From: Pedobacter sp. SYSU D00535
GTDB taxonomy: Bacteria > Bacteroidota > Bacteroidia > Sphingobacteriales > Sphingobacteriaceae
DNA length: 64,000 nucleotides
Direction of reading: 5' to 3'
Assembly (NCBI RefSeq): GCF_017355855.1
Contig: NZ_JAFEWD010000004.1
Location: forward strand, 248,001-312,000
In this document: piece after piece, positions 1 through 64,000 of the stretch
Layout of the letters: the number at the start of each line of letters is the position of its first letter
How positions within the stretch are numbered: the first letter of the stretch is position 1
The notes under the pieces: model-generated
Told to the model about the DNA's origin: nothing
The model's database searches: none
What the model saw: the letters and a program-made list of their open reading frames with translations, nothing else
Program-made: the position numbers and the translations under genes

Positions 1-363
1 GTGGTGGGGATCCGCGTAGTAGCAGAGAATGTTAAAACGCACTCTGTTAAACACACTAACATCAGCTATTTTACGATGGTAGCAATTGGAGATAATAATA
101 AGCCCACTACAGTACCGGGTTTGATACTCGAGAATCAGAAGGAGGTGATCAAGTTTATTGAAGCCATTAAGAGGAAGCGACTAAAACAGGAGTTCAAAAA
201 CAGTATCGCCGATGTAAGCAAATCCATCGATATCGAAATGGAGAAGCAGCTGTTGACTACAGAGCGCTGCATCATAGCCTCAGGTTGTGGAGAAGATGTT
301 CTTTCAGCTATTTATACTGACTCGCAGTTGTATCAGGAGGAGTACCGACTGGGTGTGCACTAG
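1..363 (+). CDS. Acyl-CoA thioesterase (hotdog fold), C-terminal part
   Basis: Partial gene cut by the left edge; the reading frame is open from base 1, so the real start lies upstream. The remaining 120 residues match the second half of cytosolic acyl-CoA thioester hydrolases of the YciA/YkhA type: a VVAENVKT strand, the segment HTNISYFTMVAIGD, then a PTTVPGL turn, followed by a Lys/Arg-rich helix. Such enzymes hydrolyse acyl-CoA to free acid and CoA in the cytoplasm. The C-terminal extension after the hotdog domain (about residues 65-120) is not one I recognise. The family call rests on the short conserved block, so the substrate cannot be stated. Confidence 0.75.
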   Translation: MVGIRVVAENVKTHSVKHTNISYFTMVAIGDNNKPTTVPGLILENQKEVIKFIEAIKRKRLKQEFKNSIADVSKSIDIEMEKQLLTTERCIIASGCGEDVLSAIYTDSQLYQEEYRLGVH

Positions 364-479
364 CGGCGAGGCTAAAGAAGAACGTGCTGAAAATGTGCAG
401 GTTTTTTATTGGATGTTAAAACATATTTAGGTATAATTGGTTGGATTTAAGCCGTTTTAATGCGGTCTGATAGCTAGCC

Positions 480-3400
480 ATGAATTCTAGAAATGCCTCC
501 GAAAAACTTGTGTGGTGGGGCTGTGTGGTGGTCATTCTTTTTTTGATTTCTTCTGATAGTGCCTTAGGTCAAAACACCTCCAATAAGGGAAAGGATTTCT
601 GGTTGGGCTATGGCAATCATGTGCAGGGCTTTAGCAATATGTCGCAGCGCATGGCTTTGTACATAACCTCCGACGTAAACACCACGGGCCAGGTGGAAAT
701 TCCCGGGATTGGCTATGCTTCCGCCTTCAGTGTTACTGCTAATTCGATCACAGTGGTTGACATTCCTCAGGAAGCCTATTTGAAGGATGAGGGAGCGTAC
801 GATTTAGGAATTCATGTAACATCAGCCAGGCCGATTGTGGTCTATTCGCATATTTATAATCAGGCTGTTTCCGGGGCTTCTCTGATCCTGCCGGTAAATA
901 CGCTTGGTCGTGAATATTATTCAATCAATTATCAGCAAACGTCCAACGATAATAATGCTCATTCTTATTTCTTCATTGTAGGAGTGGAGGATAATACCGA
1001 GGTGGAAGTCACTCCTTCTGCAGATACGAAAGGCGGCTGGACGGCGGGTCAGACCTACAGCATCAGGTTGAACCGGGGGCAGGTTTATCAGGTGCTGGGG
1101 GTGAGTACAGGCCGGACAGAAATAGGAACGAGGCAGGACGGAACGCCGGTATATGACCACCACGGCGTAGATTTAACGGGCTCCAAGATCCGGTCGATCA
1201 GTACCACGGGAGAGCCGTGTAAAAGAATTGCCGTGTTTTCGGGAAGTGGGAAAATCGCTATCGGATGCTCTTCCAACACCAGAAGTTCAGATAATCTTTT
1301 TCAGCAGCTCTATCCTACTGCCGCCTGGGGAAAGCGTTTTGTAACTGCGCCACTGAAAGAAAGGAATTATGATATTTATAGAATCATAAAGAGCGACCCG
1401 TCCGCCTCTGTGAAATTAAATGGGACAGTAATTCCAGCAAGTTCTTTTACTAACAATTTCTACTTCGAGTTTTCTTCTACAAGTGCTAACTACGTAGAGT
1501 CTGATAAATCTATTCAGGTGGTCCAGTATTCTGTGACCCAAAACCAAAATGTCAATTGTACCGCCCTTCGCGAGCCCTACGGGGATCCTGAAATGATCTA
1601 TCTGAATCCTATCGAGCAAACCCTCGAAAAAATCACCTTGTATTCTTCCGGATATTACAATATTCAGGCACATTTTGTAAATGTCGTAATCGAAACGGCA
1701 GCGGCGGGCAGTCTGCGCCTGGACGGGAGTCCATACACAGGAGGTTTCACACCCATTCCTAATAATCCAACATATTCCTATGCCCAGATTTCGGTGGGAG
1801 AAGGGGTCCACACCTTGTCCGCCGATCGTGGATTCAATGCCATTGCATACGGATTCGGTCAGGCTGAGTCCTATGGTTATGCAGCGGGAGCTAACGTGAA
1901 GAGTTTGGCTATTGAGGCGGAGAGTAAGGTAACCAACCGGGTAGAAGCGAACGGTTGTATCGGTGAGCTCTTTGATATGAAGGTGTATCTGTTGTATGCC
2001 ACTAATAAATTGGTTTGGGACCTCGGAAATGGGAGCACTCCCCTTGTCGTTAACAACCCGTCTCCATCCGGGACGGTAATTCGGGAAGGAAAGGAGTATT
2101 ATGTTTATCAGTATCCAAACTCGCCGATTAGTTTTAATGCGGTGGGCGATTATTCGATAGAAGTTACCGCCAATAAGCCCCTGGCTGATGGCTGTGGAAG
2201 CACGGAGGAACTAGTGTCCGATTTTTCCATTTATAGCTCCCCTAAAGCTGAATTCTCCTTCCCTCAAATTGCATGCCTGGGTACCGAGGTAGTATTCACC
2301 GATGCAAGTGACGGTTTGGGGCCAGCTATCAAATCCTGGAGCTGGAATTTTGGGGATCCCTATGCCACCAGCGCTAGTCCGAATACTTCAAGCATCCAGC
2401 ATCCTACCCATGTGTTTTCCAAAGCGGGCACTTACACCGTGAAGTTGCAAATACAAAATGAATCGACTTGCGACCCAGCCTTTGTGGAACACGTGATAAC
2501 AATTAAAGATAATGCAAGTGGCAATTTTTCAATCTCAGCTCAGGCTTGTGAAGGACAACCAGTAGTGTTTACCGACTTGTCTTCGGTTTCGGCGGGCAAT
2601 GGAAGTATCGTCAAGTGGAGCTGGGATTTTAACGACCCAAATGCTACACCGGATAATCCGAATACTAGCGAGGACCGGCATCCTACTCATTTATTTAGTC
2701 GGCCCGGCGTATATCACGTGAAGCTGCTGCTGGAAACAGAGTTCGGCTGCCGGAGCAGTGTGACGAAAGAAGTCATCATTAGTCCTAAGCCAAAGGTAGA
2801 TTTTGCCCTCCCAAAAGCTTGTGTTGATGACCAGGTCATCTTCGCGGACCTTTCCACCATCGATAATAATACAGCTGCTCAGTTTACCTATCTCTGGGAT
2901 TTTGGAGACGGTTCGCCGGTGACGATTAATAATACCCGGAAAAATCCATCCCACAGGTATACCGAAGCGAAAGTTTATACGGTTTCTTTAACCGTCACCT
3001 CTGCCACAGGTTGCTCATTTACTGCCAGCAAAGAATTTACGGTCAATGGAAAAAATCCCGTGGCCGTGTTTCAAGCGCAAGGTCCTACGGAGCTGTGCAG
3101 CAACCAGGCCTTTAGCTTTATCAATAAGTCTACTGTTGGTTTTGGGAAAATAACCCGGCTGGAATGGTATTTTGATGCTACAAAACCTGAAGAAGTATTG
3201 GTGGATGATGATCCGGAATTTTCGGAAGTGGTCAGTCACAAGTACCCCGTTCATCATGAACTTCAGCCCAGGCAGTATACGGTGCGGTTACTTGCTTACT
3301 CTGGTAGCTCCTGTGTGGATGCTACAGAACTGCAGGTGATGGTGAAAGGGTTGCCGGAACTTCAGATCGATCAGCCGCCAGCGGTTTGTATGGATTCCAA

Positions 3401-4088
3401 ACCGTTCAGGCTCCAGGTTTTTGAAAAACATAATTTCCAGGGTACCTATCACTTCTCCGGTCGTGGAGTTTCAGCTTCGGGTATATTCGATCCGGCAGCA
3501 GCAGGTCCGGGAAAACATACCATTACGTGCAGCTTCACGGCTGCAGGTTGTACTGTTAGCGAAACCCTCCAACTTGAACTATTTCCCACACCTGCACTCA
3601 ATACGCTAACAGAAGTGTACGTGTTGGAAGGGGAAACTTTGCAGCTAAGTGCGCAGGCCAGCAATAACGTTATTCGTTATTTATGGTCTCCGGCCCTTTA
3701 TTTAGACCGTACGGATGTGCCTAATCCGCGTGTTACGCCTGAGGCAGATATTACTTACCGGCTGGAGGTTGTATCAGACAAAGGTTGTATAGCCTGGGAG
3801 TCTGTGAAAGTTAAAGTGTTGAAAAAGTTAAAAGTTCCAAATACTTTTACTCCGAACGGCGATTTGGTGAATGATTTTTGGGTAATTGATTTTCTAAATG
3901 AATATCCGGAAAGTTCAGTGGATGTGTTTACCCGGCAGGGCCGGAAAGTGTTTAGCTCGAGAGGCTATCCAAATCCCTGGGATGGAAGGGCAAACGGCGC
4001 CGACTTACCTGCAGGAACTTATTACTATATTATTGAGCCTAAAAGTGGTAGAAAACCGGTTTCAGGTTATGTAAGCATTGTTCGTTAA
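480..4088 (+). CDS. Large secreted PKD-repeat protein with IgGFc-binding-like N-terminus and type IX secretion C-terminal domain
   Basis: Cell-surface or secreted protein of 1202 aa. Residues 1-30 form a signal peptide (hydrophobic run VVVILFLIS, then SALGQ). Residues about 33-480 resemble the IgGFc-binding N-terminal domain (opening GKDFWLGYGNH). Three PKD-type domains follow, each with a W-(N/D)-F-(G/N)-D core near residues 619, 711 and 803, and a weaker one near 893. The last ~85 residues begin VPNTFTPNGDLVNDFW and end in the DLPAGTYYYII pattern: the gliding-motility-associated (type B) C-terminal domain that targets proteins to the type IX secretion system. The porP/sprF-like gene 20 nt downstream is the usual partner of type B substrates. 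The ligand is unknown; 'IgGFc-binding' is a domain name only. Confidence 0.88.
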   Translation: MNSRNASEKLVWWGCVVVILFLISSDSALGQNTSNKGKDFWLGYGNHVQGFSNMSQRMALYITSDVNTTGQVEIPGIGYASAFSVTANSITVVDIPQEAYLKDEGAYDLGIHVTSARPIVVYSHIYNQAVSGASLILPVNTLGREYYSINYQQTSNDNNAHSYFFIVGVEDNTEVEVTPSADTKGGWTAGQTYSIRLNRGQVYQVLGVSTGRTEIGTRQDGTPVYDHHGVDLTGSKIRSISTTGEPCKRIAVFSGSGKIAIGCSSNTRSSDNLFQQLYPTAAWGKRFVTAPLKERNYDIYRIIKSDPSASVKLNGTVIPASSFTNNFYFEFSSTSANYVESDKSIQVVQYSVTQNQNVNCTALREPYGDPEMIYLNPIEQTLEKITLYSSGYYNIQAHFVNVVIETAAAGSLRLDGSPYTGGFTPIPNNPTYSYAQISVGEGVHTLSADRGFNAIAYGFGQAESYGYAAGANVKSLAIEAESKVTNRVEANGCIGELFDMKVYLLYATNKLVWDLGNGSTPLVVNNPSPSGTVIREGKEYYVYQYPNSPISFNAVGDYSIEVTANKPLADGCGSTEELVSDFSIYSSPKAEFSFPQIACLGTEVVFTDASDGLGPAIKSWSWNFGDPYATSASPNTSSIQHPTHVFSKAGTYTVKLQIQNESTCDPAFVEHVITIKDNASGNFSISAQACEGQPVVFTDLSSVSAGNGSIVKWSWDFNDPNATPDNPNTSEDRHPTHLFSRPGVYHVKLLLETEFGCRSSVTKEVIISPKPKVDFALPKACVDDQVIFADLSTIDNNTAAQFTYLWDFGDGSPVTINNTRKNPSHRYTEAKVYTVSLTVTSATGCSFTASKEFTVNGKNPVAVFQAQGPTELCSNQAFSFINKSTVGFGKITRLEWYFDATKPEEVLVDDDPEFSEVVSHKYPVHHELQPRQYTVRLLAYSGSSCVDATELQVMVKGLPELQIDQPPAVCMDSKPFRLQVFEKHNFQGTYHFSGRGVSASGIFDPAAAGPGKHTITCSFTAAGCTVSETLQLELFPTPALNTLTEVYVLEGETLQLSAQASNNVIRYLWSPALYLDRTDVPNPRVTPEADITYRLEVVSDKGCIAWESVKVKVLKKLKVPNTFTPNGDLVNDFWVIDFLNEYPESSVDVFTRQGRKVFSSRGYPNPWDGRANGADLPAGTYYYIIEPKSGRKPVSGYVSIVR

Positions 4089-4108
4089 TAATCCTAATTG
4101 GTGAAAAT

Positions 4109-5125
4109 TTGAGATTACTTCTACCCATATTGTTCGCATTATTTCTCGCTGGCTCTGTCCAGGGGCAAGAGCGGCCGCTGTACACCCAATTTATCTTCAA
4201 TAACTACCTCTGGAATCCTGCAATTACAGGGATTGAAAATTATATCGATGTAAAGGCAGGCCATCGCACGCAGTGGCAGGGCCTGGAAGGCGCCCCCGTC
4301 ACTAGCTTTGTATCTCTTCACGCTCCCCTCGGTAAGAATTTCCTTTATGGCAATGCCACCTCATTTTCTTCCGATGGAAACAACCGGATGAGCAGGAGTT
4401 ACACCCAGTATTATCGAGCTTCTGAACCTCACCACGGCATTGGCTTCCATGGAACGTTTGATGAATCAGGGCCGATTAACCAGTTTAATGTAAATGGGAC
4501 TTATGCGTACCATTTGGGTCTTTCTGAATCATTGAACCTCTCATTGGGGGTTGCAGCTGGTTTGACAAGACATGCATTTAACTCCTCCAATGTAGAACTT
4601 GGAGATCCAAGCCGCCCCGATCCTGCAGTGTTAGCTGCTGCTGGGTCAAGGATTAAAGCCGATTTGGGCGCTGGCATTTGGTTTTATGGTTCCAGGTTTT
4701 TCTTTGGAGTTTCCGGGCAACAGCTTCTGGGGATCAGACTAACTTCTTCCTCTAATATGGAGTCTGCTTTTGACGATGCCTTGCCGCAATATATCGCTAC
4801 GGGAGGTGTTAAATTATTTATGTCGGAGGATATTGCAGCCGTTCCCTCGGTATTGCTTGCTAAAACAGCCTCTTCACCAATGGTTTTTGATGCCAATTTA
4901 AAGCTTGCTTTTCAGGATAAATTCTGGATAGGGGGAGGGTATCGCCAGGACGACTCTTTTTCAGTCCTTGCAGGATTCAACGTTAGTCACCTGCTCAATT
5001 TAAGTTATGCTTATGATTTTACAACTTCCGATTTACAGACGGTAAGCAACGGATCTCATGAAATTATTTTGGGCTTATTGCTGAACAACCGCTACAAGGT
5101 GACTTGCCCGCAAAGAAACTGGTAG
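4109..5125 (+). CDS. PorP/SprF family type IX secretion membrane protein
   Basis: 338-aa outer-membrane protein of the PorP/SprF family. It has a signal peptide (LLLPILFALFLAGSVQGQ), then the family opening PLYTQFIFNNYLWNPAITGIENY and a beta-rich barrel ending in a strand with NLSYAYDFTTSDL. Family members help type IX substrates with type B C-terminal domains reach or stay on the surface, and are typically encoded right after their substrate, as here. Start is TTG at 4109: no ATG lies between the upstream stop and the signal peptide, and the GTG at 4101 runs into a stop. Probably one operon with the upstream adhesin. A hairpin at 5126-5155 follows. Confidence 0.9.
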   Translation: MRLLLPILFALFLAGSVQGQERPLYTQFIFNNYLWNPAITGIENYIDVKAGHRTQWQGLEGAPVTSFVSLHAPLGKNFLYGNATSFSSDGNNRMSRSYTQYYRASEPHHGIGFHGTFDESGPINQFNVNGTYAYHLGLSESLNLSLGVAAGLTRHAFNSSNVELGDPSRPDPAVLAAAGSRIKADLGAGIWFYGSRFFFGVSGQQLLGIRLTSSSNMESAFDDALPQYIATGGVKLFMSEDIAAVPSVLLAKTASSPMVFDANLKLAFQDKFWIGGGYRQDDSFSVLAGFNVSHLLNLSYAYDFTTSDLQTVSNGSHEIILGLLLNNRYKVTCPQRNW

Positions 5126-5155
5126 AGGAAAGAGCTCGGTTTATAGCTCTTTCCT
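5126..5155. terminator. Hairpin between convergent porP-like gene and rpoN
   Basis: Eleven-bp perfect inverted repeat AGGAAAGAGCT / AGCTCTTTCCT with an 8-nt loop. It lies just after the porP-like stop and overlaps the rpoN stop codon. Neither side has a long T-run, so it may act as a bidirectional 3' end stabiliser rather than a classic terminator. Confidence 0.5.
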
Positions 5156-6619
5156 TAACCTCGCTACCGGAATATTCATTGCCTCGCGGTATTTCGCAAC
5201 CGTTCTTCGGGCAATATTATAACCTTTCTCTTTTAGAATTTCCGCCAACTTCTCATCCGCAAGTGGGTGACGTTTGTCTTCCTTACCGATACATTCCTCC
5301 AGGATCTTCTTCACCTCTTTGTTCGAAACCTCTTCACCGCTTTCGGTTTGGATGGCCTCAGAAAAGAATGATTTCAGCAGGAACGTTCCGAACTCAGTCT
5401 GAACGTACTTAGAGTTAGCAACCCTGGAAACTGTAGAAATGTCCATGCCGATGCGGTCTGCAATATCCTTCAGGATCATCGGTTTCAGATTGCGCTCATC
5501 ACCAGTAAGGAAATAATCATACTGATAGTGCATAATAGCATTCATCGTCTTAAGCAAGGTTTGCTGGCGCTGCTTGATGGCGTCGATGAACCATTTTGCA
5601 GAATCCAGTTTTTGCTTCACAAACTGGACCGCTTCTTTTAGTTTTTTATCCTTCTGGGATGCCTTATCATAGTGCTCAAACATCTCCTGGTAGGATCGGC
5701 TGATGCGAAGTTCAGGAGCATTTTGTGCATTTAGGGTCAATACTAATGTTCCGTCGTTGTTGGAAATATGAAAATCAGGGATGACCTGTAGCTGTTTGGT
5801 ATTAACCTCACTCGAGTCACCTGGCTTAGGATTTAATTTCAGGATTTCGTTCACCACCTCGCGGAGTTCCTCGGAGTCCATGCCCAGGATCCGCTCCAGC
5901 TTATCGTAATGTTTTCTGGTAAACTCATCCAGGTGGTTCTCCACAATTTCGATGGCCTTGTGAATGACCGGGTTGTTCTGATCTTTCTTACGTAACTGGA
6001 TAAGTAAACACTCCTGCAAATCCCTCGCACCAACTCCTGCTGGCTCGAAGCCTTGGATTACTTTGAGCATTTCCTCTACCTCTTCTTCTTCCGCAAAAAC
6101 GTTTTGAGAGAAGGCGAGATCATCGATTAAGGACGTGATTGACCGGCGCAGGTAGCCATCGTCATCGAGACTTCCAATAATCTGTTGGCCAATGACGAAG
6201 TCTTTATCTGACAAAGGAACCAGGTCCAGCTGTTGCTGAAGATTTTCATAAAACGAGTTTTGAATGGCGATAGGGATTTCCTTTCGATCGTCCTCATCAT
6301 CACCATTTTGATCGTATTTTGATCCGTATTCGTTAACGTTATCCTCCTGAAGGTAGTCGTCTATATTAAATTCATCGAAATCGTCTCCGCTTTCCTCTCC
6401 CTCAAAGTTTGAGTCGTCATCAGGATCCTTATCAGGATACTGCTCCACCGGCTCGTTCATATTCGCTAAGCTCAGATCTTCTAACGCAGGATTTTCCTCT
6501 AACTCTTCTTTAATCCGTGCATCTAAGGCCACAGTTGGTACTTGTAGTAATTTGATAAACTGTATCTGCTGTGGAGATAGTTTCTGAAGTAACTTTTGTT
6601 GTAAATTCTGTCTTAGCAT
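5141..6619 (-). CDS. rpoN: RNA polymerase sigma-54 factor
   Basis: Sigma-54, 492 aa, recognises -24/-12 promoters with AAA+ activators. Residues 1-45 are the Gln/Leu-rich region I (MLRQNLQQKLLQKLSPQQIQ), followed by a strongly acidic region II (about residues 50-115), the core-binding domain, the helix-turn-helix, and the diagnostic RpoN box ARRTVAKYRE some 20 residues from the end. I chose the ATG at 6619 rather than the TTG at 6634: the family begins MLxQxLQQKL, and a TAnnTTTG box at 6632-6639 would place transcription start downstream of that TTG. Monocistronic, divergent from the pirin gene. Confidence 0.96.
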   Translation of the reverse strand: MLRQNLQQKLLQKLSPQQIQFIKLLQVPTVALDARIKEELEENPALEDLSLANMNEPVEQYPDKDPDDDSNFEGEESGDDFDEFNIDDYLQEDNVNEYGSKYDQNGDDEDDRKEIPIAIQNSFYENLQQQLDLVPLSDKDFVIGQQIIGSLDDDGYLRRSITSLIDDLAFSQNVFAEEEEVEEMLKVIQGFEPAGVGARDLQECLLIQLRKKDQNNPVIHKAIEIVENHLDEFTRKHYDKLERILGMDSEELREVVNEILKLNPKPGDSSEVNTKQLQVIPDFHISNNDGTLVLTLNAQNAPELRISRSYQEMFEHYDKASQKDKKLKEAVQFVKQKLDSAKWFIDAIKQRQQTLLKTMNAIMHYQYDYFLTGDERNLKPMILKDIADRIGMDISTVSRVANSKYVQTEFGTFLLKSFFSEAIQTESGEEVSNKEVKKILEECIGKEDKRHPLADEKLAEILKEKGYNIARRTVAKYREAMNIPVARLRKEL

Positions 6620-6631
6620 AAAGTTGTGCCC

Positions 6632-6639
6632 CAAAAATA
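6632..6639 (-). promoter_or_regulatory. rpoN promoter -7 box (TATTTTTG)
   Basis: Matches the Bacteroidota consensus TAnnTTTG, 12 nt before the ATG; expected leader only about 8-9 nt. An 8-bp inverted repeat AACAGCTG-N6-CAGCTGTT at 6662-6683 lies just upstream, near the -33 region. Confidence 0.65.
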
Positions 6640-6848
6640 CATATAAACAAATAAAAAGGGGAACAGCTGGACTGGCAGCTGTTTTTGGTTTACATGTAAC
6701 ACAAGATTAATAAAAAAGATTTAGCAATAGCTTATAAAATATTTAACTGGAGATAGGTCCTTTATACAGAAGCTTTTAAGGTTTTGGATAGTCTGATGTG
6801 AATTTTTTTTATGCAGAAACAAAATATTTTTAGATTAATTTATGCTGT

Positions 6849-7703
6849 ATGAGAACAGTAAAAGCGATTCATAATGCCAGTTTTTCCCCTATTGGAGAGC
6901 TTATCACGTATACAGCCCTGCCTAACAGATCCATCGATCAGGTTGATCCTTTTCTTTTTCTGAATCACCACGGTCATCAGGTTTATCCTCCTAATAATAA
7001 TGGACTACCTTTTGGTCCCCATCCACATCGGGGAATGGAAACAGTAACTTTTATCCTTGAAGGAGATATCATGCATCAGGACACCGGAGGGCATCAAAGT
7101 GTTATAACGGCAGGAGGTGTTCAATGGATGACTGCAGGGAGGGGACTTATCCATGCTGAGGTATCATCAGACGAGTTCAAGAAGCAGGGGGGAGGATTGG
7201 AGATATTACAGCTCTGGCTGAATCTGCCGGCCCGGTTGAAAATGACAGAACCTTTTTATAAGGGGCTGCAAAGTGGAGACATTCCCAAACTTACGCTGGA
7301 TGATGGTAAGGTGACTCTAAATCTCGTCTCGGGGAATCTGGAAGGCGTACAAGGAGCTTTTGAGTCGCATCTGGACCTCCACTTAAGCACCATATTCTTT
7401 AACCGGGGAGGCAGCATTCATCTTACTGTTCCTGAAAATCACAACATCTTTTTCTATGTCATCCGGGGCGAGTTGAGGGTGAATGAAGCGCTTGCGAGCA
7501 TACATCAGCTGGTAGAGTTTGGAGCGGGTTCAGGAAACTTACAGATCGATGCGATAGACGACAGTATATTACTTTTTGGCCACGCTGAGCCTTTAAATGA
7601 GCCACTGGTAGCTCAAGGCCCGTTCGTGATGAATACGCATGAAGAAATAAGGCAAGCCTATGACGATTACCGGCAGGGGAAGTTTGGGAACTGGTCGTTT
7701 TAA
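6849..7703 (+). CDS. Pirin family bicupin protein
   Basis: 284-aa pirin-like double-stranded beta-helix protein, cytoplasmic. The N-terminal cupin (about residues 15-125) carries the metal-binding pattern: HHGHQVYPP, PHPHRGMETVT with two His, and later GRGLIHAE with another His plus Glu. Some pirins show quercetin dioxygenase activity, but the function of most bacterial members is unknown. The second cupin (about 165-260) is less conserved. ribE follows 17 nt downstream but has its own -7 box, so co-transcription is not assured. Length is typical. Confidence 0.9.
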   Translation: MRTVKAIHNASFSPIGELITYTALPNRSIDQVDPFLFLNHHGHQVYPPNNNGLPFGPHPHRGMETVTFILEGDIMHQDTGGHQSVITAGGVQWMTAGRGLIHAEVSSDEFKKQGGGLEILQLWLNLPARLKMTEPFYKGLQSGDIPKLTLDDGKVTLNLVSGNLEGVQGAFESHLDLHLSTIFFNRGGSIHLTVPENHNIFFYVIRGELRVNEALASIHQLVEFGAGSGNLQIDAIDDSILLFGHAEPLNEPLVAQGPFVMNTHEEIRQAYDDYRQGKFGNWSF

Positions 7704-7708
7704 TTATG

Positions 7709-7716
7709 TAAATTTG
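7709..7716 (+). promoter_or_regulatory. ribE promoter -7 box (TAAATTTG)
   Basis: TAnnTTTG match ending 4 nt before the ribE ATG. If used, transcription starts at or next to the start codon (leaderless). Confidence 0.5.
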
Positions 7717-7720
7717 ACCC

Positions 7721-8308
7721 ATGTTCACTGGCATCATAGAAACCTTGGGAAAGGTTCAGTTTCTTCAATCCGATAAGGGAAACCTCCACATTACGGTAAC
7801 TTCGCAGATCTCTCAGGAATTAAAGGTAGATCAGTCTGTAGCTCATAACGGCGTTTGTCTCACGGTGGTTTCCGTAAGCGGAAACACGCATACGGTAACC
7901 GCTATTCAGGAAACGCTGGATAAGTCGGCGATTGGAAAGCTGAAGGAAGGAGATCTGGTTAATTTGGAGCGTTGTATGCAAATGAATGGGCGACTGGATG
8001 GCCACATTGTTCAGGGGCACGTGGATCAGGTGGCTGAGTGCATTGAATTAGAAGAGATGGACGGAAGCTGGCTTTATACATTTCAGTACGATCCGTCGAA
8101 AGGGAATGTAACCGTCGAGAAGGGCTCAGTCTGTGTCAACGGGATTAGCCTTACCGTTGTAAACTCTCAGGAGGGACGTTTTTCTGTGGCAATCATTCCC
8201 TACACTTACGAGCATACGAACCTGCAAAATGTAAAGCCAGGTACGTCGGTAAATCTGGAGTTTGATATTATTGGTAAATACGTAGCGAGGTTGATGGGCA
8301 GAGGATAG
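7721..8308 (+). CDS. ribE: Riboflavin synthase, alpha subunit
   Basis: 195-aa enzyme that dismutates two 6,7-dimethyl-8-ribityllumazine molecules to riboflavin and a pyrimidine by-product. It starts with the family signature MFTGIIE and has two tandem lumazine-binding domains (about residues 1-95 and 96-190). Visible hallmarks are HNGVCLTV in the first and the parallel CVNGISLTV in the second, plus NLERCMQMNGRLDGHIVQGH at the junction. Cytoplasmic trimer in the family. No other rib gene is in this window and no FMN riboswitch is visible upstream; a TAnnTTTG box sits directly before the ATG. Confidence 0.97.
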   Translation: MFTGIIETLGKVQFLQSDKGNLHITVTSQISQELKVDQSVAHNGVCLTVVSVSGNTHTVTAIQETLDKSAIGKLKEGDLVNLERCMQMNGRLDGHIVQGHVDQVAECIELEEMDGSWLYTFQYDPSKGNVTVEKGSVCVNGISLTVVNSQEGRFSVAIIPYTYEHTNLQNVKPGTSVNLEFDIIGKYVARLMGRG

Positions 8309-8314
8309 TCTGAA

Positions 8315-9465
8315 CTAAAACTGTTCAAGTTCCCGAACCCGCTTCACAACAAAAGGGTAGATCTCTTTATCGGATTTTTCTTCCTTGTAGTTACGTAAGT
8401 ATAGCTTATAATAGGATTTGGCGTTCTTGTAATCTTTCATCTGGCCATCGTACAAGCGGGCAATACTGTAATTATAACTGTTATACGCCTTGTACTCTGC
8501 TGCCTTTTTGTACATCTGAATTGCTTTTGAATATTTTTCCAGCTTTTCGAAGTTCTCCGCCGCTGTTGATAGTAGAGACTAATATTGTCCGAAATGCCAT
8601 CGTCGATACTCTTGTGAAGATATTCAATACTGTTATTGTAGTCCTTCAGCTTGCTGTAGGCGAGGGCAGTATAATAAAAAGAAATTTCATTGCCCAGCTT
8701 TTCCTGTTCCAGCAGGTTATAGGTGTTGATACAGTCCTTAAACTGATTAAGGTGATAGTAGGATTGCGCGAGGATGCTTATGGTCTCGCCTGATTTATCT
8801 CCTAACAGTGCCACTGCTCGTTTTGCTACGTCCCGGGCTAACTCTCTTTTTTTCATCCAGTGAGCTATTTTCATCTTTTCCCGGGTAAGCAAAAGATTAA
8901 GGGAGTCCGCTGCCAGTGCTACGTCAATCACCGAGTCAGCCTTTTCGAGTTGTTCGTTCGCTCGTAAGGTTCTCGAAAGGTCGTAGGCCACGTCTGGATC
9001 GCTAGGCGACAAATAGTTCGCGCGCATGAGGGCTGACAACTGAAGCGCGTTGTCTTTCAACTGCTCGGCAATGAAGGAGAGGCGCTTGTAGACGAAAAAG
9101 TTGGTAGAGTCTTGCTCGGTAATCTTCTGATAGTAGGTTTTCGTTAATTGATAATTTCCACGTTTCTCGTTGATCACCGCGAGGTTGTAAAGGACATTTG
9201 TATTGGTGGAATCTAGTTCCTGTAAATGTTTGTAGCGCTTTTCGGCCTCCGGCAGGTTCCCAGCCATCATATAGCAGTAGGCAAGTCGGGAAATACTTTT
9301 CTGATCTTTTGGGTCGGATGTTCTTTCCAGGTACTCAGCGGCTTCCTTATAGTTTTGAGATTGCAGCAGTTCAAGTAGGTACTCGTTATTTCCACCGGAA
9401 GATTGAGCTTGGAGGGTGCTTGTACACAGGGTCAAGAATGTTAGAAGGCTTAGTAAGGTTTTCAT
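8315..9465 (-). pseudogene. Secreted TPR-repeat protein interrupted by a single-base frameshift
   Basis: Tetratricopeptide-repeat protein with an N-terminal signal peptide (MKTLLSLLTFLTLCTSTLQAQ) and about ten TPR units, presumably a periplasmic scaffold. The first frame runs well to ...DNISLYYQQ, then turns into an Arg/Lys-rich tail unlike a TPR. The next frame continues the repeat from AAENFEKLEKYSKAIQMY to the natural end VRELEQF. Adding one base near 8559-8568 (minus strand CAACAGCGGCGG) would restore one protein of about 383 aa. Either a sequencing error or a recent mutation. Start set at ATG 9465, not TTG 9489, because the signal peptide begins there. Confidence 0.8.
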
Positions 9466-9563
9466 AAAAGCTAAGGTAGGAAATATCAACTAATTATTTA
9501 GTTAACAGTTCCTGCCTTAACATTTTTTAAGATTTAACCTGGTAGACGCTAAAACCGCTCTAT

Positions 9564-11411
9564 CTATATTGTCTTCCCCTTCATTGCTTGTGCAATGGCC
9601 TGATCCATGACACGTTCAGCAAAAGGCCGGGTAAACTCGTTCAGTTCGTCTATTTTTTTATGGATAAGATCCTTGTCGCCAGAGTTCAAAACTTCCTTTA
9701 AGTCCTGAATAAATTTCTGGCTATCCGCTATTTCCTGTACAGAGAGATAAGCTCCATTCTTTTCCAGGAACCGCTCCGCCGTATACACCATCTGCTCTCC
9801 CTCGGTTCGGGCTTCGATGATCATCCGGTGGGCCACATCATCTTTGGCGTGAGTAATAGAATCGAATAGCATCTTTTCTACTTCCTGGTCTGTAAGCCCG
9901 TAAGTTGGTTTTACTTCTACTTCTTGTTTTACTCCAGACCGCAATTCAATAGCCTGTATGGTTAGGATACCATCCGCATTTAATAGGAAGTTGATGTCTA
10001 CCTTCGGCAGGCCTGCGGGCATCGCCGGAATTCCCTTCAAATCAAATTCTGCAAGTTTTCGATTTTCCTTGACCAGATCACGTTCCCCCTGGAAAACCGA
10101 TATTTTCATGTTCACCTGACCATCTACGGAGGTGGTGTACTGCCTGCCGGCTTTAGTGGGTACTTTTGAATTTCGCGGGATGATCACGTCCATCAATCCT
10201 CCCATGGTTTCTATTCCTAATGAAAGGGGAGTTACGTCGAGTAGTAAAATGTCTTTACGGTTGCCAGCCAGAATATCTGCCTGAATAGCTGCTCCAAGCG
10301 CCACCACTTCATCCGGGTTTATTTTATCATGTACCGCTTTCCCAAAAAACTCCGACACTTTGTGCTTCACCAGGGGAGTGCGTGTTGAACCTCCCACCAT
10401 CACCACTTCATCGATATCCGCCGGACTCAGGCCAGCATCCGTCAAGGCATTCTTGCAAGCCAAAATTGTTTCTTCAACCTTAGGCGCGATCAGCGATTCA
10501 AACATTTGCCGCGTAATGGCACACGGTATATCTGCTACTTGATCATTGTACAGGTTTTGGGTGCTTAGCGCTTTTTTAGCTTCCTCAGCCTTTAGGCGTA
10601 GCGCTTGCTGCAGTGAGGCATCGGAGGCATGATCTGTCAAATTATTTTGTTCGACCCAGTAATTAACAATTGCACGGTCGAAATCGTCGCCACCTAAAAA
10701 TGTGTTTCCGTTGGTAGCAAGCACCTCGAAAATGCCGTTTTGGATTTTTAGAATGGAGACGTCGAACGTTCCCCCACCGAGATCGTAGACTGCTATTGTT
10801 TTTTCTTCTTCCGGATTTAATCCGATGCCGTAGGCTAAACTAGCAGCAGTCGGCTCGTTTACAATCCTGAGAACATCAAGTCCTGCAAGTTTTCCGGCAT
10901 CGCGGGTTGCTTGTCGCTGACTGTCGTTGAAGTATGCCGGCACCGTTATAACGGCTCTGTTAACCGGTGTCTTCAGTGCATGTTCCGCCCGTTCTTTCAG
11001 CTCTTTCAGAATCAATGATGAAAGTTCTATCGGCGTAAAAAATTTGTCGCCTACTTTTATTTTTACCAGGCTTTCAGAGTTATCATCGATGACCTTGTAA
11101 GAGAAGAAATCTTTGTAATTCTCTATATCGTGGTAAGATCGCCCTAACAATCTTTTAACCGAAAAGATGGTGTTCTGTGGATCAGAAATCAGAAATTGCT
11201 TGGCTTCGTTTCCTACAACTACGCTTCCATCCGGGTTAAAATGCACCACCGATGGTACTAATAGTCCCTTGCCTGCATCATTAATCACCTGAGGGTTTCC
11301 TTCCGGGTTAATAAATGCTACCAGACTGTTGGTGGTTCCAAGATCGATGCCTACAATTATCTCCTCTTTTTGAATTGAGCCTGTTGCGATATTTATTGAA
11401 ACTTTTGCCAT
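9564..11411 (-). CDS. hscA: Hsp70-family chaperone, HscA type (iron-sulfur cluster assembly)
   Basis: 615-aa Hsp70. The ATPase domain (about residues 18-370) has phosphate loop 1 [24 protein letters not shown] and the adenosine motif VGGSTRTP. The substrate-binding domain follows with linker [14 protein letters not shown]. The N-terminal lead before [18 protein letters not shown] and [18 protein letters not shown] resemble HscA more than DnaK, and the length equals HscA (about 616) rather than DnaK (about 640), with no acidic EEVD-like tail. HscA with HscB transfers Fe-S clusters from IscU. No isc gene is adjacent, so the HscA/DnaK distinction rests on sequence alone. A TACCTTTG box lies just before the ATG. 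Confidence 0.85.
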
Positions 11412-11419
11412 AACAGGCG

Positions 11420-11427
11420 CAAAGGTA
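11420..11427 (-). promoter_or_regulatory. hscA promoter -7 box (TACCTTTG)
   Basis: TAnnTTTG match 8 nt before the ATG; implies a leader of only a few bases. Confidence 0.6.
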
Positions 11428-11508
11428 CTTAGATTATAGGGATTAGGAAATTAGGGGACTGATATAACTCCGGTATGACAATTGCAGCGGTAGTGAAAAC
11501 AGACGCCG

Positions 11509-11778
11509 ATGGAAAATCAGGAAAATTTAAATGAACAGCATGGTCGGGTACAAACAGTTCATGCGGAAAATGTAGAGGGTACGTCATTAGAGGATACACA
11601 GGATCTGCAGGACCGCTATTCAGACGTGTCAGCAGATGAATCTTCAGCAAGTACTGGAAGCGAGGAGAGGGAAGAGGATAAGGCAATTCCCGGAGTCCAC
11701 GCCGAAAACATCGAGGGAACTTCAGAAGAGGGAGGAGATACAGCCCGAAGTAGTATAAACATCCCGCGGAGAAGTTGA
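11509..11778 (+). CDS. Small acidic hypothetical protein with a repeated VHAEN(V/I)EGTS motif
   Basis: 89 aa, rich in Glu, Asp, Ser and Gln, with no hydrophobic segment; probably intrinsically disordered. The motif VHAENVEGTS (about residues 17-26) recurs as VHAENIEGTS (about 63-72), each followed by acidic residues. An exact ten-residue repeat with one conservative change is unlikely in a chance frame and is the main reason I call the gene. No clear ribosome binding site, no recognised family. An opposite-strand ORF over the same bases is Pro/Phe-rich and looks like its shadow. Confidence 0.5.
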   Translation: MENQENLNEQHGRVQTVHAENVEGTSLEDTQDLQDRYSDVSADESSASTGSEEREEDKAIPGVHAENIEGTSEEGGDTARSSINIPRRS

Positions 11779-11883
11779 AACTCGAATAGGACAATGCGGG
11801 TGGAGTTTTGAAAGAATCGCAAAAAAGTCACCCTAATTTAAAGGTCTATTAACAATTTAATAATGTGGTACTTTGTTTTTGAC

Positions 11884-11909
11884 TGAAGTGCAAAAACTTC
11901 TTTTTTTTC
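11884..11909 (+). terminator. Possible weak terminator before the tRNA-like array
   Basis: Five-bp stem GAAGT-GCAAAA-ACTTC followed directly by eight T. Short stem; could end the transcript of the small acidic ORF. Confidence 0.3.
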
Positions 11910-11917
11910 TTATGATA

Positions 11918-11968
11918 TTTGCAAAATATAGACCGGCATTTTATCTTTGTATCAAAGGTTCTTTAACA
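11918..11968 (+). promoter_or_regulatory. Promoter and boxA-like leader, tRNA-like unit 1
   Basis: -33 TTTG at 11918-11921, 20 nt spacer, -7 TATCTTTG at 11942-11949, then GTTCTTTAACA at 11958-11968. The last element closely matches bacterial rRNA boxA (core CTCTTTAACA) that recruits the NusB/S10 antitermination factors. The tRNA-like body begins 14 nt later. Confidence 0.7.
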
Positions 11969-11982
11969 GGATGTTTTGATAC

Positions 11983-12092
11983 TGTAGGGTGGTGAAACTG
12001 GCAGACACACCTCCTTGTCTCGGTGGCGGAGATCATGGGAAATCCAGCAATGGGCTAACCACTCCTTGAAGGTTCGACTCCTTCCCCTACAG
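11983..12092 (+). tRNA. tRNA-like RNA, copy 1 (Leu-like body, GUC anticodon, giant variable arm)
   Basis: 110-nt cloverleaf. Acceptor stem TGTAGGG/CCCTACA (7 bp) with G73 and no encoded CCA; T8; D arm GTG-AAACTGGCAGA-CAC as in tRNA-Leu; anticodon arm CCTCC-TTGTCTC-GGTGG (one T-T mismatch), reading GTC at 34-36; T arm GAAGG-TTCGACT-CCTTC, fully canonical. Between anticodon and T arms lies an unusually long (about 40 nt) variable arm: GGAG/CTCC base stem, TGG/CCA, internal loop GAAA/CTAA, and TCCA/TGGG capped by GCAA. I see no usual tRNA with such an arm. The gene has its own promoter, boxA-like leader and terminator. Whether it is charged or used in translation is unknown. Confidence 0.75.
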
Positions 12093-12130
12093 CTCCTTTC
12101 ATATAATTTAGGTTTATAATTGGTTAGTTT

Positions 12131-12162
12131 GAGCTCTCGCCCATCGAGGGCTTTATTTTTTT
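12131..12162 (+). terminator. Intrinsic terminator, tRNA-like unit 1
   Basis: AGCTCTCG-CCCAT-CGAGGGCT stem (8 bp, one T-G wobble) followed by TTATTTTTTT. About 39 nt after the RNA body. Confidence 0.85.
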
Positions 12163-12324
12163 AAAAAGATTTTGACTCTCCACAATAAATTCGAATTCAA
12201 AAAGTTTAAGAAATTGTAAAGTTGACAATTAAAGCAGCGATTTTTTGTCGTTTGTTCCAATATTGGTACTGAACTTTGCTCTGTGTTTTCGAAATGTTAA
12301 AAGTTGTTAATTTTTGTTGAAAAA

Positions 12325-12373
12325 TTTGCAAAAACGATCCAGGTCACCTTATATTTGTACCAGTTCTTTAACA
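12325..12373 (+). promoter_or_regulatory. Promoter and boxA-like leader, tRNA-like unit 2
   Basis: -33 TTTG at 12325-12328, 21 nt spacer, -7 TATATTTG at 12350-12357, boxA-like GTTCTTTAACA at 12363-12373. Spacer sequence differs from the other units, yet all promoter elements are kept. Confidence 0.7.
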
Positions 12374-12386
12374 AAGCAACAGATAC

Positions 12387-12496
12387 TGTAGGATGGTGAA
12401 ACAGGCAGACACACCTCCTTGTCTCGGTGGCGGAGAAATCAGGAAATCCAGCAATGGACTAACTACTCCTTGAAGGTTCGATTCCTTCTCCTACAG
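12387..12496 (+). tRNA. tRNA-like RNA, copy 2 (most divergent copy; carries compensatory changes)
   Basis: Same 110-nt fold as copy 1. It is the informative copy. Acceptor pair 7-66 is A-T (TGTAGGA/TCCTACA) where copy 1 has G-C. In the second stem of the variable arm the central pair is A-T where the others have G-C, a change on both sides. The pair closing the tetraloop stem is T-A (TCCA/TGGA) where the others have T-G. D loop is AAACAGGCAGA and T loop TTCGATT. The anticodon arm with GTC, the GGAG/CTCC stem and the GCAA tetraloop are unchanged. One outer variable-arm pair becomes C-A. The preserved pairing argues for a functional structured RNA. Confidence 0.75.
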
Positions 12497-12534
12497 CTCC
12501 TTTCATATAATTTAGGTTTATAATTGGTTAGTTT

Positions 12535-12567
12535 GAGCTCTCGCCCATCGAGAGCTTTATTTTTTTT
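12535..12567 (+). terminator. Intrinsic terminator, tRNA-like unit 2
   Basis: AGCTCTCG-CCCAT-CGAGAGCT perfect 8-bp stem, then TTATTTTTTTT. Confidence 0.85.
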
Positions 12568-12692
12568 AAATCCCTGGTTAGCTCCCTGTTATTTATCAAT
12601 CGGTTTATGATTTCTGAATCACTGATATTATTGGCAACAGTATCGTGTTGTTCTTGCGAAACTGATATGAAAAAGTTTTTTTTGTTAAAATA

Positions 12693-12742
12693 TTTGCAAG
12701 TTACTATAGAAGTCGTTATGTTTGTATCAGTTCTTTAAAACA
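12693..12742 (+). promoter_or_regulatory. Promoter and boxA-like leader, tRNA-like unit 3
   Basis: -33 TTTG at 12693-12696, 20 nt spacer, -7 TATGTTTG at 12717-12724, boxA-like GTTCTTTAAAACA at 12730-12742 (two A longer than in units 1 and 2). Confidence 0.7.
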
Positions 12743-12753
12743 GAAATAAATAC

Positions 12754-12863
12754 TGTAGGGTGGTGGAATTGGCAGACACACCTCCTTGTCTCGGTGGCGG
12801 AGATTTTGGGAAATCCAGCAATGGGCAAACCACTCCTTGAAGGTTCGACTCCTTCTCCTACAG
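12754..12863 (+). tRNA. tRNA-like RNA, copy 3
   Basis: 110-nt cloverleaf as in copy 1. Acceptor pair 7-66 is G-T (TGTAGGG/TCCTACA). D loop GAATTGGCAGA. Variable arm GGAG-ATTT-TGG-GAAA-TCCA-GCAA-TGGG-CAAA-CCA-CTCC: three stacked stems separated by a 4-nt bulge and a symmetrical 4x4 internal loop, capped by a GNRA tetraloop. GTC anticodon, T37, C38 and G73 are kept. Confidence 0.75.
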
Positions 12864-12901
12864 CTCCTTTCATATAATTTAGGTTTATAATTGGTTAGTT
12901 T

Positions 12902-12935
12902 GAGCTCTCGCCCATCGAGAGCTTTATTTTTTTTT
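12902..12935 (+). terminator. Intrinsic terminator, tRNA-like unit 3
   Basis: Perfect AGCTCTCG/CGAGAGCT stem, CCCAT loop, TTATTTTTTTTT tail. Confidence 0.85.
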
Positions 12936-13085
12936 AAATCCCTGGTTAGCTTCCCTGTTATTTATCAATCGGTCTATGATTTCTGAATCACTGATATTAT
13001 TGGCAATAGTATTGTTTTGTTCTTGCGAAATTGATATGAAAAAGTTTTTTTTGTTAAAATATTTGCAAGTTACTATAGAAGTCGT

Positions 13086-13111
13086 TATGTTTGTATCAGT
13101 TCTTTAAAACA
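13086..13111 (+). promoter_or_regulatory. Promoter and boxA-like leader, tRNA-like unit 4
   Basis: -7 TATGTTTG at 13086-13093 with TTTG about 20 nt upstream, then GTTCTTTAAAACA at 13099-13111; same as unit 3. Confidence 0.7.
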
Positions 13112-13122
13112 GAAATAAATAC

Positions 13123-13232
13123 TGTAGGGTGGTGGAACTGGCAGACACACCTCCTTGTCTCGGTGGCGGAGATTTTGGAAAATCCAGCAATGGGCAAACC
13201 ACTCCTTGAAGGTTCGACTCCTTCTCCTACAG
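13123..13232 (+). tRNA. tRNA-like RNA, copy 4
   Basis: Differs from copy 3 only in the D loop (GAACTGGCAGA) and in one base of the variable-arm internal loop (AAAA instead of GAAA), both unpaired in the proposed fold. Acceptor pair 7-66 is G-T. All stems, the GTC anticodon loop and the GCAA cap are kept. 369 bp from copy 3, with its own promoter and terminator. Confidence 0.75.
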
Positions 13233-13270
13233 CTCCTTTCATATAATTTAGGTTTATAATTGGTTAGTTT

Positions 13271-13303
13271 GAGCTCTCGCCCATCGAGAGCTTTATTTTT
13301 TTT
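13271..13303 (+). terminator. Intrinsic terminator, tRNA-like unit 4
   Basis: Perfect AGCTCTCG/CGAGAGCT stem with CCCAT loop and a TTATTTTTTTT tail. Confidence 0.85.
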
Positions 13304-13453
13304 AAATCCCTGGTTAGCTTCCCTGTTATTTATCAATCGGTTTATAATTTCTGAATCACTGATATTATTGGCAACGGTATCATGTTGTTCTTGCGAAACT
13401 GATATGAAAAAGTTTTTTTTGTTAAAATATTTGCAAGTTATTATAGAAGTCGT

Positions 13454-13479
13454 TATGTTTGTATCAGTTCTTTAAAACA
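13454..13479 (+). promoter_or_regulatory. Promoter and boxA-like leader, tRNA-like unit 5
   Basis: -7 TATGTTTG at 13454-13461, boxA-like GTTCTTTAAAACA at 13467-13479; same layout as units 3 and 4. Confidence 0.7.
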
Positions 13480-13490
13480 GAAATAAATAC

Positions 13491-13600
13491 TGTAGGGTGG
13501 TGGAACTGGCAGACACACCTCCTTGTCTCGGTGGCGGAGATTTTGGGAAATCCAGCAATGGGCAAACCACTCCTTGAAGGTTCGACTCCTTCTCCTACAG
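13491..13600 (+). tRNA. tRNA-like RNA, copy 5
   Basis: Variable arm identical to copy 3; D loop GAACTGGCAGA as in copy 4. 110 nt, acceptor pair 7-66 G-T, GTC anticodon, G73, no encoded CCA. It is the last of the array; I find no sixth copy or fragment downstream. Antisense ORFs across copies 4 and 5 are shadows. Confidence 0.75.
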
Positions 13601-13637
13601 CTCCTTTCATATATTTAGGTTTATAATTGGTTAGTTT

Positions 13638-13664
13638 GAGCTCTCGCCCATCGAGAGCTTTTTT
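13638..13664 (+). terminator. Intrinsic terminator, tRNA-like unit 5
   Basis: Perfect AGCTCTCG/CGAGAGCT stem, CCCAT loop, followed by TTTTTTATT. The repeat unit ends here. Confidence 0.85.
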
Positions 13665-14591
13665 ATTGTGCGCCCGGCGAGGCGTAATTTTTTCCAGGAG
13701 ATCTAAGTCCTCTATCGGCTGGGCAGGGGGATTATTTGCTGAACAGCAGGGGGCGGGCGGTTCGAAATCCGAAGGAAGTTGAAGATACATCGCTGGTCTG
13801 ACGAACGGAAACCGTATAGGAGAGTCGTGACGGATAAGACGCCACTACTATAAGGTTCAAAAACAAATATTTCTACTTCGTCCAAAGAACTTCTTCTTAG
13901 TTTTTTAAGCGTCAGCCTTCGGTACTGCCTTGAGCCGCAGGATATTCAAACGAGGTGTATTCAGTTTCTTTCAATTTGTATTTTCGACAGACAGAATTAT
14001 AATTGATTGTTTACGTGTTATATTAGAGGCTCGAATGTGACTTGCCCCCCAAAAAAAAGGTGTTTGAACACTTAAGGGGGTAGGAATATTTTCATTTCGT
14101 CTCTCCAGTCCGAATTAACTGCCTGATCGTTGCACTTCTGCTGTCCCGACCTTGTTTTATCTGCCCCGTCTCCTAGCCCGAGCTGGTCCAAGTCTCGGCC
14201 AAGTTCCCTATGTCTCTCCGTTGATTCCGCATCGAGTCCACATTGAGTCCACTTTTTTGCGGAAAAGGGTGGACTCATCCTGGATCCTTAGCCGAGTGAA
14301 GGCAGGGTGATAGGAGGTTTGGATGGGAGCTAGGAGTGACTGGATAGGGAGCTGAGGCAGAAGTACCTGCTCGGCAAAAACGCTATAAGTCTTTTTTCCG
14401 GCGCAGCGTTGCTTGTTGTATCGCCTTAAAGATTATTTCGCCGTTAATCTTCTCAACATTTTGACTATCAAACTTTTGGTCGGGAACACTTGCGGAATGA
14501 GCCTGGCGACTCAGGTCTCTTCTTTATTGTGGCTAGCTTTTTGCTTAAGAAGGTGCGGCTTTAGGGCCGTTATAATTAAATATCTAACACT
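13665..14591. other. Gene-free stretch of about 0.93 kb
   Basis: No convincing coding frame. ORFs here lack protein-like composition and ribosome sites. I see two hairpins. A C6...G5 clamp around GTG-TTTGAA-CAC lies at about 14044-14082. A 9-bp inverted repeat TGAGTCCAC/GTGGACTCA lies at 14244-14252 and 14269-14277, preceded by a second direct copy of GAGTCCAC at 14234-14241. The part from about 14280 to 14370 is purine-rich on the plus strand. Nothing I can assign. Confidence 0.6.
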
Positions 14592-15122
14592 ATGGAAAAC
14601 AGAACAAATTCTGGTCACATGCTGACCGCGATGTTCAGAGACAGAGAAAGTGCGGAACGTGCTTACAATTCTTTAATCAACAAGGGTTACAGTCAGGACG
14701 AAATCTCCGTGATGATGTCTGATGAAACCCGTACGAGGGAATTTGAAAAATCCGATAAAGACTCCAGCCTGGGCAACAAAGCAATGGAAGGAGCCGGAGC
14801 CGGTTCTGCTATTGGTGGAACAGCAGGTGCAATCATCGGTGCAATTGCAGCTATTGGTACAGCTGTGGCAATTCCGGGATTGGGGCTGGTAGTTGCAGGA
14901 CCGCTAGCCGCTGGTTTGGCGGGAGCAGGTGCTGGCGGACTAACCGGCGGAATAATTGGAGCCTTGATTGGTTCAGGCATTCCTGAAGAACACGCAAGGG
15001 AATACGAGTCTGGAATCAAAGAAGGTGGAATAGTTTTAGGTGTACACCCGCGCAGCACAGAAGATGCTCAGTATCTGGAGCGGGAATGGGAAAATAGCCG
15101 TGCAGAAGTAATTCACCGCTAG
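14592..15122 (+). CDS. YflT-like general stress protein with glycine-zipper core
   Basis: 176 aa. Residues 9-45 (TAMFRDRESAERAYNSLINKGYSQDEISVMMSD) resemble the heat-induced stress protein YflT / general stress 17M-like N-terminal domain. Residues about 65-135 are a Gly/Ala-rich stretch (repeated GAGxGxxxG) able to form glycine-zipper membrane helices. The C-terminus GGIVLGVHPRSTEDAQ resembles the end of related ferredoxin-like domains. The role is unknown; such genes are often induced by osmotic or envelope stress. Monocistronic, ending in a strong terminator. Confidence 0.75.
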   Translation: MENRTNSGHMLTAMFRDRESAERAYNSLINKGYSQDEISVMMSDETRTREFEKSDKDSSLGNKAMEGAGAGSAIGGTAGAIIGAIAAIGTAVAIPGLGLVVAGPLAAGLAGAGAGGLTGGIIGALIGSGIPEEHAREYESGIKEGGIVLGVHPRSTEDAQYLEREWENSRAEVIHR

Positions 15123-15150
15123 AATTTCTTTCTTATTATAAAACCTTTCG

Positions 15151-15197
15151 AAGGTTGCCAGTTGGATCCCAAGATCCAGTGGCAACCTTTTTTTGTC
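15151..15197 (+). terminator. Strong intrinsic terminator after the stress-protein gene
   Basis: AAGGTTGCCA / TGGCAACCTT stem (10 bp) with an inner TTGGATC/GATCCAG stem, followed by seven T. Confidence 0.9.
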
Positions 15198-15231
15198 TGT
15201 ACGATGAAATAACTTGTTGTAACAAAGACGT

Positions 15232-15269
15232 CTAAACTCTCGTAAAGCTGATCATGTGTGAGAGTTTAG
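15232..15269 (+). promoter_or_regulatory. Inverted repeat around the start codon of the beta-helix lipoprotein gene
   Basis: CTAAACTCTC (15232-15241) and GAGAGTTTAG (15260-15269) are a perfect 10-bp inverted repeat with an 18-nt spacer holding the ATG at 15254. It could be an operator or an RNA hairpin that controls translation. Confidence 0.4.
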
Positions 15270-16705
15270 GAAGGGTGAACCACTTTTTCGCCTTTATTTT
15301 TCTTGTTTTTCTCTTTTCCTGTAAAAAGGATTCAGAAGTTATGGTAGCGGTGGCAGAACCTTCAACGGAAGAAACGCCTAGTGCAAATGACCATACTTCA
15401 GCTGCGGTCGTAATTTCAAGTACCACTCCTGATAAAAGAGCAGAACTGCAGGATCTTATTAATAAATCAGCTGCCAGTAAACAAGCTTTGTATTTGCCAG
15501 CAGGCCGTTTTATTATTTCCAACGAACTTCTTATACCCTCCAATACGACCATCGTAGGGAAGGGCGCTTCTACTGAGATCATTCTTACCGATGGCATCGC
15601 TGCTAAGAGAAATGTTTTTAGGATTACTTCCGGAAGTAGTAATATTAAGTTAAAGGATCTGAAATTAAATGCGAATCAGCCAGGCAACATCGGAGCAGAC
15701 CTGGTCGCCCTGTTTGTGCATGACCGAGTAGCGGGTCTCGATTTTGAAAATGTTACGTTTGAAGGAGGAAGAGACCGTGGGGTGGTACAGATAAAAGGAT
15801 TGAATGCTACTCCCGTTACCGATATAAAGTTCTTAAGCTGCACTTTTCCCTTAGCGGGAAGAACCTCCATTGAGCTTCGGGGAACCAAGAACGTGACGAT
15901 TAATAAGTGCGTGTTCTCCAATTGGGGAACTCAAAATCCTAATTCTCCAGCTATTCAACTTCAGAGTCAGGAAAATATCAATGTTCAGATTTTTGAAAAT
16001 ACGTTTAATAATACCAAAGGGATTCAGTTTGCTATTGAATGTGCTGCAGCCTACGTAAGTGATTCTAAAATCACAAATAACAAACTTAACGACCCGCAAA
16101 ACCGCGGGGGCAACGGTATTTCTGGTTATTTTAAAAATACTGAGATCAGTAATAATGTGCTGACTGGCGGCAATGGAAACCAGAGAAGTGGTCTTGAGAT
16201 ATTTGGGAGCAATAATCGCTTATTGAACAATACAATATCCGCCGGACTCATCGCGATTTCTCCGGGTTTTTCAGAAGATGGTACTAATGTACTTATCCAG
16301 GGAAATAGTGTGAAGTCTAAGGGCCAAAATGCTTCTGGCATCCTAATGGGCAACGGAGGCTATAACCTGAATAATATCCGGGTAGTAGGCAATTCTATTG
16401 ATACCAGATCTGCCACCGGTAATTCTTCCGGAATAGTTGTTGGTACTTACGGCGCGCGCCGGGTAGTAAACAATATCACTGTCGAAGGAAACACAATCTG
16501 GTCGAATGCATTTTGCATTCGTCTGGAGTCTTTACCGGGTAGCTCCGATATTTTTCTTAGGAAAAACCTTTGTAAAGCTGGAATGAGCTGGCTAGGCATT
16601 GTAACGAATACTTTTAGCAATGTACAAGCGTCGGGTAACACTAAGGAAATGGCTGAGAAGGGCGTGATATACAGTACCAGTATGGCTCCAATCTCTGAGA
16701 ACTGA
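15254..16705 (+). CDS. Right-handed parallel beta-helix lipoprotein
   Basis: 483 aa. A lipoprotein signal (FFAFIFLVFLFSC, lipobox LFSC) precedes a Ser/Thr/Glu-rich linker, then a pectate-lyase-like beta-helix from about residue 60. Repeats of the form (I/V)xxNxI and NNxxxGxxxxI (NNKLNDPQNRGGNGI, NNVLTGG, NNTISAG, GNSVKS, GNSIDT, GNTIWS) mark successive coils. The opening 'LQDLINKSAASKQALYLPAGRFIIS' is the usual start of such folds. Probably binds or cleaves a polysaccharide outside the cell; catalytic residues are not clear. The start is uncertain: GTG at 15278, preceded by AGGAAGG, would give a compact signal peptide. Confidence 0.82.
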   Translation: MCESLGRVNHFFAFIFLVFLFSCKKDSEVMVAVAEPSTEETPSANDHTSAAVVISSTTPDKRAELQDLINKSAASKQALYLPAGRFIISNELLIPSNTTIVGKGASTEIILTDGIAAKRNVFRITSGSSNIKLKDLKLNANQPGNIGADLVALFVHDRVAGLDFENVTFEGGRDRGVVQIKGLNATPVTDIKFLSCTFPLAGRTSIELRGTKNVTINKCVFSNWGTQNPNSPAIQLQSQENINVQIFENTFNNTKGIQFAIECAAAYVSDSKITNNKLNDPQNRGGNGISGYFKNTEISNNVLTGGNGNQRSGLEIFGSNNRLLNNTISAGLIAISPGFSEDGTNVLIQGNSVKSKGQNASGILMGNGGYNLNNIRVVGNSIDTRSATGNSSGIVVGTYGARRVVNNITVEGNTIWSNAFCIRLESLPGSSDIFLRKNLCKAGMSWLGIVTNTFSNVQASGNTKEMAEKGVIYSTSMAPISEN

Positions 16706-16729
16706 AGCCATTGGTATACGCCGTATTTC

Positions 16730-18868
16730 TTAAATTCTTCTGAATAAGCGTTTCAGGAATGACCCGGCTTTATTAACCACATTGATCTTATCGGAGATCG
16801 TCTCGATGAATGTTTCTCCTCCCAGCATGTCTGTTTCCATTTGTTTCGGGTATAGGATAATAAAGCTGTTGTTTGTCAGGTAGTTAGAAAGATAGTAGGG
16901 GAGCTTCTCGAGCTGCTCTACATAGGAAATGTGCCCTTTACGGGAAGAGATAATCCAAAACAGGTCGTTTTGCTTCAGTTCTCTGCTGAAGATCAGGAAG
17001 TCGTCCCAATTGTGGAAAGGCTTGCAGTCGACCTTAACAGAGCTGGAGCTAAAATGATTCTTCAGATGCTCGAGGGCCTCATTTGCTGCGTAAAACACTA
17101 TAGGTAGTCCAGCTTCTTTGGCAATTGTTCCCAGCTTATTCAGCCAGTGAACAAATCCCGGTTCTGATTCAGCGTGGGGCGGTACAGCTACAACCATCCG
17201 CTTTAAGGTATTGAAGGGCTGAATGGACTTATATATGAAAATCGTCTCGCTTGTTCTTTCAAGGATTCGCTCAGCAACGGGTCCTAAGAAATCTTCCTGA
17301 TTCGAATTTTGATGCAACCCGATCAGCACATCGCTGATGTTTTGCTCTTTGATCGTATAGGTGATTCCGTTGCTGATGTTCATGTCAAAGCGGGTCAGCG
17401 GGATCAAGGTATTCTCTGTGGCAGAAGCATGCTTCAAAGCCCTGTCGATCATTTTCTTTCCTACTGCCAAACTTTTATCACTGTCCGTTTCATCACTGAT
17501 CACATGAAGGGCATAAACTGGTATATCGCTTTTTTTAGGTTTCAGCAATAAGCCGAAGTCCACCAGCTCAGCTACGGTGTCAGGGTAGGCCAGCGAGATC
17601 AGAATCTTTTGATTTGATTTACCATCCTCAACCACTGCGTCTTCTTCTTTTAAGGCAATTTTTTGGGATGCTTTTTCAACCGTAAAAGAGCTGATTGTAC
17701 AGGTTATTAAAATCATTAGGATGGTGCCGTTCAATACGTCTTCTGAAAGAAGCCTGATCGGTTCACCAGTAGCGGTTTCTGCAAGAATTGTGTTGTAACC
17801 CACCAGTACAACTGCCAATGAAGCGCCGACCCGTGCCGTGCTCAGTCCAAAAATTAGTTGCCGGTCGCTGCTGCTGAGTTTGAATGATTTTTGGGTGAGC
17901 CAGGCTGCTATGTACTTGGAAAGCACGGCCACTGTTATCATCACCGCTGCCACTTTTATCGCCCCGAGCCCTTTAAACAGGACACTAATGTCCACTAGCA
18001 TTCCCACCCCAATCAGGAAGAATGGGATAAAAAAGGCATTCCCAACAAAATCAATGCGGTTCATGAGGGGTGATACGTGAGGGATGAAGCGGTTTAAGGC
18101 AAGTCCCGACAAAAAAGCTCCTACAATAGCCTCCAATCCCGCAACCTCAGCTAGGAAAGAACCAAGGAAGACCATGGCGAGTACGAAAATGTACTGCGAA
18201 ATATTATCATCAAACTGTTTGAAGAACCACCTGGCGATAAGGGGAAAACCAAGGAATATGATAACTCCAAATATTGCGCAGCTCACCACCAATCGGAGCC
18301 AGAAAGCTGCACCTATTTCTCCCTGGGTCATTCCGGTAACCACCGCAAGCACTAAAAGTGACAGGATATCCGTAATGATAGTTCCTCCAATAGTGAGGGT
18401 AACAGCCTTCATGCGTGTTATTCCGTACTTGCTTACAATTGGGTAAGCTAGTAGCGTATGTGCCGATAGCATACTCGCCAATAGCACTGCTGAAGGAATG
18501 CTGAACTTCAGAATGTAATATGCTGCAGCTGTTCCCAAGATGATTGGCACCAGGAAGGTAAACAAACCAAAAACCAAGCTTTTAACTCTTGTTTTCCGGA
18601 ACTCTTCCATGTCAATTTCCAGCCCGGCAGTGAACATGATGTAGATTAAGCCCACCGTGCCGAAAAGTACGATACTGCTGTCACGGAGCAGGAGATTGAA
18701 GCCATACGGACCAATAATTACACCGGCCAGAATTAGGCCTATGATGTGCGGAACCTTTATCTTGTTAAACAAAATTGGCGAAAACAAGATGATAAAAAGC
18801 ACCAGCGAAAAAATAACCACAGGATTTTTAAGCGGCAGAGAGAAGTCCAGTTCTGTAAGTAAAATCAT
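16730..18868 (-). CDS. Cation:proton antiporter (CPA2 family) with C-terminal universal-stress-like domain
   Basis: 712 aa inner-membrane protein. About residues 15-410 contain 11-13 hydrophobic helices of the monovalent cation:proton antiporter-2 fold. Visible are PHIIGLILAGVIIGPYGFN near the start, FTAGLEIDMEEF, and GAFLSGLALNRFIPHVSPL. About residues 425-700 are soluble and resemble a pair of universal stress protein domains (ILISLAYPDTVAELVDFGL; DVLIGLHQN). Exchanges Na+ or K+ for H+; ion specificity is not predictable. The lipoprotein gene upstream ends 16 nt before it and may share its transcript. Confidence 0.9.
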   Translation of the reverse strand: MILLTELDFSLPLKNPVVIFSLVLFIILFSPILFNKIKVPHIIGLILAGVIIGPYGFNLLLRDSSIVLFGTVGLIYIMFTAGLEIDMEEFRKTRVKSLVFGLFTFLVPIILGTAAAYYILKFSIPSAVLLASMLSAHTLLAYPIVSKYGITRMKAVTLTIGGTIITDILSLLVLAVVTGMTQGEIGAAFWLRLVVSCAIFGVIIFLGFPLIARWFFKQFDDNISQYIFVLAMVFLGSFLAEVAGLEAIVGAFLSGLALNRFIPHVSPLMNRIDFVGNAFFIPFFLIGVGMLVDISVLFKGLGAIKVAAVMITVAVLSKYIAAWLTQKSFKLSSSDRQLIFGLSTARVGASLAVVLVGYNTILAETATGEPIRLLSEDVLNGTILMILITCTISSFTVEKASQKIALKEEDAVVEDGKSNQKILISLAYPDTVAELVDFGLLLKPKKSDIPVYALHVISDETDSDKSLAVGKKMIDRALKHASATENTLIPLTRFDMNISNGITYTIKEQNISDVLIGLHQNSNQEDFLGPVAERILERTSETIFIYKSIQPFNTLKRMVVAVPPHAESEPGFVHWLNKLGTIAKEAGLPIVFYAANEALEHLKNHFSSSSVKVDCKPFHNWDDFLIFSRELKQNDLFWIISSRKGHISYVEQLEKLPYYLSNYLTNNSFIILYPKQMETDMLGGETFIETISDKINVVNKAGSFLKRLFRRI

Positions 18869-18884
18869 ATCAGGCTTTCTCTTG

Positions 18885-19445
18885 CTATTTCGACAATTCT
18901 ACCGAATAAACTATTGTACACCCTTCCTCCCTTGTTATCTCTCTTCGGCCCTCCATGCGGGTAGGATTAGTTAGATGCAGTTGCACAACCATCTCAGTAC
19001 TTTGTTGGGGCTCTTCCGTGGCAGGTTGGGCGGTAAGATTGAGGGTTGTTCCATTATAGATTCCGGAATATAAGCGAACCAGTTTATTATTTACCATCGC
19101 CCGGGCTACAACTTTCTGATTTTCGTAAGCGATAACCCATTCCTCATTTTTTGTGTCTCCAATGGCGGAACTAGGACAAGTGGTGTTAATACATACCATA
19201 TGAACCTTCCATCTTCCCGGAAGGTCGGCGCTGTAAACGGAAGTATCGGCTTTGATTTTGCTGCTATCGGCTTTTGCCAGCTCCTGTTCCTTCAATTGCA
19301 AGTTTTTCTCTCGAAGAATCAGTTCCTGTTCTTTTTTTTCAAGTTCTGCTTCTTTCTTTTCAAGCTCCTTTTCTCTCTTTCCATCGTTGCAGGCGAGCAG
19401 AAGAAACAATGGAAGAAGCAGGTAGTAGATAAATCCTAAACGCAT
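18885..19445 (-). CDS. Lipoprotein with N-terminal coiled coil, function unknown
   Basis: 186 aa. The signal peptide ends at a lipobox (LLLAC), followed by about 45 residues of charged coiled coil (EKELEKKEAELEKKEQEL...). The C-terminal ~110 residues look like a small beta barrel: a GRWKVHMVC strand, two Cys in CINTTCPSS, and WVIAYENQKVVARAM. The overall plan (coiled coil plus lipocalin-like domain) occurs in Bacteroidota, but I recognise no named family. Located just upstream of the antiporter on the same strand. Confidence 0.75.
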   Translation of the reverse strand: MRLGFIYYLLLPLFLLLACNDGKREKELEKKEAELEKKEQELILREKNLQLKEQELAKADSSKIKADTSVYSADLPGRWKVHMVCINTTCPSSAIGDTKNEEWVIAYENQKVVARAMVNNKLVRLYSGIYNGTTLNLTAQPATEEPQQSTEMVVQLHLTNPTRMEGRREITREEGCTIVYSVELSK

Positions 19446-19595
19446 CTTTTCTAATTTATCCGGTGAAACCGGTGATGAAACAGCTGATTGTTTAAATAGA
19501 CAGTAATTACAGGAACTATGTTTATTTAAATTTTATGGTCGATCGCTAAAATAGGAATTTTAGTGAATACTGACAGGTGAGCGGTAGGATGTGGT

Positions 19596-20159
19596 TCAGA
19601 ACAGTGTTAACTCAGTGGGCCTGCACAAGGGAAATTGTGCAAAGGTGTTCCACCTTCTTCCATCATGCTTCAATAAGCTAAATTGCTCTACATCAAAACT
19701 TCGTTTGAACTTGCGGTTTTTGAATTCTTCCCATATTGTCTTAAAAGTGCCAGGATTAACATCACGATAAGCAATAGTTATATGCGGATGAAAGGATGTG
19801 TTCCCTTTCATTTCGGGCACGTCTACCTGGTTTTGATAAAATACTTTCGAAACGTCCTTCTGCAGATTAGCGATAGCCGGGGATTTAGGGGTATTAATAA
19901 AAAGCGTTTTGTTGTTGAACGAATCGAAGTTCTCTAATTGTAGGGGAAATGGAGCGTGACTCGCACCAATTGGTTTCAGAAGCTTTATCAGTCGGCTCTC
20001 TTCGCTAGCTGCTACATCCAGCGGACGATAAAGTGTGATATGCACAGGTGGTTTTAGAGCAGCAAAGACTTGATACTTGACGGAAATTTCCTTTCTGATC
20101 TCGTCAATCTCTTCGGCTAGACGGGGGGGAGGCAGGATGGCTGTAAGGTACAGGGGCAT
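19596..20159 (-). CDS. 2H phosphoesterase / 2'-5' RNA ligase-like protein
   Basis: 187 aa. It carries the two His-x-Thr signatures of the 2H superfamily: HITLYRPL near residue 47 and HITIAYRD near residue 127. These two His form the active site for cyclic phosphodiester or 2'-5' linkages in relatives (LigT/ThpR, CPDase). Cytoplasmic. Divergent from dinB with only 55 bp between start codons; a TAGTTTTG box at 20165-20172 puts its transcription start almost at the ATG. The substrate is unknown. Confidence 0.85.
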   Translation of the reverse strand: MPLYLTAILPPPRLAEEIDEIRKEISVKYQVFAALKPPVHITLYRPLDVAASEESRLIKLLKPIGASHAPFPLQLENFDSFNNKTLFINTPKSPAIANLQKDVSKVFYQNQVDVPEMKGNTSFHPHITIAYRDVNPGTFKTIWEEFKNRKFKRSFDVEQFSLLKHDGRRWNTFAQFPLCRPTELTLF

Positions 20160-20164
20160 AGTTG

Positions 20165-20172
20165 CAAAACTA
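20165..20172 (-). promoter_or_regulatory. Promoter -7 box of the 2H phosphoesterase gene (TAGTTTTG)
   Basis: TAnnTTTG match 5 nt before the ATG at 20159. Confidence 0.55.
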
Positions 20173-20177
20173 GCATT

Positions 20178-20200
20178 AAATACTAACTGTTTTAGTATTT
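20178..20200. promoter_or_regulatory. Candidate operator between dinB and the 2H phosphoesterase gene
   Basis: Perfect 9-bp inverted repeat AAATACTAA-CTGTT-TTAGTATTT. It lies between the -33 and -7 regions of dinB and also just upstream of the opposing -7 box, so a bound repressor would block both genes. It is not an E. coli (CTGT-N8-ACAG) or Bacillus (GAAC-N4-GTTC) LexA box. Confidence 0.6.
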
Positions 20201-20203
20201 CAG

Positions 20204-20211
20204 TATATTTG
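20204..20211 (+). promoter_or_regulatory. dinB promoter -7 box (TATATTTG)
   Basis: Ends 3 nt before the GTG start of dinB, implying a leaderless transcript. Confidence 0.6.
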
Positions 20212-20214
20212 TAC

Positions 20215-21408
20215 GTGAAGAATGAGAAGCGGCATATTGTTCATATCGACCTCGATTCCTTTTTTGTATCGGTGGAGCGACTGAAAGAACCTTCTCTGAA
20301 CGGACGACCGGTGCTGATTGGAGGAAGTTCGGACAGAGGAGTGGTTTCTTCCTGCAGCTATGAAGCCCGCAAGTTTGGTGTCCATTCTGCTATGCCTGTA
20401 AAAAAAGCCTTACAACTTTGTCCCCAGGCCACTGTCGTTAAGGGCGACTATTCTTCCTACTCTAAAGCGTCGGCTGCGGTAACGCAGATCATCCGCGAAA
20501 GCGTTCCCTTATTTGAAAAGACATCTATTGACGAGTTTTATATCGACCTGACCGGAACAGACCAGTTTTTTGGCTGCTACAGATTGGCATCTGAATTAAG
20601 GCAGAAGGTGATGAGGGAAACTGGATTGCCTATTTCTTTTGGACTTTCTTCCAATAAAACAGTTTCAAAAGTTGCTACCGGCCAGGCGAAGCCAAACGGT
20701 CAGTTGTATGTGGAGCACGGACAGGAAAAGGCCTTTCTTGCGCCCTTGCCTGTGGGGAAGATTCCGATGATTGGCGAACGGGCTTGCGAGATCCTTCGCA
20801 GTATCGGGATAATGACCGTGGGCCAGCTCCAGAACGAGAGCAAGAGCAATTTGGAAAGGCATTTCGGTCGGATGGGAATGGTCATGTGGAATAAGGCAAA
20901 CGGGATCGACAATTCTCCTGTCGTTCCTTATCACGAGCGCAAGTCTATATCGAGCGAACATACGTTTGAAAAGGACATCACTCATCCGGAGTACATGGAA
21001 CCGCTGTTGGTTTCCATGCTCGAACAGCTCACTTACAAGCTTCGGAACGATGGAAAGTCGGCAGCGTGCCTTACGGTAAAAATTCGCTACTCGAATTTTG
21101 AGACGTTCACCCAACAGGTAACAGTGGCGCCAACTCAGGCCGACAATCTTTTGATTCCAGCTTTGAAAACACTTTTCAAAAAGGCTTATCAGAAGGGGAG
21201 GCCGGTGAGGCTTATCGGCGTCCGCCTAAGTAACCTTTCGGAGGGTAATATACAGCCGGGATTGTTTGATGATTACGAGAAGACAAGCAAGCTGTATCAG
21301 GCGCTCGACGCGCTGAATAATCGTTACGGCTCCAAAACAATCTCCCGGGCCTCCACCATGGGTATCTCTGCGAGGTCTTTCAATCCCTTCAGCGGAAGCG
21401 AAGAATAG
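20215..21408 (+). CDS. dinB: DNA polymerase IV (Y family)
   Basis: 397-aa translesion polymerase. Catalytic motifs are HIDLDSFFVSVE at the start (metal-binding Asp) and KTSIDEFYIDLTG (second acidic pair), followed by SFGLSSNKTVSKVA, a helix-hairpin-helix thumb (MIGERACEILRSIGI) and the little-finger domain. I place the start at GTG 20215: the frame is open further upstream, but Y-family polymerases begin a few residues before HIDLDSFF, and the promoter box at 20204-20211 excludes an earlier start. It copies damaged DNA with low fidelity and is usually damage-inducible; the palindrome upstream fits such control. Confidence 0.95.
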   Translation: MKNEKRHIVHIDLDSFFVSVERLKEPSLNGRPVLIGGSSDRGVVSSCSYEARKFGVHSAMPVKKALQLCPQATVVKGDYSSYSKASAAVTQIIRESVPLFEKTSIDEFYIDLTGTDQFFGCYRLASELRQKVMRETGLPISFGLSSNKTVSKVATGQAKPNGQLYVEHGQEKAFLAPLPVGKIPMIGERACEILRSIGIMTVGQLQNESKSNLERHFGRMGMVMWNKANGIDNSPVVPYHERKSISSEHTFEKDITHPEYMEPLLVSMLEQLTYKLRNDGKSAACLTVKIRYSNFETFTQQVTVAPTQADNLLIPALKTLFKKAYQKGRPVRLIGVRLSNLSEGNIQPGLFDDYEKTSKLYQALDALNNRYGSKTISRASTMGISARSFNPFSGSEE

Positions 21409-21432
21409 GGTGTTTAATTGCTTCTTATATTG

Positions 21433-21440
21433 TAGTTTTG
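21433..21440 (+). promoter_or_regulatory. Promoter -7 box of the gmhB-like gene (TAGTTTTG)
   Basis: Ends 4 nt before the ATG at 21445; leaderless if used. Confidence 0.5.
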
Positions 21441-21444
21441 GGCA

Positions 21445-21936
21445 ATGGAACAGAACAAAGCAGTATTTCTAGACCGAGACGGAGTTTTGAACAAGGAACT
21501 GGGAGATTATGTGTGCAATTTTGACGATTTCAAGATTCTGGAGCATAACTTCAAACCGCTCAAGGAACTGCAGGACAGAGGCTACATGTTGATTGTAATC
21601 ACAAATCAAGGCGGGGTAGCGAAGGGCTGGTATTCAGAGGAAACGCTTGGCCAGATGCATCAACATTTGAAAGATACCTACGCCTACCATGGCATTCATA
21701 TCACCGACATCTATTACTGTCGCCACCACCCTCAATATAATGGGAATTGCCTCTGCCGGAAGCCTGGGTCTATTATGCTTGAAAAAGCCATTGCACGATT
21801 CAATATCGACAAGAAACAAGCTTATTTTATCGGTGATCGTGAAAGAGATGTACTGGCGGGTGAAGCGGCGGGAATCAAGGGAATCTTAATCAATTCAGAC
21901 CAGCCACTGGATGAAGTGTTGCATCTGATTGGATAG
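21445..21936 (+). CDS. gmhB: HAD-IIIA phosphatase, D-glycero-D-manno-heptose 1,7-bisphosphate 7-phosphatase-like
   Basis: 163 aa. HAD motif I is FLDRDGVLNKE (nucleophile and acid Asp), motif II ITNQGG, motif III Lys in CRKPGSIML, and motif IV FIGDRERDV. The Zn loop C-x-H-H-P...C-L-C (CRHHPQYNGNCLCRKP) is the feature that marks GmhB-type enzymes, which remove the C7 phosphate in ADP-heptose synthesis for lipopolysaccharide. Related histidinol-phosphatase domains share much of this, and no other heptose gene is nearby, so the specific substrate is inferred. Follows dinB by 36 nt but has its own promoter box. Confidence 0.85.
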   Translation: MEQNKAVFLDRDGVLNKELGDYVCNFDDFKILEHNFKPLKELQDRGYMLIVITNQGGVAKGWYSEETLGQMHQHLKDTYAYHGIHITDIYYCRHHPQYNGNCLCRKPGSIMLEKAIARFNIDKKQAYFIGDRERDVLAGEAAGIKGILINSDQPLDEVLHLIG

Positions 21937-21968
21937 CAGATCCTATAGTCTCACTTTAAGCCAATTCC

Positions 21969-23222
21969 TTAAGGTTTTCTTTTTTTGCTCAGATAATAGT
22001 TGAGGTTGATACTGACAGTATTGTTGTGGAGCGCGAAGGTGTCGTAGGAAGCGTACGAAAAGGCCCTGTTGAAGTTTAAGCAGAGTTCTACTTTTTCTTT
22101 AAAAGTAAACCCGGCATTGAAGGGAATGGAATAAATAAGTCTGTTCCTGTAGCCGATGTTTTCACTGTTGTGAATATTTCGATACCAGGTGGTCGTTGTT
22201 TTTCTGCTAAAGCTATTTTCTTGATAATGATAGATGTTTACTCCCGCTCCAAATCCTGCGAACCATTTAAGTGTCGAGGTATTGTAGAAATTATATTGGA
22301 AGGTAGGCAGAAAGGACAGCGCTAAAATTTTTGTAGAGTGCTGTGCAGGTTCACGTTTAGTAGTAGATTCAAGCTGAAGAATTGAGCTTTCCAACCTAAC
22401 AAACGTCTTTCTTATATTCCTGTGTTTGTACCAGTTTAATCCGATACTAAGTCCGGGGGTGATAGCGCCAGAATGGCTAGTCCCTCTTTCTGCAAGGTAA
22501 TGGTCGCCGGTGTACATTAAATGATTGTAAGTAGCTTTGCCGCCCACATAGAAGCTTACTGCTTTGCGACTCTTCGTCTTTTTTTCGACGCTAGCTACCT
22601 TCTCTGGTTCTAACCCACGTAAAATGCTTACGAGGTCTTTTTCATTATAGGAGACGGAACTAACTTTATTTAATAAATCATAGCTTTTCAAACCTACCCT
22701 TTCAGCGGTATTCAGCAGTTCGTATACATACTCTTTCCTCGATTTAATTATGTTATTTACCCTATAATAAAGAATTACTAATTCCCTGGGAGTCTGCTCA
22801 ATTCTATCGGAGATATAAAATCTCTCCTTGATTTTATCCTTGTAGGAATATAAACTGATGTTGTCTCCCTTCCAAAGCCTTTTTAGTAACACTAAACTCT
22901 TGATACGAGTGGTATCAACGGTGGACTGGAGATTCTGATACTCAGTGCCTCCCTGACTTATGCTAACTTCATGTCTCTCATAAATTTCCATTCCCGAAAC
23001 TTCAACAGACTGTAAATCCGCAATTTGAAACATTTTCAATGTCGATTTGTCGGGAGTTTTAGAAAATGAAATCTTCGTCGGGTTATGGTTCCATTCTTTG
23101 TAATCTACAAAGCCCTGAAGTGTTTCTCCGTTATTAAGAACAATACTAGCGGGTGTAAGATTAACCTGAGCGATACCAAGCGCTGGGATTAGAAGCGAGA
23201 GAAAAAGTAAAACCTTTTGCAT
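21969..23222 (-). CDS. Secreted hypothetical protein with C-terminal outer-membrane beta barrel
   Basis: 417 aa. Signal peptide MQKVLLFLSLLIPALGIAQ. Residues about 25-200 form a soluble domain opening SIVLNNGETLQGFVDYKEW, a start common to a group of Bacteroidota proteins of unknown function. From about residue 220 the chain alternates polar and hydrophobic residues (YVGGKATYNHLMY, GLSIGLNWYKH, FLPTFQYNFY, VELCLNFNRAFSY) and ends in LNYYLSKKRKP, consistent with a beta barrel. No enzyme motif. A decayed relative lies directly upstream at 23370-23551. Confidence 0.75.
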   Translation of the reverse strand: MQKVLLFLSLLIPALGIAQVNLTPASIVLNNGETLQGFVDYKEWNHNPTKISFSKTPDKSTLKMFQIADLQSVEVSGMEIYERHEVSISQGGTEYQNLQSTVDTTRIKSLVLLKRLWKGDNISLYSYKDKIKERFYISDRIEQTPRELVILYYRVNNIIKSRKEYVYELLNTAERVGLKSYDLLNKVSSVSYNEKDLVSILRGLEPEKVASVEKKTKSRKAVSFYVGGKATYNHLMYTGDHYLAERGTSHSGAITPGLSIGLNWYKHRNIRKTFVRLESSILQLESTTKREPAQHSTKILALSFLPTFQYNFYNTSTLKWFAGFGAGVNIYHYQENSFSRKTTTTWYRNIHNSENIGYRNRLIYSIPFNAGFTFKEKVELCLNFNRAFSYASYDTFALHNNTVSINLNYYLSKKRKP

Positions 23223-23369
23223 TGTGATAGGGTGAAGGTGCTAAATTAATTTATTGTTACGGGATTCTAAAGAAAGACACGAGGCTTTTGTTATAAGAGT
23301 TGTGGAGGTTTGATGTTTCTTGTGGTTCAATCCAGCCCCTTTATTTCTACGGCCGCTACCCCCTCCACG

Positions 23370-23551
23370 TCAATAGGCTCTGCCTGGCCTTCTTACTTTT
23401 CTTAGACGGGGAGCCTGATACCATTCTTTGTAGTTGATATAACCTTTAATGGTGTTGCTCTATAAGTGCTAAGTAAACCACTTTTATGATTAGATTGAGA
23501 AGAACTTAGAACCGAGGTGATTGCCAGAAAAACTGAGAAAAGGAGCCTCAT
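23370..23551 (-). pseudogene. Frameshifted remnant of a paralogue of the beta-barrel gene at 21969-23222
   Basis: Reading leftwards from ATG at 23551, MRLLFSVFLAITSVLSSSQS is a good signal peptide, but the frame soon becomes unrelated. In another frame the segment NTIKGYINYKEWYQAP matches the conserved GETLQGFVDYKEWNHNP of the intact neighbour, followed by a stop at 23370-23372. About 60 codons remain of a gene once near 400. The frame change lies between the signal peptide and the match. Together with the neighbour it suggests a former tandem duplicate. Confidence 0.7.
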
Positions 23552-23591
23552 GACTATGAGATTCGGGCCTAATTATTCAGAACATGGGAAT

Positions 23592-23626
23592 AAAAAAACC
23601 GCTAGCCTTGTAGGTTAGCGGTTTTT
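23592..23626 (-). terminator. Intrinsic terminator after clpB
   Basis: AACCGCTAACC-TACAA-GGCTAGCGGTT (one wobble) followed by a run of T on the minus strand. Confidence 0.85.
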
Positions 23627-23657
23627 CTATTCTTAAGCCATAGCGCAGGTCTGAACC

Positions 23658-26279
23658 TTACACCCCGGCTTCTTCTAACTTATCCTTGTTTAAAAACACA
23701 AACTTGTGGTCAAAAACATCGAGTAAAATGCGGCTTTCCTTGTCAACTTTACCAGCAAGAATCTCTTTCGACAATTCGTTCAAGATCCGTTTCTGAATCA
23801 CTCTTTTTAGCGGACGAGCTCCGAATTGAGGATCGTAGCCAAGTTGAGCTAGCCAGTCCAGTGCATCTTCTGAAGCCTCAATTTCAATTCCCATGTCAGC
23901 AAGTGTTTGCTGCACCTGCTTAAACTGAAGGCTTACAATATCCCGGAGCTCGTTGCGGTTCAACGGTGTAAACATGATCAGTTCGTCAATTCTGTTCAAA
24001 AACTCGGGGCGAATTGTTTGTTTCAAGAGTTCGAACAGCTGATTCTTCGTTCTGGCCACCACTTCCTCGCGATTGTCCTCGTCAAGGCCACTAAAGTTCT
24101 CTTGGATCAGGTGCGAACCGATGTTAGAGGTCATGATAATGATCGTATTTTTGAAGTTCACCACACGTCCTTTATTGTCGGTTAAACGACCATCGTCTAA
24201 CACTTGAAGCAAGATGTTAAACACATCCGGATGCGCCTTCTCAATCTCATCCAACAGAATCACACTATACGGTTTCCTCCGGACAGCCTCCGTTAATTGA
24301 CCGCCTTCATCATAACCAACATATCCCGGAGGCGCTCCAATCAGTCTGGATACGGCGTGACGTTCCTGGTACTCACTCATGTCAATGCGTACCATTGAGT
24401 GTTCGTCGTTAAACAGAAACTCTGCCAGCGCCTTCGCCAACTCCGTTTTACCCACACCAGTAGTTCCAAGAAAAATGAAAGAGCCGATAGGTTTACGCTT
24501 GTCGTGCAGACCCGCCCGAGAACGACGGATCGCATCAGAAATAGCTTCGATCGCTTCTTCCTGTCCCGCAACTCGCTTATGAAGTTCTTCTTCCAGGTGT
24601 AACAGCTTCTCGCGTTCACTTTGGATCATCTTAGTCACGGGAATACCAGTCCAGCGGGAAACAACGCCGGCAATATCTTCAGAAGTAACCTCTTCTTTAA
24701 GCATGCGGTTGCCGTCCGACTGCTTCTCCTGAAGCTCTTTTTTCAAACGCTCTACCTTATCCTGCGACTCTTTGATCTTTCCGTATCGTAACTCGGCAAC
24801 GCGACCGTAATCGCCGGCTCGTTCTGCCTGTTCAGCTTCAAGCTTGTAGTTTTCAATTTGCTCAACTTCGGTGTTGATCGCATCGACGAGGTCTTTTTCA
24901 GCCTGCCATGCAGCTCTCAAGGAGTCGCGATCCGCAGAAAGATTTGCTATTTCTGCAGAAAGCTCCGCCACTTTCTTTTCATCATTCTCGCGTTTGATCG
25001 CCTCGCGTTCAATTTCAAGCTGCATTATCTTCCGTTGCAGCTCATCTACTGCTTCCGGAACGGAGTCCATCTCCAGACGCAGTTTCGAAGCCGCCTCATC
25101 CATCAGGTCAATCGCCTTATCGGGCAAGAACCTATCAGAAATATAGCGCTGCGATAGCTCAACAGCAGCAATGATTGCCTCATCCTTAATCCTTACTTTG
25201 TGATGGGTCTCGTACCGCTCCTTTAATCCCCGAAGAATAGAGATCGCATCCTGGGTATCGGGCTCATCCACCATCACCTTCTGGAATCGGCGCTCTAAAG
25301 CTTTATCTTTTTCTAAGTATTTTTGGTACTCGTTCAGCGTAGTGGCGCCTATTGCACGCAACTCACCACGCGCCAAGGCGGGCTTCAGGATGTTTGCGGC
25401 ATCCATCGCGCCTTCACCTCCGCCACCAGCACCAACCAGTGTATGGATCTCATCAATAAACAAGATGATTTCACCGTCGCTTTGCGTAACCTCTTTTACA
25501 ACTGCTTTCAGCCGCTCCTCAAACTCACCCTTATATTTAGCACCTGCAATCAGGGCTCCCATATCCAGCGAGTATACTACTTTGCTCTTTAAATTTTCGG
25601 GAACGTCGCCTTTGATAATCCTGAACGCAATGCCCTCTGCAATGGCAGTTTTACCCACACCCGGCTCACCAATCAGGATCGGATTATTCTTGGTACGGCG
25701 CGACAGGATTTGGATAACTCTCCTGATCTCCTCGTCGCGGCCAATGACCGGGTCAAGTTTTCCGGACTCGGCGAACTCATTCAGATTGCGGGCATACTTA
25801 TTCAAGGCATTGTAAGTCGCTTCAGCGTTCTGATCCGTCACCTTGTTATCGCCTCGTAATTCAGTAATTGCTTTTTTAAGGTCTTTCTCGGTAACTCCGG
25901 CATCCTTCAACATACCACTGGTTTTGTCGCCGGCATTCAAGATCCCCAGCAGGATGTGCTCTACTGAAACAAACTCATCTTTAAACTCCTTCAAATATCC
26001 CTGAGCTTTCACCAGCGCAGCATTTGCAGAAGAGGATAGATAGATATTGCTACCGCTAACTTTCGGATAGCTTTGTATTTCCGCGTCTAACACCGTATTC
26101 AAACGGTTGACGTTTACGTTCAATTTCTTCAATAGGTAGTTGACTACATTTTCATCAACCAAGAGCAACCCCTTCAACAAATGCGCGTTCTCTATAGCCT
26201 GTTGCTGATTCCCAACCGCTATATCCGAAGCCTTCTGGATGGCTTCCTGTGCTTTGATTGTAAAATTATTCAAGTTCAT
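23658..26279 (-). CDS. clpB: ATP-dependent disaggregase ClpB
   Basis: 873-aa AAA+ chaperone that, with DnaK, rescues aggregated proteins. Domains in order: Clp N domain (residues 1-145), AAA-1 with Walker A GEPGVGKT and Walker B ILFIDEIH (about 165-400), a long coiled-coil middle domain (about 405-535) that separates ClpB from ClpA/ClpC, then AAA-2 with GTTGVGKT and the D2-small C-terminal domain. Starts with [14 protein letters not shown], typical of the family. Single gene with terminator. I see no CIRCE element and no clear TAnnTTTG box upstream. Confidence 0.97.
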
Positions 26280-26574
26280 AACGCTGTTTGTTGAACAAAT
26301 CTTTTGCCACTCAGCATCAGGGCGTTCAATAAGAAAAAATGGCGTTTGAATTTAAAAAGGGGTGACGAAAAGTCGGTGCTAAATAGATACTTCCGGAAAA
26401 AATGGCTTGAAAAGGGATTTGAAAACGGCCGCCCCTGCTTTCTTCAGCTACGGTCCCGCTTTCCCTCCAAGTCCTCATCCCAAACTCAGAAGTCCACGCT
26501 TCATTGCGGGCTTTCCGTCCAATCGGGTTTAGATAAGAAGTGGAGCTGCTTCCTACAGCGTTCGCGAAGGGGCG
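26280..26574. other. Gap upstream of clpB; possible degenerate interspersed repeat
   Basis: No coding frame. The part from about 26425 to 26545 is GC-richer than its surroundings and holds TACGGTCCCGCTTTCC and, 50 nt on, GCGGGCTTTCCGTCCAATCGGG-like text. This resembles intergenic repeats seen in many Bacteroidota genomes, but no second copy is present in this window, so I cannot confirm it. Confidence 0.3.
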
Positions 26575-26991
26575 TTAATCAAAAATAATTACTTCTGGTC
26601 CTGATTTTTTTGCGATGTGACAAGTGCACTTGCCTCCTGTAATCACAAACTCAGCGGTTTTGGTTTGCTTTGTAAGCGGATGGCGAGCCGACACATCGAT
26701 GATATCACCTTCTGTCCGCAAAATGTTTTTATCTGCATCCGTTGCTATCGGGTAAAAATTATCGGGGAAACTGCTTTTATGCGCTACTGCAGAAGTTGGT
26801 TTTTCTGTCCTTCGAATAACCGCAGAGAAATCTTCTACTTGCACCAGGTCTCCTGATTGGTTTTTAAACTGCACTGTTACGGCAGCAAACTGCTGAGTAC
26901 ACATCATGTTCTCGCATTGCTCCTGAGTAATGACGTCATTGCAGGAAGTTAGGATGGTGGCTAATGCAAGGGTCAGGAAAGTCAATTTCAT
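26575..26991 (-). CDS. Small lipoprotein, function unknown
   Basis: 138 aa. Signal peptide MKLTFLTLALATILTSC with lipobox LTSC, then NDVITQEQCENMMCTQQFA. The mature part has further Cys pairs (C-x4-C near residue 27, C-T-C near 125) and a beta-rich core (VTVQFKNQSGDLVQVEDFSAVI). No family recognised. Possibly a small periplasmic beta-sandwich anchored in the membrane. Confidence 0.75.
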   Translation of the reverse strand: MKLTFLTLALATILTSCNDVITQEQCENMMCTQQFAAVTVQFKNQSGDLVQVEDFSAVIRRTEKPTSAVAHKSSFPDNFYPIATDADKNILRTEGDIIDVSARHPLTKQTKTAEFVITGGKCTCHIAKKSGPEVIIFD

Positions 26992-27048
26992 AAAACTAAT
27001 TTCTATTAGTTACGCAAATTTGCCTTTCACCGCTACAGTGCTGTAGGA

Positions 27049-27447
27049 TTACTGTAAAATCGACTTTAAGCTAGCTGTTTGCTGATTCGCAAGTTTTTGA
27101 AGAGGGCCGCTGGCCATCATCTTCATCATCATGTTTAGCTCAGCAGAAAAGGTAAGAATTGCTTCGGTGGTATTGTTACCCAGGTCAGCCACTACCCAAC
27201 GGATATCAACATTGAAAGGAACTTCCTGGTCAGGCGAAATGATGATCGTTGAATTCGGAACGCGGTTAGTAATGCGCAAGGCAAGGTTGGCCATACCCTG
27301 AACAGTGAAACTCGCGGTATCCTGTGTCGATGCCCAGTTACTCACCGTGTCAGGCATTAATCTTTGGTGGTTGTTAAAATCAGAGAGAAAGCTGTAAACT
27401 TCAGCAACAGGTTTATTGATTTCTACTTTGCTTTCAAATACTGTCAT
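27049..27447 (-). CDS. SRPBCC (START-like) family protein
   Basis: 132 aa. The fold is suggested by the opening FESKVEINKPVAEVYSFLSDFNNHQRLMPD, typical of polyketide cyclase/dehydrase-like SRPBCC domains (a strand, two short helices, then a curved sheet), and the closing long helix (ALNMMMKMMASGPLQKLANQQTASL-like). The family binds hydrophobic ligands in a deep cavity. The ligand is unknown. Lies 60 nt after pyrE on the same strand and could be co-transcribed. Confidence 0.8.
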   Translation of the reverse strand: MTVFESKVEINKPVAEVYSFLSDFNNHQRLMPDTVSNWASTQDTASFTVQGMANLALRITNRVPNSTIIISPDQEVPFNVDIRWVVADLGNNTTEAILTFSAELNMMMKMMASGPLQKLANQQTASLKSILQ

Positions 27448-27507
27448 GGTGAACGTTTTACCCTATAAGGTTTTTCGAGCTTTTAGGTTTTTTTAAACTG
27501 CAATTTG

Positions 27508-28167
27508 CTAGGTAAGGCTCTCGATCGAATTTCCCCACTCAGTCGGGTTGTCTCTCCATTTACGCAAAAGCTCAATATCCCCTTTGTTGATAAACTGGTG
27601 CTCAGACGCAAAGTTGATAAGTGCAGTATAATTGGATAGGGTTTCAAACCGGCATTTTGCAGCTTTGAAGTTTTCCGTTGCGCTGTCCAGTCCGTAGCTA
27701 AAGATGGCTACTAAGCCTGCAACGTCACAACCAGCATCGCGTAAAGCTTGTACTGCCTGCAGGCTGCTTTTTCCCGTAGAAATTAAGTCTTCAACCACTA
27801 CGACACGCTGACCTTCAAAAATTTCTCCTTCAATTAAACTGCCGGTTCCGTGTTCTTTCGGTTTTGATCTCACATAAGCGAACGGAAGGCCTAGTTCTTG
27901 CGCCACAAGCACCCCCTGAGGGATACCTGCAGTTGCTACACCAGCTATTAATCCTACAGATCCAAATTCTTCTTGAACAAGAGCAGATAATTTTTGTCTT
28001 ATATATGTTCTTATTGCGGGATGAGAAAGAGTTACCCGATTGTCGCAGTAAATAGGTGATTTAATTCCGGACGCCCAGGTAAACGGCTTGTTTGGTTGTA
28101 ATTTAATTGCTTTAATTTGTAACAAAAACTCTGCAACTTTCTGTTCAATCTCACTTTTGTTGATCAT
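27508..28167 (-). CDS. pyrE: Orotate phosphoribosyltransferase
   Basis: 219 aa; converts orotate and PRPP to orotidine 5'-phosphate in pyrimidine synthesis. Visible are FTWASGIKSPIYCDNR (substrate end), the catalytic loop region YVRSKPKEHGTG, and the PRPP-binding motif VVVVEDLISTGKSSL. Its ATG overlaps the ATG of the divergent NUDIX gene by two bases (CATG at 28165-28168). The promoter must therefore lie inside the NUDIX coding region, where TATATTTG occurs 4 nt before the pyrE ATG. Confidence 0.96.
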   Translation of the reverse strand: MINKSEIEQKVAEFLLQIKAIKLQPNKPFTWASGIKSPIYCDNRVTLSHPAIRTYIRQKLSALVQEEFGSVGLIAGVATAGIPQGVLVAQELGLPFAYVRSKPKEHGTGSLIEGEIFEGQRVVVVEDLISTGKSSLQAVQALRDAGCDVAGLVAIFSYGLDSATENFKAAKCRFETLSNYTALINFASEHQFINKGDIELLRKWRDNPTEWGNSIESLT

Positions 28168-28771
28168 GACACAAATATATAGGATTTATATTAACGATAC
28201 AGCTTTAATTGTCTCAGATTTTATGCCAGGAGGCATCGGTTCTTACCAACAAATTGATGCTCAGCAATTTGATTTTCGCGATTTTTATCAACAGGTGAAA
28301 GGCTCTATTCCTTCTGTTTATGTTCTTCTTTCTCAGGACCCTAAAAAGCTTTTTAGGAAAATCAGAAAGCCTTTTAATGTTATAAAAGCCGCCGGGGGCG
28401 TGGTAAAAAATGAAGAGAATCAGTATCTTTTTATTTACAGAAAAGGGAAGTGGGATTTGCCCAAAGGGAAACTTGATGAGGATGAAAAAACGAAGAAGGC
28501 AGCCGTTCGGGAAGTGGAAGAAGAGTGCGGTATAAAAGTGCTGGAAGCTGAAGATAAACTGTGCAGAACCTGGCATGTGTACGAGGAGAAAGGGGAGGTG
28601 GTGTTTAAGAAGACAACCTGGTACACCATGAAAGCCGAGAATCAGCCATTGACCCCCCAGTTAGAGGAAGGAATTACTGAAGCTCGCTGGTTTGCTCCTT
28701 CTGATTTTGAATATATTAAAAGAAATACCTATCCGCTGATCTGTGACGTAATCAGCCTGATTGAGGTTTAA
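28166..28771 (+). CDS. NUDIX hydrolase
   Basis: 201 aa. The NUDIX box is complete: G-x5-E-x7-R-E-x2-E-E-x-G within GKLDEDEKTKKAAVREVEEECGI (residues about 110-132), with preceding KWDLPKGK. An N-terminal extension of about 75 residues (MTQIYRIYINDTALIVSDF...) is of the type found in Bacteroidota. The family cleaves nucleoside diphosphates linked to another moiety; the substrate is unknown. The frame is open further upstream, but the ATG at 28166 gives a normal protein start. The terminator at 28773-28811 follows. Confidence 0.88.
   Translation: MTQIYRIYINDTALIVSDFMPGGIGSYQQIDAQQFDFRDFYQQVKGSIPSVYVLLSQDPKKLFRKIRKPFNVIKAAGGVVKNEENQYLFIYRKGKWDLPKGKLDEDEKTKKAAVREVEEECGIKVLEAEDKLCRTWHVYEEKGEVVFKKTTWYTMKAENQPLTPQLEEGITEARWFAPSDFEYIKRNTYPLICDVISLIEV
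28172..28179 (-). promoter_or_regulatory. pyrE promoter -7 box (TATATTTG) inside the NUDIX gene
   Basis: Four nt before the pyrE ATG, implying a leaderless mRNA; overlaps codons 3-5 of the divergent gene. Confidence 0.55.
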
Positions 28772-28772
28772 A

Positions 28773-28811
28773 AGAAAAGGGGCGAAATCTATTGGTATTT
28801 GCCCCTTTTTA
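28773..28811. terminator. Bidirectional terminator between NUDIX gene and coaD
   Basis: AAAAGGGGC...GCCCCTTTTT stem with an inner AAAT/ATTT pairing; A-run on one side and T-run on the other serve both strands. Confidence 0.8.
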
Positions 28812-28828
28812 ATAGTTAGCCTTCAGTT

Positions 28829-29293
28829 TTATGTCAGGTAGGGCAGGGCCTCTTTGGGAACAAATTGGCTTATGTCTCCCTTGTGTCTGAGGATGTCACG
28901 AACAATCGTAGAGCTGATAGAAGAATATCCCGGATTACTAAGAATAAAAATACTTTCGATACTTGGTTCAAGCGCGTGATTCATTTGTGCTATAGCTTTC
29001 TCATATTCGAAGTCAGACACGGTTCTAATTCCCCTGAGTAAATACTGAGCGCCGGTAGTTTTGCAGAATTCGATCGTTAAACCTTCATAAAAGGCTACTT
29101 CGATCTTCGGCTCCTTTGCAAATACCGACTTCAATATCTGCTCTCTCGTTTCGATTGCTAGCAATGGCTGCTTGTTGCTGTTGGTGCCAATTCCTATAAT
29201 AACTTTATCAAACAGGGATACAGACCGCTTCAAGATGTCTACATGAGCAATGGTAACAGGATCGAAAGAACCAGGAAATAGGGCAATTTTCAT
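28829..29293 (-). CDS. coaD: Phosphopantetheine adenylyltransferase
   Basis: 154 aa; transfers AMP from ATP to 4'-phosphopantetheine to give dephospho-CoA, the fourth step of CoA synthesis. The nucleotidyltransferase signature T/HxGH is present in variant form: FPGSFDPVTIAHVDIL (…IAH). Also visible are LLRGIRTVSDFEYE, typical of CoaD, and the C-terminal SSISSTIVRDI. Length is normal for the hexameric enzyme. Confidence 0.97.
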   Translation of the reverse strand: MKIALFPGSFDPVTIAHVDILKRSVSLFDKVIIGIGTNSNKQPLLAIETREQILKSVFAKEPKIEVAFYEGLTIEFCKTTGAQYLLRGIRTVSDFEYEKAIAQMNHALEPSIESIFILSNPGYSSISSTIVRDILRHKGDISQFVPKEALPYLT

Positions 29294-29380
29294 ATTGTAA
29301 AGGTAGGTGGTTCAAGGAAAATCCGGAAACAGCAAAAAGGGAGTGTGCAGATTGGATAATCAGCGGTCATCTTGCGCGAC

Positions 29381-29842
29381 TTACTCCTTCCTGTACTCCT
29401 GAATATAAACTGCTTTTGCAGCCACTTTTTCTTGATCGCCTTCTGTATATTCAGGGCTATCGTCTTCAATTTCCAGTGTCATGTTGGAGTCGGTAAGCGA
29501 TGTAATGCTAAACTTCTCGACGCCGAGCCCGGAACTGAGGGTGAGGTAGTCTTGGCTGTTCGTTTCACTTACAGCATATTGAACGGGAATAGAAACAAAG
29601 ATGGAGCCATCGGTCATTGAAACTTTCGCTGTCGATTTTCCGTCAAATTCAATATCCGCAAGTGCGTCATCAGATTCGGTGTATATCTTAACACCCTGAG
29701 TGTTGTAATAGTGGGTATAGGATGCCGTATTTTTCCACTTTCCTTTCAATTTAGCTGCGACTGAAAGATCTTCGTCATCCTTTTGGCATCCCGTCAGGCC
29801 AAAGCCAATCATCAGAAACAATAGTAGTACTTTTACCTTCAT
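29381..29842 (-). CDS. Lipoprotein, lipocalin-like, function unknown
   Basis: 153 aa. Lipobox LTGC ends the signal peptide (MKVKVLLLFLMIGFGLTGC), followed by QKDDEDLSVAAKLKGKWKN, the common opening of small Bacteroidota lipocalin-like lipoproteins, then a predominantly beta chain. No enzymatic motif. The next gene upstream, a secreted nuclease, is on the same strand 15 nt away, so the two may form an operon. Confidence 0.75.
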   Translation of the reverse strand: MKVKVLLLFLMIGFGLTGCQKDDEDLSVAAKLKGKWKNTASYTHYYNTQGVKIYTESDDALADIEFDGKSTAKVSMTDGSIFVSIPVQYAVSETNSQDYLTLSSGLGVEKFSITSLTDSNMTLEIEDDSPEYTEGDQEKVAAKAVYIQEYRKE

Positions 29843-29857
29843 CGGTTCGGTTTTGCC

Positions 29858-30376
29858 CTAAGGTAAATTATTTTTCTGAGATATCTTTCGCTTTCGAGCA
29901 TTATCCAGTTTCTTCTTGCGAAATTCCCAGGGCGCCACCGGTTGCTTAGCGCTCCACAATCCCTTTTTCTGCGATCGGGCCCACTGCTCAAGTTCCGCGT
30001 ATCTTCGGGATTTATCGTACTGTTTGTAGTGCCATGCCAGGCCTGCTTTCAAAAGCTCCTCGTTAAGACTTTTTCCATTCGGAAGCATTGCTATCCCAAT
30101 CAATCTTCCATATCGGTCGTAGTTCTTTTTTTCGACTTTAATCGACTTGCCGAAAATTAAATCCGAAGTAAACTGCCTGGCTTTAGTTCCAAAGTCCTGA
30201 CTTTTTTCCGGGGTATCGACACCGTGTAGTCGCACTTTTACTTGTTTTTTTTGGTCGGTCAAGATCGTAAAAGTGTCTCCATCAGCTATTTTAACTACTC
30301 TGCCATTTATTGATTCCTGACAGCTGGCTAAGACAGTGAAAAATAGAAGCAGGGTGGATGTCAGCACAAATTTCAT
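29858..30376 (-). CDS. Thermonuclease-family (SNase) lipoprotein
   Basis: 172 aa. Signal peptide with lipobox LASC, then a staphylococcal-nuclease domain. The key residues are recognisable: KIADGDTFTIL (Ca-binding Asp), VRLHGVDTPE (catalytic Arg and Asp), and DRYGRLIG (second Arg). It hydrolyses DNA or RNA phosphodiesters, probably in the periplasm or at the outer membrane. A TATTTTCG box (near TAnnTTTG) lies just before the ATG. Confidence 0.92.
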   Translation of the reverse strand: MKFVLTSTLLLFFTVLASCQESINGRVVKIADGDTFTILTDQKKQVKVRLHGVDTPEKSQDFGTKARQFTSDLIFGKSIKVEKKNYDRYGRLIGIAMLPNGKSLNEELLKAGLAWHYKQYDKSRRYAELEQWARSQKKGLWSAKQPVAPWEFRKKKLDNARKRKISQKNNLP

Positions 30377-30514
30377 CTGGCGAAAATAGGGCGCTGGCTC
30401 CGAATGAATGGAATAAATCTCTTTTTAAATCTGCCGCTGGGAAGGTACAGAAATAGTGGTTGTAAGATTAACAATTGAAGTAGACCCTGTATGTGTTTTT
30501 AGTAATTTAGCGGC

Positions 30515-31339
30515 ATGTTGCATAACGGACCGATCGGCGTTTTTGATTCAGGATATGGCGGATTAACCGTTTTTAAGGAGATTGTTAAAGAGTTGCCTCA
30601 ATACGACTATATCTACTTAGGCGATAATGCCCGTGTTCCTTACGGTACGCGGTCTTTTGAGACCGTATATCGTTACACCTGGGAATGTGTGCAGCGCTTG
30701 TTTGAGATGGGCTGCCGCCTGGTGATACTAGCCTGTAATACCGCTTCCGCAAAGGCCCTTCGCACCATTCAGCAGCAGAATTTGCCAGAGTTGTCCGATT
30801 TAAGGCGAGTGCTTGGGGTGATCAGGCCTACGGCCGAAGTTGTAGGTACTCTTACCCAGACGGGCGAGGTAGGCATTTTAGGGACGCAGGGAACTGTAGC
30901 CTCCGGATCGTACGTAATAGAGATAGCGAAGTTTTTTCCGGAAATAAAGGTTGTGCAGGAGGCCTGCCCCATGTGGGTTCCTCTGGTTGAAAACAACGAG
31001 TTCAATTCTGAAGGCGCTGATTACTTCATCAAAAAAAATCTCGACAACCTGTTCGCGAAATCGGCTAATGTGGATACCCTCGTGCTGGCTTGCACGCACT
31101 ATCCCTTGCTGGAGGAGAAAATCAGGAAGCAGGTACCGGCCAATGTAAACTTGGTTTCGCAGGGAGAGATCGTTGCCAGAAGCTTAAATGACTACTTGTT
31201 AAGGCATCCCGAAATCGCCGTTCTATGTTCCAGTAACGGCTCGAGACAGTTTTATACTACAGAATCTACGGGCAGCTTCGATAAGAAGGCAGAGATCTTC
31301 CTGGGGCATGCAGTTACATCTTCCCACCTCGAATTGTAG
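30515..31339 (+). CDS. murI: Glutamate racemase
   Basis: 274 aa; makes D-glutamate for peptidoglycan. Hallmarks: IGVFDSGYGGLTV (catalytic Asp and Ser), YLGDNARVPYG, ILACNTASA with the first catalytic Cys, and VLACTHYPLL with the second catalytic Cys-Thr-His. Cytoplasmic. Single gene between the divergent nuclease and convergent nhaA. Confidence 0.97.
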   Translation: MLHNGPIGVFDSGYGGLTVFKEIVKELPQYDYIYLGDNARVPYGTRSFETVYRYTWECVQRLFEMGCRLVILACNTASAKALRTIQQQNLPELSDLRRVLGVIRPTAEVVGTLTQTGEVGILGTQGTVASGSYVIEIAKFFPEIKVVQEACPMWVPLVENNEFNSEGADYFIKKNLDNLFAKSANVDTLVLACTHYPLLEEKIRKQVPANVNLVSQGEIVARSLNDYLLRHPEIAVLCSSNGSRQFYTTESTGSFDKKAEIFLGHAVTSSHLEL

Positions 31340-31363
31340 CTAGTCCAGACGATAGTTCCCTTA

Positions 31364-32578
31364 TTACTCATAGCCCAAGCTCTTGATTTCCTCTTTCGAG
31401 CGCAGTATTCTTTTTACACGTTTTCGGTATACAAAACTGAGAAAAGCATAGCCCAGACCGCCAGCCAAAATGGAGGCAATCAGAATGGAAAATTTTGCTT
31501 CCGACTGGTGCTCGAGGTTGTCAAAAGATAACATGGCAATGAATACAGACATGGTAAAGCCGATACCGGCCAGCATGCCTAATCCAATAATATGTTTCCA
31601 GGACGATCTGCTAGGTAAAGTACTCAGTCCTAGTTTTACTGCCAGGTAGGAAAACAGGCTAACGCCTAATGTTTTTCCGACGATTAATCCCAAAATAATT
31701 CCCATACCCATTCGGGAAGTGACTCCGTCCAGCATGGCAGCTTCGAATCTGATATTTGTATTTGCTAGTGCAAAAATAGGCATGATCAAATAGTTGACAG
31801 GGCCTGTTAAGCTATGTTCCAACTTTTCGAGCGGAGATTCAAGTTTTATAGGATTAGTAGGAATTGTAAACGCCAGAAGGACGCCAGCAATGGTGGCGTG
31901 AATCCCTGAATGATGAATGAAATACCAGAGAAAGATACCGGGAATGAGGTAAAAAACTATCTTTTTTACGCCCATCGCATTCATTGCTGCAAGCAGCGCC
32001 AGAATTCCTCCTGCGTAAAGCAACTGGGTAACATGTACTTCCTCTGTATAAAATAATGCGATTACCAGAATAGCGCCCAAATCGTCTACAATAGCCAGGG
32101 CAGCTAGAAATACTTTTAGTGAAGTAGGGACTCTTTTCCCAAGCATGGAAATTACCGCCAGGGCAAATGCAATGTCTGTAGTCATCGGAATTCCCCAGCC
32201 GCTTGCCGACGTAGTGCCAGAGTTGAACAGGGCATAAATTCCTGCGGGAAAAAGCATTCCTCCCGCCGCCGCAAAGATGGGAAGTACAGCTCTGGAGATA
32301 GAGGAAAGCTCTCCTTCAAGTATCTCGCGTTTGATTTCGAGGCCCACAAGGAGGAAAAATATCGCCATCAGCCCGTCGTTGATCCACATTTCCACGGAAT
32401 ATCTTAAATGCCATGGTTCATACCCAATAGGATAATTAAGTACGGAATGGAAGTTATCGTAAAAACCAATATTAGCTAAGGTTAGGGAAATAATTACCGC
32501 GAGCATCAGCAGCACGCCCCCGATTTGCCCGGATCGAAAGAAGTCCTTAAATGGTTTTAAATTGATAAATTTGGCCAT
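31364..32578 (-). CDS. nhaA: Na+/H+ antiporter NhaA
   Basis: 404 aa, about 12 membrane helices. It keeps the family opening FKDFFRSGQIGGVLLMLAVIISLTLAN, the WINDGLMAIFFLLVGLEIKRE helix pair, and the ion-binding centre PMTTDIAFALAVISML and LAIVDDLGAILVIALFY (the two transport Asp in VDDLGA). The electrogenic exchanger expels Na+ for H+ and acts in pH and sodium homeostasis. Single gene, convergent with murI. Confidence 0.96.
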   Translation of the reverse strand: MAKFINLKPFKDFFRSGQIGGVLLMLAVIISLTLANIGFYDNFHSVLNYPIGYEPWHLRYSVEMWINDGLMAIFFLLVGLEIKREILEGELSSISRAVLPIFAAAGGMLFPAGIYALFNSGTTSASGWGIPMTTDIAFALAVISMLGKRVPTSLKVFLAALAIVDDLGAILVIALFYTEEVHVTQLLYAGGILALLAAMNAMGVKKIVFYLIPGIFLWYFIHHSGIHATIAGVLLAFTIPTNPIKLESPLEKLEHSLTGPVNYLIMPIFALANTNIRFEAAMLDGVTSRMGMGIILGLIVGKTLGVSLFSYLAVKLGLSTLPSRSSWKHIIGLGMLAGIGFTMSVFIAMLSFDNLEHQSEAKFSILIASILAGGLGYAFLSFVYRKRVKRILRSKEEIKSLGYE

Positions 32579-32786
32579 ATCCGCGAAAATAGATATTTAT
32601 GAAAAGTTCAAAGATAAAATTCCGCTAAAAGCGGAGCTTTAACCTAAAGCGGGAGTAAAGCCATTTGTTTCCACTTTCTGCTTCTGTTAGTCTTTTAGAA
32701 GTAAAACGAGTGGTGCGATATTTGGGATAAGAAAAATGATTTTCGATAAAAAAAGAAAAAAGCTTTTTATGTCAAAGTATTAGTAT

Positions 32787-32794
32787 TATATTTG
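32787..32794 (+). promoter_or_regulatory. rpmE2 promoter -7 box (TATATTTG)
   Basis: Located 25 nt before the ATG; an AAAAAGGAG ribosome binding site lies at 32804-32812. Confidence 0.65.
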
Positions 32795-32819
32795 CGCCTC
32801 TCAAAAAGGAGTTTGAACC

Positions 32820-33068
32820 ATGAAGGCTGATTTACATCCAAAGAATTATAGATTGGTAGTTTTCAAAGACATGTCTAACGACTATTCTTTCGTTACCAAA
32901 TCTTGCATAGACACAAAAGAAACAATTCAGTGGGAAGACGGAAATGAATACCCATTAGTGAAGTTAGAGATTTCTCACATGTCTCACCCGTTTTATACAG
33001 GTAAGATGAAGTTAGTAGACACAGCAGGACGTATTGATAAGTTCCGTAGCCGCTACGCAAAGAAGTAA
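32820..33068 (+). CDS. rpmE2: Ribosomal protein bL31, type B
   Basis: 82 aa. Type B L31: starts [20 protein letters not shown] and ends [20 protein letters not shown], and lacks the CxxC Zn ribbon of type A (only one Cys). This Zn-independent paralogue is the only L31 visible here. Component of the large subunit at the central protuberance. Has its own promoter, a clear ribosome binding site and a terminator. Confidence 0.97.
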
Positions 33069-33090
33069 TTAACATCATTTAAAATATATA

Positions 33091-33125
33091 AAGTCCCGGT
33101 TAAATCAGCTGGGACTTTTTTTATT
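33091..33125 (+). terminator. Intrinsic terminator after rpmE2
   Basis: AAGTCCC...GGGACTT stem with loop, followed by seven T. The T-run overlaps the promoter of the next gene. Confidence 0.85.
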
Positions 33126-33129
33126 TTTG
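33122..33129 (+). promoter_or_regulatory. Promoter -7 box of the GlmU-like gene (TATTTTTG)
   Basis: Five nt before the ATG; leaderless if used. Overlaps the T-run of the rpmE2 terminator. Confidence 0.5.
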
Positions 33130-33134
33130 CCCCG

Positions 33135-34307
33135 ATGAAGATCGTTCTATTTGATGATTCGGCCAGGGAAAGCTTGCTGCCCCTTACGTTCACCCGGCCG
33201 GTGGCCAGCCTTCGCATCGGTATTTTAACCATCGCGGAAAAATGGGAGAGGTACTTGAAAGCGGAAGCGTCGTACTTGACTGCTGAATACCTGCAGCACA
33301 AGTTTCCCTATCATTTCCACCGTCAAAATATCTTTATAAATGGTTCAGTTTGTCCTGACGATCAGTTACTGGAAGCCATAGATAATTTGAAGGCAGGAGA
33401 GGCTCTGTATAGCCAGAACGTACTGCTTGCGGCAAAAGACAGCTCGCCCGAGGAACTGCATAATCGCCCTGCTTTAAAAATCGTAGACTATTCAACCGAT
33501 TTTATCAGAATAGTATATCCTGAAGATATTTTCAGATTCAATGATGCTGAGCTTCGAAAGGACTTTTTGCTGGTAACGAAAGGAAGGTCATCCGCAAGCC
33601 TGAGCACTACCAATACCCTATTAGGCGACCAAATTTTTGTGGAACCGGGAGCCAATGCGGAGTGCACTATTTTTAATACTAAGGAGGGACCCATCTATCT
33701 TGGCTCAAATTCTAATGTCTTGGAAGGCTCAGTAATTCGCGGGTCTTTTGCCCTTTGCGAAAATGGGCTGGTCAAGATGGGAGCAAAGATTTACGGTAAA
33801 ACGACTGTAGGACCTCATTGTAAGGTGGGAGGAGAAGTAAATAATTCGGTTCTATACTCCAATTCGTCAAAAGGGCATGAGGGGTTCCTCGGAAATTCAG
33901 TGTTAGGAGAATGGTGTAATATTGGTGCAGATACCAACAATTCCAACCTTAAAAATAACTATGCCGAGGTGAAGTTGTGGGACTATAATAAAAAGAGGTT
34001 CCGTAAAACCGGACTGCAATTTTGTGGTCTGATTATGGCGGATCATGCAAAGTGCGGTATTAATACAATGTTTAATACAGGAACTGTGGTAGGAGTAAGT
34101 GCAAATGTATTTGGTGCCGGTTATCCCCGCAATTTCGTTCCGGACTTTGCCTGGGGAGGAGCACAGGGTTTTGAAGTGTACAACCTGAATAAAGTTTTTG
34201 AAACCGCTGAAAAAGTTTTTGAACGGAGGGGAATAACTTTTGGGGAGGATGATCAGAAAATCCTTAATGAAGTCTTTGAATTAACAAAAAGCTATAGAAA
34301 TTTTTAA
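33135..34307 (+). CDS. GlmU-family sugar nucleotidyltransferase-like protein
   Basis: 390 aa. The N-terminal ~170 residues (MKIVLFDDSARESLLPLTFTRPVASLRIGILTIAEKWE) resemble the nucleotidyltransferase half of a Bacteroidota 'GlmU family' protein, but without the classical GxGxRM/L pyrophosphorylase loop. The C-terminal part (about 190-390) is a left-handed beta-helix of hexapeptide repeats (NVLEGSVIRG, GAKIYGKTTVGPHCKVGG, GEWCNIGADTNNS). Possibly a sugar-1-phosphate acyl/nucleotidyl enzyme in envelope synthesis; true substrates are unknown. First gene of a run with tpiA, prmA and mpl. Confidence 0.82.
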   Translation: MKIVLFDDSARESLLPLTFTRPVASLRIGILTIAEKWERYLKAEASYLTAEYLQHKFPYHFHRQNIFINGSVCPDDQLLEAIDNLKAGEALYSQNVLLAAKDSSPEELHNRPALKIVDYSTDFIRIVYPEDIFRFNDAELRKDFLLVTKGRSSASLSTTNTLLGDQIFVEPGANAECTIFNTKEGPIYLGSNSNVLEGSVIRGSFALCENGLVKMGAKIYGKTTVGPHCKVGGEVNNSVLYSNSSKGHEGFLGNSVLGEWCNIGADTNNSNLKNNYAEVKLWDYNKKRFRKTGLQFCGLIMADHAKCGINTMFNTGTVVGVSANVFGAGYPRNFVPDFAWGGAQGFEVYNLNKVFETAEKVFERRGITFGEDDQKILNEVFELTKSYRNF

Positions 34308-34321
34308 CCTAATAGTATATC

Positions 34322-35092
34322 ATGAGAAAGAAGATAGTAGCAGGTAACTGGAAAATGAATATGGATTACACTTCAGGGATGACGTTATTCTCTGAGGTTA
34401 TTAATATGGTAAATGATGAAGCAAGAGGAGATCAGGAAGTGATCGTTTGTCCTCCTTCACTGTTTGTTTACAGCCTTGCACAACTTGCTAAAGGAAGTTC
34501 AAAAGTAAGCGTTGGTGCACAAAACTGTCATCAGGCTGATTCAGGTGCTTTCACTGGTGAAATTTCAGCTTCGCAAGTTAAATCAGTTGGTGCAGAATAT
34601 GTGATCCTGGGCCATTCAGAGCGTCGCCAGTATTTTGGCGAAAACAATGAATTATTAGCTCAGAAAACAGATGCGGTATTAAAAAACGGTTTAAGACCAA
34701 TATTCTGTATCGGGGAAACATTGGAAGAGCGTAATCAGAACGTGCATTTCCAATTGATTAAAGAACAGTTGGAGCAGGGCGTGTTTCATCTTGCTGAAGC
34801 AGATTTTGCGAAAGTTGTACTCGCTTATGAGCCGGTTTGGGCAATAGGAACGGGAGTTACTGCGAGTCCTGAGCAGGCACAGGAAATCCACGCCTTTATC
34901 CGTAAAGAAATAGAAGCTAAATACGGAGTTGAGGTTGCTGAAAACACAACAATCCTATACGGAGGCAGCTGCAACCCCAAAAATGCTGCGGAATTATTTT
35001 CGCAGGCAGATATTGACGGGGGATTAATTGGTGGTGCTTCTTTAAAGTCGAGAGATTTTACAGACATTGTGAAAGCTTTTAATATTCAGTAA
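34322..35092 (+). CDS. tpiA: Triosephosphate isomerase
   Basis: 256 aa TIM barrel interconverting dihydroxyacetone phosphate and glyceraldehyde 3-phosphate. It begins RKKIVAGNWKMNMD (substrate Asn, Lys), has the catalytic His in VILGHSERRQYFGE, the catalytic Glu in LAYEPVWAIGTG, the flexible loop 6 (WAIGTGVTASPEQAQ), and LYGGSCNPKNAAEL at the phosphate site. Lies 14 nt after the GlmU-like gene and directly abuts prmA. Confidence 0.98.
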   Translation: MRKKIVAGNWKMNMDYTSGMTLFSEVINMVNDEARGDQEVIVCPPSLFVYSLAQLAKGSSKVSVGAQNCHQADSGAFTGEISASQVKSVGAEYVILGHSERRQYFGENNELLAQKTDAVLKNGLRPIFCIGETLEERNQNVHFQLIKEQLEQGVFHLAEADFAKVVLAYEPVWAIGTGVTASPEQAQEIHAFIRKEIEAKYGVEVAENTTILYGGSCNPKNAAELFSQADIDGGLIGGASLKSRDFTDIVKAFNIQ

Positions 35093-35938
35093 TTGGGCTA
35101 CTACGAATTCATATTCACTTTACAGTCTGAGGAGGATTTTCATCGGGACCTGCTGATAAATGCTTTGGCAGAAGCAGGTTTCGATACCTTTGAGGAAACG
35201 AGCGCCGGTTTTAATGCCTACATTTCTAGCTCTGAGCTTGATCAGGAGAAGCTAAACGAGGCACTGCTGGGCTATGAAGAGATGTTCTCTTTTTCCTACG
35301 AAAAAAATTTAATTCCGCAAAAGAATTGGAATGAGGAGTGGGAGAGTAACTTTGAACCGCTAACGATCAAAGATGAGTGCTATGTAAGGGCTACCTTCCA
35401 CGCTCCACGGCCAGAGTTTCGCTACGAGATCGTAATTGACCCTAAAATGTCTTTCGGAACAGGGCATCATCAAACAACAACCATGATGATGGAGTACATA
35501 CTGGAGGAGGACTTCCAGGGGAAGACGGTATTAGATATGGGCTGCGGGACGGGAATTCTGGCTATCCTGGCACGAAAAACAGGTGCAGTCGCGGCAACGG
35601 CTATCGATTACGATCCTATATGTTACGATAGCGCTATCGAAAACACTCACCTGAATAACACCCCGGAAATCACAGTTCTCTGTGGTTCTAAAGAAGCAAT
35701 CCCAAATCAGTCTTTCGATATAATCCTTGCTAACATTAACCGCAATATATTATTGGACCAACTGAGTAGTTATGCGGTAGTACTAAAGAATGGCGGTTCA
35801 CTTTTTATAAGCGGGTTTTACCAGGAAGATATTGCTATCCTGGAAGAGGAGGCGCAACTTCATTCTCTCAAAAAGATCTCATCAAAACAGTTGGATAACT
35901 GGGCTTCTGTAAAATTTATAAAAGAAAACTTAAAATAA
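35093..35938 (+). CDS. prmA: Ribosomal protein L11 methyltransferase
   Basis: 281 aa. The N-terminal substrate domain (about 1-120) is followed by a Rossmann-type SAM domain: TVLDMGCGTGILAILARKTGA (motif I) and NINRNILLDQL (N-x-x, motif IV). The FGTGHHQTTTMM segment is diagnostic for PrmA. Trimethylates ribosomal protein L11. Start is TTG at 35093, immediately after the tpiA stop TAA with no gap, so translation may be coupled. A later start would cut into the conserved N-terminal YEFIFTL strand. Confidence 0.95.
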   Translation: MGYYEFIFTLQSEEDFHRDLLINALAEAGFDTFEETSAGFNAYISSSELDQEKLNEALLGYEEMFSFSYEKNLIPQKNWNEEWESNFEPLTIKDECYVRATFHAPRPEFRYEIVIDPKMSFGTGHHQTTTMMMEYILEEDFQGKTVLDMGCGTGILAILARKTGAVAATAIDYDPICYDSAIENTHLNNTPEITVLCGSKEAIPNQSFDIILANINRNILLDQLSSYAVVLKNGGSLFISGFYQEDIAILEEEAQLHSLKKISSKQLDNWASVKFIKENLK

Positions 35939-35985
35939 GTTCTCTTGTTTTACCCTAGATTAAAATCTAAATATATTTTAGTTTA

Positions 35986-37344
35986 ATGCGAATACATTTC
36001 ATTGCCGTGGGCGGAAGCGCTATGCATAATATGGCTATTGCTTTGTCTAAAAAAGGAAACGAAGTTACCGGATCTGATGATGCAATATATGAACCATCCC
36101 GCTCGAGGTTGAGCAAACAGGGAATTCTTCCTGCTCAGATGGGCTGGTTTCCTGAAAATATCACCCCTGATATCGATGCCGTTGTTTTGGGAATGCATGC
36201 ACGGGTGGATAATCCGGAGTTGCTTCGCGCGCAGGAGCTTGGCTTGAAAGTGTATTCGTATCCCGAGTACATTTACGAACAATCGAAAGAGAAAGTCCGA
36301 ATCGTGGTGGGAGGAAGTCATGGTAAAACGACAATTACCTCCATGATTCTTCATGTCTTGAAGAAGTGTGGTAAAGAGTTCGATTATCTTGTTGGGGCTC
36401 AGTTGGAAGGATTTGATACAATGGTCCAACTATCGGATGCTCCCATTATCGTGATTGAGGGAGATGAGTATCTCGCATCGCCGATTGACCGAAGGCCTAA
36501 GTTCCATCTTTATCAGGCGAACATCGGTGTCATCAGTGGCATCGCCTGGGATCATATAAACGTTTTCCCGACATTCGAGAATTATGTGGAGCAGTTCGAG
36601 ATTTTTCTGCAGACAATAGTTCCTGGCGGGGCCATTGTTTACAATAGCAGTGACGTTATTGTAGATCAGGTTGCAGCTAAAGCAGATCCAGGCCTTCTCC
36701 GGATACCTTATGATTTGCCTTCGTTTTACACACTAAAGGGGACCACTTATCTGCGGACTGATACTAATGAGTATCCTCTGGAAGTATTTGGTAAACATAA
36801 TTTACAAAATATAGAAGCGGCCCACGGTGTCTGTACACAATTGGATATTTCTGATGAACAATTTTACGACGCCATCAGTTCTTTTAAAGGTGCAGCTAAA
36901 AGATTAGAGCTTTTGGGAAAAAATGTTTCAACGGCTGTTTATAAGGACTTTGCTCATTCGCCGTCAAAGCTAAAAGCGACCGTTGATGCTGTAAAGGAAC
37001 AGTATCCTGAAAGGGAGCTAGTTGCGGTGATCGAACTTCATACCTTTAGTAGCCTTAACAAAGACTTTCTGAGGGAGTATGAAGGCAGTATGAACAGAGC
37101 GGATGTGGCTGCAGTATTTATAAACCGACGCACTTTTGAGCAAAAGCAACTAGAACCTTATGAGGAAGATATAGTAAGGCAAGCCTTTGGTAACGAGGAG
37201 TTAAAATTTTTCAACGAACCCGAAATATTGGTAGAATTTTTGAGTTCTATTAATTATAACTCTAAAAACTTGCTTCTTATGAGTTCCGGTGATTTTGGCG
37301 GGTTGGATTTGAGTCAGATAGCTGAAAAGGCTTTAACACATTAA
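35986..37344 (+). CDS. mpl: UDP-N-acetylmuramate:L-alanyl-gamma-D-glutamyl-meso-diaminopimelate ligase
   Basis: 452-aa Mur-ligase-family enzyme that recycles cell-wall tripeptide onto UDP-MurNAc. N-terminal Rossmann HFIAVGGSAMHNMAIALSKKGNEV; ATP P-loop VVGGSHGKTTITSM; VIEGDEYLAS; central HNLQNIEAAHG; and YKDFAHSPSKLKATV in the C-terminal domain, the Mpl variant of the Mur signature. Cytoplasmic. It follows prmA by 47 nt; a TATATTTTAG element and a TAGATT/AATCTA palindrome lie in that gap, so it may have its own promoter. Confidence 0.94.
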   Translation: MRIHFIAVGGSAMHNMAIALSKKGNEVTGSDDAIYEPSRSRLSKQGILPAQMGWFPENITPDIDAVVLGMHARVDNPELLRAQELGLKVYSYPEYIYEQSKEKVRIVVGGSHGKTTITSMILHVLKKCGKEFDYLVGAQLEGFDTMVQLSDAPIIVIEGDEYLASPIDRRPKFHLYQANIGVISGIAWDHINVFPTFENYVEQFEIFLQTIVPGGAIVYNSSDVIVDQVAAKADPGLLRIPYDLPSFYTLKGTTYLRTDTNEYPLEVFGKHNLQNIEAAHGVCTQLDISDEQFYDAISSFKGAAKRLELLGKNVSTAVYKDFAHSPSKLKATVDAVKEQYPERELVAVIELHTFSSLNKDFLREYEGSMNRADVAAVFINRRTFEQKQLEPYEEDIVRQAFGNEELKFFNEPEILVEFLSSINYNSKNLLLMSSGDFGGLDLSQIAEKALTH

Positions 37345-37363
37345 AAGTATAACATAAAGGAAA

Positions 37364-37705
37364 ATGAAAACATTAGGAAAAAAGATACGGCTCCTTAGAC
37401 ATCAAAAAGGCTGGAGTCAGGAGGATGTAGCAAAGCGGTTGGACATTTCTATTCCTGCGTTCTCAAAGATAGAAACCGGTATTACTGATATTAATCTTTC
37501 TCGTTTAGAACAAATCGCAAAATTGTTCGATATGACAGTGGTACAATTACTTACTTTTAATGATACTGAGCAACAGGAAAAGTATATTTCAGAGTTAGAA
37601 ATTATTACCAAAAGGCTTCAGGAAAGAGAAACAGAAGTAATTGAGCTTCAAAAGAAGATCATTGAACTTTTTGAGGAAATTCGCAGGTCGAAAGTATTGG
37701 CTTAA
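37364..37705 (+). CDS. XRE-family transcriptional regulator with C-terminal coiled coil
   Basis: 113 aa. Residues 5-60 are a Cro/C1-type helix-turn-helix (IRLLRHQKGWSQEDVAKRLDISIPAFSKIETGITDINLSRLEQIAKLF). Residues about 68-113 form a Leu/Ile/Glu-rich coiled coil that likely dimerises. Widely conserved small regulators of this type occur in Bacteroidota; targets are unknown. Twenty nt after mpl, likely its last operon partner; the terminator at 37704-37736 follows at once. Confidence 0.9.
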   Translation: MKTLGKKIRLLRHQKGWSQEDVAKRLDISIPAFSKIETGITDINLSRLEQIAKLFDMTVVQLLTFNDTEQQEKYISELEIITKRLQERETEVIELQKKIIELFEEIRRSKVLA

Positions 37706-37736
37706 AAAAAATGCCCTGGATGTCAGGGCATTTTTT
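37704..37736. terminator. Bidirectional terminator between the XRE regulator and the GNAT-like gene
   Basis: AAATGCCCTG-GATGT-CAGGGCATTT stem with A-run before and T-run after. Confidence 0.9.
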
Positions 37737-38853
37737 AGAATATCTTCCTCATCGTTACATGCCTTTTCCCGAAGGTAGCACCAGTTGCTTCGTGGATTGC
37801 TAACATCTTATCATTAAAGTCCCCCACCCAAGATAGCTCCAGTTCGTCGTATTGATTGAGTGGTAAAACATACTCCTTAAGTTTGATAAACATTGCCGAC
37901 TCCAGGCCATGCTTCTGATACGCTTGTTTCGTCCCCATTACTACAGCACGCATGCGCGAAACTCCTTTCCAGCGGTAGTAGAGAAATCTCAACTTTTCCA
38001 GAATCCCCAGCTTTCCATTGAGGGGTTTAATGATTTGATTGGCGTCCGGTAGAATTATGATGAATGAAGCAGGTTCTTCGTTCACATAAGCAAACCAAAT
38101 CAGCTTTTCGTCCATTATCGCCTTCATTTTACTGAAGCTCTGGATAATTGTCTCCTTGGTTATCGGGACAAAATTTTCAAAGTCTTTCCAGGCGTCGTTA
38201 TAAATCTCCATGAAGTCCGCTGCGAACCTGTCTATCTCCTTCACCTGTAAGTGGCGGAAGCTATATCCTGCCTTCTTCGATACCCACTCTGCTATTTTAG
38301 TAAATCGTTCAGGAAAAGGCTTATGAACGCTGAGGTGATTGGTAATCTGCTCGTAAATCGTTTTGAATCCATAGTTTTCAAACAGCTGTTTGTAATAGGG
38401 GCGATGATAGTTCATGCCGTAGGAAGGGTGAGTGAAACCCTCCACAAGAAGCCCCCAAAATGTGTCATTCTCGCCGAAGTTAATGGGGCCGTCCATCGCT
38501 TGCATGCCCTGTTCTTGTAGCCAGTGCTTCGCCGTGTCAAACAGTTGGTTTGCCACCGCCTGATCGTTAATACTTTCGAAAAAGCCAATTCCTCCGGTAG
38601 GTTGCGGGAAAGAGTTTGCTTTCTTATAGTTAATGAAAGCGGCAATCCGGCCCACAAGCTCCTGGTTTTCGTTATAGGCTATCCATCGGCAAACTACTCC
38701 GTGCTGGTGGAAGTTGTTTTGTTTTGGGTCAAATACCTTCTCTATGTCTACATCCAAAGGGCATACCCACACCGGATCATCTTTGTAGATAATCCTTGCC
38801 ACGTCCAAAAAAGCTTTCGCTTCTTTTTTATCCTTTACTTCAGTAATTATCAT
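37735..38853 (-). CDS. GNAT-like N-acetyltransferase-related protein
   Basis: 372 aa. Begins MIITEVKDKKEAKAFLDVARIIYKDDPVWVCPL, then RWIAYNENQELVGRIAAFINYKK and GGIGFFESINDQAVANQLFDTAKHWL, the acetyl-CoA-binding core typical of GNAT folds, in the arrangement seen in a large uncharacterised Bacteroidota family. The C-terminal half lacks a clear second acetyltransferase signature. The substrate is unknown. I use ATG 38853: a TAAGTTTG box at 38863-38870 lies just upstream and rules out TTG 38865. Confidence 0.8.
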   Translation of the reverse strand: MIITEVKDKKEAKAFLDVARIIYKDDPVWVCPLDVDIEKVFDPKQNNFHQHGVVCRWIAYNENQELVGRIAAFINYKKANSFPQPTGGIGFFESINDQAVANQLFDTAKHWLQEQGMQAMDGPINFGENDTFWGLLVEGFTHPSYGMNYHRPYYKQLFENYGFKTIYEQITNHLSVHKPFPERFTKIAEWVSKKAGYSFRHLQVKEIDRFAADFMEIYNDAWKDFENFVPITKETIIQSFSKMKAIMDEKLIWFAYVNEEPASFIIILPDANQIIKPLNGKLGILEKLRFLYYRWKGVSRMRAVVMGTKQAYQKHGLESAMFIKLKEYVLPLNQYDELELSWVGDFNDKMLAIHEATGATFGKRHVTMRKIF

Positions 38854-38862
38854 ATTACGTCC

Positions 38863-38870
38863 CAAACTTA
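38863..38870 (-). promoter_or_regulatory. Promoter -7 box of the GNAT-like gene (TAAGTTTG)
   Basis: Nine nt before ATG 38853; decides the start. Confidence 0.5.
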
Positions 38871-38961
38871 GAGAAAATTTTGGCTTTAAAATTACAGAAC
38901 ACTAGAAAAAATGGACAAGAGAAGCGGATGAAAAGTTTAGGGCAGGTCTACAGGTGTTATC

Positions 38962-38993
38962 AAAAAAAGCATTCAACTTCTGAATGCTTTTTC
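38962..38993 (-). terminator. Intrinsic terminator after the small acidic protein gene
   Basis: AAGCATTCA-GAAGT-TGAATGCTT stem, T-run on the minus strand. Confidence 0.85.
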
Positions 38994-39007
38994 ATTATTT
39001 CTACTTG

Positions 39008-39202
39008 CTAGTAATCGTCATCATCATCGTCAAATGAGCTAAAATCGTCAAGACCTCCGAGGTCATCTAAGGGAACGTCCAGGTCATCGTCATCATCGAT
39101 GAAGTTCTTATTCGCCTTCGAGTCGGCAGGCTTTAAATTCAACGTCTTGGCGCCACTGGTAGCGTTTTTAGTCATGCTTGGCTTCTTCTTCGGCGTTTTC
39201 AT
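39008..39202 (-). CDS. Small protein with basic N-terminus and Asp-rich C-terminus
   Basis: 64 aa. The first ~30 residues are Lys-rich (MKTPKKKPSMTKNATSGAK); the last ~30 are almost purely acidic, with two runs of Asp (IDDDDDLDVPLDDLGG and FDDDDDDY). Likely disordered. Small proteins of this charge pattern recur in Bacteroidota with unknown function. Real-gene evidence: a good terminator directly after it and a TATTTTTG promoter box at 39287-39294 with an ~80-nt leader. Confidence 0.75.
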   Translation of the reverse strand: MKTPKKKPSMTKNATSGAKTLNLKPADSKANKNFIDDDDDLDVPLDDLGGLDDFSSFDDDDDDY

Positions 39203-39286
39203 GTTCTTAGCAATTGGGTAAGCGTTCCTGATTAATGTTAAGAATTTATAGTACTAATTTAATTAAAATTGATTCTTGTATGAGGG

Positions 39287-39294
39287 CAAAAATA
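39287..39294 (-). promoter_or_regulatory. Promoter -7 box (TATTTTTG) of the small Asp-rich protein gene
   Basis: About 85 nt upstream of the ATG at 39202; leader otherwise empty. Confidence 0.45.
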
Positions 39295-39331
39295 AAAGAA
39301 AATCGATCGGCGCAAATAGTTGTCCAAAAAA

Positions 39332-39889
39332 TTATTCCTGCTGTTCTCCTATCTCATTCGCGTCGTTTGCAAAGTCCTTCAGCTGAGGAAGTTCAGCGCT
39401 ACTATTAATCCCGAAATAGTCCATGAAAAGTGGGCTGGTGCTGTAAAGAATAGGCTTTCCTATGGTTTCGGCTTTCCCGGAAATTGTAATTAATTCCTTC
39501 TCCAGAAGTTTTTGAATGGTGTAGTCGCAATTAACTCCTCTTATCTGTTCAACCTCCAATTTGGTTATCGGCTGTCGGTACGCGATAATGGCAAGAGTCT
39601 CCAACGCTGCCTGGCTTAGTTTCTTTTTTGAACGCTGGATTTGGAGCTGATTTACCAACTGGTAGTATTCCTTTTTGCTCAAAAATTGATAGCCTCCGGC
39701 CAGCTCAACTAGTCCTATTGCAAAATTGCCTTCGTACTTTTCCTTTATAGCCTGGATATGAAGTGATATCTCTTCCTCGGTTACGCTGCTGGTTCCTGTG
39801 GCCAAGAGTACCTGATAAATCTCGTTAACCGAGATACTTTGTTCTGAGGCAAATATTAATGCCTCTATGTTTAGTTGTAATGATTCCAC
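39332..39889 (-). CDS. scpB: Segregation and condensation protein B
   Basis: 185 aa. Two winged-helix domains of ScpB: LNIEALIFASEQSISVNEI at the start, then KLSQAALETLAIIAYRQPITKLEVEQIRGVNCD, the strongest signature, and TIQKLLEKELITISGKAETIGKPILYSTS. With ScpA it forms the kleisin-kite module of the SMC complex in chromosome segregation. I chose GTG 39889 (MESLQLNIEAL...) over TTG 39913 because homologues start just before LNIEALIFASE and a TAGATTTG box at 39896-39903 lies between the two. Confidence 0.92.
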   Translation of the reverse strand: MESLQLNIEALIFASEQSISVNEIYQVLLATGTSSVTEEEISLHIQAIKEKYEGNFAIGLVELAGGYQFLSKKEYYQLVNQLQIQRSKKKLSQAALETLAIIAYRQPITKLEVEQIRGVNCDYTIQKLLEKELITISGKAETIGKPILYSTSPLFMDYFGINSSAELPQLKDFANDANEIGEQQE

Positions 39890-39895
39890 AATCGG

Positions 39896-39903
39896 CAAAT
39901 CTA
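39896..39903 (-). promoter_or_regulatory. scpB promoter -7 box (TAGATTTG)
   Basis: Six nt before GTG 39889; supports that start and an almost leaderless mRNA. Confidence 0.5.
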
Positions 39904-39925
39904 AGAAGAACAAAGACGTCTAAAA

Positions 39926-39964
39926 ACAAAAAAGCGGTGAAACTTTGGGGAAGTTTCAGCCGCT
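39926..39964 (-). terminator. Intrinsic terminator of the LytTR/sensor-kinase operon
   Basis: Stem AGCGG-(C)-TGAAACTT / AAGTTTCA-CCGCT with CCCCA loop, followed on the minus strand by TTTTTTGTTTTT. Confidence 0.85.
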
Positions 39965-40086
39965 AAACACACACTTAGATAAAAAATATATTAATGGTCT
40001 GTGAACCGTTAATGTCTTTCGAAATTCTAATACAATAATAGATCTTTTTAAATTTTGTTTTCTCCGCAATTGAGTGACCGGTAGCT

Positions 40087-43026
40087 TTAACTGAGTAAAC
40101 GGTCCTGAATTGGAATTGTTATATGAATATGAGTGCCTTCCGGGTGTACCGGAAGTACCGTGATTGTAATAGGACGTTCACTAAACTTACTCAGTAGTTT
40201 AATTCGCTCATTAGTTAATTCCATGCCGCGGCTAACGTGTTCTGTGCTGTACTGCCTCACTGAATTCTCAATTCCGATGCCATCATCAATAATCTCTATA
40301 TGGAGCACTGCGTCGCTCACTTTTTTTATTTTAATCCAGATATTGCCCTCTGAATCTTTAGGCATTAGGCCATGCCAGATTGCGTTTTCTACAAAGGGCT
40401 GAAGAAGCATGGAAGGGATATAAACTTCGTTTCTATCCAGAGCGGTATCAACTTCAATTGAATATTGCATCCTGTCACCAAAACGAAGTTTTTCAAGGGA
40501 GAGGTACAAAGTTAGGTAGCTTACTTCTTCCTCAATAGTGATATAGCTTTTGTTGCAGTTCTCCAGATTTTTACGAATAAGCCGGGCGAATCCAGTAAGT
40601 ACCTGATTGGCCATGGCGTTGTCTTTAGTATTGATGAAGTACTGAATAGAGTTCATCACGTTGAACACAAAGTGAGGGTTCATCATCGCCTGCAATGCTT
40701 GTTGTTCGAGTGATACTATCCGGGTTCTGGCCTGAAGTTCTTCTCTTTCCTTCAATCGCTTGTTTCGATAATGTCTGCTGATAAGGTAGAACAGGCAGTA
40801 AGCAAGTGCAAACAGGATCAGCGTGCGAAACCACCACTTCTTCCAAAAAGGTGGGTTTATTGCGAATTTCACCGTAATTGGATTGCTCCAATCGCTGTTC
40901 ATGCTTCTGGCGCGGAGTTGTAGCTTGTATGCGCCCGGTTCAAGTGCGGCCAGTTCAAGTGTAGTGTTAGCAGTTTCCTTCCACTCCAGATCCGGGTTCA
41001 GCCGGTAGCTGTAGGTAACAGCGTTCGGATGAGCGTAATCCAACCCAATATAATTAAGGGTGATGTTGTTTGCTGAATGAGGAATGATTGCTTCAGAACT
41101 AGGCTGAACAATCTCGTTATTAGCTTTTAGTGAGTTCAAATATAGTTCTGGTGGCGCTTGCTTCTCTAGTTGATTTCTATAATTGAAAACGGACAGCCCG
41201 TTGTTTGTCGCCGCGTAGATAGTATCATCTTTCACGAAAAGGTCGTTTACTTCAGATGAAACTAATCCATGTTCTGTGCTAAAGCTGGTAACAGTCCGGC
41301 CGTTTTGAAAATCGATCTTGCTGATCCCTTTCCCAGTAACAACCCAGGCAGTACTCTTGTCCAAAACGATCTTTTTGCAGATATTCGATACCAGGCCATG
41401 CGTCGTATTTATTACTTCTTTAAGCAAATTATTTTGGAGGACATATACGCCAAACCCGTGGGTTGCACAAATAATCGAGCCGTCGGGTAATTCGGCAATG
41501 TCGGTGATCCTTTTCGACAAACGGTCAGCTTTCTCATACAGGTGGAGTACCTTCCCGTTTTTTTGCAGGCAATGAAGACCTTCGGTATTGGAAAACCATA
41601 AATTTTCCTTCGAGTCATAGAACACCGCAAATGCTCGATAGTGAAGGTGCTGATTATTATCCCCCAATCTACTTTTAGCACTAAAGCTGAGACTGAAATC
41701 GGCATTATTTATAATGTATACGCCAGAGGCCAAAGCAAGTGCTATTTTTCCCGATTTACTAATTGTATATCCTTTTACGGCAAACGAACTGTTATTCTCT
41801 TCTTTTAATAGCCTGACTACCTCACCTTTAAAATTTAACTGTCCAAATTGTTTATCTGATGCAAACCAAATAACATTCCTTTTCCTGTCTGCACTCAGCT
41901 TTTTTATGGGGTTGTATTCCGCCGACCCAATTGTTTTTTTTGCTATTCCTGTACCACTTATGATATTCACAGATCCGTTTCTAAGGCCCAGAACCAGCTT
42001 GTCATTTGTTTTAATTAGGCTATGGACGGCATTTGTAGTTAGGCCGTCAGCTGTACTGTAATACTTGGTACTTTGAGCAAAAGAGGGGAGCATAAAAACC
42101 CCATTGCCAATAGTGCTTATCCAAATGTTATTATCGGCATCTTTTTTAAGATCGGTAATGATGTTCCCCTTTAGGAAGTTTTTTGTTTTACTTTCGCGGG
42201 AGATTAAAAAAACTCCGCTTCCCATAGTACTTAGCCAAACATTTCCACTGTCGACAATAAAGCTGCCAAGGGAGCGGTTCACAATCTTTTCCGGCAGGCT
42301 TTTAACTTGGAAAAAACTGCCGTTGTTGTAGTTGAGTAAGGAACCGTTAGCAATAAAAGCTGGTCCGGCGTTAGGGGTTCGGGTGATTGTTTTGTTATTG
42401 AATGGTTTTAAAGCGAATGGAACCGACACAAAAGTTTGTCCTACTTTTAATAGGCAATAGTTGCTGTTGAGGAATAGCAACTGCCTCTTCTCATTTTCGA
42501 AAATGAAGCAGTTGGCAAGGGAGTACTTCGCTGACTTGTGGAGCCGGTAGTTATGGGAGGCAGTTATTTGAATAAGCAAATTTCGATTGGTTGTAAACCA
42601 GAGGTTTCCTCTAGAATCCTCGAAGAAGGAGACGAAGCTCCCCTGCGAGATAATTTTCTTCAATAGGGGTTCGTTACCAGGATTGTAGAACTTGTTGTTG
42701 TAGAAATAACTTAGCTTGCCATTTAATGTCAGAAACCAGATCCTTCCTTTTGAGTCTTCATGAATCCCAAGTACTTCGTTGTCGGATAGCCCGTTGTCTA
42801 TGGTAAAGAGCTCGAAGGACCGTCCGTTGAATCTATTAACGCCATTTTCAGTTGCAAACCACATAAAGCCCCGTGAGTCCTGGAAGACGGAGTAGACGGT
42901 GGAACTGGCAAGTCCCTGCGCGACGCTATAATTTCTGAACACATATGACTGGGCCCTGCTCTTCGTGGCAAACAAAAAGGCATATAAAATGAGAAAGAAT
43001 AGTATTCTGGCCACGGGCTTCTTCAA
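40087..43026 (-). CDS. Membrane sensor histidine kinase with periplasmic two-component-regulator propeller (LytS type)
   Basis: 979 aa. Signal peptide (about residues 1-25), then about 600 residues of repeated propeller blades with the reg_prop pattern (SVFQDSRGFMWFATENGVNRFNG, GIHEDSKGRIWFLT, SFFEDSRGNLWFTT, TDIAELPDGSIICATHGFGVYV), a Y_Y_Y domain (about 660-740; YSYRLNPDLEWKE), one membrane helix (WFRTLILFALAYCLFYLI), a short coiled coil, and a HisKA_4-like kinase with phospho-His in NPHFVFNVMNSIQYFI and an ATPase domain (DDGIGIEN). Start is TTG. It senses an unknown, possibly carbohydrate, signal. The partner regulator is encoded 7 nt upstream. Confidence 0.94.
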   Translation of the reverse strand: MKKPVARILFFLILYAFLFATKSRAQSYVFRNYSVAQGLASSTVYSVFQDSRGFMWFATENGVNRFNGRSFELFTIDNGLSDNEVLGIHEDSKGRIWFLTLNGKLSYFYNNKFYNPGNEPLLKKIISQGSFVSFFEDSRGNLWFTTNRNLLIQITASHNYRLHKSAKYSLANCFIFENEKRQLLFLNSNYCLLKVGQTFVSVPFALKPFNNKTITRTPNAGPAFIANGSLLNYNNGSFFQVKSLPEKIVNRSLGSFIVDSGNVWLSTMGSGVFLISRESKTKNFLKGNIITDLKKDADNNIWISTIGNGVFMLPSFAQSTKYYSTADGLTTNAVHSLIKTNDKLVLGLRNGSVNIISGTGIAKKTIGSAEYNPIKKLSADRKRNVIWFASDKQFGQLNFKGEVVRLLKEENNSSFAVKGYTISKSGKIALALASGVYIINNADFSLSFSAKSRLGDNNQHLHYRAFAVFYDSKENLWFSNTEGLHCLQKNGKVLHLYEKADRLSKRITDIAELPDGSIICATHGFGVYVLQNNLLKEVINTTHGLVSNICKKIVLDKSTAWVVTGKGISKIDFQNGRTVTSFSTEHGLVSSEVNDLFVKDDTIYAATNNGLSVFNYRNQLEKQAPPELYLNSLKANNEIVQPSSEAIIPHSANNITLNYIGLDYAHPNAVTYSYRLNPDLEWKETANTTLELAALEPGAYKLQLRARSMNSDWSNPITVKFAINPPFWKKWWFRTLILFALAYCLFYLISRHYRNKRLKEREELQARTRIVSLEQQALQAMMNPHFVFNVMNSIQYFINTKDNAMANQVLTGFARLIRKNLENCNKSYITIEEEVSYLTLYLSLEKLRFGDRMQYSIEVDTALDRNEVYIPSMLLQPFVENAIWHGLMPKDSEGNIWIKIKKVSDAVLHIEIIDDGIGIENSVRQYSTEHVSRGMELTNERIKLLSKFSERPITITVLPVHPEGTHIHITIPIQDRLLS

Positions 43027-43033
43027 AATCTCT

Positions 43034-43819
43034 TTATTTATTGAAATAATTCTTTGCCTTTTCCTGAAATTCTGTAGCTCTTCTTCTAGAAACCGGCAAT
43101 GTTACGCCGTTGCTTAGAATAATTTGCCAGCCGTTCTTGTTTACATAGCTTTTTATGTACCGAAAGTTCACGATCACCGATTTGTGGATCCTTAGGAACT
43201 CTTGGGGGTCCAAAGAGTCTTCGATCTCCTTCAATGGTTTAGAGATAACCAATTTCTCGCCATCCTGAAGATGGAATTCTGAATAATTGCTATCTGCTTC
43301 TACATAAATGATATCGGCTGTATCAATCACATTAAAGCCGTAAGTGTTTGGAAGGGTGATTTTTTTCTGAGTTCGGGAGGCGGAAGAGGTGGGTTGGCTA
43401 CTTTCATCGCTTTCCCGACTGCTAAGTGATTCAGGCGTTCGGGGCGATGTCAAATTTGCCCATGCTTCTGCTTTGGATACAGCTGTTTTAAGTTCTTCAA
43501 TATCTATAGGCTTCAACAGGTAGTCAATCGCATTTGCTTTCAACGCTTTCAGCGCATACTGATCATAAGCGGTAGTGAAAATGACTCGGATGTTTCTCTC
43601 TTGCAGTGCAGGTAATAGCTCGAAGCCGTTCTCTTTAGGCATAGCGATGTCCAGAAAAACAAGGTTAAAAACCTGCGCACTAATAAGCTGTCGTGCTTCT
43701 GAGACAGATTTAACAATGCCTGCTACTTGCACTTCAGGACAGTTCTCTTGTATCAGAAAATAAAGAGATTTCCTGCTGTACTCTTCGTCGTCTACTATAA
43801 GAGCCTTCAAAGTTGTCAT
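43034..43819 (-). CDS. LytTR-family response regulator
   Basis: 261 aa. Receiver domain (residues 1-120): ALIVDDEEYSR (acidic pair), FLDIAMPKENG (phospho-Asp), TTAYDQYALKALKANAIDYLLKPI (Thr and Lys switch). A Ser/Thr-rich linker (about 125-150; SPRTPESLSSRESDES) leads to a LytTR DNA-binding domain with YVEADSNYSEFHL and FLRIHKSVIVNFRYI. Controls genes in response to the kinase encoded immediately downstream. Targets are unknown. Confidence 0.95.
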   Translation of the reverse strand: MTTLKALIVDDEEYSRKSLYFLIQENCPEVQVAGIVKSVSEARQLISAQVFNLVFLDIAMPKENGFELLPALQERNIRVIFTTAYDQYALKALKANAIDYLLKPIDIEELKTAVSKAEAWANLTSPRTPESLSSRESDESSQPTSSASRTQKKITLPNTYGFNVIDTADIIYVEADSNYSEFHLQDGEKLVISKPLKEIEDSLDPQEFLRIHKSVIVNFRYIKSYVNKNGWQIILSNGVTLPVSRRRATEFQEKAKNYFNK

Positions 43820-43876
43820 AGTTTCGGCTGAAATTACCGAAAATCAGCCGAACAGCCCAAGGCAGTTAAAGTATTT

Positions 43877-45001
43877 TTAGTAGTTAATCTGTTGCTCCTC
43901 AATCTGAGCGGGCATTTCTCTGAATCCGTACTGTTGGTTTCTCAGTTGCGGCTCAAACCCTGCTTCTCGGATGGATTCCTGGATGCCTTTAGCAGTAAAA
44001 CGATGGGGCGCACCTGCTGCACTAACCACATTCTCCTCAATCATGATCGACCCAAAGTCGTTAGCACCTGCATGGAGGCATATTTGTGCTACCGGCTTTC
44101 CTACTGTTAACCAGGACGCCTGAATGTTTTTGATGTTTGGAAGCATGATGCGGCTTAATGCAATCATTCGGATGTATTCGTCGGCCGTCACATGATTGCT
44201 GATCCCCCTCACACGTTTCAGAAGGGTGCCGTCGTCCTGAAAAGGCCAGGGGATAAAGGCAATAAAACCTTTTGCCTCAGCAGGTTTTTCAGATTGTACT
44301 TGTCTGATCCAAACCAAATGCTCGAAGCGCTCTTCCAAAGTTTCCACGTGACCAAACATCATAGTCGCTGATGTGCTAAGGCCCAGCTGATGTGCTGCCC
44401 GCATAACATCAAGCCATTCCTGGCCACCGCATTTACCCTTTGATATGAGTCTTCGCACCCTGTCATTTAGAATTTCTGCACCAGCTCCAGGGAGAGAGTC
44501 CAGACCCGCTTCCATCAATGCTTTCAGAACCTCCAAGTGGGAGAGTCCCTCCAGCTTAGAGATATGAGCAATTTCGGGTGGTCCGAGTGAATGGAGTTTA
44601 AGAGTAGGATAGAGCTCTTTCAATTGTTTAAACAGGTCAACATAAAATTGAAGACCGAGATCGGGGTGATGTCCGCCCTGAAGTAACAGCTGGTCGCCTC
44701 CGTATTTAAAAGTCTCCTCTATTTTTTGTTTGTAGGTTTCAATGTCTGTGATATAACTTTCTTCATGCCCCGGTCGACGGAAGAAGTTGCAGAACTTGCA
44801 GTTAGCAATGCAAACATTTGTTGTATTTACATTCCTGTCTATCTGCCAGGTTACTTTCCCATGTGGCACTTGTTCTTTTCTAAGTTCGTTGGCCACCTGC
44901 ATCAACTCAGCTGTTGCTGCATTTTTAAACAGATATACCCCCTCTTCTATGGAAAGGAAATCGTAGGCCCGCGCCCTCTGCAATAAGTCCTGAATGTTCA
45001 T
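43877..45001 (-). CDS. mqnC: Cyclic dehypoxanthinyl futalosine synthase
   Basis: 374 aa radical-SAM enzyme of the futalosine menaquinone pathway. The cluster motif is C-x3-C-x2-C in NVCIANCKFCNFFR; then LLQGGHHPDLG, SLPGAGAEILNDRVRR and ASWLTVGKPVAQICLHAGANDFGSIMIEENVV, which separate MqnC from its relative MqnE. It cyclises dehypoxanthine futalosine. I use ATG 45001: TATCTTTG at 45007-45014 overlaps the alternative GTG at 45007. The other mqn genes are not in the window. Confidence 0.93.
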   Translation of the reverse strand: MNIQDLLQRARAYDFLSIEEGVYLFKNAATAELMQVANELRKEQVPHGKVTWQIDRNVNTTNVCIANCKFCNFFRRPGHEESYITDIETYKQKIEETFKYGGDQLLLQGGHHPDLGLQFYVDLFKQLKELYPTLKLHSLGPPEIAHISKLEGLSHLEVLKALMEAGLDSLPGAGAEILNDRVRRLISKGKCGGQEWLDVMRAAHQLGLSTSATMMFGHVETLEERFEHLVWIRQVQSEKPAEAKGFIAFIPWPFQDDGTLLKRVRGISNHVTADEYIRMIALSRIMLPNIKNIQASWLTVGKPVAQICLHAGANDFGSIMIEENVVSAAGAPHRFTAKGIQESIREAGFEPQLRNQQYGFREMPAQIEEQQINY

Positions 45002-45006
45002 CGTCA

Positions 45007-45014
45007 CAAAGATA
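45007..45014 (-). promoter_or_regulatory. mqnC promoter -7 box (TATCTTTG)
   Basis: Five nt before ATG 45001; excludes the GTG start that overlaps it. Confidence 0.6.
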
Positions 45015-45075
45015 GTTAGTTGGCAGAAGGGTAGCTAAGTAATTCTAATTTCCGCCGTCAGTTGGTGGTAATAAT

Positions 45076-46065
45076 TTAAGATCTTTTGTTTTTTTCTGTC
45101 AGGTGCCAGATAATTTTTTCTGCGTGTTCCCTTGAATTCTCAATAAATAAAGAATGGGTGTTCATCCCTCCGCAAACTACCCCTGCCAAGTATAATCCCT
45201 TAATATTAGTTTCCATTGTTTGAGGATTATAAGTAGGACTGAGGATTTCATCCTCAGAAAGGGTAATGCCAAGTGTCCGAAGAAAGTTGAAGTTGGGTTG
45301 ATAGCCTGTCATCGCTAATACAAAGTCGTTTTTAAGAGTGACTTTGCCTTCGGGTGTTTGAATATCTATTTCGTCTTCCCGGACTTCTGTCAACTCAGAG
45401 CAAAAGAACGCTTGAATGCTTCCTTCTTTAATACGATTTTCTATGTCTGGTTTTACCCAGTACTTAACTCGGTTTCCTATCGAGTTTCCTCTGATAATCA
45501 TCGTCACCTCAGCCCCTTTTCTGAAAGTCTCCAATGCCACATCTACTGAAGAGTTATTTGCACCTACTACCGCTACCTTCTGAAAGGCATAAAAGTGGGG
45601 ATCCTGGTAATAGTGGCGTACCTTTGAAAGGTGCTCCCCTGGTATATCCATGGTTGCAGGGATGTCGTAGAAGCCGGTAGCTACAATGATATTAGTGGCC
45701 TTATAACTTGATTTTGTTGTTTCCACAGCGAAGTTTTCTCCTGTTTCCTTAACTGTAGTTACTGACTCGAAAAGCCGGATGTTGAGATTATAATGAACAG
45801 CAACTCTCCGGTAATATTCTAACGCTTCTGCGCGGGTAGGTTTTGGATTAATAGAGACAAAGGGAATATTGCCGATTTCCAGCCGCTCGGAAGTAGAGAA
45901 AAAAGTCATGTTAACAGGGTAGTGATATAGCGAATTCACTAAACATCCTTTTTCAATAATTACATAGCTTAGTCCTGCTTTTAAAGCTTCAATGCCACAA
46001 GCAAGGCCAATAGGTCCGGCACCAATGATCAGTACGTCTACCGAATGATCTTCTTTAATCTCCAT
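45076..46065 (-). CDS. YpdA-family FAD/NAD(P)-dependent oxidoreductase
   Basis: 329 aa thioredoxin-reductase-like flavoprotein. FAD motif IIGAGPIGLACGIEALKAG near the N-terminus, YPVNMTFFSTSERLEIGNIPF, NAD(P) motif VVGANNSSVDVALE (a GANNSS variant), and the second FAD motif NIKGLYLAGVVCGG near the C-terminus. YpdA proteins reduce bacillithiol disulfide in Firmicutes; members in Bacteroidota are annotated as putative bacillithiol reductases, which I cannot confirm here. It lacks the CxxC of thioredoxin reductase. Confidence 0.88.
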   Translation of the reverse strand: MEIKEDHSVDVLIIGAGPIGLACGIEALKAGLSYVIIEKGCLVNSLYHYPVNMTFFSTSERLEIGNIPFVSINPKPTRAEALEYYRRVAVHYNLNIRLFESVTTVKETGENFAVETTKSSYKATNIIVATGFYDIPATMDIPGEHLSKVRHYYQDPHFYAFQKVAVVGANNSSVDVALETFRKGAEVTMIIRGNSIGNRVKYWVKPDIENRIKEGSIQAFFCSELTEVREDEIDIQTPEGKVTLKNDFVLAMTGYQPNFNFLRTLGITLSEDEILSPTYNPQTMETNIKGLYLAGVVCGGMNTHSLFIENSREHAEKIIWHLTEKNKRS

Positions 46066-46123
46066 TTTTTAAGTTAATTCGACAAGAACAATATTGTTTG
46101 CGAAAAGCACGAGTCGTGATAAC

Positions 46124-46160
46124 AAAAAAGGCCGCTTCGGGTAACGAAGCAGCCTTTTTC
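46124..46160 (-). terminator. Intrinsic terminator after the transaldolase gene
   Basis: AAAGGC(T)GCTTCG-TTACC-CGAAGC(G)GCCTTTT with T-run on the minus strand. Confidence 0.9.
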
Positions 46161-46175
46161 TAGTATGTTGTGTTT

Positions 46176-46835
46176 TTACTTTCCAGCCGCTTTCGCATGA
46201 TCAGCTAGGAACTGAGCTAAACCGTTATCAGTAAGGGGGTGCTTCAACAAGGCAGCAATAGCTGATAGAGGAGCAGTAATTACATCCGAACCAATTTTAG
46301 CACATTCAATAATATGCATTGGATGACGTACCGAGGCTGCAAGAATTTGTGTAGTGTAACCGTAGTTGTCAAATATGGTACGGATGTCTTCAATTAAAGC
46401 AAGGCCATCTGTAGAAACATCATCTAATCTTCCAATAAATGGAGAAACATAGGTCGCTCCTGCTTTGGCAGCCAGTAGAGCCTGACCAGCAGAAAAAACG
46501 AGCGTACAATTAGTTTTGATACCTTTAGAGGTGAAGTATTTGATGGCTTTTACGCCGTCTTTAATCATAGGCACTTTTACCACAATGCGCTCATGTAATT
46601 TGGCAAGCTCTTCGCCTTCTTTAATGATCTCATTGTAACTAGTAGCAATTACTTCTGCACTTACGTCTCCGTCGGTAATTTCGCAAATCGCTTTATAATG
46701 GTTGATAATGTTATCCTGGCCTGTAATTCCTTCTTTAGCCATTAAGCTGGGATTGGTAGTTACACCATCTAAAACGCCCATTTCATGTGCTTCTTTAATC
46801 TGAGCAAGATTTGCGGTATCAATAAAAAACTTCAT
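46176..46835 (-). CDS. Transaldolase / fructose-6-phosphate aldolase family
   Basis: 219 aa TIM barrel. Opening [36 protein letters not shown] is the class of short transaldolases; Schiff-base Lys is in [11 protein letters not shown], with [32 protein letters not shown] behind it. Members either transfer dihydroxyacetone in the pentose phosphate pathway or cleave fructose 6-phosphate; which one cannot be told from sequence. No clear -7 box was found upstream; it lies just left of the SRP RNA gene. Confidence 0.92.
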
Positions 46836-46918
46836 GTTGTATTAGGATTAAACTGCTTCTGGAGAATGAGAATGAATAATATAAGATCGAGGACAAAGCA
46901 GATGAAAAAATAAAAAAT

Positions 46919-47015
46919 GGGCTAGCACCTTCTATCGCACCGCTACAACCCTCTACCCTTGCTGCGTTCCCACCCTGGGGGAGTTCAAGAGGAGCTGGTC
47001 GTAGAAGACTAACCC
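46919..47015 (-). ncRNA. ffs: Signal recognition particle RNA (4.5S, small bacterial type)
   Basis: About 97 nt. The apical domain-IV loop is recognisable on the minus strand: CCCCCAGG...GGGAAC-GCAGCAAGGG, carrying the GGAA-like tetraloop region and the conserved AGCA of the Ffh-binding internal loop. The ends pair as GGGTTAG/CTAGCCC. A TACTTTTG promoter box lies 5 nt before the 5' end, exactly where expected, and a T-rich run (ATTTTTTATTTTTT) follows the 3' end. With Ffh it targets nascent membrane proteins. Overlapping ORFs on this stretch are shadows. Confidence 0.92.
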
Positions 47016-47019
47016 GCGA

Positions 47020-47027
47020 CAAAAGTA
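47020..47027 (-). promoter_or_regulatory. ffs promoter -7 box (TACTTTTG)
   Basis: TAnnTTTG match placing transcription start at about 47015-47016, equal to the RNA 5' end. Confidence 0.75.
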
Positions 47028-47321
47028 GAAATTATTTCATATGAACCTAGAAAAATCTGAAAAAAAGAATAGAAGGTACTTAGGAAAAGTATGAGATAAA
47101 TCATAAGAAAACAGGTATTAAGAGCAAAAAAGGGGAAATTGTTTTAGTGTAGCGTTAAAAAAATGTTATCTCTGTGTCATCCGAGTGAAAAGAGATTGTT
47201 AATCATTTAATAAATCTCTATTAAATTTATGAATTCTTCAAGTAATCAAAGCAATAGGAGGGAAGTTTTAAAGAAAATGCAAAAATCCTTGGTTGCTTCA
47301 TGATTTTGCCTAAAAATGAGT

Positions 47322-47329
47322 ACTTTCGT
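47322..47329 (+). promoter_or_regulatory. Likely gltB -7 box (TACTTTCG)
   Basis: One mismatch to TAnnTTTG, 20 nt before the ATG. The remaining ~290 nt back to the ffs promoter hold no gene; a 7-bp inverted repeat AGAGATT/AATCTCT at 47191-47219 is the only other structure I see. Confidence 0.45.
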
Positions 47330-47349
47330 GAATTACCATTATAATTCTG

Positions 47350-50300
47350 ATGAAGCAAACCGGAAATGACCAGCAGGGATTATATCGCCCTGAATTTGAA
47401 CACGACTCTTGTGGAGTAGGTTTTATTACGAACATTAATGGCCAGAAATCGCACCAGATCGTTTCGGACGCTCTAACTATACTAGAGAATATGGAACACC
47501 GCGGTGCTTGCGGCTGTGATCCTGAAACAGGTGATGGTGCCGGAATTTTGATGCAATTGCCGCATGAATTCCTTATGGAAGAGTGTATCGCTTTAGATAT
47601 ACATCTTTCGGAGCCGGGTCATTATGGAACAGGATTGATTTTCTTTCCGAAGGAAATTGCAATTAAGGAAGCTTGTCGCGCTGTGATTGTTAGCGCTGCA
47701 GAAAAGCTGGGTTTACCTCTGTTGGGTTTCAGGAAGCTTCCTGTTAATCCAAGTGTAGTTGGTGAAACTTCACTTGCGGTTGAACCGGATGCAGAGCATT
47801 TGTTTATTGGCCGTCCTTCAACTATTCTAACGGTTGAAGATTTTGAAAGAAAGCTTTATGTTCTACGTCGTTTAATTACGAAAAATGTAAATGAATCGGT
47901 TGCGAATGGAAGTGATTTTTATATCGCCTCTCTTTCCAGTCGTATCCTTGTTTATAAAGGTCAGTTGACCACCTATCAGTTACGTACCTATTATACAGAT
48001 TTGCAGGATGAGCGTTTAACCTCTGCTTTCGGTATGGTACACAGCCGTTTTTCTACCAATACGTTTCCTTCCTGGAAGCTGGCCCAACCATTTCGGTTCA
48101 TGGCCCATAATGGTGAGATCAACACGCTTACTGGTAATTTAAACTGGTTTTATTCTGGTATCAGATCATACGCATCGTCTTTCTTCAGTTCAGAAGAGAT
48201 GGATATCATCCTTCCGGTAATTGACAGCAATCAGTCGGACTCTGCATGTTTGGATAACGTAGTAGAAGTGTTGGTGCATACTGGCCGTTCTTTGCCCCAT
48301 GTGATGATGATGCTGGTTCCTGAAGCATGGGACGGAAATGAGCACATGGATCCGTTGAAGAAGGCCTTCTATGAGTTTCATGCTACTATGATGGAGCCAT
48401 GGGACGGTCCGGCTGCTTTGACCTTTACCGACGGTAAACAAATTGGTGCACTGCTTGACAGAAACGGTCTGCGTCCTTTGCGTTACGCTACAACCAGCGA
48501 TAATCGCGTTATTGTAGCTTCAGAGGCCGGAGCTCTTCCTGTAGACGAAGCGATTATTACGAAGAAAGGTCGTCTTCAGCCAGGTAAAATGTTATTGATT
48601 GACATTGCTGAAGGTAAGATAATTACAGACGAAGAAATTAAGACAAAAATCGCATCGTCTCAACCTTACGGTGAGTGGTTGGAAAACTATAAAATTAGAA
48701 TAGAAGAACTTCCTGAACCTCGGGTAGCTTTTACTAATCTTTCCAAAGATGCGGTATTGAAATATCAGCAGGTATTCGGGTATACTAGAGAGGATATTGA
48801 GACCATTATTAAGGCAATGGCTGTTGATGGTAAAGAGCCTATCGGTTCAATGGGTACTGATGTTCCATTGGCGGTTCTTTCTGATCGTCCTCAACACTTA
48901 TCGAGCTATTTTAAGCAGTTCTTTGCTCAGGTAACTAATCCGCCGATCGATCCTATTCGTGAGCGGATGGTAATGAGTTTGGCTACTTTTATCGGTAGCA
49001 ATGGTAACTTGTTTGATGAGGATAAAATGCATTGCCATTGTGTGGCCTTGCAGCAACCTATCCTTACTAATCTGGAGCTGGAAAAGCTTAGAAGTATTGA
49101 TACGGGCATGTTCAATGCGAAAACCATTCAAACATACTTTAAAGCAGACGGTCAGCCGGGTTCTCTTCAAAACGGGCTGGAAAGACTTTGTCGCTATGCT
49201 GAAGATGCGGTAAATGATGGCTTTGAAGTATTGATTTTATCCGATAGAGCGGTAGATTCTCAGCATGCTCCGATTCCTTCGCTGTTAGCTGTATCTGCGG
49301 TTCATCATCACCTGATTAAAAAGGGTTACCGGGGACAAGTAGGCTTAGTTGTAGAGGCTGGAGACGTTTGGGAAGTACATCATTTCGCTTGTCTTCTTGG
49401 TTTTGGCGCTACTGCTATCAACCCATACCTTGCGCTTGAAACAATTCATGCGTTGAAAGAAGAAGGAAAACTAGAGACATCACTCGAGTTCAAATATCTT
49501 TCTAAAAACTATATCAAGTCTGTGTGTGATGGTCTGTTGAAGATTTTCTCTAAGATGGGAATCTCGACGCTTCAGTCTTATCACGGAGCGCAGATTTTTG
49601 AGATCCTAGGAATTAACAAGACTGTAGTTGATAAATATTTCTGTGGCGCGGTAACGCGTATTGGCGGATTAGGATTGGATGAAATCGCCAAAGAAACGTT
49701 GTTTAAACACAATAACGGATTTATCCACTCTAAACCGGAAGAGCAGTTGCTTCCTGAAGGAGGTATCTATCAGTGGAAACGCAGGGGAGAGGCGCATTTG
49801 TTCAATCCTCAAACAGTCCACTTGCTGCAACAAGCAACCAGAACTGGTGACTATAGCGTTTATAAGAGCTACGCTAAACTTGTAAACGACCAGTCGGAGA
49901 AAATGTATACGCTTCGTGGATTGTTCGACTTTGCTCATCACCGTGAGCCGGTTCCACTTTCTGAAGTAGAGCCAATTGAATCGATCATGAAACGCTTTGC
50001 AACAGGTGCGATGTCTTTCGGTTCAATTTCTCACGAAGCTCACAGTACCCTGGCTATCGCCATGAACAGAATCGGCGGAAGAAGCAACACGGGAGAAGGT
50101 GGAGAGGACGAAATTCGTTATCAACCTCTTCCAAATGGAGATTCCATGCGTTCTTCTATCAAGCAGGTTGCTTCCGGACGTTTCGGGGTAACTTCTTACT
50201 ACCTGACTAATGCGGATGAGCTTCAAATCAAAATGGCTCAGGGTGCTAAACCAGGTGAAGGAGGTCAGCTACCAGGTGATAAAGTCGATCCATGGATTGC

Positions 50301-51870
50301 AAAAGTTCGTCACTCTACTCCTGGTGTTGGTTTGATTTCGCCTCCTCCACACCACGATATTTATTCAATCGAGGATCTAGCACAGCTGATCTTTGACTTG
50401 AAGAATGCTAACCGTGAAGCCCGTATTAACGTTAAGCTGGTTTCTAAGGCTGGTGTTGGAACTATTGCTGCCGGTGTGGCGAAAGCCCACGCTGACGTAA
50501 TCCTCATCGCCGGGTACGATGGTGGTACCGGAGCATCTCCAATCAGTTCTATTAAACACGCTGGTTTACCATGGGAGCTTGGTCTTGCAGAGGCACATCA
50601 AACACTTGTACGTAATAAATTGAGAAGCCGTGTTGTTCTTCAAACAGATGGACAATTGAAAACAGGTCGCGACATCGCAATTGCTACTCTTTTAGGTGCT
50701 GAAGAGTGGGGGGTTGCTACAGCAGCTCTTGTTGCAGGTGGTTGTATTATGATGCGTAAGTGTCATTTGAATACCTGTCCTGTTGGTGTTGCTACTCAAG
50801 ATCCTGAGTTACGAAAACTATTCTCCGGAAAGCCTGAACATATCGTGAACCTGTTCCAGTTCCTGGCTGAAGAGCTACGTGAAATCATGGCAGATCTTGG
50901 TTTCAGAACTATTAACGAGATGGTTGGCCGTGCGCAGTTCCTGAAAGTAAAAGAAGGAAACAAGCATTGGAAAGCAAGAACGCTTGATTTATCTTCAGTT
51001 CTATACCCCGTTACGAATCCTTCAAAACAAACTCTTTACAATAGTGAAGCTCAGGATCACGGGATGCAATTAATCCTGGACTGGAAGCTTCTTGAACACG
51101 CTCAACCAGCGTTAGATAGCAAAACGCCAGTCTTTGGTACTTTCACTGTAAAGAATACCGACCGTACAATAGGTACAGTTCTTTCAAACGAAGTTTCGAA
51201 GAGATATCAATCGGCCGGTTTGCCGGATAATACTATCAATTTCAAATTCATCGGCTCTGCCGGACAAAGCTTCGGTGCCTTTGCAGCAAAAGGTTTATCT
51301 TTTGAATTAGAAGGTGAAGCAAATGATTACGTAGGAAAAGGATTGTCAGGCGCAAGGCTGGCAGTGTATCCAGCTTCTGTAAGTAATTTAACTCCTGAAG
51401 AGAATATAATCATTGGTAACGTAGCTCTTTATGGTGCTACTTCTGGTGAGCTTTATGTGAGAGGACAGGCAGGCGAGCGCTTCGCGGTTCGTAACTCTGG
51501 TGCTACAGCAGTTGTAGAAGGTGTAGGAGATCATGGTTGTGAGTACATGACTGGTGGTAGAGCCCTTATCCTTGGAAAAACCGGAAGGAACTTTGCAGCG
51601 GGTATGAGCGGTGGTATCGCTTGGGTGTACGACGTAGACGGTACATTTGCTGATAACTGCAATCCTGAAATGGTTGACCTTGATCCTCTGACTTCAGAAG
51701 ACGAGGAAGCAATCCTGACGTTGCTCCGTAAGCATATGCAATTGACTCAAAGTCAGCTTGCATTATACCTGCAAAGCAACTGGGCTGAAGAAAGCCGCAG
51801 GTTCATCAAGGTATTCCCTAAAGAGTATAAAAAAGTTTTACAACACGCTAAATTTCAACCCGCCAATTAG
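47350..51870 (+). CDS. gltB: Glutamate synthase, large subunit
   Basis: 1506 aa. An N-terminal propeptide precedes the class-II amidotransferase Cys in FEHDSCGVGFI (residue about 21); central domain; FMN domain with KPGEGGQLPGDKV and VILIAGYDGGTGASPISS; 3Fe-4S Cys in CIMMRKCHLNTCPVG; C-terminal gltB_C beta-helix (GLSGARLAVYP, GATSGELYVRGQAGERFAVRNSGA). It makes two glutamates from 2-oxoglutarate and glutamine; the small subunit encoded 2 nt downstream supplies electrons from NAD(P)H. Confidence 0.98.
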   Translation: MKQTGNDQQGLYRPEFEHDSCGVGFITNINGQKSHQIVSDALTILENMEHRGACGCDPETGDGAGILMQLPHEFLMEECIALDIHLSEPGHYGTGLIFFPKEIAIKEACRAVIVSAAEKLGLPLLGFRKLPVNPSVVGETSLAVEPDAEHLFIGRPSTILTVEDFERKLYVLRRLITKNVNESVANGSDFYIASLSSRILVYKGQLTTYQLRTYYTDLQDERLTSAFGMVHSRFSTNTFPSWKLAQPFRFMAHNGEINTLTGNLNWFYSGIRSYASSFFSSEEMDIILPVIDSNQSDSACLDNVVEVLVHTGRSLPHVMMMLVPEAWDGNEHMDPLKKAFYEFHATMMEPWDGPAALTFTDGKQIGALLDRNGLRPLRYATTSDNRVIVASEAGALPVDEAIITKKGRLQPGKMLLIDIAEGKIITDEEIKTKIASSQPYGEWLENYKIRIEELPEPRVAFTNLSKDAVLKYQQVFGYTREDIETIIKAMAVDGKEPIGSMGTDVPLAVLSDRPQHLSSYFKQFFAQVTNPPIDPIRERMVMSLATFIGSNGNLFDEDKMHCHCVALQQPILTNLELEKLRSIDTGMFNAKTIQTYFKADGQPGSLQNGLERLCRYAEDAVNDGFEVLILSDRAVDSQHAPIPSLLAVSAVHHHLIKKGYRGQVGLVVEAGDVWEVHHFACLLGFGATAINPYLALETIHALKEEGKLETSLEFKYLSKNYIKSVCDGLLKIFSKMGISTLQSYHGAQIFEILGINKTVVDKYFCGAVTRIGGLGLDEIAKETLFKHNNGFIHSKPEEQLLPEGGIYQWKRRGEAHLFNPQTVHLLQQATRTGDYSVYKSYAKLVNDQSEKMYTLRGLFDFAHHREPVPLSEVEPIESIMKRFATGAMSFGSISHEAHSTLAIAMNRIGGRSNTGEGGEDEIRYQPLPNGDSMRSSIKQVASGRFGVTSYYLTNADELQIKMAQGAKPGEGGQLPGDKVDPWIAKVRHSTPGVGLISPPPHHDIYSIEDLAQLIFDLKNANREARINVKLVSKAGVGTIAAGVAKAHADVILIAGYDGGTGASPISSIKHAGLPWELGLAEAHQTLVRNKLRSRVVLQTDGQLKTGRDIAIATLLGAEEWGVATAALVAGGCIMMRKCHLNTCPVGVATQDPELRKLFSGKPEHIVNLFQFLAEELREIMADLGFRTINEMVGRAQFLKVKEGNKHWKARTLDLSSVLYPVTNPSKQTLYNSEAQDHGMQLILDWKLLEHAQPALDSKTPVFGTFTVKNTDRTIGTVLSNEVSKRYQSAGLPDNTINFKFIGSAGQSFGAFAAKGLSFELEGEANDYVGKGLSGARLAVYPASVSNLTPEENIIIGNVALYGATSGELYVRGQAGERFAVRNSGATAVVEGVGDHGCEYMTGGRALILGKTGRNFAAGMSGGIAWVYDVDGTFADNCNPEMVDLDPLTSEDEEAILTLLRKHMQLTQSQLALYLQSNWAEESRRFIKVFPKEYKKVLQHAKFQPAN

Positions 51871-51872
51871 TT

Positions 51873-53345
51873 ATGGGAAAAGTGACCGGATTTAAAGAAT
51901 ACGCAAGAGAACTTCCTTCAAAAAGAGCTCCGGAAGAGCGTATTAATGATTATAAAGAATTCGTAGGGTGTTATACAGAGGACAAATTGAATCAACAGGC
52001 AGCACGCTGCATGAACTGCGGTATTCCGTTTTGCCATAATGGTTGTCCTCTTGGTAATATCATCCCTGAATTCAATGATGCTGTATATAAAGAAAACTGG
52101 GAAGAAGCTTACCGAATTCTTTCCTCTACAAATAACTTTCCTGAATTTACAGGAAGGATTTGTCCTGCACCCTGCGAGTCGGCATGTGTGCTGGGCATCA
52201 ACAAGCCTGCAGTAGCTATTGAAGAGATTGAGAAGCACATCATAGAGATTGCCTTCTCTAAAGGACTAGTAAAATCAAAAGCTCCATTAATTCGTTCCGG
52301 AAAAACGGTAGCGGTAATCGGTTCTGGTCCTGCTGGACTGGCGGCTGCTGCACAACTGAACAAAGCAGGACACCTGGTGACTGTTTTCGAACGCGATCCT
52401 GAACCAGGAGGCCTTTTACGTTTTGGTATTCCTGATTTCAAGTTGGAGAAGTGGGTTGTTGAACGTCGTGTCAAATTGATGCAGGAAGACGGGATTGTCT
52501 TTAAATGTAACACTAACGTAGGTGTTGATATTACAGCTGAAGAGCTGAACCGCAATTTTGATGCAATTGTATTAGCCGGCGGTTCTACCGTACCGCGTAA
52601 CCTAAACATCCCTGGAAGAGAGCTGAAAGGAGTTTATTTCGCAATGGAGTTCCTTAAGCAGTCCAACATGCGCGTAAGCAATATCGCTTATCAGGAAGAG
52701 GATATCGTGGTAACTGGCAAGGATGTAGTTGTAATTGGTGGTGGAGATACAGGGTCTGACTGTGTCGGAACGTCGAACCGTCAACGTGCTAATTCAATCA
52801 CTCAGTTTGAATTGATGCCAAAACCTCCTGCTGGTCGGACTGAAAGCATGCCTTGGCCTACTTACCCAATGGTACTTAAAACCAGTACTTCTCATGAAGA
52901 AGGTTGTGAACGCTACTGGGGTATCAACACCAAAGAGTTTTTGGGTGATGAGAATGGTAACTTGAGGGCTTTAAAGGTAGTGGATGTTAATTGGGAAACT
53001 GATGTGTTTGGTCGTCCCGTTAAATTCACGGAAGTTGAAGGTTCAGAAAGAGAAATGCCGGCTCAGTATGTCTTCCTGGCAATGGGATTCTTACATCCTC
53101 AAAAACAGGGATTATTAGAGCAGTTGGGGGTTGAGTTTGACGAACGCGGAAACGTGAAGGCAAAAGAAGGCTCTTTCCAAACTAACGTAAACAAAGTATT
53201 TGCTGCGGGCGATATGAGGAGAGGTCAATCTCTTGTAGTTTGGGCAATCTCCGAAGGTCGCGAAGCTGCAAGACGTGTAGATCAATTCTTGACCGGGCGT
53301 ACTGCACTAGAGAGCAAAGATGCAGAGAGCATGTATGCTTTTTAA
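51873..53345 (+). CDS. gltD: Glutamate synthase, small (beta) subunit
   Basis: 490 aa. N-terminal domain with two 4Fe-4S Cys clusters (CMNCGIPFCHNGCPLGN and CPAPCESACVLG), then FAD-binding VAVIGSGPAGLAAAAQL and the NAD(P)-binding motif VVVIGGGDTGSDCVGTSNRQ, and a C-terminal FAD end (VFAAGDMRRGQSLVVWAI). Feeds reducing equivalents to GltB. Two nt after gltB, so translationally coupled; terminator at 53372-53404. Confidence 0.98.
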   Translation: MGKVTGFKEYARELPSKRAPEERINDYKEFVGCYTEDKLNQQAARCMNCGIPFCHNGCPLGNIIPEFNDAVYKENWEEAYRILSSTNNFPEFTGRICPAPCESACVLGINKPAVAIEEIEKHIIEIAFSKGLVKSKAPLIRSGKTVAVIGSGPAGLAAAAQLNKAGHLVTVFERDPEPGGLLRFGIPDFKLEKWVVERRVKLMQEDGIVFKCNTNVGVDITAEELNRNFDAIVLAGGSTVPRNLNIPGRELKGVYFAMEFLKQSNMRVSNIAYQEEDIVVTGKDVVVIGGGDTGSDCVGTSNRQRANSITQFELMPKPPAGRTESMPWPTYPMVLKTSTSHEEGCERYWGINTKEFLGDENGNLRALKVVDVNWETDVFGRPVKFTEVEGSEREMPAQYVFLAMGFLHPQKQGLLEQLGVEFDERGNVKAKEGSFQTNVNKVFAAGDMRRGQSLVVWAISEGREAARRVDQFLTGRTALESKDAESMYAF

Positions 53346-53371
53346 TTGAAAAGAGAAGAATAAATGGTAAT

Positions 53372-53404
53372 AAAAAACCTGCCCGAAAGGAGCAGGTTTT
53401 TTTA
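53372..53404 (+). terminator. Intrinsic terminator of gltBD
   Basis: AAAACCTGC...GCAGGTTTT stem with CCGAAAGGA loop and T7 tail. Confidence 0.9.
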
Positions 53405-53433
53405 TTTAATGGGCAAGTTGGTAACGTCGATTG

Positions 53434-54096
53434 TTACTTCGCAGTGGGGTTCTTCTTTCCCTGAGAAAGTTTATTCACTGTTTTTTCTATTCTCTCTTTC
53501 CGAGTCTTCTCCTGCTTAGCAGTAAGCACCCAAAGAACGTATTCTTTCTTGTGAGAGTAGGCAAGAGAATTGAAAAAATCTAGAGCTGAGGTTACTTCCT
53601 CCAATGCGGTCTTCAAGTCTTCAGGTAAGCGAACCAGTTTTCTTTCCACATCGATAAAGTCGCCGTATTCATTTACTCCTATCGAGGCATTTTTTACTTC
53701 TGATCTTTTTATAAGATGAGTGGGCTTAAATCTGAGGGCCGTCCATGTTTCATCAATAGCCGCAGAAGCAACTGGTTCAAGTCCGTACTTTGATGTTTCA
53801 TCCCAACTCAACATCATCCCCAAGTCTGTCTCGATGCCGGAAGACTTCTTGGGATACATAATCCAAAAAATTGTATCGTCTGTAAGTATGTCTTTTAGTT
53901 CCACTAGCTCATTCTTTAGCTCCTCGCTGTTCTTGACGAATAGCTGAACTACGTTGCAGGAATGCTGAGGTTTAGAATGAATGGTAGTCTCCCGCGGAAG
54001 CGGCTGTAGTTTTTCAATGTAGCCTTCTGGTGGATTAAGCAGCAGTACGCTAAAACCTGGCTTTATCTGCAGTTTCCTTACAAGTGCATTTTCCAT
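53434..54096 (-). CDS. YdeI/OmpD-associated-like protein
   Basis: 220 aa from ATG 54096 (a GTG lies 6 nt further). The C-terminal ~70 residues (LPEDLKTALEEVTSALDFFNSLAYSHKKEYVLWVLTAKQEKTRKERIEKTVNKL) match the YdeI/OmpD-associated ('bacteriocin-protection') helical domain. The N-terminal ~140 residues have a DUF3052-like look (GFSVLLLNPPEGYIEKL, IFWIMYPKKSSG). Function uncertain in both halves; the DUF3052 link is weak. Confidence 0.75.
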   Translation of the reverse strand: MENALVRKLQIKPGFSVLLLNPPEGYIEKLQPLPRETTIHSKPQHSCNVVQLFVKNSEELKNELVELKDILTDDTIFWIMYPKKSSGIETDLGMMLSWDETSKYGLEPVASAAIDETWTALRFKPTHLIKRSEVKNASIGVNEYGDFIDVERKLVRLPEDLKTALEEVTSALDFFNSLAYSHKKEYVLWVLTAKQEKTRKERIEKTVNKLSQGKKNPTAK

Positions 54097-54123
54097 TGTC
54101 ACTGTTTAGAGAGTGAAAACAAG

Positions 54124-54660
54124 TTAATAATCCCTTCTCAATTTCGCAAAGAAATCCCACAAGACGATACCGGCTGAGACTACAATATTGAAGGAGTGTT
54201 TTGTTCCAAACTGAGGGATTTCAATGCACGCGTCAACGAGTTTCATTGCCTGGTCTGAAACTCCGTTTACTTCATTTCCGAAGATCAGGGCATATCGTTG
54301 CTGGGAAGAAGGCCGATAGGTGTCAAGGCTTAAGCTGTTTTCTGCCTGCTCAATAGCAACAATGGTATAAGCCTGCGTACGGAGGTCGGCAATTGCTTCT
54401 TGAACATCCTCATAGTAGAACCAATCTACAGACTGAGTTGCTCCCAATGCAGTTTTTTCAATTTCGCGGTGTGGAGGTTGACCAGTGATCCCACAAAGGA
54501 TAATTCGTTCAACAGCAAAACCATCCGAAGTTCTGAAGATGGAACCCACGTTATGCATGCTCCTTACACTGTCTAAAATCACGGTTACGGGTAGTTTTTC
54601 CTGATTTTTGTAGTCTTCTACGCTTACGCGATTTAATTCATCCAGCTTTAGTTTACGCAT
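54124..54660 (-). CDS. TrmH (SpoU) family RNA methyltransferase
   Basis: 178 aa SPOUT-fold SAM enzyme without the extended N-terminal RNA-binding domain. Motif 1 is VILDSVRSMHNVGSIFRTSDGFAVE, motif 2 YALIFGNEVNGVSDQAM, motif 3 IEIPQFGTKHSFNIVVSAGIVLWDF (the three knot motifs). Methylates a 2'-O position in tRNA or rRNA; the exact nucleotide is unknown. No promoter box recognised; separate from galK by 97 nt with a hairpin. Confidence 0.93.
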   Translation of the reverse strand: MRKLKLDELNRVSVEDYKNQEKLPVTVILDSVRSMHNVGSIFRTSDGFAVERIILCGITGQPPHREIEKTALGATQSVDWFYYEDVQEAIADLRTQAYTIVAIEQAENSLSLDTYRPSSQQRYALIFGNEVNGVSDQAMKLVDACIEIPQFGTKHSFNIVVSAGIVLWDFFAKLRRDY

Positions 54661-54721
54661 AAAAATGATTGAGAAGCTTTTGTTTTTCTGACCCTAGGAG
54701 GGCGGTTTCAGGAGCGGGAAC

Positions 54722-54758
54722 AAGGAGGTTAGAGACCTTTCTAACCTCCTGTTTTTTT
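54722..54758. terminator. Hairpin after galK
   Basis: AGGAGGTTAG-AGACCTTT-CTAACCTCCT perfect 10-bp stem. The T-run (GTTTTTTTATTTT) is on the plus strand, opposite to galK, so its direction is uncertain. Confidence 0.5.
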
Positions 54759-55911
54759 ATTTTAATTCTCTTACACCTGCACCGATATCTGAACTGTAGA
54801 CAGAAGGTGCGTAACCAATCTTTTCGGTGTAGTACTCGGAGATCTTTGCGGAAAAGTCATCCAGAGCGTTTTTCTTTACCAAAGCGATGGCACAGCCACC
54901 AAATCCGGCACCCGTCATACGGGCTCCTGTAACTTCGGGATATCTTAGACAAAACTCGACAATCGTGTCCAGTTCGATTCCTGAAACCTCGTACAGATTT
55001 TTTAGCGAGTCATGAGAGGCATACATCAGCTGGCCGAAATCATCTAATCGGTTTTCTGCCAGCGCTGTTGCTGCAAGCTTAACCCGTTCGTTTTCTTCTA
55101 CAACGTGCTGTGCCCTGTTAAGAACCGTAGTATCTGAAATCAAGCTTTTGTGGGTACTGAAAGTTTCAGAATCCACGTCACATAAATTATCTATTTGTAG
55201 CTTTTTCTGCAGAGCAGTTAACGCTTGAGCACACTCGCTAACGCGTTCATTATACTTAGATTCAGCTAGCTTGCGAGGTTTATTTGTATTGATAATGGCT
55301 AGGTAGTGGTCGCCCAGATTGCAGTCTACCGCTTCATAGTCCAGTGTCTCGCAGTTTAATTTTAGTGCTTTTCCGGCCTCTCCGAATGTTACCGCAAACT
55401 GGTCCATTATTCCTGAATTCACCCCTATGAAAACATTTTCAACTACTTTCGTCAATTTAACAATATCCAGCTTAGACAAGCCTGCGTTGAACAGCTGGTT
55501 AAAGGCAAAGGCTGTAACCACTTCAATTGAGGCTGAAGAAGAAAGACCAGCACCAATTGGTAAGTTGCCGAAAAAAAGCATGTCCAAACCTTGGAGGTTG
55601 TGTCCCTGTATGGCAAGGTTATGAATTACGCCTAGCGGATAGTTGAACCATTCTTTCCCTGTTTTTTCGTATTGTCCCTGTACAGGAATATCTAGCTGGT
55701 CTTCAAAGTTGGTGCTTCTGAACCGAAAAAGGCCGTCTGTGTTTGGAGCGGTTAGCAAATAGGTGCCAAACGTAACTGCGCAAGGCATAACAAGGCCACC
55801 ATTGTAGTCGATGTGCTCTCCGATGAGGTTTACCCTTCCCGGGGCAAAAAAAGAGTTTTGGCTCTCCTTATCGAACAATTCTTTGAATCGCTGTTTTAGG
55901 TTGTCTAACAT
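54757..55911 (-). CDS. galK: Galactokinase
   Basis: 384 aa GHMP kinase phosphorylating galactose at C1. Galactokinase signature FFAPGRVNLIGEHIDYNGGLVMPCA, ATP loop LPIGAGLSSSASIEV, and the third motif GARMTGAGFGGCAIALV. Start placed at ATG 55911 (MLDNLKQRF), since a TACATTTG box lies at 55930-55937 between it and an upstream in-frame TTG. No other Leloir gene is adjacent; the LacI gene lies upstream on the same strand. Confidence 0.96.
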   Translation of the reverse strand: MLDNLKQRFKELFDKESQNSFFAPGRVNLIGEHIDYNGGLVMPCAVTFGTYLLTAPNTDGLFRFRSTNFEDQLDIPVQGQYEKTGKEWFNYPLGVIHNLAIQGHNLQGLDMLFFGNLPIGAGLSSSASIEVVTAFAFNQLFNAGLSKLDIVKLTKVVENVFIGVNSGIMDQFAVTFGEAGKALKLNCETLDYEAVDCNLGDHYLAIINTNKPRKLAESKYNERVSECAQALTALQKKLQIDNLCDVDSETFSTHKSLISDTTVLNRAQHVVEENERVKLAATALAENRLDDFGQLMYASHDSLKNLYEVSGIELDTIVEFCLRYPEVTGARMTGAGFGGCAIALVKKNALDDFSAKISEYYTEKIGYAPSVYSSDIGAGVRELK

Positions 55912-55929
55912 GATTGTTTGAAATGAGTC

Positions 55930-55937
55930 CAAATGTA
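55930..55937 (-). promoter_or_regulatory. galK promoter -7 box (TACATTTG)
   Basis: Eighteen nt before ATG 55911. A GTGTAT-AAA-ATACAC palindrome lies further upstream at 56040-56054. Confidence 0.6.
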
Positions 55938-56074
55938 CAAATCTCAATAAATATATTGCTCTTTTTTTTAAAAGCTTTTCTTTTTGAAAAAGGGCCTTTA
56001 GATGGCCTAGAGACGTTTTTTTTTGCTTTTATTAAAATAGTGTATAAAATACACAAACTACGGTAGGCTGAGGG

Positions 56075-57103
56075 TTATCTCAACAAGCTTCTATGCGAAG
56101 AAGCTCTGATCTGAAGGATCGGTTCCAGGACGATTTTTTTTGCCGTCTCTGTATTAGTTTTTCCTTGTTTCTGTAATTCTAAAAACAGTTTCGCAGCCTC
56201 TTCTCCCATCGTTATAGTTTGCTGATCGATGGTAGAAAGCTGTGGAGTAACCAGGCTGCCGAACGCTTCGTTCGCAAATCCAATTACTCCCACTTCTTCT
56301 GGTACTCGTATTTTGTACTCCATTAGTTGCTGCATCACTCCCATAGCCGTATAGTCTTCAAGCGCAAAAACTCCATCATAGCCGATGCCTCGCTCCCGGA
56401 AATCTTTTACTACCGTTTTTCCAAAATCCAGTGAAAATTTCCCTTTAATAATCAGATCTTCATCAACAGGGATGTTGTAGTGTCTGAGTGCATCTATATA
56501 TCCGCGAAGGCGCTCTTTAAAAATGGAAATATTTTGCTCTGCAGTGATGTGAAGTATCTTTTTGTATCCCTGCTGTATTAGGTGCTGAGTGGCAATAAAG
56601 CCTCCCTTATAATCGTCAATGGTTACGGAAGAAACACTCAACTCCTCGGGCTTCCTATCAAAGAAGATCAATGGAACATTTCGTTTGGTTATCTCTTTGT
56701 AAGCTGTAACATCATCTGTCTCCGTGGTGATTGAGGCGATAATTCCGTCAACTCTGGATTGAAGGAATGTTTCAATCCCTTTGTCTTCGTGCTTTTTTGA
56801 CTCGTTGGATTGATAGAGCAGTGTGGTGTAGCCATTCTCGTTCATCACCCGTTCAATTCCGTGAACCACCGAACTGAAGAAGCTTACATGTAAGCTTGGT
56901 ACAATAACACCGATAATGTTGGTACGGCCCGAACGGAGTGACGAGGCAATCTTGTTTTGCCTGTAGTTGAGGCGCTCCGCAGTTTCCCTAACAGCTTTTT
57001 TGGTAGCTTCACTTATAGCAGGATGGTCATTTAAGGCCCTTGCTACTGTCGAAAAAGTTATATTTAATTCGTTGGCGATGTCAAGAATGGTAACTCTTTT
57101 CAA
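56075..57103 (-). CDS. LacI-family transcriptional regulator (likely xylose-related)
   Basis: 342 aa. N-terminal LacI helix-turn-helix VTILDIANELNITFSTVARALNDHPAISEATKKAV with hinge helix, then a periplasmic-binding-like effector domain (NIIGVIVPSLHVSFFSSVVHGIE; VPLIFFDRKPEE; GVFALEDYTAMGVMQQL). Start is TTG 57103 preceded by GGGAGGGAG. It is divergent from xylBA and a perfect GCCAACGTTGGC palindrome sits at the xylB promoter, so it probably represses xylBA. Position next to galK leaves other sugar targets possible. Confidence 0.93.
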   Translation of the reverse strand: MKRVTILDIANELNITFSTVARALNDHPAISEATKKAVRETAERLNYRQNKIASSLRSGRTNIIGVIVPSLHVSFFSSVVHGIERVMNENGYTTLLYQSNESKKHEDKGIETFLQSRVDGIIASITTETDDVTAYKEITKRNVPLIFFDRKPEELSVSSVTIDDYKGGFIATQHLIQQGYKKILHITAEQNISIFKERLRGYIDALRHYNIPVDEDLIIKGKFSLDFGKTVVKDFRERGIGYDGVFALEDYTAMGVMQQLMEYKIRVPEEVGVIGFANEAFGSLVTPQLSTIDQQTITMGEEAAKLFLELQKQGKTNTETAKKIVLEPILQIRASSHRSLLR

Positions 57104-57184
57104 TTTCTCCCTCCCTTGTTATTGAAGCTGCAATTATAATTCATTAAAGTTAGAATTTTTTTTGTCTATATCGGAAGAACGACC

Positions 57185-57205
57185 TACCTTTATGCCAACG
57201 TTGGC
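57185..57205 (+). promoter_or_regulatory. xylBA promoter element and LacI-type operator
   Basis: TACCTTTA (one mismatch to the -7 box) at 57185-57192, followed by the 12-bp perfect palindrome GCCAACGTTGGC at 57194-57205 with a central CG as in LacI-family sites. It covers the expected transcription start. Confidence 0.75.
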
Positions 57206-57233
57206 GTTGTTGTAAATATTAAACCTATTATAA

Positions 57234-58718
57234 ATGCTTCTTTTAGGAATTGATGTAGGTACATCATCCATCAAAGTTTCTATCGTTGATTCAGAAACTC
57301 AGCGGGCAGTAGTTTCGGCCCAGTATCCTGAAACAGAATCAGAAATTAAATCAATTCAACCGGGGTGGGCAGAGCAGTCGCCAGAGATGTGGTGGGAGCA
57401 TGTGCAGCAAGCCGTATTGAAAGCAAACTCATCAGGGCTCTATAATCCTTTAGAGATAGCAGCAATTGGAATTGCCTACCAGATGCACGGTTTGGTAGTA
57501 GTTGATCAAAATCAGGAAGTGCTTCGCGACTCAATTATCTGGTGCGATAGCCGCGCAGTGGAAATTGGTAACAAAGCTTTCGAGAGCATAGGGGAGGAGA
57601 AGAGCTTATCGCGGTTATTAAACTCTCCTGGAAATTTTACAGCTGCAAAGCTAGCGTGGGTAAAGAATAATGAACCGGAACTTTACGCAAAAATCTATAA
57701 GGTTATGCTTCCCGGCGATTTCGTTTCTATGAAGCTTACCGGGGAGATCACGACAAGCGTATCTGCCTTATCGGAAGGAATACTATGGGATTTTCAAGCC
57801 GGTGCGCTGTCAGAAGACGTTACCTCCTATTTCGGTTTTGATAAATCTTTATTCCCCCAGGTTAAACCAGTGTTCTCTGAGCATGGGGCATTAACACAAG
57901 CTATTGCTGCAAAATTGGGATTGAAGGCAGGAGTTCCTGTAACCTACAAAGCCGGCGACCAACCGAATAATGCGCTTTCTCTTAATGTACTGAAACCGGG
58001 CGAAGTTGCGGCAACAGCTGGGACGTCGGGTGTTATTTACGGCGTGAGTGACCAACTCACTTATGATAAGCAGTCTCGTGTTAACACCTTCGCTCACGTG
58101 AATTACAGAGATGAGACAAGACGGATGGGAGTGTTATTATGCATCAATGGTACGGGAATCCTTAATCGCTGGACGAAAAATCTGTGCGGCTCGGGTGTTT
58201 CGTATTCAGATATGAACAGCATGGGCCAGCAGGTGGCCATTGGCAGCGAAGGTCTGCGGATTCTCCCTTTTGGTAATGGCGCCGAGCGGATGTTGAATAA
58301 CAAGATTGTCGGAGTTCATTTTCATAATATCGACCTTAATCTTCATACGCAGGCCCATATTTTTCGGGCAGTGCAGGAAGGAATAGCTTTTGCGTTCAGA
58401 TACGGGCTGGATATTATGAGAGAAAACGGCATGAACCCCAGCGTAATCAGGGTAGGTAAAGCAAATCTTTTTCAAAGCCAACTTTTCACCGAAGCGTTTG
58501 TGAATGCTACTAATGTACCTGTGGAATTTTATGAAAACGACGGAAGCGCAGGTGCTGCGTTAGGATCGGGGATAGGAGCTGGGATATTCTCTTCAGAACA
58601 AGAGGCTTTCAGTAATATTAAGCCTCTTTTATTAGTAGAGCCAGGAACGTCGGACGTGTACGAACCAATTTATCAGGATTGGAAGAAATTATTAGAGAAA
58701 CAATTAATCAATTCATAA
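57234..58718 (+). CDS. xylB: Xylulokinase
   Basis: 494 aa FGGY carbohydrate kinase converting D-xylulose to xylulose 5-phosphate. Starts LLLGIDVGTSSIKVSIVD (phosphate 1 loop), AIGIAYQMHGLVVVDQN and catalytic Asp in YKAGDQPNNALSLNVLKPGEVAATAGTSGVIYGV, typical of xylulokinases. First gene of xylBA, divergent from the LacI regulator. No xylose transporter is in the window. Confidence 0.96.
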   Translation: MLLLGIDVGTSSIKVSIVDSETQRAVVSAQYPETESEIKSIQPGWAEQSPEMWWEHVQQAVLKANSSGLYNPLEIAAIGIAYQMHGLVVVDQNQEVLRDSIIWCDSRAVEIGNKAFESIGEEKSLSRLLNSPGNFTAAKLAWVKNNEPELYAKIYKVMLPGDFVSMKLTGEITTSVSALSEGILWDFQAGALSEDVTSYFGFDKSLFPQVKPVFSEHGALTQAIAAKLGLKAGVPVTYKAGDQPNNALSLNVLKPGEVAATAGTSGVIYGVSDQLTYDKQSRVNTFAHVNYRDETRRMGVLLCINGTGILNRWTKNLCGSGVSYSDMNSMGQQVAIGSEGLRILPFGNGAERMLNNKIVGVHFHNIDLNLHTQAHIFRAVQEGIAFAFRYGLDIMRENGMNPSVIRVGKANLFQSQLFTEAFVNATNVPVEFYENDGSAGAALGSGIGAGIFSSEQEAFSNIKPLLLVEPGTSDVYEPIYQDWKKLLEKQLINS

Positions 58719-58737
58719 AAGTATAATTAAGTAAAAT

Positions 58738-60069
58738 ATGGCAAATATTGTCTCTGGTGACACAGAGTTCTTTAAAGGCATTGGCCAGATCAAGTTTGAA
58801 GGCCTGGAGTCAGATAACCCCTTAGCATTCCGTTGGTACGATGAGAACCGCGTGGTAGCTGGCAAAACGTTGAAAGATCATTTTAAGTTTGCCTGCGCCT
58901 ACTGGCATTCTTTCTGCGGAAATGGAAGCGATCCTTTCGGTGGACCTACTCACATTTTTCCATGGGATAAAAAATCGGATCCAATTGAGCGCGCAAAAGA
59001 CAAAATGGATGCAGCTTTCGAGTTTATCACCAAAATGAACCTTCCGTACTACTGCTTCCACGACGTGGACGTAGTTGACTATGGGAATGACATCGTTGAA
59101 AACGAAAGAAGGCTACAGACATTGGTGGAATATGCAAAAGAAAAGCAGGCTGCCAGTGGGGTGAAGCTTCTTTGGGGAACAGCTAATCTTTTCTCCCACA
59201 GAAGATATATGAATGGAGCCTCGACAAATCCTGATTTTCATGTGTTAACACATGGTGCGGCACAGGTTAAAGCAGCACTAGACGCTACAATTGAATTGGG
59301 CGGGGAGAACTACGTATTTTGGGGCGGTCGCGAAGGTTATATGAGTCTTCTGAATACAAATATGAAGCGTGAGAAAGAACACTTTGCCCGTTTCCTGCAT
59401 ACGGCCAAGGATTATGCAAGAAAGAACGGATTTACAGGTACTTTCTTTATTGAACCGAAACCTGCAGAGCCATCAAAACATCAGTATGATTTTGACTGCG
59501 AAACGGTTATTGGTTTCTTACGCGAGCATGATTTGTTGAACGACTTCAAAATTAACATTGAAGTTAATCACGCTACCCTGGCTGGTCATACTTTCCAGCA
59601 CGAGCTGCAGGTCGCGGCAGATGCGGGTGTATTAGGCTCTGTGGATGCAAATCGCGGTGATTATCAAAATGGATGGGATACTGATCAGTTTCCGAATAAT
59701 CTGAACGAGCTGACCGAGGCAATGCTTATCTTTTTAGAAGCTGGCGGCTTGCAGGGTGGGGGCGTTAATTTTGACGCTAAGATAAGAAGGAATTCTACTG
59801 ACATGGACGACCTGTTCATTGCTCACGTAGGTGGCATGGACTCCTTTGCTCGTGCCTTGATTACAGCGGATAACATTCTTCAAAAATCAGACTACAAGAA
59901 ATTCCGCCAGGAACGTTATGCATCGTTTGATAGTGGAAAAGGAAAGGAGTTTGAAGAGGGTAAATTATCTTTGGAAGATTTACGCGCTTTCGCGATTGAG
60001 AACGGCGAACCTGAAGTTAAAAGTGGCAAACAAGAGTATCTTGAGAATGTCATCAACCGGTTTATTTAA
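58738..60069 (+). CDS. xylA: Xylose isomerase
   Basis: 443 aa TIM-barrel enzyme converting xylose to xylulose. Catalytic His in [11 protein letters not shown], second metal cluster in [51 protein letters not shown], and [20 protein letters not shown]. Class II (long) form. Nineteen nt after xylB; terminator follows. Confidence 0.98.
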
Positions 60070-60086
60070 TTAAAGTAAGTACAGTA

Positions 60087-60114
60087 AAACCCCTCTATCA
60101 AGAGGGGTTTTTTG
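60087..60114 (+). terminator. Intrinsic terminator of xylBA
   Basis: ACCCCTCT-ATCA-AGAGGGGT stem (8 bp) and T6 tail. Confidence 0.92.
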
Positions 60115-60305
60115 TTTGAACTACTTTTATTATCTTGAAGGAAAAATATTGAAGGGATAATTGAAACAAAAAGCAAATAAGTTGTCTTTTTATACATAGA
60201 AACTATCTACTATGTCTAACTTTTTAGAATTGGCTGCCGTATAAATCATTAGCTCTTCAATAGGTTCTTATAGCTTATGTCCGGGAGTTTCTGCTAACTA
60301 TTTTT

Positions 60306-60313
60306 AAGGAGGT
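60306..60313 (+). promoter_or_regulatory. Full Shine-Dalgarno (AAGGAGGT) of the 51-aa membrane ORF
   Basis: Eight bases complementary to the 3' end of bacterial 16S rRNA, 4 nt before the ATG at 60318. Such long matches are rare in Bacteroidota. Confidence 0.75.
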
Positions 60314-60317
60314 TTTT

Positions 60318-60473
60318 ATGTTTCTTTCCGTATTTTTCATAGTGCTCTTTTTCATATTTGACATCGCCTTGGTTCTAATTCTCCTGAAACTCGACAAGGA
60401 TAATAAGAATAGGGAAGGTTATCGAAGTAATTACGAGGAGAAAGCGTTAAGTTACAGGGTTCAGCATGATTAG
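60318..60473 (+). CDS. 51-aa single-pass membrane protein
   Basis: Too short for most gene finders. MFLSVFFIVLFFIFDIALVLILLK forms one hydrophobic helix (about residues 2-23), then a highly charged tail (LDKDNKNREGYRSNYEEKALSYRVQHD). It is supported by the strong Shine-Dalgarno at 60306-60313 at ideal spacing. The stop TAG (60471-60473) is only 7 nt before the end of the convergent fabH gene. No family recognised; possibly a membrane-associated small regulator. Confidence 0.7.
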   Translation: MFLSVFFIVLFFIFDIALVLILLKLDKDNKNREGYRSNYEEKALSYRVQHD

Positions 60474-60480
60474 ATTTTTA

Positions 60481-61449
60481 CTAGCACTCCAACATAATCC
60501 CTGCGTAGGTCATTCCCCCGCCAAAGCCCATCAGAAGCATTTTGTCGCCTGGTTTCAATTTTCCGTTTTTTAATCCCTGGTGCCAAGCAAGGGGGATGGA
60601 AGCTGAAGAGGTGTTGCCAAAATATTGAATACTTTGAAGCATCTTTTCCATTGGGAAGTCAATTTGACGGGAGACGGCTTCAATTATCCGAAGATTGGCA
60701 CTGTGCAGGATAATCCAGTCTATTTGGTTTAATGAAATCTGGTTCTTTTCCGCCAGCCGGAGGAGGTTTTCGCTGATATTCTGGACAACCCACTTAAACA
60801 CAACTCTGCCGTTCTGATGTGTTTTTCCATCCGCAAAAGCGGGCACATTATTAATCTTGGTGGAAAGGGAGGATCGGTATAAATCTTTCCCCATACTACC
60901 CTCGGTGCCACTTATAGGGGCGAAGAGTTTGTTAAGTTCAGATGCCTCGATTAAGGCGACGCCTGCGGCGTCTCCAAATAAGATACACAAGTTACGGTTG
61001 TTCAGATCGAGGTATCTGGAGAGATTTTCAGCGCCAAAGACGAGGATCTTTCGGTGAGTTCCAGCTGCAATTAGTCCTTTTGCGAGTGTTAAGCCATAAA
61101 CAAAACCTGCACATGCAGATGCAATGTCTAAAGTGCCGCAATTCTTTATACCTAGTTCATTTTGTACCTGGCTGGCCACACTCGGGACTGAGTGGTCTGG
61201 GGTTGAGGTGGCTACCATAATGAAGTCAACGTCCTCTAGACGAATATCAGGACGCTCTTCGACCAGGTTTCTAGCCGCACGATAACAAAGATGAGTAGTA
61301 TACTCGTTTTCCGCCGTAAAACGTCGTTCTATGATTCCTGTCCGGGTTTGAATCCACTCGTCGCTTGTCTCCACAAGCTTTTCAAAATAGGCATTGGTAA
61401 TAATGCGGTGAGGGACATAGGAACTAATAGCCGTAACTTGACAAGACAT
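60481..61449 (-). CDS. fabH: 3-oxoacyl-ACP synthase III (KAS III)
   Basis: 322 aa; condenses acetyl-CoA with malonyl-ACP to start fatty acid synthesis. Catalytic Cys in DIASACAGFVYGL, His in WIILHSANLRIIEAV and Asn in YFGNTSSASIPLAW; also the start TAISSYVPHRIITNAYFEKLVETSDEWIQTRTGI. ATG 61449 was chosen over TTG 61473, which is upstream of the conserved start. An 18-bp inverted repeat lies around the promoter. Divergent to and away from other fab genes. Confidence 0.95.
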   Translation of the reverse strand: MSCQVTAISSYVPHRIITNAYFEKLVETSDEWIQTRTGIIERRFTAENEYTTHLCYRAARNLVEERPDIRLEDVDFIMVATSTPDHSVPSVASQVQNELGIKNCGTLDIASACAGFVYGLTLAKGLIAAGTHRKILVFGAENLSRYLDLNNRNLCILFGDAAGVALIEASELNKLFAPISGTEGSMGKDLYRSSLSTKINNVPAFADGKTHQNGRVVFKWVVQNISENLLRLAEKNQISLNQIDWIILHSANLRIIEAVSRQIDFPMEKMLQSIQYFGNTSSASIPLAWHQGLKNGKLKPGDKMLLMGFGGGMTYAGIMLEC

Positions 61450-61484
61450 TTCTGAAATTGAAGTGAAGTTCAACGCAAGAGATG

Positions 61485-61492
61485 CAAAGGTA
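61485..61492 (-). promoter_or_regulatory. fabH promoter -7 box (TACCTTTG)
   Basis: TAnnTTTG match 35 nt before ATG 61449; a long inverted repeat begins 4 nt upstream of it. Confidence 0.65.
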
Positions 61493-61496
61493 CGGA

Positions 61497-61537
61497 AACA
61501 ATTGTAGCTATAGGTTTGGCCTATAGCTACAATTGTT
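61497..61537. promoter_or_regulatory. 18-bp perfect inverted repeat at the fabH promoter
   Basis: AACAATTGTAGCTATAGG and its exact complement CCTATAGCTACAATTGTT with a 5-nt spacer (TTTGG). It covers the -33 region of fabH. Candidate operator, or remnant of a small repeat element; there is no adjacent T-run for a terminator. Confidence 0.65.
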
Positions 61538-61566
61538 AATGCCGAGTCTTTTTTGCGCTATTTTTA

Positions 61567-61671
61567 CTATAGCAGTGTTGTAAACGCAACGATTGCACAT
61601 AGTAGAAGCAGTAGCGAAAAAATGATTTCCAGTGAGATTTTTACTTTGTTTTGTTCATTCTTGGCGTTCAT
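61567..61671 (-). CDS. 34-aa small membrane protein (candidate)
   Basis: MNAKNEQNKVKISLEIIFSLLLLLCAIVAFTTLL: a Lys/Asn-rich start then one hydrophobic helix to the end. It is preceded by AAGGGAAGAACG, a weak ribosome site. Composition is that of a real short membrane protein rather than a chance frame, but there is no promoter box I recognise and no family. Confidence 0.45.
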   Translation of the reverse strand: MNAKNEQNKVKISLEIIFSLLLLLCAIVAFTTLL

Positions 61672-61812
61672 CGTTCTTCCCTTGATACTCGTATAACTCT
61701 TTGAAGTATAAGGAATTGATACGTGTATTGGCCTGTTTAGGTTGTATTTATATTTAGAGAGATGTTAGTTTTTGTAATAAATATTTACTTTTAATTTTAC
61801 CGAAATAGAATC

Positions 61813-61840
61813 AGGTTAAAATAGGCAACGGTTTTAACCT
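61813..61840. promoter_or_regulatory. Inverted repeat upstream of the Crp/Fnr gene
   Basis: AGGTTAAAA and TTTTAACCT, a perfect 9-bp inverted repeat with a 10-nt spacer (TAGGCAACGG), ending 15 nt before the start codon. Candidate autoregulatory site. Confidence 0.5.
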
Positions 61841-61855
61841 AAACTCAACTTTTAC

Positions 61856-62443
61856 TTGGATCCTAAGAGCTTCGAAAACTACAAGCAGTATATAAGGCAG
61901 ATTTCATTTCTGTCGGATGAAGACTGTGACTTTTTTAAGGAGTTTCTGACAAAGAAAACGATCGCGAAAAGCGAGTTCTTTCTTAAGGCAGGGAAGATTT
62001 GTGAGGAGATAGCATTTGTTGAATCAGGCTGTATGCGGATGTTTTATCAAAAGGAGGAAAAGGAAATAAATACGGGATTCTTTTTGGCTAATGAATTCGC
62101 GGTATCCTATCAGAGTTTTCTTAGCGAGTCTCCCTCCAGTTATTCTATCCAGGCACTTGAGGATACCGAGCTCATAGTGTTTCACCGCTCTGTTCTGCTG
62201 CGGGCTTATGCTTTTTCGAAAAACTGGGAACGCTTCGGCAGAGTGATAGCAGAAAAAATTTTTGTTCATTCTTCCCAACGGATCGAATCGTTCCTCTTTA
62301 TGAATGCAGAGGAGAGGTATTTGCAGCTGTTGCAGCAACGAAAATCTGTTTTCGAACAGATTCCACTTTATCATATTGCATCCTATCTGGGCCTTGAAAG
62401 AGAGTCGTTGAGCAGGTTAAGAAAAAAGCTTGCAAAGCGTTAA
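61856..62443 (+). CDS. Crp/Fnr-family transcriptional regulator
   Basis: 195 aa. Cyclic-nucleotide-binding-like beta roll (about residues 15-115; IAFVESGCMRMFYQKEEKEINTGFFLANEF), then a helix and a winged helix (about 145-195; IPLYHIASYLGLERESLSRLRKKL). It lacks the cAMP-binding Arg-Ser pattern and Fnr-type N-terminal Cys cluster, like many Bacteroidota members of the family, so its signal is unknown. Start is TTG 61856. Confidence 0.9.
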   Translation: MDPKSFENYKQYIRQISFLSDEDCDFFKEFLTKKTIAKSEFFLKAGKICEEIAFVESGCMRMFYQKEEKEINTGFFLANEFAVSYQSFLSESPSSYSIQALEDTELIVFHRSVLLRAYAFSKNWERFGRVIAEKIFVHSSQRIESFLFMNAEERYLQLLQQRKSVFEQIPLYHIASYLGLERESLSRLRKKLAKR

Positions 62444-62510
62444 CGATTGTAACATAGGTCAATTTACAATTTGCGGGAGAGTTTCAATTTTTGTTTATCA
62501 AATAGGACAT

Positions 62511-62945
62511 ATGAACAGAGACTCTAAAAGACTAGCCGGTATAATATTATTGACGGTGCCTACCATCGCCTATGGCGGATACTTTTTACTTTCGGTGTTA
62601 TCGGGCAACCATGATGAATTCGCTTTAACCGATTTTCAGAAAGCCATGTTTAGGGCAGGGCATGCCCACGCAGGTGTTTTGGTAATTTTTTCTCTGGTAG
62701 CTGTACTTTATCTGGAACAGGCGATTATGAATAGTACGCTCAGGAAATTAACCGGTTTTTCTTTCCCTGCTTCGGCAATTCTTATCAGTGGCGGTTTTTT
62801 TGCCTCAGCCTCAGGTGCCCAGCTAACGAAGCCGAACCAATTTATTATTATCCTATATCTCGGAGTAGTTTGTCTGGTTTTTGGCGTAATCAGTTTGGGT
62901 ATTGGATTACTGCGAAAAGATCCACATTCGATAACTAAGCCTTGA
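62511..62945 (+). CDS. Four-helix membrane protein, function unknown
   Basis: 144 aa from ATG 62511. Four hydrophobic helices: LAGIILLTVPTIAYGGYFLL; AGHAHAGVLVIFSLVAVLYL; SFPASAILISGGFFAS; FIIILYLGVVCLVFGVISLGIG. The FRAGHAHAGV segment between helices 1 and 2, with two His, is the only motif and may bind a metal or haem, but this is a guess. The Crp/Fnr gene ends 67 nt upstream of this ATG; the reading frame itself overlaps the Crp/Fnr gene by a few bases. Possibly an operon partner. Confidence 0.75.
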   Translation: MNRDSKRLAGIILLTVPTIAYGGYFLLSVLSGNHDEFALTDFQKAMFRAGHAHAGVLVIFSLVAVLYLEQAIMNSTLRKLTGFSFPASAILISGGFFASASGAQLTKPNQFIIILYLGVVCLVFGVISLGIGLLRKDPHSITKP

Positions 62946-63026
62946 AATTTCCGGGCCTGATGGCATTCTCTTTGCCCAGGTGCAGAAGGGATAGTAAAAA
63001 CGGATTCTATTCAAGCTGCAATTAAT

Positions 63027-63034
63027 TACCTTTG
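63027..63034 (+). promoter_or_regulatory. Promoter -7 box of the CvfB-like gene (TACCTTTG)
   Basis: Five nt before ATG 63040; leaderless if used. Confidence 0.55.
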
Positions 63035-63039
63035 GCGAA

Positions 63040-63882
63040 ATGATTGAGATCGGAAGTTATAATAATCTAAATTTTAAGCGTAAAACATACGATGGGGTGA
63101 TTCTCACCGACGGCGAAAGAGAAGTATTGCTGCCGGCAAAGGAACTTATTTCATATGAGGAGGACCAGGAAGAGTTTTTCGTATTTGTATATCTCAACAA
63201 AGACGAGAATCTTGTTGCTACCCTGGAGCGTCCTTTCGCTTGTGTAGGAGATTTTGCTTACCTGACAGTGGTGGGAGAGAATGAGAAGGGCGTGTTTGTA
63301 GATATCGGAATTGATAAAGACGTTTTTGTGCCAGCAAGGGAGCAGAAACGACCGATGTTTAAAGGCGACAAGCATGTAGTTTATGTTTATCTGGATGAGC
63401 GCAGTGGCAAGATTACAGCTTCCTCCTACCTGGATGAATATGTAGATGTGGAAGTTGGAGATCTTGAAGAGGGAGATGAAGTGAGTCTGCTGATTTGTGA
63501 ACGCAGTGAACTTGGGTATTCTGCGATCATAAACAACCGGTATATCGGGTTGCTGTATCATAATGAGGTTTATGAAGAACTGGAGATCGGCGAAGAGAAA
63601 CAGGGATTTATCAAAAAAATCAGAGAGAATAAGAAAATAGATCTGAGCCTTCGTCCAATCGGTTTTGATTTTATACTCGAATCCAAGGATGTCTTACTTG
63701 AAATCATTAAAAAAAATGGTGGGGTACTGAAATTGGGGGATAAAAGTGATCCAGAGGAGATTAAGCAGCAATTGAAAATGAGTAAAAAGGCTTTTAAGCA
63801 GGTTATAGGAGGGCTGTATAAACAACGACTTATTACGATTTCTGATTTTGAAATTCGTTTAGTTGAGCAGACCGGCGAATAA
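63040..63882 (+). CDS. CvfB-like S1 RNA-binding protein
   Basis: 280 aa. Tandem S1-type OB folds: an opening fold (LNFKRKTYDGVILTDGEREVLLPAKEL), a second (FAYLTVVGENEKGVFVDIGIDKDVFVPAREQ) with the typical GVFVDIG strand, and a third (VSLLICERSELGYSAIINNRYIGLLYHNEVY), then a winged-helix C-terminus (about 220-280; SKKAFKQVIGGLYKQRLITI). This is the CvfB/YitL arrangement, an RNA-binding protein linked to virulence regulation in Staphylococcus; its role in Bacteroidota is unknown. Typical length. Confidence 0.9.
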   Translation: MIEIGSYNNLNFKRKTYDGVILTDGEREVLLPAKELISYEEDQEEFFVFVYLNKDENLVATLERPFACVGDFAYLTVVGENEKGVFVDIGIDKDVFVPAREQKRPMFKGDKHVVYVYLDERSGKITASSYLDEYVDVEVGDLEEGDEVSLLICERSELGYSAIINNRYIGLLYHNEVYEELEIGEEKQGFIKKIRENKKIDLSLRPIGFDFILESKDVLLEIIKKNGGVLKLGDKSDPEEIKQQLKMSKKAFKQVIGGLYKQRLITISDFEIRLVEQTGE

Positions 63883-63968
63883 TAGAGGCGAGAGGTTATT
63901 CTTGTTTTCTCTTTATTGACGTTTTGTTAACTAAAGATTTAATTTCCTATTTCATTCGCCACATTTGT

Positions 63969-63993
63969 ATATTCCAAATCGTATTTGGAATAT
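63969..63993. promoter_or_regulatory. Inverted repeat at the right window edge
   Basis: ATATTCCAAAT-CGT-ATTTGGAATAT: perfect 11-bp inverted repeat just after a CACATTTG sequence resembling a -7 box. It probably belongs to a promoter of a gene beyond the window. Confidence 0.5.
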
Positions 63994-64000
63994 GTACACT

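Follow-up and report, generated by a model that had tools for sequence, protein, structure and literature searches.

A long tRNA-like RNA recurring across the Bacteroidia, a candidate dedicated carrier for tRNA-dependent asparagine synthesis

When several tRNA-like genes stand one behind another, each with a promoter and a terminator of its own, the question arises as to what such RNAs carry, if anything, and to what end. An array of this kind lies in the window analysed here (the whole 64,000-nucleotide stretch of Pedobacter sp. SYSU D00535 DNA), and comprises five genes of 110 nt, all on the + strand. The original prediction had placed five cloverleaf genes here, and their starts proved exact (Table 1); the separate promoter, leader and terminator that it gave to each copy are likewise present at all five. 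Every unit runs in the same order, namely TTTGC, a gap of 19–20 nt, TAnnTTTG, a leader of 29–33 nt, the RNA itself, a trailer containing TTTAGGTTTATAATTGGTTAG and the terminator, which reads GAGCTCTC-GCCCATC-GAG(A/G)GC followed by a T-run, with GCCCATC as the hairpin loop; the pair TTTGC / TAnnTTTG is what we take to be the Bacteroidota-type promoter consensus. Copies 3–5 are near-identical units of about 368 bp, while copy 2 is about 61% alike across the same unit. A sixth copy lies outside the array in the same genome (C17:56066-56177), next to a gene whose sequence suggests an Lrp/AsnC-type regulator; the array's own neighbours (encoding Hsp70 and a YflT-domain protein) offer no functional link. 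As will be seen, the array is a single local expansion of a family that extends across the class.

Table 1 Features of the array, in positions of the window.
Feature	Position	Strand	Basis or detail
Promoter, copy 1	11918..11949	+	-33 TTTGC 11918-11922; -7 TATCTTTG 11942-11949; presumed Bacteroidota-type consensus
tRNA-like RNA, copy 1	11983..12092	+	U1 to G73; encoded C74 at 12093; covariance model R1 128.4 bits, alignments
Internal parts, copy 1	anticodon GUC 12017-12019; C38 12021; variable arm 12028-12065; T arm 12068-12084	+	
3' trailer, copy 1	12107..12160	+	FopS-like module TTTAGGTTTATAATTGGTTAG 12107-12127; terminator from 12131
Promoter, copy 2	12325..12357	+	
tRNA-like RNA, copy 2	12387..12496	+	R1 122.6 bits
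Trailer module and terminator, copy 2	12511..12564	+	
Promoter, copy 3	12693..12724	+	
tRNA-like RNA, copy 3	12754..12863	+	R1 121.4 bits
Trailer module and terminator, copy 3	12878..12931	+	
Promoter, copy 4	13062..13093	+	
tRNA-like RNA, copy 4	13123..13232	+	R1 121.0 bits
Trailer module and terminator, copy 4	13247..13300	+	
Promoter, copy 5	13430..13461	+	
tRNA-like RNA, copy 5	13491..13600	+	R1 121.2 bits
Trailer module and terminator, copy 5	13614..13667	+	

That these autonomous, tandem, tRNA-like genes belong to no listed family, as had been supposed, was borne out: ARAGORN reported no tRNA anywhere in the window, the genome's RF00005 matches at E ≤ 10 include none of the six copies, and at the gathering threshold Rfam matched neither the copies in the window nor the long forms described below. 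Below threshold there were weak matches to tRNA-Sec (16–18 bits), FopS (18 bits) and PyrG-leader. Identity with tRNA-Sec was rejected on the score (RF01852, cut-off 47) and on the 7-bp acceptor and GUC anticodon, where an 8-/9-bp acceptor and UCA would be needed; identity with tRNA-Leu would need A73, and 152 of 153 sequences have G73. There was no match in phages, plasmids or (using the exact core pattern) viral contigs, nor was a description of the RNA found in Rfam or the open-access literature, subscription papers lying outside the search. Since the RNAs escape both ARAGORN and Rfam, in many Bacteroidota genomes they have probably gone unannotated.

A pattern scan returned at least 118 stretches, and those named among the matches listed were all from Sphingobacteriaceae (Mucilaginibacter, Pedobacter, Solitalea, Hufsiella, Arcticibacter and others). 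Running the covariance model R1 and a broader model R2 over 395 genomes of the class extended the family to 68 of them, spread over 19 families. The distribution of R2 scores is bimodal, with 75–122 bits for the tRNA-like RNAs, which are 107–195 nt long, and less than about 64 bits for the remaining matches, which are of about 80–85 nt and were taken as ordinary tRNA-Leu genes; one ambiguous match (68 bits, 76 nt, in G093) was left out of the count of 68. Longer forms, of up to about 175 nt among the aligned sequences, often have an extra GGGUUGACCAC motif, and Pedobacter has a short form and a long one side by side. Copy number differs (seven matches in G006, one to three in most relatives), so that dose may matter.

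The acceptor of the RNA is of 7 bp and begins U1-A72 and G2-C71; U8 and G9 follow, the D stem has 3 bp, and the D loop, which contains G18 G19, is Leu-like. The T arm is standard, and the RNA ends in G73 and an encoded C74. In the very long variable arm, which stands between anticodon and T arms, a GGAG/CUCC stem and a short UGG/CCA stem are accompanied by an internal loop (GAAA/CUAA), and the apical hairpin is variable. An 8-bp acceptor, with a C ahead of U1, was considered; the base there is variable (C 50, A 43, T 18; n=111), and the acceptor is therefore one of 7 bp. At the other end, C74 follows G73 in all 111 distinct sequences while the bases downstream vary, and those ordinary tRNA genes of the same genome that were aligned mostly also encode the discriminator plus C, which together suggest tRNA-type end processing. 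Across the alignment, which was fitted to its own model and is thus biased in favour of structure, 97.4% of cells are paired (slid controls, 60% at most), compensatory changes occur in 21 of the 31 pairs and in all seven helices, and covariation is 0.388, as against 0.164 for shuffled and at most 0.125 for slid controls. A single copy folds no better than its own shuffles (z = 0.68), and the structure therefore rests on comparison; on that footing the cloverleaf is not due to chance, and the RNA constitutes an unnamed family, with strong covariation, recurring across the class. Judged by eye among the tRNAs aligned, the closest in its own genome is tRNA-Leu(GAG), whose D arm and anticodon stem are clearly related (anticodon arm CCAUC-UUGAGGG-GGUGG, compared with CCUCC-UUGUCUC-GGUGG here), and from a tRNA-Leu the RNA is apparently derived; it differs in having G73 rather than A73, a GUC anticodon and a far longer variable arm. 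Two further candidate features were set aside: kissing of the variable-arm AUGGGC with the terminator-loop GCCCAUC, a pairing absent from relatives, and the anti-Shine-Dalgarno likeness of CACCUCCUU, which is restricted to Sphingobacteriaceae.

Which positions are conserved is informative as to what the RNA might bind. The counts that follow refer to 153 distinct sequences, 89 mostly from Sphingobacteriaceae and 64 from other families, with a few shared. G73, G34, U35, C36 and C38 are strong aspartate determinants (PMC9976931), and they are found here in 152, 150, 153, 153 and 152 sequences respectively. U1-A72 and G2-C71 are both invariant (153/153), and A occupies position 20a in each of the 150 sequences examined there. 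Amidation of aspartyl-tRNA by bacterial GatCAB needs U1-A72, and in tRNA-Asp it is blocked by G1-C72 and U20a (PMC9976931); the genome's own tRNA-Asn and tRNA-Gln both have U1-A72. The RNA therefore joins an Asp-type anticodon loop to an Asn-type acceptor end. The features of a decoding tRNA are held less well. U33 and a purine at position 37 are near-universal in decoding tRNAs, and this family keeps neither consistently: 17 of the 153 sequences (11%) have G or C at position 33, and position 37 is a pyrimidine in 138 (U 106, C 32; the rest G 13, A 2). Position 32 varies as well, between U and C. The T stem has G49-C65 in 149 and A51-U63 in 146 sequences; the corresponding pairs of the genome's own tRNA-Asp are G49-U65 and G51-C63. 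The rules of EF-Tu binding, applied to such pairs, predict that the tRNA-like RNA would bind EF-Tu more weakly.

Taken together, these features make it rather probable that the RNA is a dedicated, non-decoding carrier for tRNA-dependent asparagine synthesis. Each gene would be transcribed alone, and its product trimmed at both ends in tRNA fashion and completed by adding CA to C74; AspRS would load aspartate by way of G34-U35-C36, C38 and G73; and GatCAB, reading U1-A72, would amidate the RNA-bound aspartate to asparagine, which hydrolysis would then release for AsnRS and for metabolism. The analysis establishes the anatomy, the conservation and the co-distribution with partner genes; separate transcription, trimming, charging, amidation, release and ribosome exclusion we infer as events. 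Asparagine on an RNA with a GUC anticodon must stay off the ribosome, because insertion at Asp codons would follow, and the RNA's odd anatomy would fit that need: the anticodon loop, the huge variable arm and a T stem with weak expected EF-Tu binding could each serve for exclusion. Of the three roles suggested in the original prediction, this one corresponds to a non-translational aminoacyl carrier, which fits best. Some details count against a carrier. The G1-C72 pair of bacterial tRNA-Asp, which aids catalysis by bacterial AspRS (PMC9976931), is absent, and a lesser Asp element, G10, is not kept (G, A and U all occur at position 10); in three RNAs position 34 is C or U, giving Glu-type anticodons; and tRNA-Asn has U1-A72, so that GatCAB could act on tRNA-Asn itself if AspRS were relaxed.

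A carrier of this sort should be found in company with GatCAB, which was scored by its GatB subunit (PF02934) alone. GatB is present in 306 of the 395 genomes and in all 68 that have the RNA (Fisher 5e-9). In a comparison of 60 relatives for the RNA (by blastn), GatB, GlnRS, AsnB and AsnA, the home-family genomes with GlnRS numbered 21 with both RNA and GatB, 1 with the RNA only, 0 with GatB only and 9 with neither (P = 5e-7), and in the same order the GlnRS-containing genomes among all 60 numbered 23, 1, 1 and 15 (P = 6e-9); these P values, and the Fisher value above, are too small, because related genomes were treated as independent, but the association recurs in several genera and extends across families. 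Home-family genomes with GatB and without the RNA do exist (G009, G011, G024, G025 and G033, the RNA being checked by blastn only), but all of them lack GlnRS, so that GatCAB is required there for Gln-tRNA. The two exceptions count against the carrier: G028, a 180-contig draft, has the RNA without detected GatB, and in G047, GlnRS and an odd GatB (a frame of 1120 aa) occur without the RNA.

The distribution of asparagine synthetase is complementary. AsnB of the E. coli type (about 560 aa) occurs in 10 of the 16 relatives without GatB and in none of the 44 with it; four were confirmed by the AsnB equivalog (920–949 bits, cut-off 499), one of which also matches E. coli AsnB, PDB 1ct9. Seven of the ten AsnB genomes are home-family genomes without the RNA, and the two remaining home genomes with neither RNA nor GatB, G007 and G031 (1.7–1.8 Mb), are without a bona fide AsnB. 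Genomes with the RNA have at most longer AsnB-like paralogs, and in six of them (G006, G019, G026, G030, G034 and G037) there was neither AsnA nor any AsnB-family match over the cut-off. Such paralogs occur in many RNA-containing genomes and might make asparagine, a point against the carrier; Pedobacter sp. SYSU D00535 has two, lying among glycosyltransferase-like genes and scoring 271 and 258 bits, below the equivalog cut-off. As to the charging enzyme, the small RNA-containing genome G023, read piecewise, encodes a bacterial-type AspRS and an AsnRS. The AspRS motif there reads SRDLG, and on our assumption that discriminating AspRS has Leu at this site where the Pseudomonas-type relaxed enzyme has His, it would resemble the discriminating enzymes.

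How far do other explanations account for these observations? That the RNA is simply an extra decoding tRNA-Asp(GUC) is very improbable: the anticodon, G73 and the canonical T and D arms would suit it, but the frequent pyrimidine 37 and occasional non-U33 would not, nor would the U29-U41 mismatch in Sphingobacteriaceae, the length of 107–195 nt and U1-A72, and the same genome already encodes an ordinary tRNA-Asp, with G1-C72; the earlier suggestion of a decoding tRNA of unusual specificity fits poorly for much the same reasons. Charging by SerRS, or by another synthetase that reads long variable arms, is scarcely credible, since, for all that the long variable arm and G73 recall tRNA-Ser, SerRS ignores the anticodon (PMC9976931), leaving the near-invariant GUC-N-C unexplained, and the D arm is Leu-like. 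It is quite unlikely that the RNA is a scaffold holding AspRS and GatCAB together while ordinary tRNA-Asn serves as substrate. Transamidosomes are tRNA-containing complexes (PMC9976931), tRNA-Asn has the requisite U1-A72 and co-distribution would be equally expected; but a scaffold has no need of invariant C74, G73 and U1-A72, and the apparently discriminating AspRS of G023 also speaks against it. Also unlikely is the possibility that the charged and amidated RNA hands Asn (or Asp) to an acceptor such as a lipid, a peptide or a cell-wall precursor. It too would explain a non-decoding, tRNA-processed RNA kept with AspRS and GatCAB features, and has a precedent in the non-proteinogenic tRNA-Gly of Staphylococcus (PMC9976931); but AsnB, a synthetase of free asparagine, replaces RNA and GatB where both are absent, which suggests that free asparagine is the product, and an unsystematic look met no candidate transferase.

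The trailer raises a separate alternative, that of a regulatory small RNA acting through its 3' FopS-like module, with the tRNA-like part as a stabiliser or processing signal, which is decidedly improbable. FopS sRNAs of B. thetaiotaomicron consist of a single-stranded 5' seed and a terminator and repress SusC mRNAs (PMC11697453), a layout that the trailer recalls, and in the same genome the module also follows other promoters, apparently as small RNAs in their own right. When the trailer is folded the terminator hairpin is present, and part of the putative seed is paired as well. On the other side, the module was matched behind 47 of 111 distinct RNAs, the tRNA-like part being present in all, and is therefore an add-on; and the FopS model (RF04319) gives the trailer 18.3–18.5 bits against a gathering cut-off of 56. 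A role as antisense to susC leaders was rejected, since the complement occurs in this genome almost only within the sRNA genes themselves, and no complementary target was found there. The regulatory RNA among the roles originally suggested is accordingly plausible for the trailer and not for the tRNA-like part; a FopS-like sRNA would possibly be released from some copies when the latter is trimmed. The carrier reading remains the simplest account of the conserved and non-conserved positions, the association with GatB, the complementary presence of AsnB, and the retention of GatB otherwise only where GlnRS is missing.

Parallels exist for each part. In the tRNA-dependent asparagine synthesis of Bdellovibrio, Deinococcus and Thermus (ND-AspRS and GatCAB acting on tRNA-Asn), AspRS, GatCAB and U1-A72 are shared with the present proposal, and both are met where AsnRS and GlnRS are present but asparagine synthetase is not; the substrate there is the decoding tRNA-Asn, whereas here it would be a separate, non-decoding RNA with an Asp anticodon. 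The Staphylococcus tRNA-Gly is likewise a dedicated tRNA outside translation, but it is of normal size, serves peptidoglycan and belongs to another amino acid and phylum. As for the trailer, members of the FopS / GibS family (RF04319) are similarly a stretch before a terminator hairpin and multicopy, but the trailer is fused behind a tRNA-like RNA and scores under the Rfam threshold. The 3' external transcribed spacer of the E. coli leuZ transcript is reportedly a regulatory RNA, a sponge; it too resides in a tRNA trailer, in that case of an ordinary tRNA operon. Both tRNA-dependent asparagine synthesis and non-decoding tRNAs are known, and it is their union in one dedicated RNA that appears to be new.

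On a broader reading, for which the arguments seem evenly balanced, the family would be an ancient, class-wide, tRNA-derived cofactor standing apart from the genetic code and having amino-acid biosynthesis as its sole function, and it would serve a discriminating AspRS and GatCAB as the platform for making the cell's free asparagine. If true, this would explain why bacteria already equipped with GlnRS and AsnRS have GatCAB, and would show how an AspRS of the discriminating kind could still supply the tRNA-dependent route to asparagine. It would also be a clear case of a tRNA devoted to making an amino acid rather than to reading codons, and a previously unrecognised route to an amino acid.

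In the window copies of the tRNA-like RNA the anticodon arm includes CACCUCCUU (at 12008-12016, for example), which is identical to the anti-Shine-Dalgarno sequence of 16S rRNA; it is retained in most Sphingobacteriaceae copies of the RNA, but is not kept in other families. Elsewhere in the genome (see the table), six apparent small-RNA genes have in common GGTTTATAATTGGTTAG or a near copy of it, with a terminator hairpin downstream whose loop is rich in C; they form an apparent paralogous family in Sphingobacteriaceae resembling the small RNA FopS.

Further RNA features of the window and of the Pedobacter genome
Feature	Location	Strand	Stretch	Basis
Bacteroidales small SRP RNA (RF04183)	window 46915-47022	(-)		103 bits
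Odd tRNA, 94 nt	C12:193022-193114		L220	ARAGORN, tRNA model
Apparent stand-alone small-RNA genes	C13:429644, C10:4207, C11:535687, C13:408795, C15:114076, C15:116128		L153, L160-L162, L173, L174	
Three tandem ~360-bp repeats	C13:407.2-408.2 kb		L210:760-1740	

The odd tRNA, which ARAGORN gives a four-base, unassigned anticodon ('gtaa') and which scores 46.9 bits with the tRNA model, is possibly a further tRNA-like RNA. Each tandem repeat fuses the 3' part of a tRNA-Val to what reads like a fragment of a GIY-YIG endonuclease; a pair of intact tRNA-Val(UAC) genes immediately precedes the array.

Among relatives, the GatB-like protein of family f12 (e.g. genome G047) gives lower GatB scores and lies in a frame of 1120 aa; in G047 GlnRS is present and the RNA absent. 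Three relatives (L250, L269, L277) have UUC or CUC, of Glu type, at the anticodon position, and despite this retain U35, C36, C38 and U1-A72; they may hint at a glutamate/glutamine version.

Follow-up and report, generated by a model that had tools for sequence, protein, structure and literature searches.

A conserved tRNA-shaped RNA with aspartate identity bases and a giant variable arm in Bacteroidota and their phages

In staphylococci, a non-ribosomal tRNA-Gly serves peptidoglycan. Use of an aminoacyl-tRNA outside translation is also what we propose for the RNA described here, although the staphylococcal tRNA has a short variable loop and glycine identity. The nearest analogues are the tRNA-Other of Bacillus and the allo-tRNAs, and neither has the fold of this RNA. 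In Bacillus cereus, tRNA-Other has been reported as a tRNA-like element inside a larger regulatory RNA, and by analogy with the available part of that report our RNA may work most like it (PMC3399842). However, tRNA-Other has a Trp anticodon, occurs in some Bacilli and is poorly lysylated in vitro, and the available part of the report does not mention a giant variable arm, an Lrp partner or phage copies (PMC3399842). The allo-tRNAs, as described in the accessible portion of PMC7609411, share with our RNA a long variable arm and an anticodon at odds with the body, GUC being among their anticodons, but their 12-bp acceptor domain is arranged as 8/4 or 9/3 whereas ours is 7/5. They are listed there from Clostridia, Proteobacteria and Acidobacteria, and the string "Bacteroid" is absent from that paper (PMC7609411). 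Neither allo-tRNA geometry was found in our RNA: base -1 varies among C, T and A, so there is no conserved eighth acceptor pair.

The RNA was found in a 64,000-nt stretch of the genome of Pedobacter sp. SYSU D00535, referred to below as the window. Each copy in the window is 110 nt long, and five units lie in tandem at a spacing of 367-404 bp. In each unit the tRNA-like RNA is preceded by a promoter-like sequence (TTTG...TAnnTTTG) and a leader, and followed by a conserved tail and a terminator. An Hsp70 gene adjoins these five copies, which lack a neighbouring Lrp/AsnC regulator gene; in this genome the divergent Lrp/AsnC neighbour is found at a sixth copy on contig C17. The features are as follows.

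11918..11949, + strand: promoter-like site of copy 1, TTTG ... TATCTTTG, conserved across the six own copies
11959..11968, + strand: leader element TTCTTTAACA of copy 1, seen in the aligned copies
11983..12092, + strand: tRNA-like RNA, copy 1, from sequence, family alignment and a covariance model (CM) match of 133.6 bits
12107..12127, + strand: conserved tail TTTAGGTTTATAATTGGTTAG, which relatives and other sites of this genome also have where the tRNA-like part is missing
12131..12163, + strand: intrinsic terminator-like hairpin and T run, from sequence, conserved in all own copies
12387..12496, + strand: tRNA-like RNA, copy 2, CM match of 127.1 bits
12754..12863, + strand: tRNA-like RNA, copy 3, CM match of 128.3 bits
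13123..13232, + strand: tRNA-like RNA, copy 4, CM match of 127.3 bits
13491..13600, + strand: tRNA-like RNA, copy 5, CM match of 127.9 bits
Contig C17, 56068-56177, - strand: tRNA-like RNA, sixth copy, in the same 4.89-Mb genome

An earlier note on this DNA had placed the RNA at 12010-12092, a span that begins at base 27. The complete cloverleaf occupies 11983-12092, a start that is required because G2 lies at 11984 and G10 at 11992. In copy 1 the acceptor stem pairs 11983-11989 with 12085-12091, the D stem 11992-11994 with 12006-12008, and the anticodon stem 12010-12014 with 12022-12026 around a loop at 12015-12021 (GTC at 12017-12019); the variable region spans 12027-12067, the T arm 12068-12084, and G73 is 12092. 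With 7 bp in the acceptor stem, 3 in the D stem, 5 in the anticodon stem and 5 in the T stem, this is a 7/5 cloverleaf with a giant structured variable arm, built of a 4-bp foot, a 3-bp stem and an inner hairpin. A further domain extends the arm of the long forms; it carries the motif GG..GACCAC, which occurs in 114 of the 135 forms of at least 130 nt among the matches listed.

The fold shows covariation. Across 91 distinct rows of an alignment fitted to the structure, two-sided changes were seen in 26 of the 31 proposed pairs, and covariation was 0.373 versus 0.161 for shuffles and at most 0.128 for slid partners. An unfitted MAFFT alignment of 28 sequences gave two-sided changes in 12 of the 31 pairs and a covariation of 0.182 versus 0.088 when shuffled. 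Paired cells made up 99.7% of the 7-bp acceptor stem and 100% of the 5-bp T stem in the 91 rows, and further tRNA traits accompany this covarying cloverleaf, namely G18G19, a TTCGA-type T loop and C74 after base 73. The T-T mismatch in the anticodon stem (position 29-41), which the earlier note considered odd, is present in all six own copies but is limited to the window's subgroup, and relatives have C-G or G-C (T-T in 39, C-G in 42 and G-C in 7 of 88 sequences). It is a mismatch of that subgroup inside a real stem.

Bacteroidota and many of their viruses carry this RNA, which is uncatalogued. ARAGORN reported nothing at the tRNA-like RNA of the window, and at gathering cut-offs no Rfam family was found at the RNA in the window and 20 related loci, which rules out a known Rfam family or tmRNA. 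Rfam matches to PyrG_leader, JA04 and FopS were weak, far below cut-off and located on the terminator or flanks. Selenocysteine tRNA, with its 13-bp acceptor domain and UCA anticodon, was not a match either; our RNA has 12 bp and GUC, and scored 16-18 bits with the Rfam tRNA-Sec model against a cut-off of 47. Literature searches over an open-access collection, without subscription papers or preprints, turned up no account of it. By blastn, 26 of 60 relatives had a match; the window's own family contributed 37 of the genomes searched and 23 of the matching ones. A covariance model built from 28 sequences was then applied to 392 genomes from the phylum. Its background consisted of canonical tRNA-Leu-like matches of 82-88 nt scoring up to about 62 bits, tRNA-Leu being the only canonical class scored among the few matches inspected; matches of at least 66 bits, 107-171 nt long, were found in 40 of the 392 genomes, and one further match of 172 nt scored 59.7 bits. 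As read by hand from the best-E column of the model results, seven families had genomes with a match: the window's own (f1, 9/12), f25 (11/14), f15 (8/8), f27 (5/5), f29 (2/3), f30 (2/3) and f68 (3/3). No such match was found in the f26 genomes.

Relatives of the RNA span 107-198 nt and are found Bacteroidota-wide; one Ignavibacteriales genome and numerous phage contigs have them too. A D-arm/anticodon pattern hit at least 120 stretches each among named genome contigs and among IMG/VR contigs, and the covariance model matched 80/80 host and 80/80 viral loci among the matches listed, with 79 of these 80 host loci at 65 bits or more and the remaining one (L130) at 34.9 bits. Named hosts among the matches listed include Chitinophaga, Pedobacter, Hymenobacter, Cyclobacterium, Dyadobacter, Saprospiraceae and one Ignavibacteriales MAG. 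No plasmid carriage was seen by blastn with two queries. Both BLAST and covariance model searches inherently favour similar sequences. That the RNA forms a real, conserved family which is not dedicated to decoding is well supported.

According to the available part of PMC9976931, the strong determinants of aspartate identity are G73, G34, U35, C36 and C38, to which bacteria add G10; bacterial tRNA-Asp also conserves G1-C72 and G2-C71. All six own copies carry GTC at 34-36, T37, C38, G10, G2-C71 and G73, in line with the earlier note. We examined these positions across the family in 88 distinct sequences, drawn from the blastn and CM searches and from stretches obtained with them and not selected by anticodon; two short tRNA-Leu-like matches (L377, L378) and a truncated copy (L031) were left out. 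Position 35 is T, 36 and 38 are C and 73 is G in all 88, as are the pairs T-A at 1-72 and G-C at 2-71, and position 34 is G in 85, C in 2 and T in 1. The proposal of an aspartate identity set therefore holds for the five strong determinants and G2-C71 (85-88 of 88); it fails for G10, which is variable (G39 A36 T13), and for the first pair, U1-A72 instead of G1-C72. Besides these two differences, our RNA departs from tRNA-Asp in its class II body and in having no purine preference at 37.

The decoding features U33 and a purine at 37 do not hold across the same 88 sequences. Position 32 is T in 58 and C in 30, 33 is T in 74, A in 7, C in 4 and G in 3, and 37 is T in 75, C in 9 and G in 4, and never A. 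Loop and acceptor follow the AspRS set and not the needs of decoding, so that AspRS-type identity was retained as decoding features drifted, and the earlier suggestion of a use outside decoding is favoured by the 14 non-U33 sequences and the absence of A37. A tRNA that really decodes GAC/GAU from an odd body would account for the GUC anticodon, the mostly kept U33 and the retention within phage tRNA arrays. We consider it very improbable, given positions 33 and 37 and the normal tRNA-Asp(GTC) gene in the Pedobacter genome (one of 49 tRNA matches above the Rfam cut-off, which also include type II tRNA-Leu and tRNA-Ser); moreover, the C34 and T34 forms would read Glu codons. These forms are the homologues with another anticodon that the earlier note had named as evidence against its reading. 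They do occur, and only within the GAN (Asp/Glu) box. Nine non-G34 forms are known from the pattern-fetched and unbiased sets together among the matches listed, mainly in Hymenobacteraceae, with C34 among named loci in Hymenobacter, Pontibacter and Ekhidna.

Recognition by a single AspRS, with no decoding, would explain the conserved loop and G73 most simply. One full-length bacterial AspRS was found in each of 16 genomes examined, so that a second AspRS in carriers of the RNA is ruled out there. Against the AspRS account stand the presence of G10 in only 39 of 88 sequences, the U-A pair at 1-72 and C34 or T34 in 3 of 88, and the giant variable arm may clash with the enzyme. A CCA-tailed, AspRS-recognised, non-decoding RNA is nevertheless the reading that we judge most likely, though tentatively and at less than an even chance. 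Two other ideas were set aside. An MprF-type transferase for lipid aspartylation is not the general partner, as PF09924 was present in only 1 of the 10 carriers of the RNA in the set of 16 genomes tested. Codon-like pairing of the GUC loop with the GAC of the long variable arm is not established: all 9 non-G34 forms lack the motif, but the short G34 forms lack it too. The anticodon arm of copy 1 also contains CACCTCCTT (12008-12016), which is identical in sequence to the anti-Shine-Dalgarno end of 16S rRNA and is not conserved outside the window's subgroup.

The 3' end bears on whether the RNA would be matured like a tRNA. A C follows G73 in 187/187 host and 74/74 viral copies among the matches listed (261/261), and positions 75-76 vary. 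Among the canonical tRNAs of the Pedobacter genome, C follows base 73 in all 34 for which seven acceptor pairs were parsed; 18 of the 52 entries were left out for an unclean parse, several of them on short minus-strand slices. Full CCA is encoded in one tRNA-Leu and in tRNA-Tyr of this genome, the latter shifted one base by the script. An encoded C74 followed by variable bases suggests tRNA-type 3' processing and CCA addition.

The body of the RNA is tRNA-Leu-like. The leucine-like D arm proposed earlier is borne out: GTG...TGGCAGACAC resembles GTGGAACTGGTAGACAC in tRNA-Leu of the same genome, and the background of the covariance model is tRNA-Leu-like as well. Likeness extends to U11-A24 and to two unpaired bases after the variable stem, at its 3' foot, as in Leu rather than Ser of this genome. 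However, the RNA has G73 in 88/88 sequences instead of the leucine identity base A73, as well as a GUC loop and a variable arm of 40-100 nt. This comparison, together with the phage copies, is relevant to charging by SerRS instead of AspRS. A phage origin of the viral copies is supported by the genes alongside (terminase, PhoH, thymidylate synthase, exonuclease and RusA), with PHROG matches for 8 of 10 neighbour proteins tested, and by a 636-kb phage record. In viral contigs the RNA often lies within tRNA arrays; in two viral contigs a tmRNA follows within 30 nt. Neighbours were counted in 26 sequence clusters, of which 12 contained two or more tRNA/tmRNA genes and had a neighbour no further than 300 nt away; the nearest tRNA gene was tRNA-Ser in 8 of these 12, versus 2.2 expected, among the matches listed. 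This adjacency points to Ser rather than Asp, and with the giant arm it forms the best argument for SerRS. In the available part of PMC9976931 the bacterial Ser set includes G73, G2-C71 and a large variable arm, and allo-tRNAs with GUC exist, as the accessible text of PMC7609411 records. Still, we regard charging by SerRS as doubtful: it leaves the invariant U35, C36 and C38 unexplained, the unpaired bases of the variable arm resemble Leu, and the RNA differs from the Ser set described in that part of PMC9976931 at C72 and C11-G24 (A72 in 88/88; U11 in 73/88).

Four blastn queries yielded one annotated phage record, the one of 636 kb, and there the loop CTGTCTC is kept on a different anticodon stem, TCTCC/GGAGA. 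A search of viral contigs for the neighbouring Hsp70 protein gave no lead. Many phage contigs carry the RNA, and among the matches listed ARAGORN reported no gene in the stretch retrieved for 7 of the 26 viral clusters; together with the tandem amplification in the window, this would fit a decoy that phages and hosts retain against defences that cleave tRNA. That explanation has only a slim chance of being right, in that the host copies occupy a locus linked to lrp in several orders, unlike the patchy pattern of defence islands, and no nuclease gene is evident among recurrent host neighbours. Separately, a different tRNA-shaped family was noticed in phage contigs (L260 at 5130-8251 on the minus strand, L269, L276, L306, L335 and L358), with fixed AGTCAGGTGGCG..D-arm and TTCGAATCCTGTCCTGACTA ends, a hypervariable centre and no obvious anticodon arm; L260 holds at least four members.

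Host copies have a recurrent neighbour. A divergent Lrp/AsnC regulator gene starts 120-263 bp upstream in 93 of 139 host loci among the matches listed (50 of 79 named loci and 43 of 60 others, these 60 including overlapping loci), and all four neighbours tested contain PF01037 and an AsnC-type HTH. Promoter elements are visible in the lrp-RNA intergenic region by k-mer comparison. In several Cytophagales loci suf genes follow lrp, and an AMP-binding (acyl-CoA ligase-like) gene follows the RNA. This linkage to Lrp/AsnC suggests that the supply of amino acids exerts control. An obligate pair is ruled out: three relatives (G017, G022 and G396) have an Lrp ortholog of 74-80% identity without the RNA, so lrp and RNA are separable. 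In these relatives the slot keeps the promoter-like sequence, tail and terminator and has no tRNA-like part, from which it follows that the tRNA-like module can be lost.

The flanking elements raise the alternative that the RNA is structural or regulatory and tRNA-like in looks alone. The fold would then be a device for maturation and stability and a platform for some protein, with no aminoacylation, and in the window's family it would form the 5' part of a longer transcript that resembles an sRNA. Persistence of the tail beside lrp in those three relatives, and twice elsewhere in the Pedobacter genome without the tRNA-like part, is in keeping with this, as are the GG..GACCAC motif of the long forms and the precedent of tRNA-Other as a tRNA-like element of a larger regulatory RNA in the available part of PMC3399842. 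We think this alternative somewhat unlikely, since the tail accompanies only 27 of 187 host copies and 0 of 74 viral copies among the matches listed, and the anticodon-loop pattern would need a separate explanation. The leader is also restricted: TTCTTTAA is the type in the window units (as TTCTTTAAAA in copies 3-5), is not kept in the sixth copy, and among the matches listed accompanies 19 of 187 host copies but none of the 74 viral ones. Counterparts of the copy 1 promoter-like site precede the other copies in the alignment of all six. We read this site against what we take to be the Bacteroidetes -33/-7 consensus, and the leader TTCTTTAACA presumably resembles the rrn boxA.

Returning to the AspRS-recognised RNA, each copy would give rise to a stable transcript, cut out and CCA-tailed like a tRNA and folded into an L that derives from tRNA-Leu and bears a large structured variable arm. 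The cell's ordinary AspRS could recognise it through G73, U35, C36, C38 and usually G34, and judging by these bases its aspartylation is probably possible. With base 33 free, A37 never present and a normal tRNA-Asp in the genome, it would have no use in decoding, and its job is probably something other than codon-by-codon protein building. It might be a non-decoding aspartate acceptor, the aspartate being carried elsewhere, or an RNA that binds AspRS. The ancestral host gene may be controlled jointly with the divergent Lrp/AsnC amino-acid regulator; such joint control suggests that the RNA adjusts the use of AspRS and aspartate to amino-acid supply. Phages would carry copies within their own translation kit. 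The fuller proposal is a class of tRNA-derived RNAs across Bacteroidota, Ignavibacteriales and large phages that has kept AspRS identity, lost decoding, gained a folded domain where the variable loop would be and carries aspartate or regulates AspRS under Lrp/AsnC; this we put forward as possible, though on balance unlikely. If the RNA is charged and not decoded, it would show, in nature, a synthetase at work for a purpose beyond the codon table. Even apart from this, a conserved tRNA-shaped RNA of many bacteria and phages escapes Rfam and ARAGORN. The divergent Lrp/AsnC gene provides a genetic handle, phage copies are available for comparison, and roles of aminoacyl-RNA outside translation become testable in culturable Pedobacter, Chitinophaga and Hymenobacter.

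Some further observations concern the same DNA and genome. Tail TTTAGGTTTATAATTGGTTAG and terminator were also seen without a tRNA-like part in L007 and L008 (near 1501-1565) and in L379-L381, with the tail of L008 directly after a promoter-like site; it is possible that tail and terminator (12107-12163 in the window) represent a separate sRNA family. At another locus (L086, G000:C13:405500-409000), two tRNA-Val genes are followed by three repeats of about 360 nt with tRNA-Val 3' parts, which we presume to be remnants of GIY-YIG-type ORFs fused to these parts. Finally, the window encodes a Bacteroidales small SRP RNA at 46915-47022 on the minus strand (103 bits, Rfam).
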